From Treponema sp. (lineage in GTDB: Bacteria; Spirochaetota; Spirochaetia; Treponematales; Breznakiellaceae): 54,971 nt of DNA. Location: the NCBI GenBank assembly GCA_009781915.1, contig WQUW01000002.1, positions 1-54,971 on the forward strand. Direction: 5' to 3'. Made by a program: the position numbers and the translations under genes. Numbering within the stretch: position 1 is the first letter of the stretch; each line of letters opens with the position of its first letter. Positions 1 through 54,971 of the stretch are shown in pieces. The notes beneath the pieces were generated by a model. The model searched no databases. It was not told where the DNA came from and worked only from the letters and a program-made list of their open reading frames with translations.

Positions 1-10
1 GAGGGAAGAA

Positions 11-45
<35 letters not shown>

Positions 46-61
46 AACGCTCCAAACAACA

Positions 62-76
62 GCCGCCAAAGGCGGC
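62..76 (+). terminator. short hairpin, possible terminator
   Basis: A perfect GCCGCC / GGCGGC stem with an AAA loop is followed by AGTTTTACGGG. It resembles a weak intrinsic terminator for a plus-strand gene lying upstream of the window. The trailing TTTTACGGGTG also follows the terminator of porin copy 2 near 27170, a short similarity that may be chance. Confidence 0.3.
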
Positions 77-227
77 AGTTTTACGGGTGGGGAAATTACG
101 CTGTTATCGGCAACAGATACCATCAAAAGAGAGTATATCCAGCTATCAGCGAAACGTCAACATTTTTGCGAATTTTTTTTCAAAAAATTTTTATGCCCCC
201 GGCATTACTGGAAAAGCACCTCACACA

Positions 228-252
228 GCCTTCCCGGTTCCACCGGGAAGGC
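228..252. terminator. hairpin next to palindromic repeat copy 1
   Basis: An 11-bp perfect stem (GCCTTCCCGGT / ACCGGGAAGGC) with a 3-nt loop lies just outside the palindromic repeat at 265-448. There is no strong T run. Comparable hairpins lie outside the same end of repeat copies 2 and 3. It may help end transcription of the minus-strand lipase gene. Confidence 0.4.
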
Positions 253-264
253 CCCCCGCAATGC

Positions 265-448
265 CCCCGCCGCGCGTGAGCCTCTGGGACAATGCCCGGC
301 AGGGGAGGATATACGGTTTAAGAAGCCATTTGCCCAGGCTCTTTAGCGTAGGAGACCGTGGCTCCGCAGCGGGTTCCCTGGGCGGCTTCTTAAACCGCAT
401 ATCCTCCCCTGCCGGAGCTTTATGCAGAAATGCTCATGCGCGGCGGGG
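265..448 (-). repeat. palindromic repeat element, copy 1 (inverted relative to copies 2 and 3)
   Basis: A 184-bp element bounded by CCCCGCCGCGCGTGAGCC and a one-base variant of its complement. The arms carry GGCAGGGGAGGATATACGG, and the centre is about 60 bp. Aligned as its reverse complement it matches the copies at 53400 and 54418 over its whole length, including the central GGAGCCACGGTCTCCT. It begins 5 bp past the stop codon of the minus-strand lipase gene. Long terminal inverted repeats without coding capacity resemble a MITE or a REP-like element. No target-site duplication is evident. Confidence 0.85.
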
Positions 449-453
449 GAGGC

Positions 454-1266
454 TTAGAAGCCTCTTTCGCTTAAACCCTTTACTATCTTCACGTAAACGT
501 CGGGTATATCCACGCCGGATATTTTTTTCCGTTTAACGTCGAGTATTTCCGAGTGCGATATTCCACCCTCTATTTGGGCAATGTTGTCCCCCCACCGTGC
601 CGAGTATTCGCTTACCACCCCATCGCTTTTTCCTCTTGCCCTTTTTAGGAATAAGTACCAGAAAAAAAAACGTATGTCGTCAAGGGCGTGATCCATTGTT
701 ACATACAGGCTTTGGTAAAAAACCCTGCCGTCCGGTATGACGCTCCCGTTAAACGCTTTCATTTTTGCCGTTGTCAGCAGGTGGTTAACAGTGTACAAAT
801 CCGGGTTTGCGTCTCCGTACAATGCGCCATATGCCGCTAAAACGCTTTTGGCGAACTTCGTGTGGGTGATTTTTTGATTGTACAGCATATCGGCAATCTC
901 CGAGCCGTGGTGGGGCGTGCATACTGTTGTAAGGCTTGCTACCTTGCCGCCAAAGCCGTACTTCCAGATAAGATAGCGGGAATCCAGCCCACCCTTGGAG
1001 TGCCCGATAATGTTTACTTTTTCTTTTCCCGTTTCCGCAAGCGCTTTTTCTACGGTTTTTTTTAACACTGCCGCATTCGATTCAAAATCGCCCCACGAGT
1101 CAGTATTGCCCAAAAACACCCGCACCCCCATGCGGGCAAGGGTTTCAGGAATTCTTCCCCACGCTTTTCTTCCGCCTGCCCTGTCGTGCGCTCCGACCCC
1201 GTGTACAAAAACAACGGGGTATGCTAACGGTATATGTTCCTGCCTAGCTGTTTCCCTGACAGACAT
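454..1266 (-). CDS. alpha/beta hydrolase, probable triacylglycerol lipase
   Basis: A 270-residue alpha/beta-hydrolase of the secreted bacterial lipase type, expected to cleave ester bonds in acylglycerols or related lipids. An N-terminal VVFVHGVG oxyanion-hole strand and the nucleophile elbow GHSKGG (Ser90) are visible; Lys after the Ser is typical of this lipase group. A downstream Asp near DGVVSEYSA and the His in GGISHSEIL are plausible remaining catalytic residues. There is no clear signal peptide, so a cytoplasmic site or a missed upstream start is possible. The start overlaps the 3' end of hisS by 23 nt, so the two are probably co-transcribed. The gene ends 5 bp before palindromic repeat copy 1. 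The substrate is inferred only from the family. Confidence 0.85.
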   Translation of the reverse strand: MSVRETARQEHIPLAYPVVFVHGVGAHDRAGGRKAWGRIPETLARMGVRVFLGNTDSWGDFESNAAVLKKTVEKALAETGKEKVNIIGHSKGGLDSRYLIWKYGFGGKVASLTTVCTPHHGSEIADMLYNQKITHTKFAKSVLAAYGALYGDANPDLYTVNHLLTTAKMKAFNGSVIPDGRVFYQSLYVTMDHALDDIRFFFWYLFLKRARGKSDGVVSEYSARWGDNIAQIEGGISHSEILDVKRKKISGVDIPDVYVKIVKGLSERGF

Positions 1267-2614
1267 TGCGGCATAATTTCAGCAGTTCTGTTTGCGCGGC
1301 CACCTGCTTTACGATTGTCCCGTCAGCGGCTTTATGCTGAAGCGTAACAGAGCCGGTTTTTTCTTCTTCTTCCCCAACCACAACGGTAAACTGCGTATCT
1401 TTGCGGCTGACATACGCGAACTTCTTTTTCATGTTCAGTTCTTCAAGCAGAACATCAACCTTAAAGCCCCCGGATCGCAAAAGCTGGCTAACGCTTAGCG
1501 CATAGGGAATATTGCTGTCGTCTTTCGGGACAACAATAACATTCGCGGCGGTTTTTTTCGCGCAGTCTATTACGCCTATCTCCCGCAACTGGTAAAACAG
1601 CCGTGTCAGCCCGATCGAAATCCCAACGCCCGGCAGTTTTTCCTTTGTGTAATGCTCCGCAAGGTTGTCGTAACGCCCGCCGGAACACACCGACCCGATT
1701 TCCGGATAGTCGTCAAGAACGGTCTCATACACCGTTCCCGTGTAATAACTCAGGCCCCGCACAATAACCGGGTCTATCTTGTAGTATGCGTCATCGACAC
1801 CCAAAGCTATCATAAATTCCACGGCTGTCGAAAGTTCGGTTAGGCCTGAAACATAGTCTTCGTTGTCCACGCCGAAATCCTTTAAGCCCTGTAAAATTTC
1901 GGCATTGCTTCCCTTTATGTCAAAAAACCTGACCAAGACACCTATCATCGCTTCGGTAAGGCCGAGTTCTTTTAACTGTCCGGCAAATTTGTCCGGCGAA
2001 ATCTTTTCGATCCTGTCTATCACGGCTAACACTTTTTCCGCAGACACGGAGCTTCCCAGCGAATCGACAAGGCCGTTAAGCAGTTTGCGGTTATTTATGC
2101 GGATCGTGAACCTTCCAAAGTCCAGCTTTTTGAACAACTGATAAATTATGCTGGGAATTTCGGCATCGTAGCGGATAGACAGCGTGTTGTGGCCTATGAC
2201 ATCTACATCGCACTGGTAGAACTCGCGGAAGCGGCCTTTTTGCGCGCGCTCCCCACGGTACACCTTGGCTATGTGGCAGCGGCGGAACGGAAACGACAGG
2301 GCATCGAAGTGATCAGCCACATACCGGGCAAGCGGCACGGTAAGATCAAAGCGCAGGCCGCTTTTGCTTTCCACCTGTTCCCCGCGGGGTTCTATCTCGT
2401 AAATCTGCGCAGCGGTTTCGCCCACATCTTTCGCCCGCAATACCTCCAGCCGCTCCATAGCCGGAGTATCCAGCGCGGTATACCCGAAAGACTCGTAGGT
2501 CTCCAGAATGGTAGCCTTGATCTTGTCGAACTCTATCTGCTCTTCGGGCAACAGTTCCATAAACCCGGACATAACTTTAGTCTCGGGGTAGTTTTTCCTA
2601 AGCTCTACAGTCAT
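1244..2614 (-). CDS. hisS: histidyl-tRNA synthetase
   Basis: Class II aminoacyl-tRNA synthetase that charges tRNA-His with histidine in the cytoplasm. Motif 2 is visible as YRGERAQKGRFREFYQCDVD, the histidine-specific loop as VRGLSYYTGTVYE, and motif 3 around GVGISIGLTRLF. An anticodon-binding domain follows at the C-terminus. The length of 456 residues is normal. The chosen ATG gives MTVELRKNYPET. A longer frame reaches to 2737, but a strong promoter (TTGACA, 17 nt, TTTAAT) lies immediately upstream of this ATG and inside the longer version, so the shorter start is favoured. The lipase gene follows with overlap. Confidence 0.95.
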   Translation of the reverse strand: MTVELRKNYPETKVMSGFMELLPEEQIEFDKIKATILETYESFGYTALDTPAMERLEVLRAKDVGETAAQIYEIEPRGEQVESKSGLRFDLTVPLARYVADHFDALSFPFRRCHIAKVYRGERAQKGRFREFYQCDVDVIGHNTLSIRYDAEIPSIIYQLFKKLDFGRFTIRINNRKLLNGLVDSLGSSVSAEKVLAVIDRIEKISPDKFAGQLKELGLTEAMIGVLVRFFDIKGSNAEILQGLKDFGVDNEDYVSGLTELSTAVEFMIALGVDDAYYKIDPVIVRGLSYYTGTVYETVLDDYPEIGSVCSGGRYDNLAEHYTKEKLPGVGISIGLTRLFYQLREIGVIDCAKKTAANVIVVPKDDSNIPYALSVSQLLRSGGFKVDVLLEELNMKKKFAYVSRKDTQFTVVVGEEEEKTGSVTLQHKAADGTIVKQVAAQTELLKLCRNVCQGNS

Positions 2615-2623
2615 ACAGCCTGA

Positions 2624-2652
2624 ATTAAAGCACAAGGCTCCGTGCCTGTCAA
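2624..2652 (-). promoter_or_regulatory. hisS promoter
   Basis: On the minus strand, -35 TTGACA (2647-2652), a 17-nt spacer and -10 TTTAAT (2624-2629). The -10 ends 9 nt before the hisS ATG, so the transcript would have only a few leader bases. Confidence 0.75.
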
Positions 2653-2820
2653 TCACCATGCCCGCTGGCATAATTCCCGTTGGCGGCGGCCCCCTCGCGC
2701 GTACATCTTGACCGCCGTGCCTAAGACCTTTTCCCACCGCAGGGTACTAGGCAAAAGGTACGCAATCGTGGTATAGTCAGAAACGAACTTTGTACCAGAT
2801 TGTACAAATTTATTCAAGCC

Positions 2821-3816
2821 ATGAATGACAAAGCCGGGGCGGAAGAGCTTATTCGCAGAACCTACGAAACTCTGAAAGCAGGGGAAGCCGCCGCGGCCCT
2901 TGGGCTCTTGAAAAGGGCGCTGGAGATTGATTTTGAGCATCAAGAGGTGCTGTACGCCCTAAAGTGCCTGAACTGGTGGCTTGAAAAACTAAAGCGGCTG
3001 GATGATTTTCCTGACCCCTACGGACAGGGCGAGTATATCCTGTCCTTGTGGAAGCCCTATTACGTCTTTCTGGATCGAATAGGGGAAAGCGGGTCTGCCA
3101 TTGTTGGGGAGGCGGCTGATTCCTGCCAGTACGCCTTGAAGTGTTTTGTTTTTTCGCGGGCTCTGGACTGTTTCCTGAGCCTTCTGGGGGACGGGGCAAA
3201 CCAGCAAGACCCTGCCTTGCTGCTTCAGGTTGGCCGTTGCTGCAAGGGGGCCGGCAACTGGGACGAGGCCCGTAACTATCTGGAACTGGCAGGCCGTTTT
3301 AAGCGGGACGCCAGCGCCATACTTTCCGAGCTGGCGGATGTCAACGCCCTTTTGGGGGACGACAGAGCCGCCAAGGTACTTTTTAGGGAGGCTTTTTTTC
3401 TGGATGCTCAGGAAATAAACCTTCAGGGACTGGAATCGGAAATGATTCTGGGGCTTCTGGGCAAAGTCAGGGAGCGGGGGTACAGCGGGCCGGAGCTAGC
3501 GGAGTGGGTTCCGGTCTGGGGCTGCATTTGGGGGATATTTTCGGTCAAGAGGGAGCTGAAACCAGTGGAACTAGGCAGGCTGAAACAGTCTATCTTTACG
3601 CTGGAAAGCGAGTTCCGGAACCTGCCGCCGGGCGCTGAGGGCGAGGCCCCATTCCGCAGCGCAGGCCACCTGCTTGTAAAGCCCCGGCTGCTGAACCGGT
3701 ATTTTTGGCTCATCGACCATTGCGGGCATAACCGGGATGCTTCGGGATTGGCGGATGAAACCATGTTGAAGATTAAGGTCATTGATCCGGTGGTATACGA
3801 ACATTATAGATCTTAG
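2821..3816 (+). CDS. tetratricopeptide-like repeat protein upstream of greA
   Basis: A 331-residue, mostly alpha-helical protein with TPR-like units: an early LIRRTYETLKAGEAAAALGLLKRALEID and later repeats around CKGAGNWDEARNYLELAG. No signal peptide or membrane segment is seen, so it is probably cytoplasmic and serves as a protein-interaction scaffold. The partner is unknown. Its stop is 11 bp before the giant GreA gene, which also has a helical-repeat N-terminus, so the two may work together; that is inference. I chose the ATG (MNDKAGAEEL). A TTG seven codons earlier is an alternative. No strong ribosome binding site precedes either start. Confidence 0.8.
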   Translation: MNDKAGAEELIRRTYETLKAGEAAAALGLLKRALEIDFEHQEVLYALKCLNWWLEKLKRLDDFPDPYGQGEYILSLWKPYYVFLDRIGESGSAIVGEAADSCQYALKCFVFSRALDCFLSLLGDGANQQDPALLLQVGRCCKGAGNWDEARNYLELAGRFKRDASAILSELADVNALLGDDRAAKVLFREAFFLDAQEINLQGLESEMILGLLGKVRERGYSGPELAEWVPVWGCIWGIFSVKRELKPVELGRLKQSIFTLESEFRNLPPGAEGEAPFRSAGHLLVKPRLLNRYFWLIDHCGHNRDASGLADETMLKIKVIDPVVYEHYRS

Positions 3817-3827
3817 GGAGTTACGCA

Positions 3828-6530
3828 ATGTCTGAAGCGCTTCTGAAAAATGTCCAGGAAATGCTTAACGAGGAAAAGTGGACGCGGGCCACTTTGAGCA
3901 ATTATTCAATCAACCAGTTCAAAGACTTGGACACCATTCTTAAACAGGCCCGTGAAGGCCGTTTTGACAATGATCTTAAAAAGCTTTGCGATGAACACCT
4001 GCTTCATACCAAAAACAGCATTATCGCCCTCTACATGGGAGGCATGACAGCCCTTTCCCAGCAAATTATTGACGATGCGGCAATGATCAACCTTGTAACG
4101 ATTTTTATGGATAACCACAAGTGGGGTATCGTAAAATATCTGTGCGAAAGAATGCTGAATTACGGGGAGTCAAAATTCGCTCTGCGGACGCTGGCGGATT
4201 GTTACAAAAACGAGAACAACGAAGAAGCCATTTACGGTATCTGGGAGCGGCTGGTCAAGGTAGACTACGAAGAGGCGGATCTCGCCAAGGCCCTGGCGGA
4301 GCGTTTCGAGAAGCTCAATGACCTGGAAACAGCCGTGGATTACTACAAAAAAGCCCTTCACCGCTATATCGCCAAGCAACTTTTCAGCAATGTCAGGGAA
4401 ATATGGGACAAGCTGCTTGCCTTTTGCCCGGAGGACATCGACTTTTTCCTTCATGTCCAAAAGCGGGTTGCGAAAAACTTTGACGAGTTAAAAGCGGGAA
4501 CCCTTCTGAAAGAAGTGTACTCCGCCTGCATGAAACGGGAGGACGTCAACACCGCCATCTCTGTTCTAAAGATCATTCTTGAATACGACAACGATGACCG
4601 TCAGGCCAGAAAGGACATTACCGACTGTTACCGGAAAAAATACGCCGAACACAGCCAGCTTGAATCGTATATCCGGGTTTCCAGCCTTGCGCAAGGCCCC
4701 AGAAACGTCAAAGAGGCGGTTCAGGACTTCGAAAAGCATATCTCCTTTGACAAGGGCAATTTTGTGTACCACAGGACATGGGGCGTGGGCCGCATAGCGA
4801 AGGTTCAGGGGGACAACATTGTTATCGACTTTACCAAACAACGGGCCCATTCAATGCTTATCAAAATGGCAGTCAACGCCCTTCAGACATTGACAAAAGA
4901 CCATATTTGGGTATTAAAGGCCACATGGAAAAGGGAAAAACTGCACGATAAGGTCAAAAAAGAGCCTTCGTGGGCCCTTAAAACAGTCATTAAAAGCTTC
5001 GGGAACTCCTGCGACATAAAGCGCATTAAGACCGAGCTGGTTCCCGGAGCCTTAAGCCCTTCTGAATGGACAACGTGGAGTTCCAAGGCACGGGAAATCC
5101 TTAAAACCGACCCTTCTTTTGGGCTTAGCCCGGAAAACGCCGACATTTTTACGGTTCGGGAGCGGCCCATTAGTATTGAAGAAAAGCTTTACAACGAGTT
5201 TAAGGCGGCAAAGCATTTCTTTGACAGGGCTCAAACGCTGCGGAACTATGCGGCACAGAAGAACGCGGAGCTGGATTCTGAGTACTTTAACGAGATGTTC
5301 GCCTATATTTCCGGCTATCTTAAATCCTACCATCAGGTAAACGAACAGATAGTGGCCTCGTACCTTCTGGTAAAAGACCTTGTTGCCCAGTATCCGCATT
5401 TGGGCGGCGGGATCAAGATTAACTTTATGGAGATTTTCGATGGAATTGATGATGTAACCGATCTCTTCCTCCATCTTAAAGACACGAAACTGAAAGAAGA
5501 GTTCCTTAAACATATCCAGTTGTTTGTACCCGGCTGGCCCGATATTTACATCAAGCTTTTTCTCCGTTTTCCCCTTAACTCCATTGTTCAAAGCCTGTTG
5601 AAAGAGGGCCACGAGGGCAAGTTAAGCCTTTTGGCGGCGAACTGTTTTGAACACTACCGGGATTACCGGGAGGCGGCGGTCTGGCTTTTCAGGAATTGCA
5701 GTGACGAGCCTTGGTTTAAGAAAGCGGCTATTCCCTACGAAAAGCAGCTTTTGACCCTTATCCACGTTCTTGATATTAGCTACCGGGAATTGGATAACCG
5801 CCGGGACATTGCCGAAAACAGGAAGCTCAACAAGCAGGCGTATACCATTTTGTTCAAAGAGGGCGCTATTAGCAATTATGTTGACACTGCGGACGAGGAA
5901 ACCATTAAGCGGATTTGTACGTTTATCAACGGCATTAAAGATTTGGATCCGGCGGACAAAATGAACCTTAAAAACAAGGTCTTGAAAAAGTACCCCGATT
6001 TCAAGTTTTTCGGCGTCGAGGAAAAAAAGGTTACCACGATGGGCCTTATCGTTACCCTAGCCAAGCTTGAAGAAAAAAAGAAAGAGCTTGCCCATATTAC
6101 CAGTGTCGATATTCCCGCCAACTCCAAAGAAATCGAGGCCGCCCGGCTGCATGGCGACTTAAGCGAAAACGCCGAATACAAGGCGGCGAAGGAAAAGCAG
6201 ACTGAGCTTAATATCACGGCGACTAAACTAAGCGAGGACATTGAGCGGGCGCAGCTTTTTGACCCCTCTCTGGTAACGACATCAAAGGTTTCTTTTGGCA
6301 CACGGGTTACCCTGCTGGACAAAACCAGCAAAGAAAGGAAAGAATATACTATCTTGGGGCCTTGGGAGTCGGACCCGGACAATGGGGTCATTTCGTACCG
6401 TGCCCGGCTTGGACGGGCCATTCTGAACAAGAAAGTGGGCGATGAGGTGGAGTATTCCGTTAAGGAAGATACGGAAGAAAAAGTGTTGTATACTGTGGAG
6501 GCGATTTCTTCTGCGTTTCAGAGACAGTAA
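3828..6530 (+). CDS. greA: transcription elongation factor GreA with a very long N-terminal helical extension
   Basis: A 900-residue protein whose last ~160 residues are a complete GreA. The coiled-coil tip ARLHGDLSENAEYKAAKE carries the acidic pair Asp777 and Glu780, which in GreA stimulate transcript cleavage by backtracked RNA polymerase. It is followed by the FKBP-like C-terminal domain. Ordinary GreA is about 160 residues. The preceding ~740 residues are rich in helical repeats (for example LETAVDYYKKALHRYIAKQL) and include a region near residues 300-340 (GNFVYHRTWGVGRIAKVQGD) that looks like a small beta-barrel nucleic-acid-binding module. Long GreA forms are known in spirochetes. The ribosome binding site is GGGAG, 7 nt before the ATG. 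Confidence 0.9.
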   Translation: MSEALLKNVQEMLNEEKWTRATLSNYSINQFKDLDTILKQAREGRFDNDLKKLCDEHLLHTKNSIIALYMGGMTALSQQIIDDAAMINLVTIFMDNHKWGIVKYLCERMLNYGESKFALRTLADCYKNENNEEAIYGIWERLVKVDYEEADLAKALAERFEKLNDLETAVDYYKKALHRYIAKQLFSNVREIWDKLLAFCPEDIDFFLHVQKRVAKNFDELKAGTLLKEVYSACMKREDVNTAISVLKIILEYDNDDRQARKDITDCYRKKYAEHSQLESYIRVSSLAQGPRNVKEAVQDFEKHISFDKGNFVYHRTWGVGRIAKVQGDNIVIDFTKQRAHSMLIKMAVNALQTLTKDHIWVLKATWKREKLHDKVKKEPSWALKTVIKSFGNSCDIKRIKTELVPGALSPSEWTTWSSKAREILKTDPSFGLSPENADIFTVRERPISIEEKLYNEFKAAKHFFDRAQTLRNYAAQKNAELDSEYFNEMFAYISGYLKSYHQVNEQIVASYLLVKDLVAQYPHLGGGIKINFMEIFDGIDDVTDLFLHLKDTKLKEEFLKHIQLFVPGWPDIYIKLFLRFPLNSIVQSLLKEGHEGKLSLLAANCFEHYRDYREAAVWLFRNCSDEPWFKKAAIPYEKQLLTLIHVLDISYRELDNRRDIAENRKLNKQAYTILFKEGAISNYVDTADEETIKRICTFINGIKDLDPADKMNLKNKVLKKYPDFKFFGVEEKKVTTMGLIVTLAKLEEKKKELAHITSVDIPANSKEIEAARLHGDLSENAEYKAAKEKQTELNITATKLSEDIERAQLFDPSLVTTSKVSFGTRVTLLDKTSKERKEYTILGPWESDPDNGVISYRARLGRAILNKKVGDEVEYSVKEDTEEKVLYTVEAISSAFQRQ

Positions 6531-6555
6531 ATAGGAATTACGGAAGGAGGAGAAC

Positions 6556-8109
6556 ATGAGAAGAACGATATTGATCCTGATACTCGTGCTGGGAGCGGCT
6601 TTTGGCGCTTTTGGTCAGGCGGCTGGTTCCATGGACTTGGTGGTGGTCATGGACACTTCTGTCAACATGAGCGGACACCACTGGGAAACCAGCGACTACC
6701 TTATTGGGCCATTCCTAAGGGAATTTTTGCGTATCGGCGATACGTTTCACCTTATTTCCTTTGCGGAAACCCCAAGGATGGAGATTTCCCGCCATGTAGC
6801 AAGCGCAGGGGATTTGGAGATAATCATTGCGCGCCTGTTGTTAATGAGTCCCTTGGGCGGCCAAGCGAATATCGGCCCTGCGCTGAATTTTGCGGAAATG
6901 TATGTCGCCGCTTTGCCCGGAAACCGGCCCCGCAGGATCATCCTTATTTCCGATGGAAGCGCTCCCGGCACGGATAGTCTGGTCGCCGCCGCTTCCGGGC
7001 GTTTAAGCAATGTGGGCACAGACCTGCAGTTTATCAGAGTGCCGGTTATTGGAGCCGGGCCCCCGTCAGGCCGCCCCCTCGTTGGCGTTCAGCCGCCGGG
7101 TGTCGCGCCGCCTGTTGCCGTGCCGCCCCCGGTTGTTGCCCAGCCGCCTGTTGCCGTGCCGCCTGTTACCGCACCGCCCCCCGGTGTTCAACCGCCAGTC
7201 GCTGCCCAGCCGCCGGGTGTTCAGCCTCCTGTTACCGCGCCGCCCCCCGGTATCCAGCCGCCGGACGTTCAGCCGCCTGCTGTCGCGCCGCCTCCCGGTG
7301 TTCAACCGCCAGTCGTTGCCCAGCCGCCGGGTGTTCAGCCCCCTGTTACCGCACCGCCTCCCGGTGTTCAGCCGCCAGTCGGTGTCCAGCCACCGGGCAT
7401 CCAGCCGCCTGTTACTCAGCCTCCGGCGGCGGCGGGTGATGGCTTGTTTATCGGCGGTATTCCCCTGCCCCTCATAATTGCCCTTGGTATTCTGCTGTTG
7501 GGTATCTTGGGGCTCATTGCTTTCCTTGCGTTAAGGAATTTGCACAGTTCCCCGAACCGGACGGTTGCCCGGGCGATAAGGCCGTCGCCAGCGCAGGGAA
7601 GGGACGCAAGCTCCGTGGACAGGTTCGCCGAAGCCCGAAGCGCCCGGACGACAGGTTCGCCGCTACACTCGCCGCCCCCGGCGCGGAGGGTTGGCCCCAA
7701 GGACAAGATATACACGCCCCCGGAAGAAGACACAGGGCCGATGATGCTTAACCTTTTTGTGGAAGATCAGAATACCGCCATTGGCAGAAGGAATATCCAC
7801 ACTGCCAAGGCGGGCCAAAGCTTTTCCATTGGCGGCGGCAAATCGGACTTCCTTGTTTTTCTGGTTCCCATTCCGTCCAATATCGCCGACATTCAGGTTG
7901 GCAACAGGAACTGTACGTTCATCCCCCGAAAGCCGCAGTACTTTCCGGACATAGGTTCCCAATCCGTGCCCGACTGCATAGGCAAAACCATACGGGTAAT
8001 TTCCGATAAGAACTATGAGCTTTTCCTCAGGGTTGAAAGGTACGAGGATCCTCTAAAAGCCCTGAACAAGCTGTTGAATTCGATCTCGGTTCCGGGGGAA
8101 GTTAAGTAG
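6556..8109 (+). CDS. von Willebrand factor A membrane protein with proline-rich repeat linker
   Basis: A 517-residue protein. It has a signal peptide (MRRTILILILVLGAAFGAFG), then a VWA domain. Its metal site is partly degenerate (MDTSVNMSG, with Asn in place of the second Ser of DxSxS), and a later strand is ILISDGS. A linker of about 120 residues of PPGVQPPV-type repeats follows, then a membrane segment (IPLPLIIALGILLLGILGLI) and a basic C-terminal region with an FHA-like stretch (RRNIHTAKAGQSFSIGG). The VWA domain and linker would lie outside the membrane and the C-terminus in the cytoplasm, which suggests envelope adhesion or scaffolding. A very strong GGAGGAG ribosome binding site precedes the ATG. 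It lies 25 bp after greA. Confidence 0.85.
   Translation: MRRTILILILVLGAAFGAFGQAAGSMDLVVVMDTSVNMSGHHWETSDYLIGPFLREFLRIGDTFHLISFAETPRMEISRHVASAGDLEIIIARLLLMSPLGGQANIGPALNFAEMYVAALPGNRPRRIILISDGSAPGTDSLVAAASGRLSNVGTDLQFIRVPVIGAGPPSGRPLVGVQPPGVAPPVAVPPPVVAQPPVAVPPVTAPPPGVQPPVAAQPPGVQPPVTAPPPGIQPPDVQPPAVAPPPGVQPPVVAQPPGVQPPVTAPPPGVQPPVGVQPPGIQPPVTQPPAAAGDGLFIGGIPLPLIIALGILLLGILGLIAFLALRNLHSSPNRTVARAIRPSPAQGRDASSVDRFAEARSARTTGSPLHSPPPARRVGPKDKIYTPPEEDTGPMMLNLFVEDQNTAIGRRNIHTAKAGQSFSIGGGKSDFLVFLVPIPSNIADIQVGNRNCTFIPRKPQYFPDIGSQSVPDCIGKTIRVISDKNYELFLRVERYEDPLKALNKLLNSISVPGEVK
7081..7430 (+). repeat. proline-codon minisatellite inside the VWA gene
   Basis: Degenerate tandem repeats of a CAGCCGCCGGGTGTT-like unit encode PPGVQPPV, PPVTAPPP and similar blocks. 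Several 30-60 bp stretches recur almost exactly (for example GGTGTTCAACCGCCAGTCG at two places), so copy number could change by slippage without shifting frame. Confidence 0.85.
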
Positions 8110-8285
8110 GGCTTGCGCCCTGCGACTGCCCTGCGAGCGGCAAGCGGACACAGCTTGCCCCCGCAGGGCCTATTTTCCATTGCCTATTGACCCAACCGCA
8201 AAAATCTACGATCATATTATACAGGTGTATCATGCAAGCGGGTAATGCTTTCATGCAAATCAAGCGATAATGTATATGTGAGCGT
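8110..8285. other. intergenic region, no gene seen
   Basis: Contains an imperfect GC-rich hairpin right after the VWA stop (GGCTTGCGCCCTGCG ... CGCAGGGCC), possibly a terminator. It also holds a direct repeat TCATGCAA about 20 nt apart and a GATAAT -10-like box 14 nt before the next gene. No coding frame is convincing. Confidence 0.4.
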
Positions 8286-8552
8286 ATGAAAGTCATTGAG
8301 ATAAAGAACTTGTCAAGGAAAGATGTTCCCATCTATTACAGACGGCTTTATTCGGGTGTTGTCGTCTTGGAGTTGCTCAGCAAAACCATAGATATTCCTC
8401 TCGATTTCTACATTGAGCATAAACCCACGGGACTTACCGAAATCTCCATAACTTCCTCGGTTGCCCAAGTGGATTATCCCTTAATACCTCTTAAAAAGGA
8501 ACTAAAAAAGTTCATTGGAGCCCTTGATTCAGACGGAAAACTCCCAAATTAG
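8286..8552 (+). CDS. small conserved-looking protein of unknown function upstream of tsaE
   Basis: An 88-residue protein (MKVIEIKNLSRKDVPIYYRR...) with beta strands predicted from alternating hydrophobics and a lysine-rich C-terminus. It has no signal peptide, membrane segment or recognisable motif. It overlaps the proposed tsaE start by 38 nt, so it is probably translationally coupled to tsaE and tsaB. I do not recognise its family. Its position hints at a housekeeping role with the t6A genes but does not prove one. Confidence 0.65.
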   Translation: MKVIEIKNLSRKDVPIYYRRLYSGVVVLELLSKTIDIPLDFYIEHKPTGLTEISITSSVAQVDYPLIPLKKELKKFIGALDSDGKLPN

Positions 8553-9003
8553 CCTCCCCGCCTTTTTTGCCAGCTCTTCCGGCGAGGAAACATTTGCCGC
8601 AGGGAAAAGCCTTGCCCCCTTGCTTGGCGCGGGCAGCATTGTTGCGCTAAAAGGCCCTTTGGGAGCCGGAAAAACCTGCTTTGTAAAGGGAATTGCCTGT
8701 GGACTCGGCATCAGAGACGAGGTAACCAGCCCCACGTACACTATAGTGTGCGAATACGAGGCTTGTACCCAAGCAGGTTCCCCCATGCCGGTTTATCACA
8801 TAGACGCATACCGCCTGAAAGGAACCGGTGATTTTAGCGCCATTGGGGGCGAAGACATAATCTTTTCAGGCGGCATTTCCCTGATAGAATGGAGCGACCG
8901 TATTGAAGGCTGTATTCCACAGGGGGCCTTAATCGTGGACATTGAAATAAGCGAAGGCGGCAAGCGGCTTATTCGCGTCTCTGTGAAGGAGGGCGGCAAT
9001 TGA
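8515..9003 (+). CDS. tsaE: tRNA t6A biosynthesis ATPase TsaE
   Basis: The P-loop ATPase partner of the TsaB-TsaD complex, which makes threonylcarbamoyl-adenosine at position 37 of ANN-decoding tRNAs. Walker A GPLGAGKT (Lys53) is clear, followed by the family motif TSPTYTIV and YHIDAYRL. At 162 residues it is of normal length. The start used is TTG at 8515, inside the preceding gene; a slightly later start is possible because the first ~15 residues are not family-conserved. The stop overlaps the tsaB start in the string TTGA, a sign of translational coupling. Confidence 0.92.
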   Translation: MEPLIQTENSQISLPAFFASSSGEETFAAGKSLAPLLGAGSIVALKGPLGAGKTCFVKGIACGLGIRDEVTSPTYTIVCEYEACTQAGSPMPVYHIDAYRLKGTGDFSAIGGEDIIFSGGISLIEWSDRIEGCIPQGALIVDIEISEGGKRLIRVSVKEGGN

Positions 9004-9674
9004 ATATTCTGGCTCTGGATACCTCGGATCAGGTTTTATCTGTCGCGCTGGCAACCGAAGCCGGGGTTTCGTGCACAGCAATAGACTCAGGAACCCGCCA
9101 TTCAGAACTTCTTATGGAATGTGCCGCTTGGCTCTGTAAAAACGCCGGGATAAAACCATCGGATGTGGGGCTTGTCGTGTGCATGAAAGGCCCCGGCTCT
9201 TTTACCGGCCTTAGGATCGGCTTTTCCGCCGCAAAAGGCATATCCCTTGCCCTGAACATACCGCTTGTTGCCGTTCCCACGCTGGACTGTCTTGCCTACC
9301 CGCTGTCGATATGGCCGGGGATAGCGCTTCCCGCGATAGATGCCAAAAAGGGCTGTTTTTTTGCCGCCCTGTACCGGGAAGGGCAGCGCCTTACGGATTT
9401 TATGGACGCTTCCCCCGAAACCATCTTCAAAGAGATCGTACATTCCAGGCTTTCCCCGCAGGAGCAAGTTATTCTTACAGGGTGCGGAGCGCAGGCGCTT
9501 TATTCCCGCCTAACGGCGGATTTTTCTTTGGCGCATATCACAGTCAACCCCGAATCAAGAAGCGGGGGGGCAAGGGAATTGCTTAGTATCGCAAAAAATG
9601 GTACACTAAACAACAGTGTTAATTCCGGCCCGCTTTATTTACGAAAAAGCGACGCTGAATTAAATGCGGGGTAG
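9000..9674 (+). CDS. tsaB: tRNA t6A biosynthesis protein TsaB
   Basis: An ASKHA-fold, catalytically inactive partner of TsaD in t6A formation. The N-terminus NILALDTSDQVLSVAL and the segment GPGSFTGLRIGFSAAKGISL are diagnostic of TsaB. It is 224 residues long, normal for the family. Translation starts at TTG (9000), which overlaps the tsaE stop by 3 nt, and this is the only in-frame start that keeps the conserved first strand. tsaD itself is not in the window. Confidence 0.92.
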   Translation: MNILALDTSDQVLSVALATEAGVSCTAIDSGTRHSELLMECAAWLCKNAGIKPSDVGLVVCMKGPGSFTGLRIGFSAAKGISLALNIPLVAVPTLDCLAYPLSIWPGIALPAIDAKKGCFFAALYREGQRLTDFMDASPETIFKEIVHSRLSPQEQVILTGCGAQALYSRLTADFSLAHITVNPESRSGGARELLSIAKNGTLNNSVNSGPLYLRKSDAELNAG

Positions 9675-9690
9675 AGGGAGAATACAAAAG

Positions 9691-10788
9691 ATGTCAAATT
9701 CAAACAACATGTTAAATCCGGACGACCTTGGCGAATTGGAGGCTCTGGACGCAAACGAGGAGTTTACGCCTTCTTTTGAAGAAGAATGCGCGCACAGAAA
9801 ACTCTTTTCCAATTATGCCACAACCCCCTACATAAACAGTTTTTTCCCTGTTGTGTTAATCAACAGTAAAATGGAAATCCTCTTTGCCAACATGGCAGCC
9901 AGAAATCTTTTTGCCAAATTTTTTGATATTAAGGACACGTACTTTATGGACGTTTTCGGCAAGTCGCTTGGCATTGAAGAATCGCACAAAATTCACAGCG
10001 CAATTGCCGAAGGCGAAAACGGGTATTCATGGAAGGGCGAAGTTCGTATTAAATCCCGCAACATTGTTTCGGCCTTTATGAAGGTCTTTATTTTTCCGGC
10101 GGAACCGAATTCAATCGTGCCTTCCGGGTTTGTGGTCATGTTCGATGACATTACGGTGGAAAACCGGGAGCAAACCAGACGCATCTTTGTGAGTCTTCTT
10201 GAAGCATCAAAGTTAAAGGACAAAGACACCGGCAATCATATTGTCCGGGTAAATCATTACGCGGTGAAACTTTCTGAAGAACTTTTCCGCAGCAAGAATT
10301 CCAGATACAACCGCATTGACGCTGATTTTATCGACAACATCGGCTTTTTTGCTTCCATGCACGATGTAGGAAAAATCGGCACTCCCGATGACATCCTTAA
10401 CAAAGAAGGGCCGCTTGTGGAATGGGAATGGGCTTTAATGCGGGAACACACAAAAAACGGAGCCTTTATTCTTTCCAGTTATCCAAACCCAATGGCGAAA
10501 GAAATCGCCCTTTCCCATCATGAACGATGGGACGGCTCCGGCTACCCTTATCAGCTTTCCGGGGAAATGATTCCCCTTACGGCAAGAATCGTCGCAATCG
10601 CCGATGTGTATGACGCTCTTAGAATGGAAAGGAGCTACAAACCGGCCTTGTGCCACGGTATGGCGGTACAGAAAATGAGGGAGGACAAAGAAGGCCACTT
10701 TGATCCCTTTCTGCTGGAAACATTCCTTTCGGTCAACGGCGATTTCGAGCGCATCTTCGAGGAAAATAGAGAGGGGGTGGGTGCGTAA
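9691..10788 (+). CDS. PAS-like sensor with HD-GYP-type phosphohydrolase domain
   Basis: A 365-residue cytoplasmic signalling protein. Residues ~45-170 form a PAS-like domain (PVVLINSKMEILFANMAARN; FVVMFDDITVENRE). The C-terminal half is an HD domain of the HD-GYP class with HDVGKIG, the HHERWDGSGYP motif and ADVYDAL. Such proteins hydrolyse cyclic-di-GMP, linking a sensed signal to motility or surface behaviour. The GYP motif is intact, so activity is likely. The ATG (MSNSNNMLN) has GGAG upstream; a start at 9664 would overlap tsaB. The ligand of the PAS domain is unknown. Confidence 0.88.
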   Translation: MSNSNNMLNPDDLGELEALDANEEFTPSFEEECAHRKLFSNYATTPYINSFFPVVLINSKMEILFANMAARNLFAKFFDIKDTYFMDVFGKSLGIEESHKIHSAIAEGENGYSWKGEVRIKSRNIVSAFMKVFIFPAEPNSIVPSGFVVMFDDITVENREQTRRIFVSLLEASKLKDKDTGNHIVRVNHYAVKLSEELFRSKNSRYNRIDADFIDNIGFFASMHDVGKIGTPDDILNKEGPLVEWEWALMREHTKNGAFILSSYPNPMAKEIALSHHERWDGSGYPYQLSGEMIPLTARIVAIADVYDALRMERSYKPALCHGMAVQKMREDKEGHFDPFLLETFLSVNGDFERIFEENREGVGA

Positions 10789-10857
10789 GGCGTTGTTATG
10801 CCCGTATGCGCTTTTCCGGCGGCCCGGTATATCAGCCCAAGTCGATAATATCTGATA

Positions 10858-10886
10858 TTGACACAATGAAGAAATACTGGTACTAC
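10858..10886 (+). promoter_or_regulatory. promoter of the AT-rich island
   Basis: -35 TTGACA (10858-10863), 17-nt spacer, -10 TACTAC (10881-10886), upstream of the serine hydrolase gene. Confidence 0.55.
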
Positions 10887-10925
10887 TTACTTAAGTAAAA
10901 CCATAATTAATTGGGTGATGGAACT

Positions 10926-11945
10926 GTGTCAAATAAGGAAATAATAACAAAAATCTTTGAAAAAGTAACGCGCTCAAAGTTGATTCACGAAGCGATTTTA
11001 TTTGTTGAAAACAGTAAAGGTGAGTTTTCAATGGATTTAGGGTTTGGAGGAAAAAATGCAGATTCGCCGCTTTTTACCGCAAGTATTGGAAAATTGTTCA
11101 CAACTACCTGTATCTTGATTTTAGAAAATGAAAATAAATTATCATTTGATGATACCATTGATAAATATTTTGATAATGAAATTCTAAATGGATTACATAT
11201 TTTTAACGCAATTGATTATTCCAGAAAATTGACAATTTCCAATCTCATTTTTCAGACAAGTGGAATACCAGACTGGTTTGAAGAATGTGATGGTAGAAAA
11301 AAAATGCTGGAGGGAGATCAATTTATATCATGGAAAGAAAAAATAAATGGCGTAAAAAAGAAAAAGCCGTTTTTTAAGCCTGGTACTAGAACACGTTATT
11401 CAGATACGAATTTTGTACTTCTTGTAAAGATAATTGAAAAAATTACTGGTATGCCAATGACAAAAGTTTGTAATGAATGGATATTTTTACCATTGGGGCT
11501 ATCGAACACATTTCTGCCAACAGAAAATGATAAAGTGCCGAATGCATATTACAAAAACAGATCAATGAATTTACCTAAATTTATGCAGTCTGCTGCTGAA
11601 AGCGGTGATGCCGTTACTACTGCCCGCGAATTAATGACTTTTATCAAAGCTTTTTTTAACGGAAAGTTATTTCCAAAAGAAATGTTCAGTAAATTATCTA
11701 AATACGGACAACTGCAAATAACAATGAGTGTAATCCAGTACGGCGGTGGTTATATGCGAATACCGTTGAATACAATAACAACATTATATATGGGAAAAGG
11801 CGAATTACTTGGACATTCTGGCGCTACTGGATCATTTGCGTTTTATTACCCTGAAAAGGATTTATATTTTGTAGGGGATGTTAATCAATTATCTAACCCG
11901 TCAATTCCAATAATTTTGGTTATGAAACTTGCAATGAAAATATAG
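10926..11945 (+). CDS. serine hydrolase of the beta-lactamase / PBP4-like family
   Basis: A 339-residue protein of the class C beta-lactamase-like serine hydrolase family. The SxxK motif is SIGK (within FTASIGKLFTTTC), the YxN motif is YSDTN, and a third motif is GHSGATGS (HSG in place of KTG). Members include esterases, D-aminopeptidases and resistance-like enzymes, so the substrate cannot be named. No signal peptide is evident, so it is likely cytoplasmic. The start is probably GTG at 10926. The gene is much richer in A and T than the flanking housekeeping genes, and together with the next two genes it looks horizontally acquired. Confidence 0.82.
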   Translation: MSNKEIITKIFEKVTRSKLIHEAILFVENSKGEFSMDLGFGGKNADSPLFTASIGKLFTTTCILILENENKLSFDDTIDKYFDNEILNGLHIFNAIDYSRKLTISNLIFQTSGIPDWFEECDGRKKMLEGDQFISWKEKINGVKKKKPFFKPGTRTRYSDTNFVLLVKIIEKITGMPMTKVCNEWIFLPLGLSNTFLPTENDKVPNAYYKNRSMNLPKFMQSAAESGDAVTTARELMTFIKAFFNGKLFPKEMFSKLSKYGQLQITMSVIQYGGGYMRIPLNTITTLYMGKGELLGHSGATGSFAFYYPEKDLYFVGDVNQLSNPSIPIILVMKLAMKI

Positions 11946-11957
11946 GAGGTGAAAGGA

Positions 11958-12431
11958 ATGAAATATGAAGCTTTGTGTTTGGCTGTAAAAGATGTAAAAG
12001 AGTCAAAAAAATTCTATCAAGATTTAATAGGATTAGAGATTGATTCTGATTGGGGTGTCAATGTTGCCTTTAAGGGCGGGATTGCATTGCATCAAGGTTT
12101 TGATGAAATAATTGACGTTGCAAAAGAAAGTATTGTTTTTCGCCCTCACAATATGGAATTAGTTTTTGAAACGGAGGATTTTGATGCGTTCATTACAAAA
12201 GTTGATAATTATCCAAATGTCGAGTTTGTTAAAGGTGGAGTTGTTGAGCAGCCTTGGGGGCAAAGAGTTCTTCATATTTATGATTTGAATGGGCATATTA
12301 TCGAAATTGGAGAAAAAATGCTGCATGTTATACAGCGTTTCATGTCTGGCGGTATGTCAGTTGAAGAAGCCGCTAAACGTTGTGGAATACCAGTAACAGA
12401 TGTAGAAAAATACTTAAATGGAGAATGGTAA
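11958..12431 (+). CDS. VOC-family (glyoxalase/bleomycin-resistance fold) protein with HTH-like tail
   Basis: A 157-residue protein. Residues 1-~120 form two beta-alpha-beta-beta-beta modules of the vicinal oxygen chelate fold (LCLAVKDVKESKKFYQDLIG; VLHIYDLNGHIIEIGE), including the typical C-terminal Glu metal ligand. An unusual tail of ~35 residues (MSVEEAAKRCGIPVTDVEKY) reads like a small helix-turn-helix. A strong AGGAGGTG ribosome binding site lies 6 nt before the ATG. It is AT-rich and starts 12 bp after the serine hydrolase. The substrate is unknown; members isomerise, dioxygenate or bind small molecules. Confidence 0.8.
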   Translation: MKYEALCLAVKDVKESKKFYQDLIGLEIDSDWGVNVAFKGGIALHQGFDEIIDVAKESIVFRPHNMELVFETEDFDAFITKVDNYPNVEFVKGGVVEQPWGQRVLHIYDLNGHIIEIGEKMLHVIQRFMSGGMSVEEAAKRCGIPVTDVEKYLNGEW

Positions 12432-12474
12432 GTCTAGTGATAGGTTATCAAACTAAATTTCAGGAGGAAAAATA

Positions 12475-13215
12475 ATGAGTAATACATTCTCAAACAAGTT
12501 TGTTGCTAATGAAAAGAATCTTGCGCTATTGAAAGACACAATGTGGGGACCCAATGGAATACGGCAAGCCGAGGAATTGGCTTCGCATTTTACAATCACA
12601 AAGGATATGAAAATCCTTGATTTGGGCTGCGGAATGGGCTTGTCGGCATTGTACCTAGTGCAAGCGCATGGCGCAGATGTTTTTGCCACCGACTTATATG
12701 CTGACCCAACCGATAATCATAAGAGATTCAAGTCGCTTGGCATTGCGGAAAAAATAGTTCCAATGCTGATAGACGCAACACAGCCGTTGCCGTTTGCAAA
12801 GCGTTATTTCGATGTAATTTTTTCGGTAGGCGCATACAATTTTTTTGGCGATAACAAGGAAATGCTGCCAAAGCTTATTCCTTATGTGAAAAAAGGCGGC
12901 TATATTGCAGTTGCGTTTCCCGGGTTAAAGTATGAATTTGGCAGCAATGTTCCGCCGGAAATGCAGCCGTTCTGGGCTGTTCCTGATGTTGCAAGATGTA
13001 TCCGCGGCATTGAATGGTGGAGGGAATTGTGGAGCAAGACAGAGGGCATAGAAATTGTGAACATCAGCGAAATGGTTTGCCACGATATAGCTTGGAAAGA
13101 ATACCTTGCAGCCCGTAACCCTTGTATCGAAGACGAAAAATGGGATTTGGATATGATGGCGGCAGAAGGTGGGAAGTATTTTAATACAATCCAGTTAATT
13201 GCAAAGGTTATTTAA
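12475..13215 (+). CDS. class I SAM-dependent methyltransferase
   Basis: A 246-residue methyltransferase. Motif I is ILDLGCGMGLSALYL, motif II ends VFATDLYADP, and a post-I region DVIFSVGAYNFFG follows. A GGAGG ribosome binding site sits 7 nt before the ATG. Its substrate cannot be told from the sequence; the domain resembles small-molecule methyltransferases rather than rRNA enzymes. It is the last gene of the AT-rich island, with composition nearer to the host than the two before it. A decayed palindromic repeat arm begins 22 bp after its stop. Confidence 0.82.
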   Translation: MSNTFSNKFVANEKNLALLKDTMWGPNGIRQAEELASHFTITKDMKILDLGCGMGLSALYLVQAHGADVFATDLYADPTDNHKRFKSLGIAEKIVPMLIDATQPLPFAKRYFDVIFSVGAYNFFGDNKEMLPKLIPYVKKGGYIAVAFPGLKYEFGSNVPPEMQPFWAVPDVARCIRGIEWWRELWSKTEGIEIVNISEMVCHDIAWKEYLAARNPCIEDEKWDLDMMAAEGGKYFNTIQLIAKVI

Positions 13216-13237
13216 GACAAGAAATTAACAAACAGCT

Positions 13238-13276
13238 CCCCGCCACGCATGAGCCAAGGTTTCCGCCAAAGGCCCC
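13238..13276 (+). repeat. decayed arm of the palindromic repeat
   Basis: The sequence CCCCGCCACGCATGAGCC and the following CCGCCAAAGGCCCC match the left arm of repeat copy 2 (53400) with a few changes. The rest of the element is absent. As with the intact copies, it lies just after a stop codon (methyltransferase, 13215) and in the same orientation. Confidence 0.55.
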
Positions 13277-13352
13277 TTGATAAACACCTTACATCCTTTG
13301 TACATTATACACACGATACACACGGCGAATAAACGTTTTTGGAGGCGCTCTT

Positions 13353-14159
13353 ATGATAGACATTTGGCGTGAAACAGTTTCTGTCCGTTATGGAAGCGTA
13401 GATCGCAGCGACCGGCTGACCCTTGACAGCGTCTTCAGTTTTTTTCAGGAGGCGGCGATAAGCCACGCCGCGAGCCTTGGCGTGGGGCGGGACGCGATGG
13501 CCAGCGCGGGGCAGGGCTGGATACTTTCAAGACTTTCGCTTTTTATCGAACGCCGCCCCGCGTACGGGGAGACCATTCAGGTAAACACATGGCCCCGGCG
13601 CTGGGAAAAACTCTTTGCCCTTAGAGACTACGAAATCCGGGACGCGGCGGACAAGCCCGTTATCCGGGGCAGGGGCGGATGGCTCGTGCTGGACATTGAA
13701 AAGCGCAGGCCGCTTAGGGTGCAAGCCATCATGGACGCCATGCCCGCTAACGATGGAATTGACGCCTTTCCCGCAGGCCCCGCGGGGCTTAGCACCCGGG
13801 AACATCTGGCAAAGCAAAAGGAGCGCGCCGCCCTGTATTCGGACATAGATTATTACGGCCACGCGAACAACGCCCGCTACATACAGTGGATACAGGACGC
13901 TACGGACATGGATGTTCTTACCAGCGCAGATCAGATACGGCTGGACATTAACTATTTAAGCGAAGTCTTGCCCGGCGAAACCGTGGAGCTTTGGGCCGCT
14001 CCCCTTCAGGAACCGGGGGAAACCACAGCGGACTATCCCCGCTCAACAGGCCCCGGATTTGCGTACGAAGGAAGAAGACCCGATTCCGGGCAGGCCGTGT
14101 TCCGGGCGGAACTCCGCACCGGGCGGGAATTCTTGCCGGAAAATAACGGACACCGCTAA
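13353..14159 (+). CDS. acyl-ACP thioesterase
   Basis: A 268-residue double-hotdog thioesterase of the FatA/FatB-like bacterial family, which releases fatty acids from acyl carrier protein. The first hotdog covers residues ~1-130 (FFQEAAISHAASLGVG; GWILSRLSLFIERRPAYGE). The second contains the conserved DIDYYGHANNARYIQW, with the Asp, Asn and His expected at the active site. GGAGG lies 8 nt before the ATG. The DUF362 gene begins 5 bp after its stop, so the two form an operon. Release of free fatty acids is inferred from the family. Confidence 0.88.
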   Translation: MIDIWRETVSVRYGSVDRSDRLTLDSVFSFFQEAAISHAASLGVGRDAMASAGQGWILSRLSLFIERRPAYGETIQVNTWPRRWEKLFALRDYEIRDAADKPVIRGRGGWLVLDIEKRRPLRVQAIMDAMPANDGIDAFPAGPAGLSTREHLAKQKERAALYSDIDYYGHANNARYIQWIQDATDMDVLTSADQIRLDINYLSEVLPGETVELWAAPLQEPGETTADYPRSTGPGFAYEGRRPDSGQAVFRAELRTGREFLPENNGHR

Positions 14160-14164
14160 CCCGC

Positions 14165-15307
14165 ATGAATAAAAAAGTAGCGATAGAGCGCTGCCCCTCC
14201 TACGACCCGGATTTGCTGTACAAGGCCCTGAAGCGCGCGGCGGAACGTGCGGGCGCTCCCAGCCTTGCGGGAAAAGCCGTACTCCTGAAACCCAACATCG
14301 TCTTTGACGCGCCGCCGGAAAAGGCGATATGTACCCACCCGGCTTTTCTTGAGGCGGCGATCCGGCTGGTTCGGGAGATGGGCGCTCGCCGCGTCCTTGT
14401 GGGGGACAGCCCGGGACTGCCGCCGCCGGGGTTTTCCGGCAAAGCTTGCGGCCTTGGGGAAGCGACAAGGAAAAACAACGGCGAATGGCTGGATTTTTCC
14501 CGTGAAAAAATCGATTTTGCCTGCCCGCAGGGAAAGGTAGTAAAGAGTTTCACGTTAAGCCATGCGGCGAAGGAAGCGGATGTCATCATAAGCCTTCCCA
14601 AGCTTAAAACCCACCAGCTCATGTACTTTACCGGAGCCATGAAGAATATCTTTGGGCTTGTCCCCTCGGTGGCAAAAAGCGCCTTTCATGTCCGTTTCCC
14701 CGACCGCCACACATTCGCCTCCATGATTGTAGACCTTAATCTCGCGGTACAGCCCGCCTACGCCTTTATGGACGCGGTTACAGGAATGGAAGGGCCGGGC
14801 CCTTCGGGGGGAGACCCTCGGCATATCGGCCTTGTCCTCGCTTCGTCCAATCTTCTGGCGATGGATGCCGCCGCCTCCGCCATTATCGGCTATCCTCCGG
14901 GCGAAATACCGGTAAACAAAGATGCCCTTGACCGCAAGATATGGCTTTCGTCCTTTGATGAAGTTGAATACCCCGGCCTTTCGCCGCAGGATGTGCGCAT
15001 CCCGGATTATGTCAAGATACCGCTTAAAAAATCGGGAAATCAGCTTCTTGATTTTATCCTGCCCCGGCCTCTTAGGGCTTTCAGGGACTCCTTTGCCCCC
15101 AAGCCGGAAATACACCACGGCCCCTGCGTCCGTTGCGGCAACTGTATCCGCATTTGCGCTTCCGGGGCCATGAGCATTGCGGAAGGAACGGAACGCCGGG
15201 TTGCCATTGATTACCGCCGCTGCATACGCTGTTTTTGCTGCCACGAGATATGCCCGGAAAAGGCCATTGGTATTACAAAACGAAGAATCAGCAGGAAAAG
15301 TCTTTAG
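14165..15307 (+). CDS. DUF362 protein with C-terminal 2x[4Fe-4S] ferredoxin domain
   Basis: A 380-residue protein. Residues 1-~300 form a DUF362 domain (KAVLLKPNIVFDAPP; SLPKLKTHQLMYFTGAMKN). The last ~70 residues hold two ferredoxin motifs, CVRCGNCIRIC and CIRCFCCHEICPEKA, each a CxxCxxCxxxC cluster ligand set. Such proteins are thought to move electrons in anaerobes, but their partners are mostly unknown. No signal peptide is seen. It starts 5 bp after the thioesterase. The next two genes are on the opposite strand and converge on it with a 6-bp gap. Confidence 0.88.
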   Translation: MNKKVAIERCPSYDPDLLYKALKRAAERAGAPSLAGKAVLLKPNIVFDAPPEKAICTHPAFLEAAIRLVREMGARRVLVGDSPGLPPPGFSGKACGLGEATRKNNGEWLDFSREKIDFACPQGKVVKSFTLSHAAKEADVIISLPKLKTHQLMYFTGAMKNIFGLVPSVAKSAFHVRFPDRHTFASMIVDLNLAVQPAYAFMDAVTGMEGPGPSGGDPRHIGLVLASSNLLAMDAAASAIIGYPPGEIPVNKDALDRKIWLSSFDEVEYPGLSPQDVRIPDYVKIPLKKSGNQLLDFILPRPLRAFRDSFAPKPEIHHGPCVRCGNCIRICASGAMSIAEGTERRVAIDYRRCIRCFCCHEICPEKAIGITKRRISRKSL

Positions 15308-15313
15308 TCAATA

Positions 15314-15532
15314 TTACGAATCGTCCTTTTGCATCTTCTCTTTTTTCGCCGCCGCCCGGTCCTTAATGTCCGCAATGCCGACAAAAATCAGGATAAGACT
15401 GATAAAGACTGCGGCTACCGGCAAAGAACCCCGGAGAAACGCCAAAACATCATCCTTCCAGCCTAGTCCGGACGGCAGAGCAGCCAGAACCGCTGTAATA
15501 ATCACCACAAACCCAAGAATTAAAGCCTTCAT
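15314..15532 (-). CDS. small membrane protein (72 aa)
   Basis: A two-helix membrane protein: helix 1 ALILGFVVIITAVLAAL, helix 2 around PVAAVFISLILIFVGIA, then a charged lysine-rich C-terminus. There is no recognised domain. It lies 25 bp downstream of the 101-aa membrane protein on the same strand, so the two are probably one transcript. Function is unknown. Confidence 0.7.
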   Translation of the reverse strand: MKALILGFVVIITAVLAALPSGLGWKDDVLAFLRGSLPVAAVFISLILIFVGIADIKDRAAAKKEKMQKDDS

Positions 15533-15557
15533 ACATCCTCTTTATTACTGCCGCACT

Positions 15558-15863
15558 TCAAACGCTGGTGCGGTATTTGCGAACAACCATCACCGCAAAG
15601 GCGGCGATGAAAAACACCATAGGCAGGTTGGGTAGCACAATAGGTAAAAGCGGCACGTATCCAATGACAAGAATATCCCCGCCGATGATGCCCAAAACGC
15701 TTACAATGCCATACACGGTTTCCACGTAAGCCGCGATAATACCTAGTACCATAAGCATCCACGCCACATCTCTGGTTCTTGCCCAGAGCATGATGGCAAA
15801 AAAAGCCGCCACAGCGCCTAACCCAAGGCGGCTTAGGATATAAATTACCTGACCTGAGTCCAT
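15558..15863 (-). CDS. small polytopic membrane protein (101 aa)
   Basis: Three hydrophobic helices are visible (LGAVAAFFAIMLWA; AWMLMVLGIIAAYVETVYG; LPMVFFIAAFAVMVV), with a basic C-terminus. I do not recognise the family. Its promoter lies directly upstream, with the -10 box only 6 nt before the ATG and no ribosome binding site, so the mRNA should be leaderless. It shares this layout with both vapB genes in the window. It is the first gene of a two-gene unit. Confidence 0.75.
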   Translation of the reverse strand: MDSGQVIYILSRLGLGAVAAFFAIMLWARTRDVAWMLMVLGIIAAYVETVYGIVSVLGIIGGDILVIGYVPLLPIVLPNLPMVFFIAAFAVMVVRKYRTSV

Positions 15864-15869
15864 AATACC

Positions 15870-15898
15870 AGTATCACGTATTTGGGGCCGAAAAACAA
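15870..15898 (-). promoter_or_regulatory. promoter of the 101-aa membrane protein (leaderless type)
   Basis: Minus strand: -35 TTGTTT (15893-15898), 17-nt spacer, -10 GATACT (15870-15875). The -10 ends 6 nt before the ATG at 15863, placing the expected transcription start on or next to the A of the start codon. Confidence 0.65.
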
Positions 15899-15913
15899 TA
15901 CTGTTTCCCCGCC

Positions 15914-17821
15914 CTATTCCAGTTCCAGCACTATCACCGTGTCGCTTGTAAGGGGGGTTCCCGGAGCCGGACTCTGCCGTGCCACCCAGCCGTCCCCGTG
16001 GATTTGCATACGCAAGTCGCTCCTCGCAAGAAGGGGAACAAGCTGCCGCTTGGCGGCGCCGGAAAAGTCAGGGACAACCTCGTTCACCGTCAGGTGGGAA
16101 AGGGCGGGAATGGAAATCGCCCCAGAATGGGCTATTTGAGGGTTTCTGCCGCGGGGAATCCCAAGGTAATTGATAAGGGCATCCGCCGCCTCCCGGATTG
16201 GGGGCGCGGCAATCCGGCCCGCAAGAAACTCGCCTTGGGGCCTGACTATCACCAGATACAGGACAAGGGACGGGTTTTCCGCGGGCAGTACCGCGATAAC
16301 GCTGGAAATAAAATCCGTTGGGGAATAGGCTCCCGTTCTGGGGTCTATCATCTGGGCCGTCCCGGTTTTTACCCCCAAAGAAAGGTCTTCCACGTATGCC
16401 CGCCAGCCAGTGCCCAGACTGGAAGTGGTATCCATCATGTACCTTCGCATGGCCCGGCTGGTATCCGGCGAAAGAACACGCCGGGGCGGGCCGGGGACAA
16501 ACACCTGTGCCTGACCATCGGCTGTAACAACATGGGAAACGATCCTCGGCGGGACAAGAACGCCGTCATTGGCAATCGCGGTGGCGGCTTTAAGCATTTG
16601 GAGGGCGGAAACGGCAATTTCCTGACCCATCGAAATCGTGGGCCGCGACCTTTCCGACCAGCGCCCGGCAGGCTGAAGTATCCCGGCGGTTTCTCCGGGG
16701 TTTCCGGCCCCCGTCCGCGCCCCAAAGCCGAAATCCCGCAGGTGGTCATGGAAAAGCTGGGCGCTTAGCTGGTCTGCGGCGTGGGCGGCCCCGGCATTGC
16801 AGGAAACAATCGTTATTTCTCTGGCCCGCACCCAGCCATGAGCGGCCATGCAGTTAATGACAATCCTTTCGCCCCTTGGGGTAATCCGCTCGTAGTAGCC
16901 GGGGCAGAAAAAAAGCGTGTCTTCGGCAATGGCCCCAGCTTCCATCAGGGCGGCAAGGGAGAATATTTTGAACACCGACCCCGGCTCAAAGGCCCAAATA
17001 GCGGGCCTGTCCATGCGGGAAATCTCGCTGGAACGCCTAATGTCGTTTGGATCAAAGCCCGGCAGGGAAACAGAACCCAGTATATCCCCGTTGCGGGGGT
17101 CCATCGCCATGAACATCACCGCTTCGGCGTTGGTCTGAGCCAGCACCCGCCCGGCAATGCCTTCCAGAATGTGCTGGACATTTATATCCAGCGTAAGAAA
17201 AAGCTGACTTCCCGCGCGCCTGTCCCGCGACCCTAGCGTCATGCGCGGCTGTGGGGCAAGCTCCCGGTTAAAGGCAAACTCCACCCCGGCAAGACCTGCG
17301 TTATCGTTGCCGACAAAGCCGACAATCTGCGCCGCCAGATACCGTTCCGGGTAAATCCGGCCCGGCACAGGTTCTACGCTTACGCCCCGCAAGCGGCCCT
17401 CCGTTATAGCCGCTTCAACAAGGTTTACCGTGGACGCATTCACATTCCTTCGCAGATACATAAAATCGCTTTGGGAATTGGTAATTCTATTCAGGATTTC
17501 CTCAGGGCTCTGTTCAAGGAACGGGGCCAGTTCCCGGCTCAGTTCCCCGGCATCCTCCATAAGCGGACGCCAAAGGGTAATGTCCCCCATCCGGGACTCC
17601 AAAGCCAGAATACGCCCGTTGCGGTCAAAGATGGGGCCCCTTCCGCCGGAATGCCCGGACAGGGCGGGCCTTGTATGCTCTTGGGGGAAAAGCATAAGGT
17701 AACCGTAGCGGCCCAGCACCGCCAGCGTTACCAGAGAAAAACACGCCGCGAAAATGATAAACCGTTGTTTTCCGGCAATCCGTGTCTGTCCAGCCTCACC
17801 GGAATAAGGGCCATTCATCAT
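15914..17821 (-). CDS. ftsI: penicillin-binding protein 2 / FtsI-type peptidoglycan transpeptidase with PASTA domain
   Basis: A 635-residue class B penicillin-binding protein that cross-links peptidoglycan, most likely at the septum. One N-terminal membrane helix (residues ~20-42) anchors it. The transpeptidase motifs are SVFK (Ser282-Lys285, the acylated Ser), SCN (Ser340) and KTG (Lys485). The last ~60 residues form a PASTA domain, as in SpoVD-like proteins. The start overlaps the signal peptidase stop by 4 nt, so the two are an operon. The choice between FtsI and SpoVD naming cannot be settled here, but the division-type transpeptidase call is firm. Confidence 0.9.
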   Translation of the reverse strand: MMNGPYSGEAGQTRIAGKQRFIIFAACFSLVTLAVLGRYGYLMLFPQEHTRPALSGHSGGRGPIFDRNGRILALESRMGDITLWRPLMEDAGELSRELAPFLEQSPEEILNRITNSQSDFMYLRRNVNASTVNLVEAAITEGRLRGVSVEPVPGRIYPERYLAAQIVGFVGNDNAGLAGVEFAFNRELAPQPRMTLGSRDRRAGSQLFLTLDINVQHILEGIAGRVLAQTNAEAVMFMAMDPRNGDILGSVSLPGFDPNDIRRSSEISRMDRPAIWAFEPGSVFKIFSLAALMEAGAIAEDTLFFCPGYYERITPRGERIVINCMAAHGWVRAREITIVSCNAGAAHAADQLSAQLFHDHLRDFGFGARTGAGNPGETAGILQPAGRWSERSRPTISMGQEIAVSALQMLKAATAIANDGVLVPPRIVSHVVTADGQAQVFVPGPPRRVLSPDTSRAMRRYMMDTTSSLGTGWRAYVEDLSLGVKTGTAQMIDPRTGAYSPTDFISSVIAVLPAENPSLVLYLVIVRPQGEFLAGRIAAPPIREAADALINYLGIPRGRNPQIAHSGAISIPALSHLTVNEVVPDFSGAAKRQLVPLLARSDLRMQIHGDGWVARQSPAPGTPLTSDTVIVLELE

Positions 17822-18234
17822 CTAACTCCTAAAACCCTGCCAATTATATTACTTTTCGGCACAGCCCCGTAGTTACGTGAGTCGTAGGACTGGTGGGCGT
17901 TATCCCCAAGAGCGTAGAACATCCCCCCCGGCAGGGTCTGGGCAAGGCGCTTAACGGCAACCTCCCCCGCCGGAGTATAAAACACCACGACATCGCCGGG
18001 ACTGGGAACCCGCCACTGCGCAAGGTAGTTTCCGGAGCGGGGCAGTCTAATCCCGTAGAACACCCTGCACACAATAAGGATGGTTCCCGGTTCTATCGCG
18101 GGCCTCATGGAGTACCCCTCGGCAACCATGAAGTCAAAGGCGAACAGTTTGACAAACAGAGCGGTAATAAAGGCCATAAGAATGGCCCTTTCCACGGACA
18201 ATTTTTTTTTGCCTGTAGCGGCGGTTTTTCCCAA
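17818..18234 (-). CDS. lepB: signal peptidase I (compact form)
   Basis: A 138-residue S26 signal peptidase that removes signal peptides from exported proteins. One N-terminal membrane helix (ILMAFITALFVKLFAFDFM), then the nucleophile in GYSMRP (Ser42), the general-base Lys95 in AVKRL and the conserved GDNAHQSYDSRNYG box. It is shorter than E. coli LepB because the extra beta domain is missing, as in many Gram-positive-like enzymes. The start is TTG with GAGGGG about 10 nt upstream. It is the first gene of an operon with the penicillin-binding protein. Confidence 0.9.
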   Translation of the reverse strand: MGKTAATGKKKLSVERAILMAFITALFVKLFAFDFMVAEGYSMRPAIEPGTILIVCRVFYGIRLPRSGNYLAQWRVPSPGDVVVFYTPAGEVAVKRLAQTLPGGMFYALGDNAHQSYDSRNYGAVPKSNIIGRVLGVR

Positions 18235-18249
18235 TGCTCATTCCCCTCT

Positions 18250-18283
18250 TTGACAGTATAATCATTTATTTTGATTCTGTCGA
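18250..18283. promoter_or_regulatory. overlapping divergent promoters between lepB and the LysM-M23 gene
   Basis: For lepB (minus): -35 TCGACA (18278-18283), 17-nt spacer, -10 TATACT (18255-18260). For the M23 gene (plus): -35 TTGACA (18250-18255), 17-nt spacer, weak -10 GATTCT (18273-18278). The two interlock, so polymerase binding would be mutually exclusive. This fits joint control of envelope genes but is not proof of it. Confidence 0.55.
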
Positions 18284-18296
18284 TAAACCAGTAACC

Positions 18297-19646
18297 ATGA
18301 ATGATTTTGTGAACGGTCTTTTAAACGACCAGCGTGTTAAAAAGCGAAAAAAACCCGGCGGGCAGACATTCTTCAGGCCCCAAATCGCAGGCAAACCATC
18401 TTCTTCAAGGCCGGCATTCAGGCCCAAGGGGATAAGCGCCCTTTTCCAGCAAAACTCGAAAATTATCGAAAAGATACAGCAGGAGCCGGCGAAAATTCAC
18501 CGCAGGAATCCGGTTGTCCGGCAAAGGCAGACGGAGGTTCCCGCCAGGGAAGCCGCGCCAGTCGAGCGGGAGCGGTTTCAGGCCAGATCGCCTTCTCCCC
18601 GGCGGGAAAGAAGCTGGACTTCCTTCGCGCTTTCGGCTACTTCCATCACGGTGATTTTTTCGCTGGTTCTTGGCGTGTTTTTTATCATCTACAGCCAGAA
18701 CGGAAGCCTGGACTGGACGGGCCGGAATGTCATAAGCCTTTCGGGGGACTCGTCCGTTCACCACAGCCTGGCCCGTTACGCCGGGGTAAGCGCGAGGGAG
18801 CAGCTCGCCTTCGAGTCTGCCGATCCTGCCGATCCCGCCGAACCTGCTGTGCAGACCGTACAGGCCGCCGCCGCCGCTGTGGGGGCGATACCGCTGGACT
18901 TAATGGAGACATTCGCGTGGCAGACCTACCGGGTTAGAAGGGGCGATTCTGTTTCTACAATAGCCGCCGCCTTTTCTGTTTCGATGGACGCCATTATCGC
19001 CTCCAACGGAATTACCAACGCCAGAGCTTTGCGGGAAGGGGAAACCCTGCGGATTCCGAACATGGACGGGATTCCCCACGTAGTCCGGGCCGGCGACAGT
19101 CTTTCGGGAATTTCCGCTTCCTTCGGGGTTCCTCTGGAAGCGATTCTGGACGCCAATGACATTCAAAGCGATGTTATCTACGCCGGCACGACCTTGTTCA
19201 TCCCCGGAGCCAGAATGAACAGGGACGAGCTAAGAATGGCCCTTGGAGACCGGCTCCTTATTCACCCTGTCAGGGGAGCAAGGCTGACATCGCCCTTTGG
19301 CTGGCGAAACGATCCCTTCACGGGTGTGCGGCGGCATCACGCTGCCGTAGATTTAGCCGCCCCTCAGGGAACGCCGATAGTAGCCGCCAAGGACGGGAGG
19401 GTTTCGACCGTGGGCGTTGACCGGGTATTCGGGAATTTTATCATCCTTACCCACGCTAACGGCTTTCAAACCCTGTACGCCCATCTGCATACCGTTACGG
19501 CGCGGCGGGGAGAGCAGGTGCGGCAGGGCGCGGTAATAGGGACGGTAGGCAATACCGGGCGCAGTACGGGGCCCCACCTTCATTTCGCAGTGTACAGAAA
19601 CAATAGGGCGGTAAACCCTCTTGACTTTATAAATCCCAGAAGTTAG
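18297..19646 (+). CDS. LysM-LysM-M23 peptidoglycan endopeptidase
   Basis: A 449-residue cell-wall hydrolase or LytM-type division factor. The cytoplasmic N-terminus is basic and low in structure. A membrane helix lies near residue 120 (SITVIFSLVLGVFFIIY), then two LysM domains (YRVRRGDSVSTIAAAFSVSM; HVVRAGDSLSGISASFGVPL). The C-terminal M23 domain has zinc ligands in HHAAVDLAAP and the HLHF motif (TGPHLHF). All metal-binding residues seem present, so it may be an active endopeptidase. The ATG at 18297 (MNDFVNGLL) is preferred; a frame extending to 18234 runs through the promoter region. Confidence 0.88.
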   Translation: MNDFVNGLLNDQRVKKRKKPGGQTFFRPQIAGKPSSSRPAFRPKGISALFQQNSKIIEKIQQEPAKIHRRNPVVRQRQTEVPAREAAPVERERFQARSPSPRRERSWTSFALSATSITVIFSLVLGVFFIIYSQNGSLDWTGRNVISLSGDSSVHHSLARYAGVSAREQLAFESADPADPAEPAVQTVQAAAAAVGAIPLDLMETFAWQTYRVRRGDSVSTIAAAFSVSMDAIIASNGITNARALREGETLRIPNMDGIPHVVRAGDSLSGISASFGVPLEAILDANDIQSDVIYAGTTLFIPGARMNRDELRMALGDRLLIHPVRGARLTSPFGWRNDPFTGVRRHHAAVDLAAPQGTPIVAAKDGRVSTVGVDRVFGNFIILTHANGFQTLYAHLHTVTARRGEQVRQGAVIGTVGNTGRSTGPHLHFAVYRNNRAVNPLDFINPRS

Positions 19647-19697
19647 AATAGCGGAATATCTTGTTGTTCGTGCCCTTTAGCGGGAAGGTTAGGTTGT

Positions 19698-19811
19698 ATG
19701 AGAAAGCTTGTGGTAATTCTCATCGCGTTTATCGCGGTTGTAACGTTTATAAGAGCTATTGATTATTCCCCCGGAATTGAAGCGTCCGGGGTTTCCGGAA
19801 TGTCCCCCTAA
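19698..19811 (+). CDS. 37-residue single-pass membrane peptide
   Basis: A short frame encoding one hydrophobic helix (KLVVILIAFIAVVTFI) followed by a short polar tail ending GVSGMSP. An AAGGTTAGG stretch about 5 nt before the ATG can serve as ribosome binding site. It lies between the M23 gene and a 65-aa gene on the same strand. Function is unknown. It could be a real small envelope protein or a chance frame. Confidence 0.4.
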   Translation: MRKLVVILIAFIAVVTFIRAIDYSPGIEASGVSGMSP

Positions 19812-19820
19812 AACAAGACC

Positions 19821-20018
19821 ATGACCTGTGAGAAAGCTGTGATCCTGAAATACGACCATGACACTTCTGGCCCCTCTTTTGATTCTGTGCTGGATACGGC
19901 GTGCCGGCGGCTGTGGGAGACGCATATTCAGTATTCAATCCGGCGTATTCAGGAAATGGAAGGGGAGTTGGACATCCTTGAAAAAGAACTGGATGAGTTT
20001 ATAGATTATCGGACGTAA
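19821..20018 (+). CDS. small acidic helical protein (65 aa)
   Basis: The first half is mixed (MTCEKAVILKYDHDTSGPSF) and the second half is a long helix rich in Glu and Ile/Leu heptads (RRIQEMEGELDILEKELDEF), suggesting a coiled coil. It ends 21 bp before the acyltransferase. No known domain is seen. The ribosome binding site is weak (AAACAAGACC). Moderate codon regularity supports it as real. Confidence 0.5.
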   Translation: MTCEKAVILKYDHDTSGPSFDSVLDTACRRLWETHIQYSIRRIQEMEGELDILEKELDEFIDYRT

Positions 20019-20024
20019 AATACG

Positions 20025-20030
20025 TATAAT
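20025..20030 (+). promoter_or_regulatory. -10 box close to the plsC start
   Basis: A perfect TATAAT ends 9 nt before the acyltransferase ATG. No good -35 is visible at 16-18 nt. There is no ribosome binding site, so a nearly leaderless transcript is likely. Confidence 0.45.
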
Positions 20031-20039
20031 TGTACAAGC

Positions 20040-21293
20040 ATGATAGAAGGAAAAGAACGCCACGCCGTAACGTACCGGTTTTCGGCGGCGGTTTTGCGAA
20101 GATGGCTGTGCCGCAAGTTTAATTTTGAATGTGATACGATTGATGTCGGACACTCGCCGTACATTGTTATATCAAACCACCTTACCAACTGGGATCCGCT
20201 TCTTATCGCGATGAGCTTTAAGAAGAATATGTATTTTCTGGCCAGCGATTACGTATACCGGGTGGGCCTAAAAAGCAAGCTGCTTAGGTTTCTTTTTTCG
20301 CCGATTGCGCGGGCGCGGACAACGGTAGAAACGTCAGCGGTTATTACCATATTCAAGCACCTTAGGGAAAAGTGCAATATCTGCATTTTCGCGGAGGGCA
20401 ATAACCCGTTTGACGGCGAGACGGGGGAAATACCGCCTTCTATCGGCAAACTAATAAAGAAGTCCGGGGTGGCGATGGTAACCTACCGCTTTACCGGAAC
20501 GTACTTTTCCTTTCCCCGGTGGTCGCGTTTTATGCACCGGGGCAAATCGGAAGGGCGGCTTGTGCAAATCTACAGCCCCGAAAAAATCGCCGCCATGACC
20601 GAGGACGAAATTTACGAGGCGATAAAAAAAGACATATACGTTAACGCATACGAAGAGCAGAAAAAAAACCCGGTTATTTTCCGGGGAAAAAACCCCGCCG
20701 AGTACCTTGAAACGGCCCTGTACTGCTGCCCCAAGTGCAGGCAGTTTTCGACCCTGAAAAGCAAGGGCGACAAGCTGTTTTGCAAGTGCGGCTTCCGTGT
20801 GCGTTACAACGAATCCGGCTTTTTTGAAATGCCGGGCAAAGACGAACAGCCCCCGTTTACGACAATTCTGGACTGGTCGAAATGGCAGAAAGGCAAAATA
20901 ACCGCCCTTGCGGAAAAAACGCTTTCCCTTGACAGCAACGTGCCGATTTTTACCGATCCGGGCCAGAAACTGTACCGTGTAAAAAGGGCGCGCTATAACT
21001 CATTCATGGCGAAAGGCTCGCTGTACTTGTACAACGACAGGCTCTCCTTTGTCAAAGCCAACTCCGAAATAATAGAGTTCCCCCTTGATACAATAGCGGA
21101 CGTCTCCGTTGTCCTGAAAATGGCCCTATTGTTCTCCACCAATGACGGCGAGCTGTACGAAATCCACTCGAACCACCCGATAAGCGCGACAAAGTACCTA
21201 GAGATGATCAAGACGATAAAGGCAATGACGAAGGGGGCCAATGGGGGTCATGGCAACGAGTATGGAAATGGGTTTTTGAAACGCATTTCTTGA
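20040..21293 (+). CDS. PlsC-like 1-acylglycerol-3-phosphate acyltransferase with zinc-ribbon insertion
   Basis: A 417-residue protein. Residues ~30-200 form the acyltransferase domain with NHLTNWD (the NHx4D catalytic motif, His47 and Asp52) and FAEGNN (Glu119), which binds the phosphate of the acceptor. It should acylate a lysophospholipid at the inner membrane. Downstream, CCPKC and CKCG form a zinc-ribbon-like pair (residues ~228-255), followed by a C-terminal region with PH-like strands (YLYNDRLSFVKANSEIIEFPLDTI). These additions are not part of ordinary PlsC (about 240 residues). No gene-specific substrate can be given. Confidence 0.85.
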   Translation: MIEGKERHAVTYRFSAAVLRRWLCRKFNFECDTIDVGHSPYIVISNHLTNWDPLLIAMSFKKNMYFLASDYVYRVGLKSKLLRFLFSPIARARTTVETSAVITIFKHLREKCNICIFAEGNNPFDGETGEIPPSIGKLIKKSGVAMVTYRFTGTYFSFPRWSRFMHRGKSEGRLVQIYSPEKIAAMTEDEIYEAIKKDIYVNAYEEQKKNPVIFRGKNPAEYLETALYCCPKCRQFSTLKSKGDKLFCKCGFRVRYNESGFFEMPGKDEQPPFTTILDWSKWQKGKITALAEKTLSLDSNVPIFTDPGQKLYRVKRARYNSFMAKGSLYLYNDRLSFVKANSEIIEFPLDTIADVSVVLKMALLFSTNDGELYEIHSNHPISATKYLEMIKTIKAMTKGANGGHGNEYGNGFLKRIS

Positions 21294-21332
21294 AAAGAGC
21301 TTGGCGTTAAGCCTCCGGCGTTTAACCCTGCT

Positions 21333-21352
21333 AGCCATCGCTCCACTGCACC
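21333..21352. repeat. direct repeat flanking vapBC1 (distal copy)
   Basis: AGCCATCGCTCCACTGCACC. The core GCTCCACTGCACC (13 bp) recurs at 22110-22122 on the other side of vapBC1, where a GCCATCG also lies just upstream. This would fit a toxin-antitoxin cassette that moved as a unit. The surrounding 21294-21398 holds no gene; it has a GC-rich hairpin near 21358-21378 without a T run. Confidence 0.5.
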
Positions 21353-21398
21353 TGCTCACCCCCGCCTCGTCTGCGGGGCGGGTCAAAAAACAACATTC

Positions 21399-21773
21399 TT
21401 ACGGACGATTCCAAATCCTCACCCTTTCGTAACTGCATTTTAGGAAATGAGGGTCATGGGTAACTATTTCCGCATCGTATACTATTGCTGTTGCCCCAAT
21501 AATTGCATCAGGCAACTTAAGCTTTGAAAGCCGGCTTAATGCTATGGTTTCATTTTCTATTGCGGCGTTAATTGGCGCTACAGGAACAAGCCGGAGAAAC
21601 TCATTGATCGTATGTTCCTCATCTGGCGTAATATCAGGATGTTTCAATAATTCAAGTTTAACTATGACACTGACAAAGCATTCGTGCTGCGAAAACAATA
21701 AAGGCAAATCAACTACAGAGCTTCCCTGTTTGAGAAAATCAATAATCACATTGGTATCAAGCAGGAGCCTCAT
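21399..21773 (-). CDS. vapC: VapC-type PIN-domain toxin 1
   Basis: A 124-residue PIN-domain ribonuclease toxin. The acidic metal-binding residues are in LLLDTNVIIDFL (first Asp), the Glu of VKLELL, and LPDAIIGATA (third Asp), with a further Asp in EIVTHDPHFL. VapC toxins cleave tRNA or rRNA and arrest growth until bound by their antitoxin. The start is ATG (MRLLLDTN), one base after the antitoxin stop (TAG-C-ATG), so the pair is co-translated. A second, divergent pair is at 53787-54402, and a scar with the same antitoxin/toxin junction lies at 27186. Confidence 0.9.
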   Translation of the reverse strand: MRLLLDTNVIIDFLKQGSSVVDLPLLFSQHECFVSVIVKLELLKHPDITPDEEHTINEFLRLVPVAPINAAIENETIALSRLSKLKLPDAIIGATAIVYDAEIVTHDPHFLKCSYERVRIWNRP

Positions 21774-21774
21774 G

Positions 21775-22050
21775 CTAATTGCCCCATTCTTCCCTGACCT
21801 TGCGCTGATACGCAACACCGTCAAGGTTGCCGAAGGCATTTTTACCAAGACTACCCTGTAAGCTTTGAAGTTTTGCCCTTACTTCCCCTGCGTCCAGTTT
21901 GTTGGCACAATTCGCCAGAGTGTATTCAAGGTCTTTATTTTCCAAAACAGCAGTGATGGTAAGTATGGCTTTCCCTACCGGTACTTCAGGGGGCACATCA
22001 ACAAAAAACCTGCGCCCGGGCGGTATCTGGACAGTTTGTTCTATCGTCAT
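21775..22050 (-). CDS. vapB: VapB-type antitoxin 1
   Basis: A 91-residue protein starting MTIEQTVQIPPGRRFFVDVP, a beta-rich N-terminal dimerisation/DNA-binding region with the PPEVPVGKAILT motif, then a C-terminal toxin-binding tail ending DGVAYQRKVREEW. The same start and tail motifs occur in antitoxin 2 (53787). The antitoxin should neutralise the PIN toxin and repress the operon. The -10 box TATACT lies 6 nt before the ATG with no ribosome binding site, so the mRNA is predicted to be leaderless. Confidence 0.88.
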   Translation of the reverse strand: MTIEQTVQIPPGRRFFVDVPPEVPVGKAILTITAVLENKDLEYTLANCANKLDAGEVRAKLQSLQGSLGKNAFGNLDGVAYQRKVREEWGN

Positions 22051-22056
22051 ACGTCA

Positions 22057-22086
22057 AGTATAGCGGTATGCCTGAATTAATAGCAA
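22057..22086 (-). promoter_or_regulatory. vapBC1 promoter (leaderless type)
   Basis: Minus strand: -35 TTGCTA (22081-22086), 18-nt spacer, -10 TATACT (22057-22062), then 6 nt and the ATG at 22050. Confidence 0.7.
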
Positions 22087-22109
22087 GCCAGCCATCGCCC
22101 CCCCACAAT

Positions 22110-22122
22110 GCTCCACTGCACC
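22110..22122. repeat. direct repeat flanking vapBC1 (proximal copy)
   Basis: GCTCCACTGCACC, identical to 21340-21352. It lies between the vapBC1 promoter and the porin copy 1 terminator. Confidence 0.5.
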
Positions 22123-22133
22123 CCCCCGTAAAA

Positions 22134-22170
22134 CAAAAAAGCCCGGCGCAATCGCACCGGGCTTTTTTTA
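22134..22170 (-). terminator. porin copy 1 terminator (bidirectional)
   Basis: A stem of AGCCCGGTGC / GCGCCGGGCT (one G-T pair) with a 4-nt loop is flanked by A and T runs on both sides, so it can stop transcription from either strand. The sequence from the porin stop through this terminator to TTGTTTTACGGG is shared with porin copy 2. Confidence 0.9.
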
Positions 22171-22183
22171 CACGTAGCCTAAA

Positions 22184-23428
22184 CTAGAAAGACACCCGCA
22201 CCAGTGCGTATACACCGATGTTTGTGCCATGCCCAGTAAATCTAGTGGGGCCCCAAGAAGCAAGTGCATAATTTTCATTGCCAAGGTCAAAGTTGAGAAT
22301 AGCGCCAAGCTCCACAAAGGAAGCGGCGGTAACTCTGAACTGGACAGCAGGCCGAATCTGGATAAAGCTGTCTTCATCTTCGAAAGTGGCCCCATTCCTG
22401 ACGCTCCAGTGGTGCATCTGCTGGAAACCAGTCCACAGACCACCCATTACATAGTGTACGTCAAGGCGGGGAACTACAATGTCGCTAAGAGCGTATGCGC
22501 CAGAAAGCCATACCCAGATATGGTTGGAATAACCGTCTGCGTCCCTAAAGTCGCTATTCCCCAGCATACCGAAACTAAAGCCCAAGCGCAGATCCAAGTT
22601 CTCAACCAGCCCGGTATGACCAACTGTGGCATAGAAGCGCATATCACCCCAATCGCTAAACTCATCAAGGTTCATAAACAATGCGGTAAAAGCGGCGTGC
22701 AAGCCGGGCATCCCAAGGTAAGAAAAGCTAAGGTAGCCCGCAGAAGGGGTCGCATGGAACGGGTTTACATCGGTAGGGTCAGTCGGATCGGTGACTACCC
22801 ACAGTTGTTTGTTGCCAAAGCCGGAAGTACCCACATTGCTGGCTGTCCGCAAACCAGCGGTTACCCTAAGAAGGTCGGGCATAATGTACGAAAGCTGAAA
22901 GGTTCCCAGCATTTGGGTAGTATTGCCTGTGCCATCCAGCGTCATTGCGCCAGTGCCGGCGCTGAAAGCGCCAAAGCCAAGAACAAGTCCGTCCATGGGC
23001 CGCACAATCGTCTGAACGCCAATGCCGCCGCCGACTTCTTGGTGGTGCATTCTGTCCAGCGGGGCAAAGAACCCGTACTCAACACGTCCGCCCTGTACGG
23101 TGATCATGTTGTCCATAAAGGACATCCAGCCGAAGCCCCAGTCAAATGCGGCGGGGAGATTTCCCAAGCCAGCAGTGTGGCCCTGGGCCCTGATACGGAA
23201 TGTTAAGCCAGCGGTATTGTCGGCGTTGGCAAACCGCGCGTCCAACTGCGTCCTAAAAGGCGTGTTGGCAGCATCCCAGTTAATCGGCGCCACACGTACG
23301 TCATCATCGCCTTCAAGGAAGAACATACCAAAGCCTCCGCTTGCAAGGCCGTTGAATGTCCAGCCCTGAGCGAATGCCCCCCCGCCCGCAAGGGCGAGAG
23401 CCACGAAAACAAGCAACATTTTCTTCAT
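22184..23428 (-). CDS. outer membrane beta-barrel porin, expressed copy (porin 1)
   Basis: A 414-residue outer membrane protein. The signal peptide is MKKMLLVFVALALAGGGAFA. The mature part has alternating-hydrophobic strands and ends in VGVYALVRVSF-type residues with a terminal Phe, the signature of a BAM-inserted barrel. It shares long near-identical blocks with porin 2 (25718-27115), such as APINWDAANTPFRTQLDARF and GLVENLDLRLGFS, separated by divergent segments probably exposed as surface loops. A strong promoter and an AGGGGG ribosome binding site precede it. The DNA match to porin 2 starts about 5 bp before the ATG and runs past the terminator. Confidence 0.9.
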   Translation of the reverse strand: MKKMLLVFVALALAGGGAFAQGWTFNGLASGGFGMFFLEGDDDVRVAPINWDAANTPFRTQLDARFANADNTAGLTFRIRAQGHTAGLGNLPAAFDWGFGWMSFMDNMITVQGGRVEYGFFAPLDRMHHQEVGGGIGVQTIVRPMDGLVLGFGAFSAGTGAMTLDGTGNTTQMLGTFQLSYIMPDLLRVTAGLRTASNVGTSGFGNKQLWVVTDPTDPTDVNPFHATPSAGYLSFSYLGMPGLHAAFTALFMNLDEFSDWGDMRFYATVGHTGLVENLDLRLGFSFGMLGNSDFRDADGYSNHIWVWLSGAYALSDIVVPRLDVHYVMGGLWTGFQQMHHWSVRNGATFEDEDSFIQIRPAVQFRVTAASFVELGAILNFDLGNENYALASWGPTRFTGHGTNIGVYALVRVSF

Positions 23429-23512
23429 TTAAGAACCCCCTACACAATTTACATAACCCCCGGGAGAAATGGCCCACAGCCACCTGTAACCCCCCTCTTG
23501 GGTCTAGCCGCC

Positions 23513-23542
23513 AGTATACCATGTTGCGTATACCTCTGTCAA
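23513..23542 (-). promoter_or_regulatory. strong promoter of porin 1
   Basis: Minus strand: -35 TTGACA (23537-23542), 18-nt spacer, -10 TATACT (23513-23518). GGTATAC occurs twice, 14 nt apart, across the spacer and -10, and could be an operator. The leader is about 78 nt and ends with AGGGGG, 8 nt before the ATG. No such promoter exists upstream of porin 2. Confidence 0.85.
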
Positions 23543-23756
23543 GTTTTTTTTATCGTCCCCATCGACAAAATATTGAAAAATGACGTAATTTTTTCAAAAA
23601 AAGAGTTGGATATAAACCGCAGGTTCCATAGTAGTGAACTTGTAGTTTTATAGCTGCTTCCACTGGAAAAGCCCTGCCCTAACTGTACACCTAACCTCGA
23701 AGCAAAACGCATCTTTGCGCAGTATATAGCCTGTGGCAGCTTGCCGTCGAGTAAAC

Positions 23757-23785
23757 TTGACGCAGGGGCGGCTGGCGGCTATATT
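23757..23785 (+). promoter_or_regulatory. promoter of the PD-(D/E)XK-like gene
   Basis: -35 TTGACG (23757-23762), 17-nt spacer, -10 TATATT (23780-23785). The stretch 23543-23756 between this and the porin 1 promoter holds no gene; it has an A/T-rich part near 23570-23605. Confidence 0.75.
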
Positions 23786-23805
23786 CAACACACAGGAGCG
23801 CAAAC

Positions 23806-24384
23806 ATGGCAGAGACACTGGCCGAGGCTTTGGCTCGCCCTCAGGCAACCCCGCAGGAGTTATGGGCGATACTACAGGAAAACGCCGCGCAGCAGAAAGA
23901 AACAGACCGGCTATTAAAAGAAACCAGAAAGCAGATCGACAGGAACAATAAAATCGTAGGAGAGCTTGGCAATAGCTTTGGCGAAATTGTCGAGCATCTG
24001 GTCGCACCGGGAATACAGGAGCGCTTTGCCGACATGGGCCTGCATTTTGACAACCTGTCTCCCAACGTACGGATGATGGAAAACAAAAAGACGATAGCGG
24101 AGATAGACCTGCTGCTTGGAAACAGGGAAATTCTTATGGCAGTAGAGGTAAAGTCCAAACCGCACATAAATGACATTGAAGTACACGAGAACCGGCTTGA
24201 ACGTCTGCGAGAGTGGTACGACCAGCGCGGCGACCACCGCAAGCTCTACGGCACTCTTGCCGGGGCGGTGTTCGGCGAGGCGGAAAAGGCCGCCGCCATC
24301 AATGCCGGGTTTTACGTCATAATCCAGACCGGGGACACCATGAAGATAGAAACCCCCAAAGGCTTTACCCCACGGGAATGGTAG
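23806..24384 (+). CDS. PD-(D/E)XK nuclease-like protein (DUF3782-like)
   Basis: A 192-residue protein. Residues 1-60 form a helical, probably coiled region rich in Gln, Glu and Lys (ENAAQQKETDRLLKETRKQI). The C-terminal domain has the restriction-endonuclease-like core: Asp101 in AEIDLLLG and Glu114-x-Lys116 in AVEVKSKP. This is the D...ExK pattern of the PD-(D/E)XK superfamily. Proteins of this layout are common in spirochetes and cyanobacteria and lack a proven function. AGGAG lies 7 nt before the ATG. It is 79 bp upstream of the recombinase gene and could be co-transcribed, so a role in the local DNA rearrangement is conceivable. Confidence 0.75.
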   Translation: MAETLAEALARPQATPQELWAILQENAAQQKETDRLLKETRKQIDRNNKIVGELGNSFGEIVEHLVAPGIQERFADMGLHFDNLSPNVRMMENKKTIAEIDLLLGNREILMAVEVKSKPHINDIEVHENRLERLREWYDQRGDHRKLYGTLAGAVFGEAEKAAAINAGFYVIIQTGDTMKIETPKGFTPREW

Positions 24385-24426
24385 CGTCCCCGGCATAGAC
24401 CCCATAAAAATGCCTCCGACCATGCG

Positions 24427-24443
24427 GCGTGTGTTAGATTTGT
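24427..24443. repeat. direct repeat upstream of the recombinase gene
   Basis: GCGTGTGTTAGATTTGT; a near-identical GCGTGTGTTAATTTGT occurs at 25645-25660 past the recombinase stop. A third partial copy, GTGTGTTAATTT, follows at once (24442-24453). These could be binding or crossover sites of the recombinase. Confidence 0.55.
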
Positions 24444-24463
24444 GTGTTAATTTTTCATTCATT

Positions 24464-25609
24464 ATGAGACAAGAATACAGTATAGTGGCGCGCCGGGGCA
24501 AAAAGGGAAACGTGTATTACGTCAGGTTTTTTCGTGATAGCAAAATGATACCTTCCCAATGGAGCGCAAGGACTCAGGATTTCCGGGAGGCGGAAGTGTT
24601 TGCCAAAACAAACAAGGATCGGCTTCTTGCCAGGTATTTTCACCGCAAAGAAGGCAAAACCCTGTACAGGGTTTTGAAACATTACTATTCAAAAAATAGT
24701 TCCTTCCTTATGGTGGACGCGGCAAGGGGCAGAAAACTAAGCGAATCTTCAAGGCAGATTTTGCATGGGTTTGTTGTCAACACGTTTGTTCCGTTTTTGC
24801 AAAGCCGCGGCGTAAAGGAATTTGACGAAATAACCCCGCCGCTAGTGTGCCGTTTCCAGAACTACCTGCTTATGGAAAAAAAGCTGCTTCCGCAATCCAT
24901 TAACCGGCAAATCGGCGGAATTAAGGCCATATTCAGCCATATGTTTATGACGGGGGTTATCCAGCGGAATATCATGAAAGACATCACTCCGCTTAGGCCC
25001 ACAAAAACCAGAATACGGGGCTGTTTTTCTTTGGAAGACCTGCCGGGGATATTCAAGGCCCCTTGGGAGGACAGAGGATCGTTTCTGCTCTGCGCTCTTA
25101 TTTATTCCGCCGGGCTTAGAAACAGCGAAATTCAAAACCTTGCGGCAAACGACATTATCACAAAAGATGGCGTTCATTTCCTTAACATATCCAAAAGTAA
25201 AACGGACAGCGGGGTGCGGATTATTCCCATTCATCCCAAACTTAGGGAAGCCCTGAACGAATGGGTTTTGGAAAACGGGCTTTCCGGCGGGGATATTCTT
25301 TTCGCAAAAAGCGCCGGGGGGCGAATATACAAGGACGCGAAAAACGCCCATATTTTTATGGCTTCCAGGTTGGGCAAGGATGCCAGCGAACTGGAAAAAA
25401 GCAACATCACGTTTTACTCCGGAAGGCATTTTTACAAAACCATGCTGAACTTTCACAATCTGGGCGATATTGAAGAACTGTTCATGGGACACAAAGTGAA
25501 CAGAAAGGTAAGCGAGCGGTACAACCACAAAGACAAGCGCGGCGAAAAAGCCCTTCTTGCGGAGGCCAGAAAAGCCATCGAAATAATTGACGCGACATTA
25601 TTCCGGTAG
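24464..25609 (+). CDS. tyrosine recombinase (phage integrase family)
   Basis: A 381-residue site-specific recombinase. Residues ~75-185 form a SAM-like core-binding domain (VNTFVPFLQSRGVKEFDEI; INRQIGGIKAIFSHMF). Catalytic residues are Arg219 (YSAGLRNSE), Arg321 in YSGRH, His343 (MGHK) and the nucleophile Tyr353 (SERYNH). The first position of the usual HxxR box is Tyr318 rather than His. The first ~60 residues form an Arm-type DNA-binding region (KGNVYYVRFFRDSK). The start at ATG 24464 is preferred; a frame from 24410 exists. No ribosome binding site is clear. It lies between two inverted porin genes. Confidence 0.9.
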   Translation: MRQEYSIVARRGKKGNVYYVRFFRDSKMIPSQWSARTQDFREAEVFAKTNKDRLLARYFHRKEGKTLYRVLKHYYSKNSSFLMVDAARGRKLSESSRQILHGFVVNTFVPFLQSRGVKEFDEITPPLVCRFQNYLLMEKKLLPQSINRQIGGIKAIFSHMFMTGVIQRNIMKDITPLRPTKTRIRGCFSLEDLPGIFKAPWEDRGSFLLCALIYSAGLRNSEIQNLAANDIITKDGVHFLNISKSKTDSGVRIIPIHPKLREALNEWVLENGLSGGDILFAKSAGGRIYKDAKNAHIFMASRLGKDASELEKSNITFYSGRHFYKTMLNFHNLGDIEELFMGHKVNRKVSERYNHKDKRGEKALLAEARKAIEIIDATLFR

Positions 25610-25644
25610 CGGGAAAGCGGGCGGCGGGGAAGCTGTGTGTTTTT

Positions 25645-25660
25645 GCGTGTGTTAATTTGT
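25645..25660. repeat. direct repeat downstream of the recombinase gene
   Basis: GCGTGTGTTAATTTGT, the partner of 24427-24443. It lies 57 bp upstream of the porin 2 ATG. Confidence 0.55.
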
Positions 25661-25717
25661 CTGCGCGCCATGTAAGTCTTTACGGCACAACAGGTTAAAA
25701 CGCAAGCGCTTTCCTAA

Positions 25718-27115
25718 ATGAAGAAGATTTTGCTTGTTTTCGTGGCTCTCGCCCTTGCGGGCGGGGGGGCATTCGCTCAGGGCTGGACGTTCAACGGCCT
25801 TGCAAGCGGAGGCTTTGGCGCTTTTTTCTTTGAAAGACAAGATGATGGGCCAGAAGCTGGACCAGGCGACAGACTGAGCAGATATGGGCTTGTCGCTCCG
25901 ATAAACTGGGATGCTGCCAACACGCCTTTTAGGACGCAGTTGGACGCGCGGTTTGCCAACGCCGACAATACCGCCGGTTTGACCTTCCGGGTTAGGGCTC
26001 AGGGCGCTGCTACTGGCGCTACCGATCTTCCCGCATGGTTTGACTGGGGCTTCGGCTGGATGTCCTTTATGGACAACATGGTTACCGTGCAGGGCGGACG
26101 TGTTGAATACGGGTTCTTTGCCCCGCTGGACAGAATGTTCCACCAGGAAGTTGGCGGCGGCATTGGCGTACAGACGATTGTGCGCCCCATGGACGGCCTT
26201 GTCCTTGGACTTGGCGCCTTCAGCGCTGGATTTGGGGGAGCTGATCTCCCAACAAATAATGGTATCTGGAATGACGCAGACAGAATGATGCTGATGGATG
26301 GCAATAACCAAATGCTCGGTACCATCCAAGTGTCGTACACCATGCCAGATCTTCTTAGGGTAACCGCTGGTGCGCGGACAGAAAGCAATGTTGGTACTTC
26401 CGGCTTTGGCGACAGCCGTATGGCCACGGGCATAACTGGTCTTACTCTGTCTCCTACTCGTTTCGCGGCTCCCTCTGCTGCTTACATCAGCGCCGCATTC
26501 CTTGGAATGCCGGATCTGCACGCCGCTTTTACCGCACGGTTCATGAATATTCATCAATTCGGTGATATGGGCGATATACGCTTGTACCTTACCGCCGGAC
26601 ACACCGGTCTTGTTGAAAACCTGGATCTTCGGCTCGGCTTTAGCCTTGGGTTGACCATGGAAGACAACATTTACGTTCGTAATTTTGGGACAGTTGCTGC
26701 TGCCGGAATTGCTCCCGGCGAACGCGAGCTTATCAACAATGATCCCTCCCCCCATGTTTGGGTGTGGCTTTCCGCCGCCTATGCGCTCTCTGATGTAGTC
26801 GTTCCCCGTTTGGACGTTCACTATGTCATGGGCGGACAATGGAATGGCTGGCAGCGGATGCACCATTGGTCACCTCGGGACGGAGCTACCTTCGATAGCG
26901 ATGATATGTTCATCCAGATTCGGCCTGCAGTACAGTTCAGAATTACCGCCGCTACCTTTGTGGAACTTGGTGGTATTTTCAACATTGACTTGAGTGATGC
27001 CGTGCTCACCGAAGTTGTGTATACTTACCGTGAGCCTAATGATGGTTCTTGGGGCCGCAGTGGCGTTCATGGTCTGAACATCGGCGCATACGCACTGGTG
27101 CGGGTGTCTTTCTAG
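25718..27115 (+). CDS. outer membrane beta-barrel porin, putatively silent copy (porin 2)
   Basis: A 465-residue paralogue of porin 1 with the same signal peptide (MKKILLVFVALALAGGGAFA), the same barrel blocks and an identical ALVRVSF end. It is 51 residues longer, mainly through different or extra loop segments (after residue ~40, around 175-190, 215-235, 300-325 and near the C-terminus). No promoter or ribosome binding site is visible upstream: the sequence before ATG is AAGCGCTTTCCTAA. Homology to porin 1 begins at TTCCTAAATG. Read-through from the recombinase gene is the only obvious transcription source. The frame is intact, so it looks like a stored variant rather than a decaying pseudogene. 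Confidence 0.88.
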   Translation: MKKILLVFVALALAGGGAFAQGWTFNGLASGGFGAFFFERQDDGPEAGPGDRLSRYGLVAPINWDAANTPFRTQLDARFANADNTAGLTFRVRAQGAATGATDLPAWFDWGFGWMSFMDNMVTVQGGRVEYGFFAPLDRMFHQEVGGGIGVQTIVRPMDGLVLGLGAFSAGFGGADLPTNNGIWNDADRMMLMDGNNQMLGTIQVSYTMPDLLRVTAGARTESNVGTSGFGDSRMATGITGLTLSPTRFAAPSAAYISAAFLGMPDLHAAFTARFMNIHQFGDMGDIRLYLTAGHTGLVENLDLRLGFSLGLTMEDNIYVRNFGTVAAAGIAPGERELINNDPSPHVWVWLSAAYALSDVVVPRLDVHYVMGGQWNGWQRMHHWSPRDGATFDSDDMFIQIRPAVQFRITAATFVELGGIFNIDLSDAVLTEVVYTYREPNDGSWGRSGVHGLNIGAYALVRVSF

Positions 27116-27130
27116 TTTAGGCTACGTGTA

Positions 27131-27168
27131 AGAAAAAGCCCGGTGCAATGTGCGCCGGGTTTTTTTTG
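27131..27168 (+). terminator. porin 2 terminator
   Basis: AGCCCGGTGC ... GCGCCGGGTT hairpin followed by a run of eight T. It is homologous to the porin 1 terminator, so the duplicated unit includes it. Confidence 0.85.
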
Positions 27169-27185
27169 TTTTACGGGTGATGCGG

Positions 27186-27209
27186 GGGGCAATTAGCATG
27201 AGGCTCCTG
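27186..27209 (+). pseudogene. scar of a vapB/vapC junction
   Basis: 24 bp identical to the junction of vapBC1: the last antitoxin codons, TAG stop, one base, and the first four toxin codons (AATTAGCATGAGGCTCCTG is the core). Beyond it the sequence diverges. It shows that a vapBC1-like module once lay downstream of porin 2, or that the duplication ended inside vapC. Confidence 0.75.
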
Positions 27210-27233
27210 TACACCGCTGTAGTGTCCTCAGCG

Positions 27234-27410
27234 CTATTTTGATAATTTTTTCAGTATGTCTTTAGCCGTGTATTCGTTAATGTCGGGATGCCGCGGTATT
27301 TGAGCATATTCATGGGTACGGGGATTTTCGTAAATATCATGCTTTCTTCCATGCCGGACAAAGATGGCGCCAGTTTCCCTTACCCTTTCAAGCAGCTTTT
27401 CCCTTTTCAC
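27234..27410 (-). CDS. hicA: HicA-type mRNA interferase toxin
   Basis: A 58-residue protein, MKREKLLERVRETGAIFVRH at its start, with the HicA double-stranded RNA-binding-like fold: the catalytic His lies in GRKHDIY and the C-terminal part is IPRHPDINEYTAKDILKKL. HicA cleaves mRNA and is neutralised by HicB. The start is GTG overlapping the antitoxin stop in GTGA. Order here is antitoxin then toxin. It is the third toxin-antitoxin unit in the window and lies right beyond the vapBC scar. Confidence 0.82.
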   Translation of the reverse strand: MKREKLLERVRETGAIFVRHGRKHDIYENPRTHEYAQIPRHPDINEYTAKDILKKLSK

Positions 27411-27604
27411 GCCGGTATCCTAATCTTGCCGGTTTTGCGAATCTGGGCAAGATGTTTCTTTTCTTCCTGCCGTATCTCGTAGACCTCAACAAGAGCTTCC
27501 TCAAGTTCGGCCAAAGAAACGCCTTGTGTGGAATCATCAGGATAATCGTCAAGAAACCCCACGAAAAAGTCCCCATTTTGCCAATAAGTATACTGTAATT
27601 CCAT
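27407..27604 (-). CDS. hicB: HicB-type antitoxin
   Basis: A 65-residue partner of HicA with the compact HicB fold (YTYWQNGDFFVGFLDDYPDD; GVSLAELEEALVEVYEI). It lacks an obvious C-terminal DNA-binding domain, as in short HicB proteins. AAGGGAG lies 7 nt before the ATG. It overlaps hicA by 4 nt. Confidence 0.8.
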   Translation of the reverse strand: MELQYTYWQNGDFFVGFLDDYPDDSTQGVSLAELEEALVEVYEIRQEEKKHLAQIRKTGKIRIPA

Positions 27605-27675
27605 TATTTTTCTCCCTTGTTAACGGTAGTGCAAATTCAGGGAGAAATCAAGCGTGCTACGCCCCCGCGAAGCTC

Positions 27676-27704
27676 TTGCCAGCGCCGCCCCTGCCGCTTA
27701 TAAT
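27676..27704 (+). promoter_or_regulatory. ptsI promoter
   Basis: -35 TTGCCA (27676-27681), 17-nt spacer, -10 TATAAT (27699-27704). Confidence 0.75.
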
Positions 27705-27737
27705 TACCCCATAGGCGTGTAACCCTTGAAGAAAGTA

Positions 27738-29477
27738 ATGAAAAAGCTTGTTGGTATTCCCGGCTCCCCCGGAATTGTTATGGGAAAGGCCTTCCTGTAT
27801 CTGGAAAAGGCGCTTCCCGAAATCCCACGGTACAGTATCCGCACAGATCAGGTAGAGGGGGAACTGAAGCGGTTTAAGCTTGCCTGCGAAGAAGCGGCGG
27901 CTGATATGCGGGCCCTGCACGAGCGGGCGGCGGCGGAAATGGGCAAAGAGCAGGCTGATATTTTCGCCGCCCATCTTATGATGCTTGAAGACGCTGACAT
28001 TCAGGATCAGATTTCCGGCACGTTAAAGGAAACCCGCGAAAACATTGAGTGGGTAGTCTACGACACCGCCCGGCACATGGCCGACAAAATGCTCTCGTCG
28101 CCTGACCCGGCGTTCAGGGAGCGGGCGGCGGACATAAACGATATTTCCAGCCGGGTTCTGGGGCGGCTCCTTTCCATCAACAAAGCGTCTTTAGCTGAAC
28201 TTGACACTGACGTAATACTTGTAACTCACGACCTTCTCCCTTCGCAAATGCTGACGATGAACCGCGCGCACATAAAGGGTATCGTTCTGGATATGGGGGG
28301 GCTTACTTCCCACACCGCAATTCTCGCAAGGGCCTTCAATATTCCCGCAGTGCTGGGGCTGGCGTCAGCCACGGCGGAAATTGCGGGCGGCGACACCCTG
28401 ATTCTCAACACCAAGCCGGGGGAGGTCATCGTAAATCCGGGCAAAAAAGAACTGGACAGGCTGGAACGGGCGCAGGTGAACTACAACAAAACCCTGAAAG
28501 AAAGCCTGCAAACCAGAAACCTCCCCGCTCAGACCACGGACGGACACAGGGTTTCGCTTAAGGCGAATATTGAACTTCCCGAAGAAGCTGAGGCGGTTCT
28601 CCGTTTCGGCGGCGAAGGCATAGGCCTTTACCGTTCTGAATTTCTTTTTCTTAATCCCGGACAAGCCACCGGGGAGGAAGAGCAGTTTAGGGCGTACAGT
28701 CAGGTTATCAAGGCCATGAAAAACCTGCCCGTAACCATACGCACCGTGGACATAGGCGGCGATAAAATTCTGCCAGAGTTTCAGGCCGCCTCGGAAACCA
28801 ACCCCCTTCTGGGCTGGCGGGGCATACGGTTTTCCCTTTCCATGCCGGATTTCTTTAAGACCCAGCTTCGGGCCATACTCCGCGCGAGCGTTAAAGGCAA
28901 TGTGCGGATCATGTTCCCCCTGATTTCGGGGATCGAGGAGCTTAACGCCGCTCTGGAACTTCTGGAAGAAGCAAAGGCCGAGTGCCGCAAGAAAAAACAG
29001 CCCTTCGCCAGTAACATCGAAACGGGAATAATGGTTGAAGTCCCTTCCGCCGCCATGACCGCCGACATTCTGGCGCAAAAGGCGGATTTTTTTTCCATAG
29101 GGACAAATGACCTTATTCAGTATTCGCTGGCAGTGGACAGGGGAAACGAGAAAGTCGGCTACTTGGCCCACCCGGCCCATCCAGCCCTGCTTCGTTTTAT
29201 AAAAACCACGATTGACGCCGCCCACAACCGTGGCATTACAGCCGCCATGTGCGGGGAAATGGCTGGCGACCCCGGCATGACAGCCCTGCTCTTGGGCCTT
29301 GGGCTGGACGAGTTCAGCATGGCCGCTTCGTCAATTCCCCTTGTAAAACGGATCGTCAGAAATGCCAGCATAAGCGCCTGCCGGGAACTTGCGGGGGAAA
29401 TTTTGAAGGGCGTTTCCGCCACGGCTAATAACGCTCTTTTGAAAGACTGGACGGCTGAAATGTTTCCGGAAAACTGA
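27738..29477 (+). CDS. ptsI: phosphoenolpyruvate-protein phosphotransferase (PTS enzyme I)
   Basis: A 579-residue enzyme I that takes phosphate from phosphoenolpyruvate and passes it to HPr. The phosphorylated His192 is in GGLTSHTAILARAFNIP, the PEP-binding barrel has SEFLFL and DIGGDK, and the C-terminal signature is GTNDLIQYSLAVDRGNEKVG. An in-frame TTG four codons earlier (27726) is an alternative start. There is no HPr or permease gene nearby. In Treponema the PTS is often reduced to a regulatory cascade, which may hold here, but that is inference. A strong promoter precedes it. Confidence 0.95.
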   Translation: MKKLVGIPGSPGIVMGKAFLYLEKALPEIPRYSIRTDQVEGELKRFKLACEEAAADMRALHERAAAEMGKEQADIFAAHLMMLEDADIQDQISGTLKETRENIEWVVYDTARHMADKMLSSPDPAFRERAADINDISSRVLGRLLSINKASLAELDTDVILVTHDLLPSQMLTMNRAHIKGIVLDMGGLTSHTAILARAFNIPAVLGLASATAEIAGGDTLILNTKPGEVIVNPGKKELDRLERAQVNYNKTLKESLQTRNLPAQTTDGHRVSLKANIELPEEAEAVLRFGGEGIGLYRSEFLFLNPGQATGEEEQFRAYSQVIKAMKNLPVTIRTVDIGGDKILPEFQAASETNPLLGWRGIRFSLSMPDFFKTQLRAILRASVKGNVRIMFPLISGIEELNAALELLEEAKAECRKKKQPFASNIETGIMVEVPSAAMTADILAQKADFFSIGTNDLIQYSLAVDRGNEKVGYLAHPAHPALLRFIKTTIDAAHNRGITAAMCGEMAGDPGMTALLLGLGLDEFSMAASSIPLVKRIVRNASISACRELAGEILKGVSATANNALLKDWTAEMFPEN

Positions 29478-29511
29478 TATTGTTTGATATTGTTTCGATA
29501 GGTGGATTTTA

Positions 29512-30942
29512 ATGATTAACAGCGAAAATGACGCGCATATTCCCCGCCGCCTGCCAATGGTCGCTCTGGCTGGCCGCCCCAACGTGGGAAAGTCCACCCT
29601 CTTTAACCGCCTCCTGCGAAAACGGCGCTCCATCACTGACCCCACTCCCGGCGTAACGCGAGACCCGGTGGGCGTTGACACGACAATCCTGGGAAAACCC
29701 CTGCGGCTTGTCGACACAGGCGGCTTTAAGCTGGATCGCAGGCCGGATACTCCCGAAGGCGAACTGGAAGGGCTTGTGGTGGAAAAGTCGCTGGAAATTC
29801 TAAAGAAGGCTGACATCATTGTCCTGCTTTTTGAAGCCGGGGAACTGACGCTAGAGGACGAGGAATTTATCGCCCTGCTGCGGCCGTACTCGAATAAGCT
29901 CCTTGCCACGGTCAATAAAACCGAAGGCGGCCGCCGGGAAGCCGAGGCGTGGAATCTTTTGTCCTACGGCTTTGAAAAAGTCTACATGATTTCCGCCGAG
30001 CACGGGGACAATATCCGGGAGCTGGAAGAAGCCATTGTTGAGCGCCTTGGCGCGCTGGAGCCTGCCGGCACTGACGTTCCGCGCAGTGGCGTATCGCCTG
30101 AAATCCCGGCCCCGGCCCCCGAAGCAGTCCCGATACGCATCGCCATATTGGGCAAACCGAACACGGGAAAATCCACCCTTTCCAACCGGCTTACCTCTTC
30201 GTCAGCATCCATTGTAAGCGACATTCCCGGCACAACAAGGGATGTGGTGGAGGGGAGCTTTGTCTGGAAGAACAGGGACTTGCGGATTTTGGACACCGCG
30301 GGAATTAGGCGCAAGTCCAAGGTAAACGAAAACATTGAGTATTATTCGGTAAACCGTGCCATAAAAACCGTAGACGAATCGGACATTGTGTTTCTTGTCA
30401 TTGACGCGCAGGAGGGCCTTACGGATCAGGACAAGAAAATCGCCTCCATAGCGCATGACAAGGGCCGGGGAATTATTCTGGTTCTGAACAAATGGGACAC
30501 CATGCCCGCTGTCAAAAATACCTTCGAGGCTGTCCGGGACAGGATTCATTTTCTTTTTGGGCAAATGGAGTACGCCCCCATCATTCCGTTAAGCGCTATG
30601 GACGGCAGCGGAATCGATGTTCTTTTGAATACGGCCCTGCGTATGCACAGCCAGCTCATCCGGCGGATTGAAACATCCACCCTGAACGAAGCGCTGGAAA
30701 AATGGCTTACCGAGTATCCGCCTCCGGCGGGAAAGAGCTGGTTTAAGATACGCTACGCCGTACAGATACTTGCCAATCCGGTGCGCTTTGTTTTTTTTGT
30801 TTCCCGCCCCAAAGCGGTAGGCGAAACGTACATCGCTTATCTTCGCAACCGCATACGCCGAGACCTCGGCTTTTCGCTTGTTCCCCTGTCCATAGAGATT
30901 CGCCCTTCTGCGAAACCTATCGAAAAGGGCAAGCGGCGGTAA
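29512..30942 (+). CDS. der: ribosome-assembly GTPase Der (EngA)
   Basis: A 476-residue protein with two GTPase domains and a KH-like C-terminus, needed for assembly of the large ribosomal subunit. Domain 1: P-loop GRPNVGKST, G3 DTGG. Domain 2: P-loop GKPNTGKST, G3 DTAG, G4 NKWD. The G4 motif of domain 1 is NKTE instead of the usual NKxD, so its guanine specificity may differ. The end overlaps no gene, and merR starts 1 bp later. Confidence 0.95.
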   Translation: MINSENDAHIPRRLPMVALAGRPNVGKSTLFNRLLRKRRSITDPTPGVTRDPVGVDTTILGKPLRLVDTGGFKLDRRPDTPEGELEGLVVEKSLEILKKADIIVLLFEAGELTLEDEEFIALLRPYSNKLLATVNKTEGGRREAEAWNLLSYGFEKVYMISAEHGDNIRELEEAIVERLGALEPAGTDVPRSGVSPEIPAPAPEAVPIRIAILGKPNTGKSTLSNRLTSSSASIVSDIPGTTRDVVEGSFVWKNRDLRILDTAGIRRKSKVNENIEYYSVNRAIKTVDESDIVFLVIDAQEGLTDQDKKIASIAHDKGRGIILVLNKWDTMPAVKNTFEAVRDRIHFLFGQMEYAPIIPLSAMDGSGIDVLLNTALRMHSQLIRRIETSTLNEALEKWLTEYPPPAGKSWFKIRYAVQILANPVRFVFFVSRPKAVGETYIAYLRNRIRRDLGFSLVPLSIEIRPSAKPIEKGKRR

Positions 30943-30943
30943 C

Positions 30944-31270
30944 ATGGCCTCTTACAGCATGGGCGACGCCCAGCGGCTATTGCGGGTAAAAGTTCACGTT
31001 ATACGCTATTGGGAAAAAGAGATACCGTTAATTCAGCCGGTAAAGGATGTGTACGGAAGGCGTATGTACGGGGACAGGGATTTGCAAATTCTGTTCAGGC
31101 TAAAATACCTGCTGTACGAGCGCCGTTTTACCTTGGAGGGCGCAAAGGCCCAGCTTTACCGGGAACTTGCCGGAGACTATCAGGATTTGCGGGGCTATAT
31201 TTCGGCCCTTCGCTCGCAGCTTCTAGACCTGTTTTTCTTTGTCAAAGACAAGGAAAACAAGGAACCATAG
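30944..31270 (+). CDS. MerR-family transcriptional regulator
   Basis: A 108-residue regulator with an N-terminal winged helix of MerR type (YSMGDAQRLLRVKVHVIRYW; YGRRMYGDRDLQILFRLKYL) and a helix for dimerisation at the end. There is no ligand domain, as in short MerR-like proteins. It sits between der and the Rsm22-like gene with a 1-bp gap and a 1-bp overlap, so it belongs to that transcript. Target genes are unknown. Confidence 0.85.
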   Translation: MASYSMGDAQRLLRVKVHVIRYWEKEIPLIQPVKDVYGRRMYGDRDLQILFRLKYLLYERRFTLEGAKAQLYRELAGDYQDLRGYISALRSQLLDLFFFVKDKENKEP

Positions 31271-32520
31271 TGGCCTCTCTTTTTTCTCCCCTTTCAAACG
31301 AGGGGCGGCGCGTCCTTAACCGCCTGCCCCGCCTTATCGACAAGGTTTTCCCCATGCCCGGACGGTTTCGCTCTGGGCTGCCCCGTGACGTGGCGGAACT
31401 TTCCGGCCTGCTTACCGCCAACAGGGAAGACCGCGGCGCTTCCTACCTTGGAAAGCCCGCCCTGCTTTCGGCGTACCTGCGTTACTTCATGCCTTGGAAC
31501 ATCTACCGGCTCTGCCGCCTTTTGCCCGGTCTGCCCTTGGACTTGAAAAGCCATGACACGGTAAACGATGTGGGTGCGGGGCCCCTTACGCTGGCGGCGG
31601 CTCTCTGGATAAGCCGCCCCGATCTCCGCAGGCTTCCCCTGGAGTTCCGCTGTGTGGACAGAACCCCCGCCGTGCTGGAAGCGGGCAGGAAATTTTTCGC
31701 CGCCCTTGCCTCTGACACCATCGAGAGCGATGGCGGGCGGCCCGGCGGCTCAGACTGCCCTTGGGTGATCAAGACTATCCGGGGCGAACTGAAAAGGCAT
31801 GGCGGCCTTTCCATCGAAATCAAGGGCAAACCCGCCGCCCTAACCGCAGCGGTAAATGTTTACAACGAGCTTTTCTGGAATTTTTCCCCGCTGGACACCG
31901 AAGGGCTTGCGGCGTTCACGAACCGGGCGGCCCGCCTGCTCTCGTCGCTTACCAATCCCTCCGGTTCAATCCTGGTGATGGAGCCCGGCATTCCCCGCTG
32001 TGGGGAGTTTATTTCGCTTCTCCGTTTGGGCTTTATGAAGGAGGGCCGCTGTCCGCTTTCGCCCTGCGTTCATTCGGGGCTATGTCCCCTGTCGGCGGTT
32101 TCCGGGCCGGGGAGCGCCCCTTTCCGCAAGGCCAAGTGGTGTCATTTCGCCTTTGACACAGAAGACGCCCCGGACGCCCTGCACAAGCTCTCCGGCGCCG
32201 CGGGGATTCCCAAGGAACGGGCGGTTTTGAGTTTTATCCTTGCCGGCCCGGCATCCCGCCGTGAGCCTTTGGGGCGGGCGAACACAGCACAGCATGACAG
32301 GCCGCAGGCTTTCGTGAAAGCCCGTGTTGTTTCCGACTTGTTTCCAGCCGGGGAAGGCTGGGGCCGCTACGGATGCAGCGAGCGGGGGCTGGTTCTGGTA
32401 AGCGGCACGAGAAAAAGCCTTGAAGGCTCCCCTTCCGGCGCGCTGGAGGAACTGCGGCTGCAGGATGGGCGAAAGGACGGGAAAAGCGGGGCGCTTATGG
32501 CGGAGAAAACCAGCGGGTAA
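31270..32520 (+). CDS. Rsm22/METTL17-like small-subunit methyltransferase
   Basis: A 416-residue class I methyltransferase-like protein. The SAM motif is VNDVGAGPLTLAAALW. The Rsm22 family cysteines are visible as EGRCPLSPCVHSGLCPL and KWCHF. In the eukaryotic homologue METTL17 the equivalent cysteines bind an iron-sulfur cluster. The family acts on assembly of the small ribosomal subunit. I chose GTG at 31270, which overlaps the merR stop by one base. The ~80 codons before it are the merR gene in another frame. Confidence 0.8.
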   Translation: MASLFSPLSNEGRRVLNRLPRLIDKVFPMPGRFRSGLPRDVAELSGLLTANREDRGASYLGKPALLSAYLRYFMPWNIYRLCRLLPGLPLDLKSHDTVNDVGAGPLTLAAALWISRPDLRRLPLEFRCVDRTPAVLEAGRKFFAALASDTIESDGGRPGGSDCPWVIKTIRGELKRHGGLSIEIKGKPAALTAAVNVYNELFWNFSPLDTEGLAAFTNRAARLLSSLTNPSGSILVMEPGIPRCGEFISLLRLGFMKEGRCPLSPCVHSGLCPLSAVSGPGSAPFRKAKWCHFAFDTEDAPDALHKLSGAAGIPKERAVLSFILAGPASRREPLGRANTAQHDRPQAFVKARVVSDLFPAGEGWGRYGCSERGLVLVSGTRKSLEGSPSGALEELRLQDGRKDGKSGALMAEKTSG

Positions 32521-32548
32521 AGCGCCGCAGTTACTCCCCGTCCAACCC

Positions 32549-34045
32549 TTACTTCAAGCCCTCTAGCACCCGGTCAACCCGTGCCAGCGACTTTTCGGCC
32601 CCCAAGAGCCGCAAAGACCCGAACAGGGGGGGGCTTACCCGCGCGCCGGTTACCGCTACCCGCAGGGGCATCATAAGATCGCCTAGCTTTAGGCCCTCTT
32701 TTTCGGCAAAGGCTTTGATCAGGGCTTCCGCTTCGTCGTCGCTGCAGGCTTCCGCAAGGCTGCGTATGACGGCCCGCGCTTTACTCAGCAGTTCCACCGT
32801 AACGCCCAAGTCCGCCTTTTTGGGAAAGAACTCTTCCTTTGCGGGCATAGCGGGATCGGCGAAAAGGTAGCGGAGTTTCTCCGGTATCTCGGTAAGGAAC
32901 ACGGCCCGCTCTTTCACGAGCGGCATGGCAGCGGTGTAAAGGGCTTGCTGGGCGGAATCGGGCCGTTGCCCCGGCGCGCCGAACAGCCCCGCGCCAACCG
33001 CTATGTTAAGGGTAAGGCCGGAAAGCTCGGTGTCGCTTTTCATCCTGATGTACTGACCGTTGTACCATTCCAGTTTTTTGTAGTCGAATACCGCCGGGGC
33101 AGTGTTGAGTTTTTCCGTGCTGAACCGCTGAACCAGTTCGTCAAGGGTGTAAATGTCTTTTCCTTCCTCGTAGGAAGCGCCCAGAAGAGCTATGTAGTTA
33201 ATCAGCGCGTCGGGAAGGTAACCCTGACGGCGGAACTCGTCAATGCTGGTCGCTCCGTGCCGTTTGGAAAGTTTTTTTCCGTCCTGCCCCATCACCATCG
33301 GCAGGTGGCAGAAGGCGGGGGGAACCCAGCCGAAAGAATCGTACAAAATCACATGGAGGGGAACGGAGGGCAGCCATTCCTGTGCCCGCATGATATGGGT
33401 TATTTCCATAAGGTGGTCGTCCACCACATTCGCAAGGTGGTAGGTGGGAAAGCCGTCCGATTTTAGAAGCACGGGGTCAGGGTTAATGTCCTTGTTCTTC
33501 CATTCAATGTCGCCAAGGAGCAGGTCGTAAAATTTCGTGCTTGGCTCGTCGCCGGGCTTTTCCCCCAAAGGGATTTTGAGCCTGACGGTACAGGGCTCGC
33601 CAGCGCTGGCCCGGCGGGAGGCTTCTTCCGGCGGAACGTGGCGGCAATGGCGGTCGTAGCCGCTTTCGCTGGAATGGGCCGCTTCCCGCTCCTGCCTGAT
33701 TTTATCAATACGCTCGGCGGAGCAAAAACAGTAGTAGCCCCGGCCCCGGCCCACAAGTTCGTGGGCATATTTCTTGTAAACCTCAAATCGCTGCGATTGA
33801 ATATAGGGCGCGCAGGGGCCGCCTACGTCCGGGCCTTCGTCCCACGCAAAACCCAGCCACGCAAAGGTGTCGTAGAGGTTCTGCACAAAGACATCTTCTG
33901 ACCGTAAGCGGTCGGTGTCTTCCAGCCGGAGAATGAACTTCCCCCCCCCTGAGCGGGCAAAGAGGTAGTTAAAAAGCGCTGTCCTTACCCCCCCGACGTG
34001 CTGAAGGCCGGTAGGAGAAGGCGCGTAGCGGTCTCGAATTTCCAT
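32549..34045 (-). CDS. gltX: glutamyl-tRNA synthetase
   Basis: A 498-residue class I synthetase. It has APSPTGLQHVGGVRTALFNY (HIGH-type site as HVGG), a zinc-binding-like insert around CFCSAERI...YDRHC, KLSKRHGA as the KMSKS loop, and an all-helical C-terminal anticodon-binding domain. It charges tRNA-Glu, and possibly tRNA-Gln in organisms lacking glnS. The start is divergent from the M18 aminopeptidase gene with 63 bp between. No clear ribosome binding site precedes the ATG. Confidence 0.95.
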   Translation of the reverse strand: MEIRDRYAPSPTGLQHVGGVRTALFNYLFARSGGGKFILRLEDTDRLRSEDVFVQNLYDTFAWLGFAWDEGPDVGGPCAPYIQSQRFEVYKKYAHELVGRGRGYYCFCSAERIDKIRQEREAAHSSESGYDRHCRHVPPEEASRRASAGEPCTVRLKIPLGEKPGDEPSTKFYDLLLGDIEWKNKDINPDPVLLKSDGFPTYHLANVVDDHLMEITHIMRAQEWLPSVPLHVILYDSFGWVPPAFCHLPMVMGQDGKKLSKRHGATSIDEFRRQGYLPDALINYIALLGASYEEGKDIYTLDELVQRFSTEKLNTAPAVFDYKKLEWYNGQYIRMKSDTELSGLTLNIAVGAGLFGAPGQRPDSAQQALYTAAMPLVKERAVFLTEIPEKLRYLFADPAMPAKEEFFPKKADLGVTVELLSKARAVIRSLAEACSDDEAEALIKAFAEKEGLKLGDLMMPLRVAVTGARVSPPLFGSLRLLGAEKSLARVDRVLEGLK

Positions 34046-34108
34046 AGGATTTACTGTATCATGTCGAAGGCGGTTTTTCTACCGCTGTATACTTGCAAGG
34101 AGCGTACC

Positions 34109-35539
34109 ATGTCCAAAGAGCCCAAGAGCAAAGAGCAAAAAAGCGCCGGGCAGCGCTTGGCCGACAAACTTTTTTTCGCCGCCAAAAACTGCTGGGAAGC
34201 CATAGACGAAAAAACCGAAAAAGAGGTGGAGGCGTTTGCCCGGTCCTACAGGAAAATGCTTGACCGGGGAAAAACCGAGCGTGAGTTTTCCGCCGCCTCG
34301 GTGGAGCTGCTTAGGAAGGAAGGCTTTATCGATCTGGAAAAAATCAAAGAAATAAAGCCGGGCGCGAAGGTGGTTCAGCACATACGGGGCAAGGCCCTTG
34401 TCGCCGCCGTGGTGGGCAAAAGGCCCCTTGCCGAAGGGGTCAATATTCTGGGGGCGCACGTAGATTCCCCGCGGCTCGATCTTAAGCAGAGCCCCCTTTA
34501 CGAAGAAAGCGAGTTCGCCTTTCTGGATACTCACTACTACGGCGGCATTAAAAAGTACCAGTGGACAACAATCCCCCTGGCTATGCACGGGGTTTTTATT
34601 GATTCGGCGGGAAAGGAAATCTGCGTAACGATTGGGGAGGACGAAGACGACCCGGTGTTTACCATAACCGACCTATTGCCCCATCTTGCCCAAGAGCAAT
34701 TGCAGAAAAAAGCGTCTGAAGTGGTGGAAGGAGAGGAACTGGATGTGCTTGCGGGCTCCCGTCCCTACAATGACGAAAAAGTAAAGGAAAAGGTGAAGCT
34801 GCTGGTTTTGTCTATCCTTAACGAAAAATACGGCATTGACGAGCGGGGCTTTGCGGCGGCGGAAATTGAGTTCGTCCCGGCTTTCAAAGCCCGTGACCTC
34901 GGCCTTGACCGGAGCATGATAGGGGCGTACGGGCACGATGACAGGTGCTGCGCGTATCCTGCGCTTAGGGCGCTTGTGGAAATTGCCGCCGCCAAAGAGC
35001 CGCCGGAAAAGACAGCGGTTTGCTATTTTTCCGACAAGGAAGAAACTGGCTCGTACGGCAACACCGGAGCGCAGTCGTGGGGCTTCGAGAACTTTGTCGC
35101 CGCCCTTGCCGGGGAGGACAAGCTGCGCCGGTGCTTTGAGCGTTCCTCCATGCTTTCCACGGACGTAAACGCCGCCTTTGATCCTTCGTACGCGAGCGTC
35201 TTTGACAAAAGAAATTCGTCCTACTTGGGCAAGGGGCTTGTGCTTACCAAGTACACCGGCTCAAAAGGCAAATCCGGCGCGTCGGACGCCAACGCCGAGT
35301 TCTGCGCCAAGGTACAGGCCATGCTGAACCGGAACAGCATCCCTTGGCAGACTGGCGCGTTGGGCAAGGTAGACAAGGGCGGCGGCGGAACCATCGCCCT
35401 TTACGCCGCAAAGTACGGCATGGATGTGCTGGACTGCGGTGTTCCCGTACTGTCCATGCACTCCCCGTTCGAGGTAATAAGTAAGATAGACCTTTACATG
35501 GCGTTCAGGGGATACGTGGCGTTCTTGCGGGAGATGTAG
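34109..35539 (+). CDS. M18-family aminopeptidase
   Basis: A 476-residue metallo-aminopeptidase (aspartyl aminopeptidase / aminopeptidase I family). Metal ligands are recognisable in HVDSPRLDLK, SDKEETGS and HDDRCCAYPALRAL, with STDVNAAFDP and a late His in VLSMHSPFE. It would trim N-terminal residues from peptides in the cytoplasm. AAGGAG lies 7 nt before the ATG (MSKEPKSKEQ); the frame extends further upstream but over the gltX promoter region. A hairpin follows. Confidence 0.9.
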   Translation: MSKEPKSKEQKSAGQRLADKLFFAAKNCWEAIDEKTEKEVEAFARSYRKMLDRGKTEREFSAASVELLRKEGFIDLEKIKEIKPGAKVVQHIRGKALVAAVVGKRPLAEGVNILGAHVDSPRLDLKQSPLYEESEFAFLDTHYYGGIKKYQWTTIPLAMHGVFIDSAGKEICVTIGEDEDDPVFTITDLLPHLAQEQLQKKASEVVEGEELDVLAGSRPYNDEKVKEKVKLLVLSILNEKYGIDERGFAAAEIEFVPAFKARDLGLDRSMIGAYGHDDRCCAYPALRALVEIAAAKEPPEKTAVCYFSDKEETGSYGNTGAQSWGFENFVAALAGEDKLRRCFERSSMLSTDVNAAFDPSYASVFDKRNSSYLGKGLVLTKYTGSKGKSGASDANAEFCAKVQAMLNRNSIPWQTGALGKVDKGGGGTIALYAAKYGMDVLDCGVPVLSMHSPFEVISKIDLYMAFRGYVAFLREM

Positions 35540-35545
35540 CGAACA

Positions 35546-35573
35546 CCCCAAAGCGCCCGCGCGGGGCTTGGGG
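35546..35573. terminator. hairpin between the M18 gene and tRNA-Gly
   Basis: CCCCAAAGC and GCTTGGGG pair around a GC-rich loop (GCCCGCGCGG). There is no strong T run. It lies between convergent transcripts and may end both. Confidence 0.45.
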
Positions 35574-35577
35574 AAGA

Positions 35578-35649
35578 AGCGGCTGATCGGAGTCGAACCG
35601 ACGTCATCAGCTTGGAAGGCTGAGATAATAGCCGTTATATGACAGCCGC
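35578..35649 (-). tRNA. tRNA-Gly (anticodon TCC)
   Basis: On the minus strand: acceptor stem GCGGCTG / CAGCCGC, anticodon stem TCAGC / GCTGA with loop CTTCCAA (anticodon TCC), and T arm GTCGG TTCGACT CCGAT. The D arm is short. The CCA end is not encoded. It reads glycine GGA and GGG codons. Confidence 0.92.
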
Positions 35650-35711
35650 AGGTAAGGGTATTCTACGGGAAATATGCGGGAGTGTCAACAGCGTACAGGA
35701 TAGTGCCTTGG

Positions 35712-36035
35712 CTATCCTTGCGCTTCCAGCACCTTCGTAACGGCAAGCACCGTTTCCACGTCCCGCTCGTTAAGCTCAACCAGTAGCCGGATTATCGCGC
35801 CGATGTTTTTTTCCCGCGCCTTGGCTTCATGTCCGCTTACAAGGTATTCGACCGTTACGCCTAACGCGGCGGCTATCTTGGCGGCGACATCTGCCGGGGG
35901 CATGGAGGCCCGCGCGCCAAGGTAGCAGTCCAGCGTACCCTTGGCAACGCCTGTTATGGCGCTTAACTTCCCGACCGTCAGCCGCCGGGAAGTAAGCGCC
36001 GCTCGCAGGTTTGCCTTAAAGCCAGTTCCGTTCAT
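35712..36035 (-). CDS. XRE-family DNA-binding regulator 1
   Basis: A 107-residue protein with an N-terminal helix-turn-helix (LTVGKLSAITGVAKGTLDCY) and the XRE-type end AAALGVTVEYLVSG, then a helical C-terminal tail (LLVELNERDVETVLAVTKVL). It lies 42 bp after the porin-like gene on the same strand and so may be the last gene of the flavoprotein operon. The other XRE protein, at 39767, is at the opposite end of the cluster and has the same TSVEYLAIG-type ending. Confidence 0.85.
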   Translation of the reverse strand: MNGTGFKANLRAALTSRRLTVGKLSAITGVAKGTLDCYLGARASMPPADVAAKIAAALGVTVEYLVSGHEAKAREKNIGAIIRLLVELNERDVETVLAVTKVLEAQG

Positions 36036-36077
36036 AACAGGCGCGCCGTAGACAAAAGCAGTGCGGGCAGGCCCCGC

Positions 36078-37091
36078 CTAAAATGCCCTGATTGTTATGC
36101 CAAAGCCGACTGTGTGGGCGGCCCTGTCCATGTTGTCCAGCCGTAGTTTGTGTTCAGCGTAGAAAAGCGCGGGGCCGGCAAGCGTGTGTTCAAGCGCCGT
36201 GTTCAGCGTCAGGTTGTTGTTCGGGCTTCGATCAAAATTATCCAGCGTTACGCTAAACCTTCCGGTAAGGCCGGGGAAAAACTGGTATGTAACGCCGGGG
36301 GTTATTTCCCAGTACGGGCGTACCCCCGCTTCGCCATGCAAGGTCTGGCCAAATATCACGTAAGCGAAAAGCGGGCGCATAATTCTGTACCCGGCTTTGT
36401 AGTGTATCTGGAGCCTTCCGGGGTGAAAAGCGTCATCCCACGAGGCAAGAAATTCGCCGGAAAGCTGGATTCCGGCGGTAAGGTCGGGGATGCCCGTAAA
36501 ATTAAAGCCGAAAAGGGTGCGGACGTTTGTTGACAGGTCATAGGCGAAAACCGTGTTAAACAGGGGATGGATAAAATTAGCGCCGAAGATCATCCGCCTG
36601 CCAAGCGTCTGGAAATCATGTCCGTCGGTTCTGAACGCCGCTCCGACACTCAGGCCCGGCACAGGCGTGTTGTACTCGATACGGAAGCCCCGTATCTTGT
36701 CGAAATATTGCTCGTCAAGGCTGGCGTCCAGACGGGTAACCCATGCAGGGCTTGAAATTTCACCCATGGTAAGGCGGAACTGGTTATCCAAAAAATCGAC
36801 CCATCCGTAAATCCCGTTCAGGATGAATTGCTGCCCCATAGGATCGCTTGGCATCTGAAAGGTGGTGTCCAGTCTGGCTCCGTAGTTTTCCCTTACAACA
36901 GAGGCCGTAAAATCGAAGCGGGGAACTCTGGAAAAATTGTCTTCCCGGTGGTACACGCCGAATGCTTCATCGCCGTCATGCGGCATTTGAAGCCTGATTC
37001 CGGCGTACACGCTTCCGCTGAATGACACCTGAGCAAAGACGCTGGCGGATAAAACGCTGAACAACAGAAAAACAAGTAGTGCCTTTTTCAT
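36078..37091 (-). CDS. outer membrane beta-barrel protein of the flavoprotein cluster
   Basis: A 337-residue outer membrane protein with signal peptide MKKALLVFLLFSVLSASVFA. Beta strands follow and the C-terminus is AHTVGFGITIRAF with a terminal Phe, typical of BAM substrates. It is not closely related to porins 1 and 2. GGGAG precedes the ATG; an upstream in-frame start at 37145 is inside the previous gene. It starts 17 bp after the FMN-binding lipoprotein, so it is in the same operon. It may let a substrate or electron acceptor through the outer membrane (inference). Confidence 0.85.
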   Translation of the reverse strand: MKKALLVFLLFSVLSASVFAQVSFSGSVYAGIRLQMPHDGDEAFGVYHREDNFSRVPRFDFTASVVRENYGARLDTTFQMPSDPMGQQFILNGIYGWVDFLDNQFRLTMGEISSPAWVTRLDASLDEQYFDKIRGFRIEYNTPVPGLSVGAAFRTDGHDFQTLGRRMIFGANFIHPLFNTVFAYDLSTNVRTLFGFNFTGIPDLTAGIQLSGEFLASWDDAFHPGRLQIHYKAGYRIMRPLFAYVIFGQTLHGEAGVRPYWEITPGVTYQFFPGLTGRFSVTLDNFDRSPNNNLTLNTALEHTLAGPALFYAEHKLRLDNMDRAAHTVGFGITIRAF

Positions 37092-37108
37092 GTATGGTGG
37101 TCTCCCTT

Positions 37109-37507
37109 TTACTCGGATGGCAACTGAGCGAGTATGTCTCTCCATGAGTCAATAAGCGCATCGGCAGTGCGAACCATGGACGACCTGGTTATTATGTCTA
37201 TCTCGAAGTAGTTTGCCTGAACAATCAGCGGGATCGCGCGGTTTATTAGGACTGCCCCGTGGTCGCGGCTTTCGTTATGCCGGATGTTCACGTCGTCAAT
37301 AATGCCGTTTACAAACGTAACTTCTACATCTACCCACGTAATATAGCCCCATGACCTTCCCGCCAGAGTGTCGGAAAAGGCGGCGTGGCCCCAAGGTATC
37401 TCGTTTCGTTCTTCGCTTCCGGTGAATTCAAGGGGACAGGCCGCGATCACAAGGGCCAATGCCGCGGTAACTGCCGCGACAACAAATATGGACATTTTCT
37501 TTTTCAT
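37109..37507 (-). CDS. FMN-binding-domain lipoprotein
   Basis: A 132-residue lipoprotein: signal peptide with lipobox ALVIAAC, then one FMN_bind-like domain (ITWVDVEVTFVNGIIDDVNI; HNESRDHGAVLINRAIPLIV). In this family FMN is linked to a Thr in a D-G-A-T-x-T/S motif. Here the matching segment is DIITRSSMVRTADALID, where Ser replaces Thr and the Gly is lost, so covalent flavin binding is uncertain. AAGGAG precedes the ATG. It follows the large flavoprotein across an intrinsic terminator. Confidence 0.78.
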   Translation of the reverse strand: MKKKMSIFVVAAVTAALALVIAACPLEFTGSEERNEIPWGHAAFSDTLAGRSWGYITWVDVEVTFVNGIIDDVNIRHNESRDHGAVLINRAIPLIVQANYFEIDIITRSSMVRTADALIDSWRDILAQLPSE

Positions 37508-37520
37508 GAATGTTCTCCTT

Positions 37521-37558
37521 AAAAATGGGGCTGCCCGAAGATTGCTTGCGGACAGCCC
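37521..37558 (-). terminator. internal terminator or attenuator in the flavoprotein operon
   Basis: Minus strand: GGGCTGTCCG / CGGGCAGCCC stem (one G-U pair) with an 11-nt loop, then CATTTTT. It is placed between the flavoprotein and FMN lipoprotein genes and would lower, not abolish, downstream transcription. Confidence 0.7.
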
Positions 37559-37574
37559 TGTTTCTAAACGCTAA

Positions 37575-39626
37575 TTACTGATTGACAGCGGCGAGCCTTG
37601 CCAAAGCGTTCCTTGCGGCAAGATACCCAAAGGTAGCTCCGAAGGAGAGCGCTGTTCCAGAGCCGGGATACATCAGGTACAATACCTGTCCGGTGGCGGT
37701 GTCGCCAGCGGCCCACAGGCCCGGTATCGGCTGGCCTGCCGCTACCGGCGACAGGTTGTTGTCGGCGGCGAGAACCCGTGCGTTTGTGTCGAGTTTAAGG
37801 CCGCCAAAGGAGATAAGCGATGCCGGCTGGTTTCGCAGAGCCCGGAACAGGCCCGCATCCGGGGCAAGACTGATGTTCGTTCTTCTCCATGCCGCTTCCA
37901 GCAAGGTCATTTCCGTCTCAGTCCCGCCTGCTTCTACGATGTTCCCGTCGCCGTCAAGGTACACGGTTACCAGATCGTCCATATCTATCATGGCTGCCAG
38001 CGCTTCAAGAGTTGTGGCATAGCGCATATGGCCCCTGCTTATCTGGTTTATAGCTGCGCCAGTATTAGTAGCCGCCCTTGAAAGAATCCAGAAGCTGAAA
38101 CCCGGATCGTAACTCGGCTGTCCACCTATAACTATGTTATTGGCACGAGCGTCCTGCCAGCGCACATCGACCATCCAGCGGTGTAGGAAGGCGTAATCGC
38201 CCCGATCCCGCGCGTGGAAAATGTAGTTCCTGAAATTCGCAGGGGTCATGTGTCCGGCATAGTTTAATTCGCCGGGGCCATAGGAGCGCACTTGCGTAAA
38301 TGACTCGGTAACGGCTGTTGGTGAACCGAAGTCCTCAAAGAAAGAACGTCCGGTCTGGCTTACCAGTCCCCACGAGCTTGAAAGGAACGTATTCAGCAGC
38401 CCCGGCCAGCCCGGTTCGGGGACGCTGAACCCGCCAACGCCGCCTTTGAACACGGTGTCAGCGCCTATTGCCTGCCCCATGATGATCCCATCGCCCGTGG
38501 ACGGAATTCCGTGGTTCGGGTCAAAGCGGGTATCCCGGTTGTGCAAGGCCATTAGCTCGGGGTTATTGTCAAAGCCGCCTGTCGCAAGAATTACCCCGGC
38601 CCTTGTGTTAAACGTCCACAGATGCCCGGTGTCGGCGCATCTTGCATTCGCCCCAATGACGGCTCCGGCGCTGTCTGTGATAAGGTCAGTGGCTCTAACG
38701 CCCAGCCACACCACGACGCCCGCATTTTGAGCCCTTGGAAGAAAGCCGTTAGCGCCTCTGGGATTGGTAACGCCCGCAATGGTTCTCATCCGCTGTACGG
38801 GTTGGGAGCCAGTCCACGCTGTGGCGGCGGGTACATTGCCAAAGTTAAGATGCCTAATGGCAGTCCAGGCGTTATTCGCCCATGCGTTCAGCATATCCCG
38901 GTCGGCCCAGCCTTGGGCTATGTTGTCAAGGTATTCAACCCAAAGCGCCCTGTCCTCAGGGGTGTCATGCGCCGAGAACGTAAACACATTCCCCGAAAAA
39001 GCGGATACGCCGCCGGGCACTTCCTGCTTTTCAATAAGCATGATGTTCGCGTCCGGGTTTGCCAGCGCTGCCGCTAACGCGGCGGACGAGCCGGCCAGCC
39101 CGCTGCCCACTACCAGAATGTCAACGTCAATCGGGGTTGTTCGTCTTGATGCGGTTGTTGGCTGGAAAAACCTCTGGGGCGCTCCCGCTGACTGCAGGGC
39201 TTCCCTGACTCCTTCCAGAAAGCCTTCGCTGGATACGGTGTTTCCGGTAACAGCATCCACGTTAGCGGTCTGGTGGCGGATAATCCTGTCCCGCATTGCC
39301 GTGACCGCGTGAAGCCCCATGTTGTTGGTGTGATGCGCAGTATCAGACCCTGCAGCACCCTCGGTACTGTTGTGCCAGATGTTCACGATTCTGAAGTGAT
39401 CTACCTGAACCGAAACCGTGTACTCCCTTCGGGGGAAGTACCCTTCGCCGTCAGCCACAAACGAGCGCAAATACCCGCGGGCAGTCCCTGTAAAGACACC
39501 CGGCGTAAACGCTTCAGGCAACCCTGCAACGCCCCCGCCGCCATTGCCGTTACCGCAGGCGGCAAAAACCAGCGCGGCCGCCACAACCGCCGCGAAAACG
39601 CCTTTCCTGAACAAAACCTTTTTCAT
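37575..39626 (-). CDS. extracytoplasmic flavoprotein reductase (fumarate-reductase-like) with N-terminal FMN-binding domain
   Basis: A 683-residue lipoprotein: signal peptide with lipobox VFAAC, then an FMN_bind domain (residues ~35-140) with the attachment motif AVTGNTVSSEGF (Thr in GNT). A FAD domain of the fumarate-reductase/flavocytochrome c family begins VDILVVGSGLAGSSAALAAA and ends with GLWAAGDTATGQV. It should reduce an organic acceptor (fumarate, urocanate or similar) outside the cytoplasmic membrane. No haem motif (CxxCH) is present, so electrons would arrive through FMN. GGAGG precedes the ATG. A promoter with an operator in its spacer controls it. Confidence 0.88.
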   Translation of the reverse strand: MKKVLFRKGVFAAVVAAALVFAACGNGNGGGGVAGLPEAFTPGVFTGTARGYLRSFVADGEGYFPRREYTVSVQVDHFRIVNIWHNSTEGAAGSDTAHHTNNMGLHAVTAMRDRIIRHQTANVDAVTGNTVSSEGFLEGVREALQSAGAPQRFFQPTTASRRTTPIDVDILVVGSGLAGSSAALAAALANPDANIMLIEKQEVPGGVSAFSGNVFTFSAHDTPEDRALWVEYLDNIAQGWADRDMLNAWANNAWTAIRHLNFGNVPAATAWTGSQPVQRMRTIAGVTNPRGANGFLPRAQNAGVVVWLGVRATDLITDSAGAVIGANARCADTGHLWTFNTRAGVILATGGFDNNPELMALHNRDTRFDPNHGIPSTGDGIIMGQAIGADTVFKGGVGGFSVPEPGWPGLLNTFLSSSWGLVSQTGRSFFEDFGSPTAVTESFTQVRSYGPGELNYAGHMTPANFRNYIFHARDRGDYAFLHRWMVDVRWQDARANNIVIGGQPSYDPGFSFWILSRAATNTGAAINQISRGHMRYATTLEALAAMIDMDDLVTVYLDGDGNIVEAGGTETEMTLLEAAWRRTNISLAPDAGLFRALRNQPASLISFGGLKLDTNARVLAADNNLSPVAAGQPIPGLWAAGDTATGQVLYLMYPGSGTALSFGATFGYLAARNALARLAAVNQ

Positions 39627-39651
39627 TCGCTTACCTCCACAAAAATACTTT

Positions 39652-39729
39652 TGTGTCCAAATAGACACATTTAATCGAATAATAATCCATTTAGACATAT
39701 AAGTCAAGCAATTTTGTGTCTGTTTGGAT
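39652..39729. promoter_or_regulatory. flavoprotein promoter with three operator sites
   Basis: Minus-strand promoter: -35 TTGACT (39702-39707), 17-nt spacer, -10 TATTAT (39679-39684). Three sites share TGTC-NNNNN-GGA: TGTGTCCAAATAGACACA (39652-39669, palindromic), TGTCTAAATGGAT on the minus strand (39685-39698, filling the spacer) and TGTCTGTTTGGAT on the plus strand (39717-39729). The middle site would block polymerase. The adjacent XRE gene at 39767 is the likely regulator and probably represses itself too. Confidence 0.8.
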
Positions 39730-39766
39730 ATATTTTTGCCCTTTTCAATCTAGAATGTGCCTTGGT

Positions 39767-40078
39767 ATGAATGATGATGCTTCAATTTTTTGGGAAAACG
39801 TAAAAAGGGAGATAAAGGCGCAGAATACCACTCATGAATGGGTGGCCAAAAATTCGGGCATTAGCTTTAACACGTTTCAGGGGTGGATTTCAAAGGGCAT
39901 ATACCCACGGGTCAACGAGGCGATACGCATAGCGGCCTCGCTGGATACGTCTGTCGAATACCTCGCCATTGGCGCAGTTCAGAACAACAGAAAGCCCATA
40001 CGGACTATCTCCCACCACTTGCCCAAGGTTCAGGAACACCTGGAAATTATAAAGCAGGCGGTCAGGGAGCTTCAGTAG
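39767..40078 (+). CDS. XRE-family DNA-binding regulator 2
   Basis: A 103-residue protein with a helix-turn-helix (THEWVAKNSGISFNTFQGWI) and SLDTSVEYLAIG, an XRE end also seen in regulator 1. It is divergent from the flavoprotein operon, separated by the region with three operators, so it is the natural candidate to control that operon. The ATG (MNDDASIFWE) is preferred; a GTG frame from 39716 would run through the operator. No ligand-binding domain is obvious; the tail is helical. Confidence 0.85.
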   Translation: MNDDASIFWENVKREIKAQNTTHEWVAKNSGISFNTFQGWISKGIYPRVNEAIRIAASLDTSVEYLAIGAVQNNRKPIRTISHHLPKVQEHLEIIKQAVRELQ

Positions 40079-40100
40079 GGGCGCCCCCGTCGCGCGCTAT

Positions 40101-40130
40101 TTGACATTCCAACCCCTGTTCCTGTACTAT
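40101..40130 (+). promoter_or_regulatory. htpG promoter
   Basis: -35 TTGACA (40101-40106), 18-nt spacer, -10 TACTAT (40125-40130). No CIRCE element is seen. Confidence 0.65.
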
Positions 40131-40176
40131 TAGATTACACTAACAATCATCTTTATTCCGTAACAAGGAGACCGTG

Positions 40177-42096
40177 ATGGCGCAACGTCAGTTTCAAACA
40201 GAGGTAAGCCAACTTCTTCACCTCATTATCCATTCCCTTTACTCTAACCGGGAGATATTTCTGCGTGAGCTGGTTTCAAACGCTTCCGATGCCCTGGATA
40301 AGCTTAAATACCTTACCGTGGCGGACGAGGCCTACAAATCTATTAGTTTTGATCCCAGAATTGATATTTCCTTCGACAAGGAAGCCAAGACTTTTACCAT
40401 ATCCGACAACGGGATTGGCATGAACGAGCGGGATTTGGAGGAGTCCCTGGGAACCATTGCCCGGTCGGGAACAAAGGCGTTTCTGGAGCAGCTTTCGGCG
40501 GACGCGAAAAAGGATTCTAACCTTATAGGCCAGTTCGGGGTGGGCTTTTATTCGGCATTTATGGTTGCGGAAAAAATCGAGGTTGTAACCCGCAAGGCCG
40601 CCGGGGAAGCCGCGTGGAAATGGCACAGCGATGGCAGGGACGGCTATGACATCGAAAGCGCCAGCCGGGACAGCCAAGGCACTACGGTAATCCTTCATTT
40701 AAGCGAAGAAGGGCTTGAATACGCCAACCGCTGGTCGGTCGAAGACATCATTAAGCGGTATTCCAACCATGTGGCTTTCCCCATCTACCTTACCTACGAC
40801 GAAAAAGAATGGGACGACAAGGGCAAGGAAAAAGGCAGTAAAACCAAGACCGACCGGATCAATTCCGGCACGGCCTTGTGGCGCAGGGCCAAGGCGGAAC
40901 TGAAAGACGAGGACTACAAAGAGTTCTACAAGCAAATCGGCCACGATTCGGACGACCCCCTTTTCTACGTCCACACCAGGGCCGAGGGGACGCTGGAATA
41001 TTCGACCCTGTTTTACGTGCCGCAAAAGGCCCCTTTCGATATGTTTCAGGTCAATTACAAGCCTGGCGTAAAGCTTTACGTAAAGCGGGTGTTCATAACC
41101 GATGACGAAAAGGAACTTATGCCAACGTGGCTGCGTTTTGTCCGGGGCGTTATCGACTCCGAAGACCTTCCGCTTAACGTAAGCCGGGAAATCCTTCAGC
41201 AGAACAAAATACTCGCCAATATCAAAAGCGCCTCGGTCAAAAAGCTCCTTTCGGAGTTCAAGGCGCTGGCAGATAAGGCCGCCGTGGGAGACGAGGAGGC
41301 CAAAGCGAAGTGGGAGACCTTTGTAAGCCAGTATAACCGCCCCCTGAAAGAAGGGCTTTATCAGGATTTTGCCAACCGGGAGGCCATTCAGGAACTGGTC
41401 AGGTTTAAGAGTTCTACTGTGGAGGGCTGGACGAGCTTTGCCGGATATGTTTCCCGGATGAAAAGCGATCAGAAACACATTTACTATATAACCGGGGGGG
41501 ATGAGAAAACGCTTAAATCGTCGCCGCTTTTGGAGGCGTACCGGGCCAAGGAAATCGAAGTCCTTGTCATGGACGAGGAGATCGATGACATTGTAATTCC
41601 TTCCCTGCACAGTTACCGGCAGGAAAAGCCCGGCGAAGACGGCAAAACCGAAAGCCAGTCATGGGACTTGAAGGCCGTAAACCGCTCCGGCGCGGACGAG
41701 GAGCTGGGCGAAAAGAAGGACAAAGAGGCGGAAAAGGAACTAAAGCCCGTAATCGAAAAGATTAAAAAGGCCCTTGGCGACCGTGTAAAGGACGTAAAGC
41801 TTTCCCGCCGCCTTCACGATTCCCCTTCCTGCATTGTGGCGGACGAAAACGATCCCACAATTCAGATGGCCCAGATGCTCAAAGCAATGGGCCAGATCGA
41901 AATGCCGGACGCCAAACCGATTCTGGAGGTAAACGGCGAACATCCAATCCTTGCGGCCCTTAAAGAAACCGAGGACGAACAGCGCATTGCGGACATTTCC
42001 GGCGTGCTTTTGGATCAGGCGCTATTGGTGGAGGGCGTAAAGATTAAAGACCCGGCGGATTTTGTCAAACGGCTAAACCGGCTATTGGCAAAGTAG
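40177..42096 (+). CDS. htpG: chaperone protein HtpG (Hsp90)
   Basis: A 639-residue Hsp90 homologue that binds and remodels client proteins in the cytoplasm with ATP. The N-terminal GHKL ATP site is clear: REIFLRELVSNASDALDKL, DNGIGM and GQFGVGFYSAFMVA. The middle domain has the catalytic-loop Arg region PLNVSREILQQNK, and a C-terminal dimerisation domain follows. The length is normal. AAGGAG lies upstream of the ATG; an in-frame GTG precedes it by one codon. Confidence 0.96.
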   Translation: MAQRQFQTEVSQLLHLIIHSLYSNREIFLRELVSNASDALDKLKYLTVADEAYKSISFDPRIDISFDKEAKTFTISDNGIGMNERDLEESLGTIARSGTKAFLEQLSADAKKDSNLIGQFGVGFYSAFMVAEKIEVVTRKAAGEAAWKWHSDGRDGYDIESASRDSQGTTVILHLSEEGLEYANRWSVEDIIKRYSNHVAFPIYLTYDEKEWDDKGKEKGSKTKTDRINSGTALWRRAKAELKDEDYKEFYKQIGHDSDDPLFYVHTRAEGTLEYSTLFYVPQKAPFDMFQVNYKPGVKLYVKRVFITDDEKELMPTWLRFVRGVIDSEDLPLNVSREILQQNKILANIKSASVKKLLSEFKALADKAAVGDEEAKAKWETFVSQYNRPLKEGLYQDFANREAIQELVRFKSSTVEGWTSFAGYVSRMKSDQKHIYYITGGDEKTLKSSPLLEAYRAKEIEVLVMDEEIDDIVIPSLHSYRQEKPGEDGKTESQSWDLKAVNRSGADEELGEKKDKEAEKELKPVIEKIKKALGDRVKDVKLSRRLHDSPSCIVADENDPTIQMAQMLKAMGQIEMPDAKPILEVNGEHPILAALKETEDEQRIADISGVLLDQALLVEGVKIKDPADFVKRLNRLLAK

Positions 42097-42135
42097 CGGG
42101 GTCTATTTCCGTTATGCTTTCCACGTTTTAATGCT

Positions 42136-42864
42136 GTGGCAGCCGCTGGTTTTATTCCGGTAAGCGATTTTTCCCTTCCCCATATCCTTGTGGAAGAAAA
42201 GCATTTTCTGGTCGTTTACAAACCCCCCAGAATGCATTCGGCCCCCCAGCCCCGCTCTGCCCAAGCGCAGACCCTTTTTGACGTTTGCGCTTTGCAATTT
42301 CCGGAAATAGCGGACGTGCCCGGCAGAAGCGCGGGGGAAGGCGGGCTGCTCCACAGGCTCGACTACGAAACGCAAGGGCTGTTGCTGATTGCCCGGACAA
42401 AGACAGCGATGCAATCTTTTCTGGAACAGCAGAAAGAAGGCACGTTCCGGAAAGAATACAGCGCTCTTGCCGCAAAAAGCGAAACAGCGCTTGGGGGCTT
42501 TCCCCCAATGGCCCCGCACCCCGGCCAGAACATCATCCAAAGCGCTTTCAGGCCCTACGGCCCGGGACGAAAAGCGGTTCGCCCCACAACTGGCGAACAG
42601 TACCGTACGGAAATTCTTGAAACCCATTCCCTCGCCAGCGGCCTAACGGCATTTCGCCTTGGGATAGTCCGGGGATTCCGCCACCAGATACGCAGCCACC
42701 TTGCATGGCTGCGTATGCCCATCCTTAACGACAGCCTGTACGGCGGCAGGCCCTTTGGCGGCGGGTTTCTTGGCCTTAGGGCTTTCTCTCTTTCGTTTAC
42801 CGATCCGGCTTCGGCGAAGGAGCGGACTTTTTCGATCCCGCAGATTGAGCCCGGCGACGTGTAG
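42136..42864 (+). CDS. RluA-family RNA pseudouridine synthase
   Basis: A 242-residue pseudouridine synthase. The catalytic Asp lies in HRLDYETQGLLLIA (motif HRLDxxTxGLLL), with YKPPRMHS upstream and GIVRGFRHQIRSHLA downstream. There is no S4 domain. The target (rRNA or tRNA) cannot be told from the sequence. The start used is GTG at 42136; no strong ribosome binding site is seen, and it lies 39 bp after htpG. Confidence 0.85.
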   Translation: MAAAGFIPVSDFSLPHILVEEKHFLVVYKPPRMHSAPQPRSAQAQTLFDVCALQFPEIADVPGRSAGEGGLLHRLDYETQGLLLIARTKTAMQSFLEQQKEGTFRKEYSALAAKSETALGGFPPMAPHPGQNIIQSAFRPYGPGRKAVRPTTGEQYRTEILETHSLASGLTAFRLGIVRGFRHQIRSHLAWLRMPILNDSLYGGRPFGGGFLGLRAFSLSFTDPASAKERTFSIPQIEPGDV

Positions 42865-42939
42865 CCGCCGCTGTGCATTCCGCTAGAGGTTCATCCCCGG
42901 CTTTACAGTTTTCCGTATCCCCGGTACATTGGTAGCACC

Positions 42940-43935
42940 ATGAAGAAAGTTTCTTTAACCGGAATTAAACCCACCGGAGACCTTCACATCGGCAACTATT
43001 TTGGCGCGATAAAGCCTGCGCTGGAACTTGCCAAAGAGTACGACGCCCGGTATTTTATCGCCGACTACCACGGCCTTAATGTAATGAAGAACCCTGTAGA
43101 GCTCAACACCAGCATAAGAAAGGTGGCGGCAGGGTGGCTTGCTTCGGGCCTTGACCCACAGAGCGTAATTTTTTACCGCCAGAGTTCCATCCCTGAAGTG
43201 TTTGAACTTACCACAATGCTTATGGCCTTTACGTCCAAGGGCCTTATGAACCGGGCCCACGCCTACAAAGCCGCCGTGCAGGAAAACAACGAAAAAGGGG
43301 ACGACCCCGATGCCGGAGTCAACATGGGGCTTTTTACGTACCCGGTGCTTATGGCCGCCGACATTATCCTTTTTGATTCGGATGTAGTGCCCGTGGGCAA
43401 AGACCAAGTACAGCATATCGAGATGGCTCAGGACATAGCCCAGTCGGTAAACGCCAACTACGGCAAGGAGCTGCTTAAAGCGCCGCAGGCGGCGGTGCGG
43501 GAGACAGTGGCGGTGGTTCCCGGCCTTGACGGACGCAAAATGAGCAAGAGTTACAACAACGTTATCCCGCTTTTCGCTCCGGAAAAAGACCTGCGTAAAA
43601 CCATCATGCGGATAGTAACCAATTCCCAAGCTGTGGAAGAACCCAAAGACCCGGATTCAAGCCAAATCTTTCTGTTGTACAAACTTTTCGCTTCCCATGA
43701 TGAACAGGCGGCGCTGGCCGGGCGTTACCGTGCCGGGGGCATGGGCTGGGGCGAGGCCAAGGAAGAGCTTTTTAGGGTGATAAACCGGGAACTTACCCCC
43801 GTGCGGGAACAGTACGATGCCATAATGGCCGACATTCCGGCGCTGGACAGAATTCTTGAGCGGGGCGCGGAAAAGGCCCGGCACATAGCGGCCGCCACGA
43901 TTAAGCGTTTTAGGAAAGCGGCGGGGATAGATTGA
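42940..43935 (+). CDS. trpS: tryptophanyl-tRNA synthetase
   Basis: A 331-residue class I synthetase that charges tRNA-Trp. TGIKPTGDLHIGNYFGAIKP holds the HIGN signature, and GRKMSKSYNN is the KMSKS loop. Normal length. It ends 16 bp before the convergent BASS transporter gene. Confidence 0.96.
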   Translation: MKKVSLTGIKPTGDLHIGNYFGAIKPALELAKEYDARYFIADYHGLNVMKNPVELNTSIRKVAAGWLASGLDPQSVIFYRQSSIPEVFELTTMLMAFTSKGLMNRAHAYKAAVQENNEKGDDPDAGVNMGLFTYPVLMAADIILFDSDVVPVGKDQVQHIEMAQDIAQSVNANYGKELLKAPQAAVRETVAVVPGLDGRKMSKSYNNVIPLFAPEKDLRKTIMRIVTNSQAVEEPKDPDSSQIFLLYKLFASHDEQAALAGRYRAGGMGWGEAKEELFRVINRELTPVREQYDAIMADIPALDRILERGAEKARHIAAATIKRFRKAAGID

Positions 43936-43951
43936 AAATTCCCCTGAAAGA

Positions 43952-44947
43952 TTAGCCTCGCGGCGTTTCCGGCTTTGCCTGTTCGCCGCCGCCTGTTTTA
44001 CCGAAAAAGATGCGCCCCATGATGGCGGCGGTGTTCTGCTGAAGTATAATGCCCATTACCGCGGGCAGCGCCGCCGCTTGGGGAAAGTATTGTATCGCCA
44101 GCGTCATGGCGGCGACGCTGTTTCTCAGGCCCGATGCGAACAAAAAGGAAACTTGTTTTTCCCTGTTGAATTTGCCCGCAAACGCAACAAGCCGGGCGCA
44201 GGTAAAGCTTAACGCAATAAAGCCAATGCAGACGGCGATAACAATCCACAGCCGGGGATTGTCCAGCCGTATCTGCGGCGCTACAGCCGCGGTATTGGCG
44301 GCGAGTACGAAAATCACGAATATCTTGGAAAGCGGAGTAAGATAGGGAGAAATCAACGCCGGAATTTTCCCCCGGCTTGACTCGTTAAGGCTCACGCCCG
44401 CGATTGTGGGAATTACTATCATTAAAACCAGAGAAATAGTCATGGATACCATGTCCAAATCCATGCCGGTTCCCACAAAAAACCGTATCGTGCCCGGCAC
44501 AACCAGCGGGGAAAGGATCGTGTCCAGCAGTATCAGGGTAAGCGCCAGCGCGGGATCGCCTTTGAAAATCGAAACCCAAATGAAAGCTGTTACTGCCGCA
44601 GGCACTGAATAAAGAAGCACGTAGCCGGTAACAACATCAGGATCATCTCTGAAAATCAGCCTGCTTAAAGTGAATACCACAAAGGGCATAAAAAGGCGGG
44701 CCATGAAAAAGAAAAGAAGAATGGGGACGGGCGAGGATACGGTTCTGCCCAGCTCCCTGACACGGAGTTTCAGCGCCCCAACCAAGGTTACAGTTCCAAA
44801 AAACCAAGGGACAAGGGGCCGCAGGTTGATAAAAACCCAAGGCAGCGCGACGCCCAGAACAACCCCCAGAGAAACAAGCAGGGGGAACATCCGTTCAAGA
44901 AATCCGTTTACACGGTTTGCTGTTTCGGGGTTTAGCTTTACAGGCAT
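43952..44947 (-). CDS. bile acid:sodium symporter (BASS) family transporter
   Basis: A 331-residue membrane protein with about ten helices (for example LVSLGVVLGVALPWVFINL; VLLYSVPAAVTAFIWVSIF; LLDTILSPLVVPGTI). The conserved crossed-helix regions ALALTLILLDTILSPL and GLRNSVAAMTLAIQYFP fit the BASS fold. Members carry bile acids, pantoate, arsenite (ACR3) or other anions with Na+; the substrate here is unknown. The promoter is close to the start (11 nt between -10 and ATG), with no ribosome binding site. Confidence 0.85.
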   Translation of the reverse strand: MPVKLNPETANRVNGFLERMFPLLVSLGVVLGVALPWVFINLRPLVPWFFGTVTLVGALKLRVRELGRTVSSPVPILLFFFMARLFMPFVVFTLSRLIFRDDPDVVTGYVLLYSVPAAVTAFIWVSIFKGDPALALTLILLDTILSPLVVPGTIRFFVGTGMDLDMVSMTISLVLMIVIPTIAGVSLNESSRGKIPALISPYLTPLSKIFVIFVLAANTAAVAPQIRLDNPRLWIVIAVCIGFIALSFTCARLVAFAGKFNREKQVSFLFASGLRNSVAAMTLAIQYFPQAAALPAVMGIILQQNTAAIMGRIFFGKTGGGEQAKPETPRG

Positions 44948-44958
44948 ATTCGTAATGT

Positions 44959-44987
44959 AGAATAGCCTGTAAACGTGAAAGTTTCAA
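44959..44987 (-). promoter_or_regulatory. promoter of the BASS transporter gene
   Basis: Minus strand: -35 TTGAAA (44982-44987), 17-nt spacer, -10 TATTCT (44959-44964), 11 nt before the ATG. The rest of 44948-45205 has no gene and no strong plus-strand promoter that I can name. Confidence 0.6.
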
Positions 44988-45205
44988 TGTCGGCAGGCGG
45001 CGCTTCTATGCCGTGAAAACCGCCGTAACGCGAACTACATCGTAAAATACTGCAATCTTTCCCCAAAAAACACCCGAAACATGGAAGACACGCCCTTGTA
45101 ATACGATAATATTGCGAAAAAACGGCGATAATCTACTACAATTAAAGTAGAGCGTGGCGTGCGTACTGCCGGTGCGGTTATTGCGGAACAGAGAAGGAAA
45201 CATTA

Positions 45206-47800
45206 TTGCAGGAAAGCTTTTTTCACGGGTATACTCCGGCCGCATCCGTAAGTCAGGTTTGCCTGGAACGCCCGCGGATTAACCGCCTATTGGAAAGGGC
45301 CGTGCGAAAACCCATCGTCAGTGTTGTGGCTGGCGCGGGGTACGGCAAGACTCAGGGAGTGTACGCCTTCGCCAAAAAAATTAATGTCCGCACCGCGTGG
45401 ATACAGATTTCGCAGCGGGACAATCTGGAAGGCCGCTTTTGGGAAAACTTCACATCCGCCATATCAATCGTCAGCAGGGAGGCTGCCGAAAAACTGCGGC
45501 AAATTGAATTTCCCGCTACGGAACAGCAGTTTCAGCGGCTTTTTGAGATTTCCCGCCAGGATGCCATTCCCAACGAAAAATACCTTTTTGTGTATGACGA
45601 CATACACCTCATTACCAGTACAACCGTGCTAGGCTTTCTGGAGCGGTGTTTGAGCGCGCTATTCCCTAACATCACTTCAGTGCTTATCTCCAGAACAGAG
45701 CCGTCCCTTAGGATGGAAAAACTTGAGGCTAAAAAACTCATCGCCCGGATCACCGGAGAGGATTTGCGCTTCAGCCGGGATGAGATGATTTCTTACTTCA
45801 GGCTCCGGAATGTCAGCCCCGGCCCTAGGCTGGCATCCGCCATTTACCACGACACCGAAGGCTGGGCCTTTGCCATACATCTTGCCGCCCTGTCGCTCAG
45901 GAACGCGCCGCTCAGGAATGCGTCCGCCGGGAACCTTCAAAGCTGGATGCCCCATGTCCCGCAGCTTCTAAGGGCCGGCGCTTCCAGACTGATCGAAAGC
46001 GAAGTCATGGCATCCGTTTCGCCTGAGTTAAGGCGGCTTTTGATCAAGCTGTCCCTTGTCGAAAATTTCGATCCTGATCTTGTGCGGGAAATAGGCAAAG
46101 ACCCGCTTTTGATTAAACAGATGGAAGGCATAGATTCTTTTATCCGCTTTGACAGTTTCTTGAACTCTTACCGCATCCATCATTTTTTTCTGGACTACTT
46201 GCGGGAAAAACAGGATGAACTAACCGAAGAGGAAAAAAAAGATGTGTGGACAAAGACCGCGCTCTGGTGCGCCGCGAACAACAGGAAAATGGACGCCATT
46301 ATCAGCTACGACAAAGCAGGGGATTACGGCGGCATTGTTAGTATCTTTAACACGCTTCCCCTAATGCTGCCCACCGCGATGGCCCGGTTTATCTTTGATA
46401 TTCTTGAAAGAGCGCCGCCGGAGGTTTACCGGGACTACCCTGAAATTATCGTTATACGCAACCGCATCCTCAACAGCCTTGGGCGCTTCGAGCAAAACCG
46501 CACCGAGACGATTGAAATTATTCCCATGCTTCAAGCGATGCCAGACAGTCCCCGAAAGCATGGCATACTAAGGGCCTGTTACATAAATCTTGGCTTTATT
46601 GGCTTAATACAATCCATTCATACCAAGCAATACGATTTTACCGGATACTTTATGAACGCGGCCCTTGAATCAGAACACGCGGGGCACATCGTCAAAGCTC
46701 CAGTCAATGGAATAATTATGAGTTCATACGCATGCAGAGTTGCCGCCCCCGCAACAGTGGAAGATATGGAAACATACATTGAAATGATAGGCAGAATCGT
46801 CCCCTATTCCACTCTGGCTATGGGGGGATGTCAGGCGGGAATGTACGAGCTTTGCCGGGGGGAATTTGAATTTTACCGTGGGGACATTCAAAAAGCGGAA
46901 ACACAGCTTGCGCAGAGCCTTGCCAAGTCACGCAAAGCACAGCAGTACGAAATTGCGAACAGGGCGCTGTTTTACCTTCTGCGCATCAATGTATTCCGGG
47001 CAGACGCCAAAGAATTTGAACATATCTTCGAACAGCTCCGTGCCGAACTGGAAGAACCGCTTTTTCTGAACCGGCATTTTTACCATGACATTGTTACCGG
47101 CTGGTATTATATTCAGACAGGCCAAAAAGAAAAAATTGCCCCTTGGCTGAAAAGCGGCTACGAAAAAAGCGAACTTAATTCAATGGTTCAGGGGCTGGAA
47201 AGGCTGGTTAAGGCGAAATATTATTTGTCCAAGAAACAGTACCCTGCCGCTCTTGCTGTCATGGAAAACCGGGGAGATGTGGAACCCATTGTTATGGGCG
47301 ACATCGAAATGAAAGCTCTTGAAGCAGTCTGCCGCTACGGCTTACAGGACAGGGAGGGCGCTTTTAAAGCTCTTTATCAGGCGCACCAGCTTGCGGCTCC
47401 CTCAGGGCTTTTCATACCCTTTGCCGAACTGGGCAAGGACATGAGGGCGCTTGCGGAAACAGCCATAAAGGACATTTCTTCCGGCGGCACTGCGGCGGGG
47501 CTTTGTCCGCAGTGGCTTGAGGAAATCCGCCGGAAGGCCGCCGTTTACGCGAAAAAGCTGTACCGCCAAAGCGAGCGCGCCTGCCAGCGAAGCGGACGCC
47601 GCAAAGGTTCGCCCCTTTCTCCGCGGGAAATGAACGTCCTTTCAGGTCTTTCTCAGGGCCTTACCATGGAAGAAATTGCCGGGGCAGCCTCCATTTCGCC
47701 TAACACTGTTAAAAGCGCCGTTAAAAGCGTTTACAGTAAGCTCGGCGCGCTTAACAAAGCAGACGCGATACGGGCGGCGGCGGAAAAAGGCATTTTGTAG
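45206..47800 (+). CDS. MalT-like LuxR-family regulator 1 (STAND ATPase)
   Basis: An 864-residue transcription factor. The N-terminus has the Walker A motif AGAGYGKT and a Walker B region YLFVYDDIHLI, a STAND ATPase unit; the middle is a helical-repeat sensor; the last ~60 residues are a LuxR helix-turn-helix (LSPREMNVLSGLSQGLTMEE; SPNTVKSAVKSVYSKLGALN). MalT-like proteins bind a ligand and ATP, assemble and activate genes. The TTG start (MQESFFHG) has AAGGA upstream. Its paralogue follows after 11 bp. The ligand is unknown. Confidence 0.88.
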   Translation: MQESFFHGYTPAASVSQVCLERPRINRLLERAVRKPIVSVVAGAGYGKTQGVYAFAKKINVRTAWIQISQRDNLEGRFWENFTSAISIVSREAAEKLRQIEFPATEQQFQRLFEISRQDAIPNEKYLFVYDDIHLITSTTVLGFLERCLSALFPNITSVLISRTEPSLRMEKLEAKKLIARITGEDLRFSRDEMISYFRLRNVSPGPRLASAIYHDTEGWAFAIHLAALSLRNAPLRNASAGNLQSWMPHVPQLLRAGASRLIESEVMASVSPELRRLLIKLSLVENFDPDLVREIGKDPLLIKQMEGIDSFIRFDSFLNSYRIHHFFLDYLREKQDELTEEEKKDVWTKTALWCAANNRKMDAIISYDKAGDYGGIVSIFNTLPLMLPTAMARFIFDILERAPPEVYRDYPEIIVIRNRILNSLGRFEQNRTETIEIIPMLQAMPDSPRKHGILRACYINLGFIGLIQSIHTKQYDFTGYFMNAALESEHAGHIVKAPVNGIIMSSYACRVAAPATVEDMETYIEMIGRIVPYSTLAMGGCQAGMYELCRGEFEFYRGDIQKAETQLAQSLAKSRKAQQYEIANRALFYLLRINVFRADAKEFEHIFEQLRAELEEPLFLNRHFYHDIVTGWYYIQTGQKEKIAPWLKSGYEKSELNSMVQGLERLVKAKYYLSKKQYPAALAVMENRGDVEPIVMGDIEMKALEAVCRYGLQDREGAFKALYQAHQLAAPSGLFIPFAELGKDMRALAETAIKDISSGGTAAGLCPQWLEEIRRKAAVYAKKLYRQSERACQRSGRRKGSPLSPREMNVLSGLSQGLTMEEIAGAASISPNTVKSAVKSVYSKLGALNKADAIRAAAEKGIL

Positions 47801-47811
47801 CGGGGCATTGC

Positions 47812-50427
47812 ATGGCTAGATTTTTATTGACAGGCGGCCTTTCCCTTTCAGATGAACCGTTTGTACTGGAAAGAAAGCGTATCCATTGCCTGCTGGAAAA
47901 GGCCGCCGGAAATTCCGTGGTGCTTGTTACCGCGGGAGCAGGTTATGGCAAGACCCGCGCCGTAGATTCCTTTTTGCGCTGGAAACATAAAACGGCTGTT
48001 TGGTTATCCCTTACAGAGCGGGATAACGATCCCCTGTATTTCTGGGAAAGCGTTACCAAAACCGTAACCCTTCATGACTGCCGCGCCGGAAAAGGTTTGG
48101 AAGAAATAGGGTTTCCCGAATCGCCCAGCCAGATATTCCGCTGCCTTTCGGTTCTGGCGGACACTGTCGCGCGCGGAAAGCGATTCGCAATCGTGGCGGA
48201 TAATTTTCACCTGATAAACGGGAAACCCATCCTCGATTTTGTCAACGGACTTTTGACATCTCCCTATCCCAAAGAAACAATGATCCTGATTTCCCGCATG
48301 GAGCCGGACATTAATGTTATGAGCCTTTTTTCAAAGGGGATTTTGTCCCGTGTTACCGTAGATGATTTGCGTTTTAACGAAGAAGAAATCGCCGCCTATT
48401 TCCGGCTTAGGAATATAAGCCTTACGCCGGATGACGTGAAAAACATCTTCGCCGATACCGAAGGCTGGGCGCTGGCGATACGCCTTATCGCGGAAGAAAT
48501 TAAAAACGGGAAACCATACAGCCGCTGCCTTCTGGCTGGCGGGAGCGTCAGGAGCATGATAGACACGCTATTCGCTTCTGTCCCGGTTTCGTATCAGCGT
48601 TTTCTTGTTACCGTTTCTTTTTTTGATCAATGGCCGGCGGAGGTTTTGTCGAAAATTCTTCCCCCGCCGGAAGAACAAATTATTTACCTGAATCACCTGA
48701 GCGCTCTTTACCATTACGATGTGTACTTGCACTGTTTTAGAATACATCCGCTTTTTCTGGAATATCTGCGGGAAAAGCAGGGGGAAGTTTCCCGGCAGGA
48801 AATAAAAAACGCCTGCTCCATTTACGCTCAGTGGTGCATGGAAAACCGTTTGCTGGCGGGCGCCGCGATCAGTTACGGAATGACCGGGGATTACAAGGGC
48901 CTTATGAACGCGATTTATTCCTCTCCCCGCATCATGTCAAGGCCGGCAGCCGCATCGTTCATGGAAATTCTTGAACGGGTTTTTTCCGATGACGGGCGCG
49001 ATGAAGATGATGAAAACTTTTTGTTTCTTCGCCATGTAACAAGAGCCGGACTCCTTTTTAACTTGGGGCGTTACAACGAGTCAAAGGCCGATCTTGAAAA
49101 GAGCATCCGTAAATTCGAGGATATGCCGCCGGGCCTTTTGCGTTTTTGGATACTGTCCGCCTGTTACAACACCCTTGGAACTCTCAGCCTTTTCACGTAT
49201 CGCATAACACGGGACATAAGCCCGGCGGTTGAATACTTTCAGCGTGGAAACTATTACCGCATGTGCAATCCATATGTTGTTTCCGGCCCCATGGCAAAGA
49301 CAAGTGTTGGTTCCTACGCGAATATATTGGGACACTCGCCCAGAGATGGGGAATTTGAACAGTACATTGACATTATTGCCCGCTGCATTCCCCACGCTTC
49401 ACATTCCATTGGCGGGTATCTTGGCGGCGCTGACAGCCTGTGCCGGGCGGAGCTTGAGTACTTTAAAGGGGAACTGAATGCCGCCGAGCAACACGCGAGG
49501 GAAGCTGTTTTTAAGGCCCGTGAAAAAAAGCAGTACGAGATTGAAAACAAGAGCCTTTTTTACCTTTTGCGAATATACCTTTGCTCCGGTGATGTTGACG
49601 CAGGCAGGGAAACATACGCGCAGATGGAAGCGCTGCTTGACCTGCCGGATTACATTAACCGCTATCTGATATACGACATTACATTAGGCTGGATATATGC
49701 CCACACCGGCATGACAGAACGAATCGCGCCTTGGCTAAAAAATGATTACGAGGAAAGCGACCTAAACTTACAGTATCAAAATTATGAAACAATGACAAAG
49801 GCAAAAAGTCTGCTCGCCGAGAAGCGTTATGCGCAAATGCTGAGTTTTACGGAGCGGAAAGAAGCGCGCGAGGGGCTGGGCTCTTACTACTTGGGGATGC
49901 TGGAACTAACAGTTTTGCGAATGGCCGCCCATAGCCGCATGGGCGATGAACAGGGCGCGTTGAAGATTTTGGAGGCGGCCTACGGAATGGCGCAGTACAA
50001 TTCCGGCGGCGGCGAAGCGGACTGCCCGGTAGTTTTTGATATGCCCTTTATTGAACTTGGCGAAGATATGCGGAATGTGGCAAACATGGCGCTTAACGCC
50101 GCCGCTACTGTAGGAACATCCGCCGTTCCCGTAACTTGGCTGGAGGCGATACGGGGCAAGGCTTCGGTTTACGCGAAAAAACTAAGCGCGGCGGCGGATC
50201 AATACCGGGGCGGGGGCGAAGAGGAAGAAGCCCCCTTTTTTACATCCAGAGAACTGGCGGTATTAAAGGGCATTTCCAGAGGGCTTACCAGAGAAAAAAT
50301 CGCCGCCGAATCATCCCTTTCGGTAAGTAGCGTTAAAAACATCATCAAGGCCGTTTATGGCAAACTGGGGGCCATTAACCGCGCTGATGCCATACGGATT
50401 GCCACCGCTCTGGGACTGCTGAAGTAA
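47812..50427 (+). CDS. MalT-like LuxR-family regulator 2 (STAND ATPase)
   Basis: An 871-residue paralogue of the previous gene with the same architecture: Walker A AGAGYGKT, Walker B FAIVADNFHLI, a helical-repeat middle, and a LuxR domain (FTSRELAVLKGISRGLTREK; SVSSVKNIIKAVYGKLGAIN). The pair looks like a tandem duplication with considerable divergence. ATG start, 11 bp after regulator 1, with no obvious ribosome binding site (GGGGCATTGC), so translation may be coupled. A hairpin follows the stop. Confidence 0.88.
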   Translation: MARFLLTGGLSLSDEPFVLERKRIHCLLEKAAGNSVVLVTAGAGYGKTRAVDSFLRWKHKTAVWLSLTERDNDPLYFWESVTKTVTLHDCRAGKGLEEIGFPESPSQIFRCLSVLADTVARGKRFAIVADNFHLINGKPILDFVNGLLTSPYPKETMILISRMEPDINVMSLFSKGILSRVTVDDLRFNEEEIAAYFRLRNISLTPDDVKNIFADTEGWALAIRLIAEEIKNGKPYSRCLLAGGSVRSMIDTLFASVPVSYQRFLVTVSFFDQWPAEVLSKILPPPEEQIIYLNHLSALYHYDVYLHCFRIHPLFLEYLREKQGEVSRQEIKNACSIYAQWCMENRLLAGAAISYGMTGDYKGLMNAIYSSPRIMSRPAAASFMEILERVFSDDGRDEDDENFLFLRHVTRAGLLFNLGRYNESKADLEKSIRKFEDMPPGLLRFWILSACYNTLGTLSLFTYRITRDISPAVEYFQRGNYYRMCNPYVVSGPMAKTSVGSYANILGHSPRDGEFEQYIDIIARCIPHASHSIGGYLGGADSLCRAELEYFKGELNAAEQHAREAVFKAREKKQYEIENKSLFYLLRIYLCSGDVDAGRETYAQMEALLDLPDYINRYLIYDITLGWIYAHTGMTERIAPWLKNDYEESDLNLQYQNYETMTKAKSLLAEKRYAQMLSFTERKEAREGLGSYYLGMLELTVLRMAAHSRMGDEQGALKILEAAYGMAQYNSGGGEADCPVVFDMPFIELGEDMRNVANMALNAAATVGTSAVPVTWLEAIRGKASVYAKKLSAAADQYRGGGEEEEAPFFTSRELAVLKGISRGLTREKIAAESSLSVSSVKNIIKAVYGKLGAINRADAIRIATALGLLK

Positions 50428-50432
50428 ACGAA

Positions 50433-50458
50433 GCCGCCGGAGGCATTTCTCCGGCGGC
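50433..50458 (+). terminator. hairpin after the MalT-like pair
   Basis: Perfect 10-bp stem GCCGCCGGAG / CTCCGGCGGC with a 6-nt loop, starting 5 bp after the stop. There is no T run. A possible terminator or mRNA-stabilising hairpin. The remaining 50459-50574 has no convincing gene; a 26-codon frame at 50474 may be chance. Confidence 0.5.
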
Positions 50459-50574
50459 ACAAAGGCGGTGTTATGACAACATTCTCCAAAATTCCATGCG
50501 CGGCCGCAAATAAATATCCGTTTGGGTGTAGTTCGTTCTCAATAACTTTATAGATTGTACATTGGAGAGAAAAA

Positions 50575-51996
50575 ATGAAACAAACATCCGCCGGAAACGG
50601 CGATTTGCCGCCTGCCGCAGAAGGTGAAACCAGCATTATCGGCCGCAGGGAAATAATGCCCTTGCTGGCTAAGGCAGGGCAGGCGCTAAAGCACTACGAT
50701 AGCGCGATGGGCTGTCTTGCGGCGATAATCGACAGCTCCGGCAGGGCCATACATAAGCAAACGCCGGTTTGCGAGTTTTGCGTAAAAAACACGCATGAGC
50801 CATTGCGGGTTTGCCAAGAAAGCGAGTGCCCATGCCATGACGTACATCAAGAGGCTCTTGACGAATCCAGACGAACTGGGGGCGTGTATGTGTATTCCTG
50901 CGCCGCGGGCTTTGTGTTTTGGACAAGCCCCCTTTACCGGAACGGGCGGTACGCCGGGGCCATGACTGCGGGGCAGGTTATTTTAGGCGGGCGCGGCATG
51001 GCGCTGGAAAGATTCCGCGGCCTCTGCAATAACAAGGACGCCGTGCAGATGTTTTCGGCAATGATCAAGGATATGCCGGAAAAGAGCCACGAGGAAGTCA
51101 AAGCTATGGCCGAAATGCTGGGGCTCTGCGCCGGGGAAATCTCAAAAGGAAGGGAAGGGCCGTGTGAATTGATTCGCCGCAAAATCTGGCAGAATGTACC
51201 TCCCCAAAACGCTGGCGGGACACCGGATCAGGCATCAAAAGATGCCCCGCAGGATTCCGGCGCGGACGGCTCCCGGCTAGGGGTGCTGGAAAAGGAGCGG
51301 ACGCTTGTCGCGGCGTTCCGGCGGGGGGACAACAAGGCAGGATGCCGGATTTTGAAAGAACTCATGGACTGCGCCATAGCTGTGGCAGGGCCGGAAAACA
51401 TGGAACTTGTCCGCTTTCGGGCAATCGAGCTGGTGGTACTTCTTTCCAGAGCCGGGGATACCGAAACGTGCCACGGCGATACCCTATTGGAAGCCAATAA
51501 CCGGAATTTAAACCGGATACTGGAATCAAAAACCACCGAAGACCTGATCGAAAACCTGTATCAAGGCGCTGAACGCATCGCCGGCAAGATTTTTTCCTTT
51601 CAGGGAATGCGCCACGCTGCGGCTATCCGCAAGGCTGAACGCTATATCTGGGAAAACTACACCCGCAAGATCAGCCTTCAGGAAATCGCTCAGGCTTCCG
51701 GCCTTTCAGCGCCCTACTTCAGCACGATTTTCAAGGAAGAAATGGGCGAAAACCTTTCGTTTTACCTTAACCGCCTTAGGGTAGAAAAGACGGTAGCTCT
51801 GCTTACGGAAACCGGGAAACCTTTAAGCGAAATCGCAAAGCTCTGCGGGTTTGAAGATCAAAGCTGGTTTTCCAAAACATTCAAAAGTTTTACCGGGATA
51901 AGTCCGGGAAAATTCCGGGAGAGCGGCGGCGGATATTTGGCCGGGAACCGTCAGGACACGCAAACAAGCCCGGCGCTGTTTAACCACAAGGAGTAA
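50575..51996 (+). CDS. PocR-domain AraC-family regulator 1
   Basis: A 473-residue regulator. The N-terminal ~200 residues form a PocR-type sensory domain with a cysteine-rich core (CEFCVKNTHEPLRVC then CPC and YSCAAGF), which may bind a small ligand or a metal. The C-terminal AraC module (~residues 350-455) has both helix-turn-helices (ISLQEIAQASGLSAPYFSTI; LSEIAKLCGFEDQSWFSKTF). PocR itself responds to propanediol in Salmonella, but the ligand here is unknown. GAGAG precedes the ATG. It is 2 bp from its paralogue. Confidence 0.88.
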   Translation: MKQTSAGNGDLPPAAEGETSIIGRREIMPLLAKAGQALKHYDSAMGCLAAIIDSSGRAIHKQTPVCEFCVKNTHEPLRVCQESECPCHDVHQEALDESRRTGGVYVYSCAAGFVFWTSPLYRNGRYAGAMTAGQVILGGRGMALERFRGLCNNKDAVQMFSAMIKDMPEKSHEEVKAMAEMLGLCAGEISKGREGPCELIRRKIWQNVPPQNAGGTPDQASKDAPQDSGADGSRLGVLEKERTLVAAFRRGDNKAGCRILKELMDCAIAVAGPENMELVRFRAIELVVLLSRAGDTETCHGDTLLEANNRNLNRILESKTTEDLIENLYQGAERIAGKIFSFQGMRHAAAIRKAERYIWENYTRKISLQEIAQASGLSAPYFSTIFKEEMGENLSFYLNRLRVEKTVALLTETGKPLSEIAKLCGFEDQSWFSKTFKSFTGISPGKFRESGGGYLAGNRQDTQTSPALFNHKE

Positions 51997-51998
51997 CT

Positions 51999-53396
51999 AT
52001 GAACAGGAACTATACAACAACTACAGCTTCAACTCAGGACAAAACCGGGGTAATACTGCGGGACGCTCAGGCTCTTATGGCGGTGTACACGAGGGCGACG
52101 GGAGCCTTCGCCTGCGTGTACGACCATAACTATACGCCTATGCCCGGAATTTCTTTGGAAACAGGCGGCGAAAAAAACGCCTGTTCTTTGTGCGCTAATT
52201 CCTTTTGCACCAAGGGCAAAAAGAACGTGAACGTGAATAATCGCCCGGGCGCTTACGCAAGCCCTTGCGGAAAAATACATACGAGCGCGATTAAGGAATC
52301 GCACCGCTTGGGCGGTTCCTACACGTACGAGTGTCCCCTTGGGTTTATGTTCTGGACGAGCCCGCTGTATTTTAACGGGCAGTTTGCGGGCGCTCTTTGT
52401 GGCGGCGGGTTTCTTGGGGTAGACAGCGAGGAAGCCTGCGCCCGTATCCATACCATATACGGCGAGGCCGTAAGCGAGGGGGAACTAAAACAAACGCTGA
52501 GCCATTTTCCCTGTGGAGAAGGCCAGAAGGTTAAGGCCCTTGCCGAACTCATGCTTGTGTGCGCCAAATCCCTTTCCGCCGGAAGCGATGGCTGCCATGC
52601 CGCAGCGGAACGCCGGACGGAACAGCAGGCGGAGCTTTCGGCAAGAATCGAGGTCTTGAAGAACCAGTACCCGCTCGCAAGCCACCGGCCCGAATACCCG
52701 CTGGACAAGGAACGGGAACTGCTTGACGCGCTCAGGCGGGCGGATACGGGGGCGGCAAGGTATATATTGAACGAAATTCTGGCGGCTGTTTTTTTGGCGA
52801 ACCCGGATCAGTTCAAGCATATCCAGTATAGAGCTATGGAACTGGCGGTGCTTATTTCCCGCACGGATACCGGCTGCGGGTTCTCGGCGCAGACTGTTCT
52901 TGAAACAAACAGCCAGTACATAAACTCTATCCGGGAAGCCGACACTATTGAAGAACTTACCGATGCCATGCATCAGATTTTTGACGGCATAGCCGGGCAG
53001 ATATTCAGCTTTCAGGGGATGCTCCACGCATCGGCGCTGAAAAAAGCCGAACGGTTTATTTTGGACAACTTTACCCGGAGGATTAGCCTGGAGGAAATCG
53101 CGCGAGTATCGGGATTTTCAGCGCCTTATTTCAGCACGATTTTCAGGGAGGAAATGGGCGAGAACCTTTCGAGTTACCTTAACCGCCTTAGGGTAGAGAA
53201 GGCCGGATATATGCTTACCAGCACGAATTTCTCCCTGAGCAAGATAGCCCGCGCCTGCGGGTTTGAAGACCAGAGCTGGTTTTCAAAGATTTTTAAGCTT
53301 TACACGGGAGCAAATCCGGGAAAATACCGCAGTCAGGGGGGAAAGTCCGATTCAGGAATCCCCGAAATCAGGTTTTCGGCAAGTCTTGGCGGGTAG
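51999..53396 (+). CDS. PocR-domain AraC-family regulator 2
   Basis: A 465-residue paralogue of regulator 1 with the same layout: PocR-like sensor with cysteines (CSLCANSFCTKG; SPCGKIH; YECPLGFMFWTSPLYFNG) and AraC DNA-binding end (ISLEEIARVSGFSAPYFSTI; LSKIARACGFEDQSWFSKIF). AAGGAG precedes the ATG. The sensor differs more than the DNA-binding part, so the pair may see different ligands but share target sites. Palindromic repeat copy 2 begins 3 bp after the stop. Confidence 0.88.
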   Translation: MNRNYTTTTASTQDKTGVILRDAQALMAVYTRATGAFACVYDHNYTPMPGISLETGGEKNACSLCANSFCTKGKKNVNVNNRPGAYASPCGKIHTSAIKESHRLGGSYTYECPLGFMFWTSPLYFNGQFAGALCGGGFLGVDSEEACARIHTIYGEAVSEGELKQTLSHFPCGEGQKVKALAELMLVCAKSLSAGSDGCHAAAERRTEQQAELSARIEVLKNQYPLASHRPEYPLDKERELLDALRRADTGAARYILNEILAAVFLANPDQFKHIQYRAMELAVLISRTDTGCGFSAQTVLETNSQYINSIREADTIEELTDAMHQIFDGIAGQIFSFQGMLHASALKKAERFILDNFTRRISLEEIARVSGFSAPYFSTIFREEMGENLSSYLNRLRVEKAGYMLTSTNFSLSKIARACGFEDQSWFSKIFKLYTGANPGKYRSQGGKSDSGIPEIRFSASLGG

Positions 53397-53399
53397 GCC

Positions 53400-53587
53400 C
53401 CCCGCCGCGCGTGAGCCATGCATTTCTGCCAAAGCCCCGGCAGGGGAGGATATACGGTTTAAGAATCCCGCATGGGGAACCCGCTACGGAGCCACGGTCT
53501 CCTACGCGGAAAGTCCACGCAAATGGCTTCTTAAACCGTATATCCTCCCCTGCCGGGCATTGTACTGATGGCTCACGCGCGGCGGGG
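53400..53587 (+). repeat. palindromic repeat element, copy 2
   Basis: A 188-bp element bounded by perfect 18-bp ends CCCCGCCGCGCGTGAGCC and its complement. The inner arms GGCAGGGGAGGATATACGG face each other about 60 bp apart. It follows the AraC stop by 3 bp. The flanking right side has CATTGCTGGGGG, then a hairpin (CCTCCCCGG / CCGGGGAGG, 53633-53654) and a tandem GGGAAGGATGC. Confidence 0.92.
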
Positions 53588-53687
53588 CATTGCTGGGGGA
53601 AGAACATCATCCACGGCATTTACCCCCGGTAGCCTCCCCGGATTCCGGGGAGGGCTGTGGGAAGGATGCGGGAAGGATGCGGGGGGC

Positions 53688-53765
53688 TTACATCTGGTGT
53701 GTCCAGCGAGTGCCGTCCCACGTGTATGTGCCAACAAGCGTACCGCCAGAGTTGTTTCCGCACGG
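53688..53765 (-). pseudogene. orphan C-terminal protein fragment
   Basis: On the minus strand a short frame reads VPCGNNSGGTLVGTYTWDG then TRWTHQM and stop, resembling the tail of a secreted beta-rich protein. It is preceded by an in-frame stop and overlaps the vapBC2 promoter. It is probably a remnant cut by insertion of the toxin-antitoxin cassette, but a chance frame is possible. Confidence 0.3.
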
Positions 53766-53780
53766 AACTTATGCTATATT
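53752..53780 (+). promoter_or_regulatory. vapBC2 promoter (leaderless type)
   Basis: -35 TTGTTT (53752-53757), 17-nt spacer, -10 TATATT (53775-53780), then 6 nt and the ATG at 53787. The spacing and the GCTATAYTT...CGTATGA context match vapBC1. Confidence 0.7.
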
Positions 53781-53786
53781 TACCGT

Positions 53787-54020
53787 ATGATCGTTAAACA
53801 GACTGTCGAAATCCCGCCTGACCGTAGGCTGATCATCACCGTACCCAGTGAAGTGCCAGCGGGAAAGACCATTCTTACTTTTACTCCAGCCCATGACTCC
53901 CTGCGGGTCGCCAGCCACAGCCGCAAACCCATTTCGGGGTACTTTGGCATCCTTTCCCCACAAACATACGGCGATGGTGTTGCGTATCAGCGGCAACTCA
54001 GGGACGAGTGGGATGACTGA
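53787..54020 (+). CDS. vapB: VapB-type antitoxin 2
   Basis: A 77-residue antitoxin starting MIVKQTVEIPPDRRLIITVP with PSEVPAGKTILTFTP, the same family as antitoxin 1, and ending DGVAYQRQLRDEWDD. It should bind the PIN toxin and regulate its own operon. It overlaps the toxin gene by 8 nt. There is no ribosome binding site; a leaderless mRNA is predicted. It lies between two palindromic repeats in direct orientation. Confidence 0.88.
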   Translation: MIVKQTVEIPPDRRLIITVPSEVPAGKTILTFTPAHDSLRVASHSRKPISGYFGILSPQTYGDGVAYQRQLRDEWDD

Positions 54021-54402
54021 AAGCCGCTTTGTACTGGACACCAATGCGGTAATTTTTCTTGCTACCAAGGGCAGCGTAATTCCTTCCAGTCTGGAGGAAG
54101 AATTGAATGAAGCGGATTTGTTTATCAGTGTCATATCCGAGATTGAATTGTTTTCCAAGCCTGCGTTGCCGCCAAATGAGGAGGAAAATCTTCGCTCATT
54201 TCTCTCCAGTAGGATCCCGATTATGGAACTTACGGAAGCGGTTAAAAAAGAAACTATCGCCCTTCGCCGCAGCGCTAGGCTAAAACTTCCTGATTGTATC
54301 ATTGCTGCGACAGTTACCGTTTTGAACGCAGTACTCCTGACGGCCGACAAAGAACTCCTTGCCCTTTCATGGCCCGGCTTTCGCGCAAAAAATCTTTTCT
54401 GA
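54013..54402 (+). CDS. vapC: VapC-type PIN-domain toxin 2
   Basis: A 129-residue PIN-domain ribonuclease. Acidic residues lie in RFVLDTNAVIFL (Asp), ISEIELF (Glu), KLPDCIIAATV (Asp) and LLTADKELL (Asp). The chosen ATG (MTESRFVLD) overlaps the antitoxin end, as in many vapBC pairs. It is only moderately similar to toxin 1. Palindromic repeat copy 3 starts 15 bp after the stop. Confidence 0.9.
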   Translation: MTESRFVLDTNAVIFLATKGSVIPSSLEEELNEADLFISVISEIELFSKPALPPNEEENLRSFLSSRIPIMELTEAVKKETIALRRSARLKLPDCIIAATVTVLNAVLLTADKELLALSWPGFRAKNLF

Positions 54403-54417
54403 AAGCCAGATCCAGCC

Positions 54418-54601
54418 CCCCGCCGCGCGTGAGCCAGCGGTACAATGCCCGGCAGGGGAGGATATACGGTTTAAGAATCCCGCATGGGGAACCCGCTACG
54501 GAGCCACGGTCTCCTTCGCGGAGAGTCCATTGCAAAATGGCTTCTTAAACCGTATATCCTCCCCTGCCGGGCATTGTCACGCTGGCTCACGCGCGGCGGG
54601 G
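54418..54601 (+). repeat. palindromic repeat element, copy 3
   Basis: A 184-bp element in the same orientation as copy 2. Its two arms are each about 60 bp and almost perfectly complementary (two mismatches), from CCCCGCCGCGCGTGAGCC to GGATATACGGTTTAAGAA. The right flank has CATTACTGGGGGG and a hairpin around 54644-54671 (CCAACC / GGTTGG). Confidence 0.93.
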
Positions 54602-54681
54602 CATTACTGGGGGGCTCCGCAGAGCATCATTCACGGCCCCCAACCCGCCGGAACGAGTCCCGGTAGGTTGGGAAAAGCCGC

Positions 54682-54971
54682 CTACCATGCAACGCCCAGC
54701 GCAACGCCGGGGTGGAAGCGGGGAGAAATGCCCTCGGTACCAATTAGTACGGGAGCGGCCACAGTTATGTTCCAGTGCCAGCTCCATGCCCAGCCGCCCC
54801 ACGGCCTTCTGCCGCCAAGTCTGTACCCAATGGCGGGGACTATCATCACCCCCACGTTTTCGTGTCGTTCCCAATACCACATCGACGTCGAGCCCCAAGC
54901 AGTAGGTACCGACCGCTCCTCCCTCCTCCATACATCCATTATGCCCAGTCCAAGGCCGAGCTCCAAGAAGA
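54682..54971 (-). CDS. outer membrane beta-barrel protein, C-terminal part (runs off the window)
   Basis: The last ~95 residues of a minus-strand gene whose 5' end lies beyond the window. Visible segments alternate hydrophobic and polar residues (ENVGVMIVPAIGYRLGG; WSWHWNITVAAPVLIG) and the protein ends FHPGVALGVAW with a terminal aromatic residue, as expected for a barrel inserted by BAM. It is Trp- and Gly-rich. No family can be named from this fragment. Confidence 0.6.
   Translation of the reverse strand, partial: FLELGLGLGIMDVWRREERSVPTAWGSTSMWYWERHENVGVMIVPAIGYRLGGRRPWGGWAWSWHWNITVAAPVLIGTEGISPRFHPGVALGVAW

Follow-up and report, generated by a model that had tools for sequence, protein, structure and literature searches.

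The window analysed here, a stretch of 54,971 nucleotides, is one whole contig (G000:C2) of a Treponema sp. genome assembly that comprises 2.82 Mb in 180 contigs. In this contig, two porin genes are arranged head to head and point apart, porin 1 on the minus strand and porin 2 on the plus strand, with a DUF3782-like gene and a tyrosine recombinase gene (yrec) between them. The original prediction had described this layout, and both coordinates and family matches agree with it; the PD-(D/E)XK nature of the first inner gene is only possible, its match lying below the Pfam cut-off. The features of the locus are as follows.

22136-22169, minus strand: terminator-like hairpin of porin 1 (repeat D1), absent from the list of the consensus terminator scan
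22184-23428, minus strand: porin 1, 414 aa, in the expression position, with promoter and ribosome binding site upstream
23416-23440, minus strand: candidate core recombination site 1, with spacer TAAATGA over the start codon, placed by the identity boundary common to the relatives
23436-23441, minus strand: ribosome binding site AGGGGG of porin 1, from the sequence
23462-23499, minus strand: hairpin leader of the expression site, from alignment with the leaders of six other porins
23513-23542, minus strand: promoter of porin 1, TTGACA-18-TATACT, with TG before the -10 (11/12 matches)
23757-23785, plus strand: divergent promoter-like TTGACG-17-TATATT (10/12) before the DUF3782-like/yrec pair, presumed to serve it
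23806-24384, plus strand: DUF3782-like gene, possible PD-(D/E)XK protein
24410-25609, plus strand: tyrosine recombinase (Yrec) of the Phage_integrase family, probable true start at 24464 (MRQEYS)
24430-24452, plus strand: upstream TGTGTTA repeat pair, candidate arm-type sites, from repeat comparison
25636-25658, plus strand: downstream TGTGTTA-like pair, the first of the two 82 nt upstream of the porin 2 ATG
25675-25685, plus strand: motif AGTCTTTACGG, kept in silent sites at about -38, from site comparison
25706-25730, plus strand: candidate core recombination site 2 (silent site), from site comparison
25718-27115, plus strand: porin 2, 465 aa, in the silent position, from sequence and promoter scan
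27133-27166, plus strand: terminator-like hairpin of porin 2, a homologue of the porin 1 hairpin and likewise absent from the consensus scan list

It had also been claimed that porin 1 has a promoter and a ribosome binding site and that porin 2 has neither. The promoter scan and the sequence bore this out, with the region's best promoter in front of porin 1, and with neither a promoter-like site nor a Shine-Dalgarno sequence upstream of porin 2. One porin stands behind promoter, hairpin and ribosome binding site and the other behind yrec, and the core over the start codon is common to both. A nuclease-like gene, DUF3782-like or of another possible PD-(D/E)XK type, adjoins the porins in most loci (L060, 12198-13028; L062, 12811-13482; L080, 4846-5634; L110, 2300-3151), and a relative of the DUF3782-like gene adjoins both porins of the related genome G035.

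Yrec matched PF00589 (Phage_integrase) with 50.6 bits against a cut-off of 27.1. R237, K264, R339, H361 and Y371, which we take to be the catalytic R, K, HxxR, H and Y residues, were invariant in 20 sequences, and the first H of HxxR was Y336 in all 20. To judge from comparison with relatives and from the position of the repeats, yrec probably starts at 24464. The predicted structure (pLDDT 83.5) has N-terminal strands (residues 23-30 and 33-42, with a short third strand near 51-52) and a helix (58-80) before the catalytic domains; it aligned along full-length lambda Int (1z1b) and also matched Tn1549 Int. This model fits an N-terminal domain that would bind arm-type sites. The porin-linked Yrecs formed one group (support 91/97) among other Treponema integrases, many of which adjoin phage- or element-like genes. 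In this wider family (35-44% identity to the window Yrec; L085-L105), many members lie within ~1 kb of a contig end, perhaps because assemblies break at mobile elements. We set these relatives aside as integrases of other elements, as they had neither an adjoining porin nor TGTGTTA pairs.

The porins had no significant family match in Pfam or NCBIfam. Structure prediction for porin 2 from six sequences produced a beta-barrel model (pLDDT 58), which weakly suggests a beta barrel for this homologue of porin 1. The two porins share 74% amino acid identity along their full length, long stretches of the genes are 71-90% complementary, and the inverted repeat runs beyond the stop codons through the terminators. 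A 24-nt perfect inverted copy of the vapC start lies beyond porin 2 (21762-21785 and 27186-27209), and this copy, together with the repeat through the terminators, suggests an inverted duplication. It is probably a remnant of that event, after which vapBC was lost on the porin 2 side.

The original prediction held that the first ~100 bp of the porins are nearly identical and that this homology begins just before the ATG. The near-identity stands (87/90 in the first 90 nt), and so does the boundary, which lies just upstream of TTCNTAAATG; the 5' identity itself is unexceptional, as the first 66 nt agree at 64/66 positions and 7 of 363 later 66-nt windows are equal or better. Statistics on the first 66 nt within the window were not decisive for this reason and were set aside. 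Because the porins are alike throughout, the inverted repeat in the window alone is weak evidence; the 5' boundary is significant because its exact position recurs in related genomes in which the porin bodies share only 32-54% identity. We inverted the segment in silico between the TAAATGA spacers (2,291 bp). Both reading frames remained whole (465 and 414 aa), promoter, leader and ribosome binding site moved from porin 1 to porin 2, and the arm-like repeats came to lie before porin 1, in agreement with the ~2.3 kb inversion that had been proposed to move promoter and leader onto porin 2.

We searched 200 genomes of the family, one genome per species, for Yrec and for the site pattern. A close Yrec (59-64% identity) occurred in only three other genomes, all Treponema sp. 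MAGs: G002 (WRMC01000011), G003 (WRKT01000025) and G035 (WQZG01000001), whose isolate codes presumably denote termite samples. In all four porin-linked genomes, the window included, the gene directly after yrec, in the same orientation, is a porin that lacks a ribosome binding site; the yrec stop and the porin start are 108 nt apart in the window and 89 and 92 nt apart in G002 and G035. The site pattern TCYTAMATGAAGAARRYDYT...TTNTT was present in only 6 of the 200 genomes, always at porin starts and with zero control matches; there are two copies each in the window genome and G035, three in G003 and one in G002. Scans of viral contigs with Yrec and with the site pattern gave no match.

The arrangement around the module differs among these genomes. 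The two sites of G035 lie head to head as in the window, 26.5 kb apart, and the distant porin has TTGACA-17-TATATT, a hairpin leader and AGGAGG. In G003, porin A (behind yrec) and porin B lie tail to tail, another contig ends with porin E (TTGACA-17-TATAAT and AGGAGG), and a contig end truncates a fourth porin. The yrec of G002 has an in-frame TGA (L082, about 10620) and only one site was found in that assembly, so the switch may be locked there; the Yrec reading frame is intact in the window, in G003 (short form) and in G035. The module occupies a different chromosomal neighbourhood in each genome. Inspection of L059, L060, L062 and the right flank of the window placed it beside a different central-metabolism gene per genome (ackA, pfk, glpK or ptsI), which may be chance.

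The starts of the porins have evolved in concert. Amino acid identity of the porin bodies is 32% for G003 A and B, 54% for G003 A and E, and 43% for the G035 pair, whereas the signal-peptide DNA of porins within G003 and within G035 matches at 62-65 of 66 positions, and no later window of these pairs reaches the similarity of the start. Where both sequences have a degenerate codon for one and the same amino acid, signal-peptide codons were identical in 97/100 cases within switch loci versus 310/557 between genomes. A further porin of the window genome, its third, has no site and agreed with porins 1 and 2 in 6/12 and 8/13 codons. The spacer is identical within each genome, with TACATGA instead of TAAATGA in both copies of G035. 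In every pair the left end of identity falls within a few bases of the spacer, to the left of which the upstream context (ribosome binding site or silent left arm) begins. Diverged bodies with nearly identical starts indicate, from these comparisons, that exchange at the porin start has continued within each lineage, G003 and G035 among them. The homogenised tract measures ~60-70 nt and extends ~60 nt rightwards from the presumed cut. A 7-bp exchange alone would not produce such a tract, which suggests additional gene conversion.

We compared the sites with one another. The start codon is central in the yrec-side palindromes of the relatives, which pair at 10/10 positions in G002 (GAGCTTTCTT-AAATG-AAGAAAGCTC) and at 8/10 in G003A and G035, whereas the core palindrome of the window is degenerate (4/10 at the silent site, 5/10 at the expressed site). 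The silent sites of the window, G002 and G035 retain the left arm GCTTTCYT. The same three genomes have TGTGTTA-like repeat pairs on either side of yrec, and the first downstream copy lies at -82 from the ATG despite the varying yrec-porin distance; another motif, TTAC, is found at -38/-39. Such pairs were found in 0/16 other Yrec relatives. The Yrec of G003 lacks ~73 N-terminal residues and its locus has no TGTGTTA repeats; the pairs are present in all three members with a full Yrec N-terminal domain and absent where the domain is lost. The pairs are candidate arm-type direct repeats beside the core.

The leader of the expression site is also found outside the switch. Porin leaders, including those of porins without a switch, share a hairpin just upstream of the ribosome binding site with compensatory changes (window, 23462-23499, minus strand; L080, about 7000-7030, minus strand; L109; L110), and alignment of the porin 1 leader with six others showed two-sided changes in 7/14 pairs. 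The window porin leader had no match in Rfam, and the hairpin is a possible regulatory RNA element of Treponema porins. G066 and G115 each have one porin that has a promoter and shares this leader and start, and both lack this Yrec, from which the target seems to predate the switch. The expression porin lies near hisC/hisD-like genes, named by inspection, in both G066 and G035.

We propose that the locus is a two-state porin switch in which a domesticated, integrase-type Yrec inverts 2.29 kb and thereby exchanges the porin behind the expression leader, and on the sequence evidence we assign this reading a probability of roughly 0.78. In the window and in G035, inverted sites with an identical crossover region flank a segment whose flip would swap the expressed porin. 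The idea of a switch with its own recombinase draws support from the adjacency of Yrec and the silent porin, from the pairing of expression and silent sites, from the concerted starts, from the spacer over the start codon, from the arm-like repeats at a fixed distance and from the single group of porin-linked Yrecs; we infer from these that the inversion takes place in cells. Yrec would cut and exchange strands within TAAATGA at both cores, the DNA between them (26.5 kb in G035) would invert, and the expression leader would pass to the other porin, leaving the first porin silent beside yrec. The ancestor of the enzyme was presumably an integrase, with an N-terminal domain that would bind the TGTGTTA arms, which would mark the silent side, and the silent site would be attP-like and stay with yrec. 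The signal-peptide sequence lies to the right of both sites, so the product has the form of the substrate and no directionality factor would be needed; the reaction would be reversible without an excisionase. Counting against the switch are the poor core palindrome of the window (4-5/10 versus 8-10 in the yrec-side sites of relatives), the homogenised tract beyond the cut, the in-frame TGA in G002, the loss of the N-terminal domain in G003 and the low confidence (pLDDT 58) of the porin beta-barrel model.

The same tract, at ~70 nt longer than a Yrec crossover region, would be expected if RecA-dependent homologous recombination or gene conversion between porin starts did the switching and Yrec were a neighbour or a mobile-element remnant. 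The homology of the porin 3' ends and terminators and the broken yrec of G002 point the same way, but this account leaves unexplained why Yrec and the silent porin stay adjacent at different chromosomal places, why TGTGTTA is fixed at -82 and why identity ends at the same spacer in each genome, and the Yrec reading frame is intact elsewhere; we regard it as improbable. Yrec could instead be the integrase of a mobile element that uses the porin start as attachment site, with the silent porin captured or displaced and the element moving without any switching. The phage- or element-like neighbours and contig-end positions of most of its nearest other relatives, the expression-type start in G066 and G115 without this Yrec, and the changing neighbourhood of the module agree with this, but no other element genes are conserved around the module and the sites of the window and G035 are inverted, which argues for inversion rather than excision and makes this explanation very improbable. 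A static inverted duplication, with recent paralogues, no switching and porin 2 an unexpressed copy, would account for the inversely duplicated gene, terminator and 24-nt vapC piece and for the 7/363 later windows in the window, but is just as improbable given the old bodies (32-54% amino acid identity) and nearly identical starts in G003 and G035.

Within the proposed switch, we suggest more tentatively, at rather less than even odds, that Yrec is a domesticated integrase with a composite attP-like site (arms plus start-codon core) beside its gene and with any porin start in the genome as partner. If so, the module could be placed anywhere in the chromosome and porin bodies could be swapped over long distances: 26.5 kb of housekeeping DNA would be flipped in G035, four porins would be shuffled in G003, and the loss of the arm domain in G003 would be a conversion to a simple core-only recombinase. 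An integrase with a gene start as its target could become a regulator, its sites making the reaction symmetrical. If the switch is real, uncultured termite-gut treponemes would gain heritable variation of outer-membrane permeability or phage receptors. Our literature search turned up no spirochete porin switch operated by a recombinase.

Integrases of the lambda and Tn916/Tn1549 types resemble the Treponema Yrec in the catalytic fold and in the predicted N-terminal strands and helix. Arm-type sites lie beside int in lambda- and Tn916-type integrases, and the arm-like repeats adjoin yrec likewise. Unlike in those systems, no mobile element is seen at the Treponema locus, the sites are inverted and the predicted outcome is inversion. 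Going by its title, the work of Moses et al. from 1995 (doi 10.1111/j.1365-2958.1995.mmi_17010183.x; cited in PMC5903667) reportedly found that phase and antigenic variation of Dichelobacter nodosus Omp1 is controlled by multiple site-specific inversion. Both systems would vary an outer-membrane protein by inversion, and we claim only this functional resemblance; D. nodosus belongs to a different phylum, and the Treponema locus has its recombinase inside and arm-like repeats.

The Mycoplasma agalactiae vpma/Xer1 and M. bovis vsp systems, as outlined in PMC2268961, use a locus-encoded tyrosine recombinase that inverts a silent reading frame to a single active promoter, and the Treponema switch would be alike in both respects. 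In that account, the vpma sites lie upstream of the start codon, at -1 to -72, and the products are lipoproteins, whereas the Treponema core spans the start codon, with identity through the signal peptide, and the products are porins. PMC2268961 also describes Mycoplasma pulmonis vsa/HvsR, in which silent 3' genes become linked to the promoter, the ribosome binding site and a 5' portion of the coding region; in that system the expression site retains 714 nt of coding sequence, whereas in Treponema only the start region is common to the porins.
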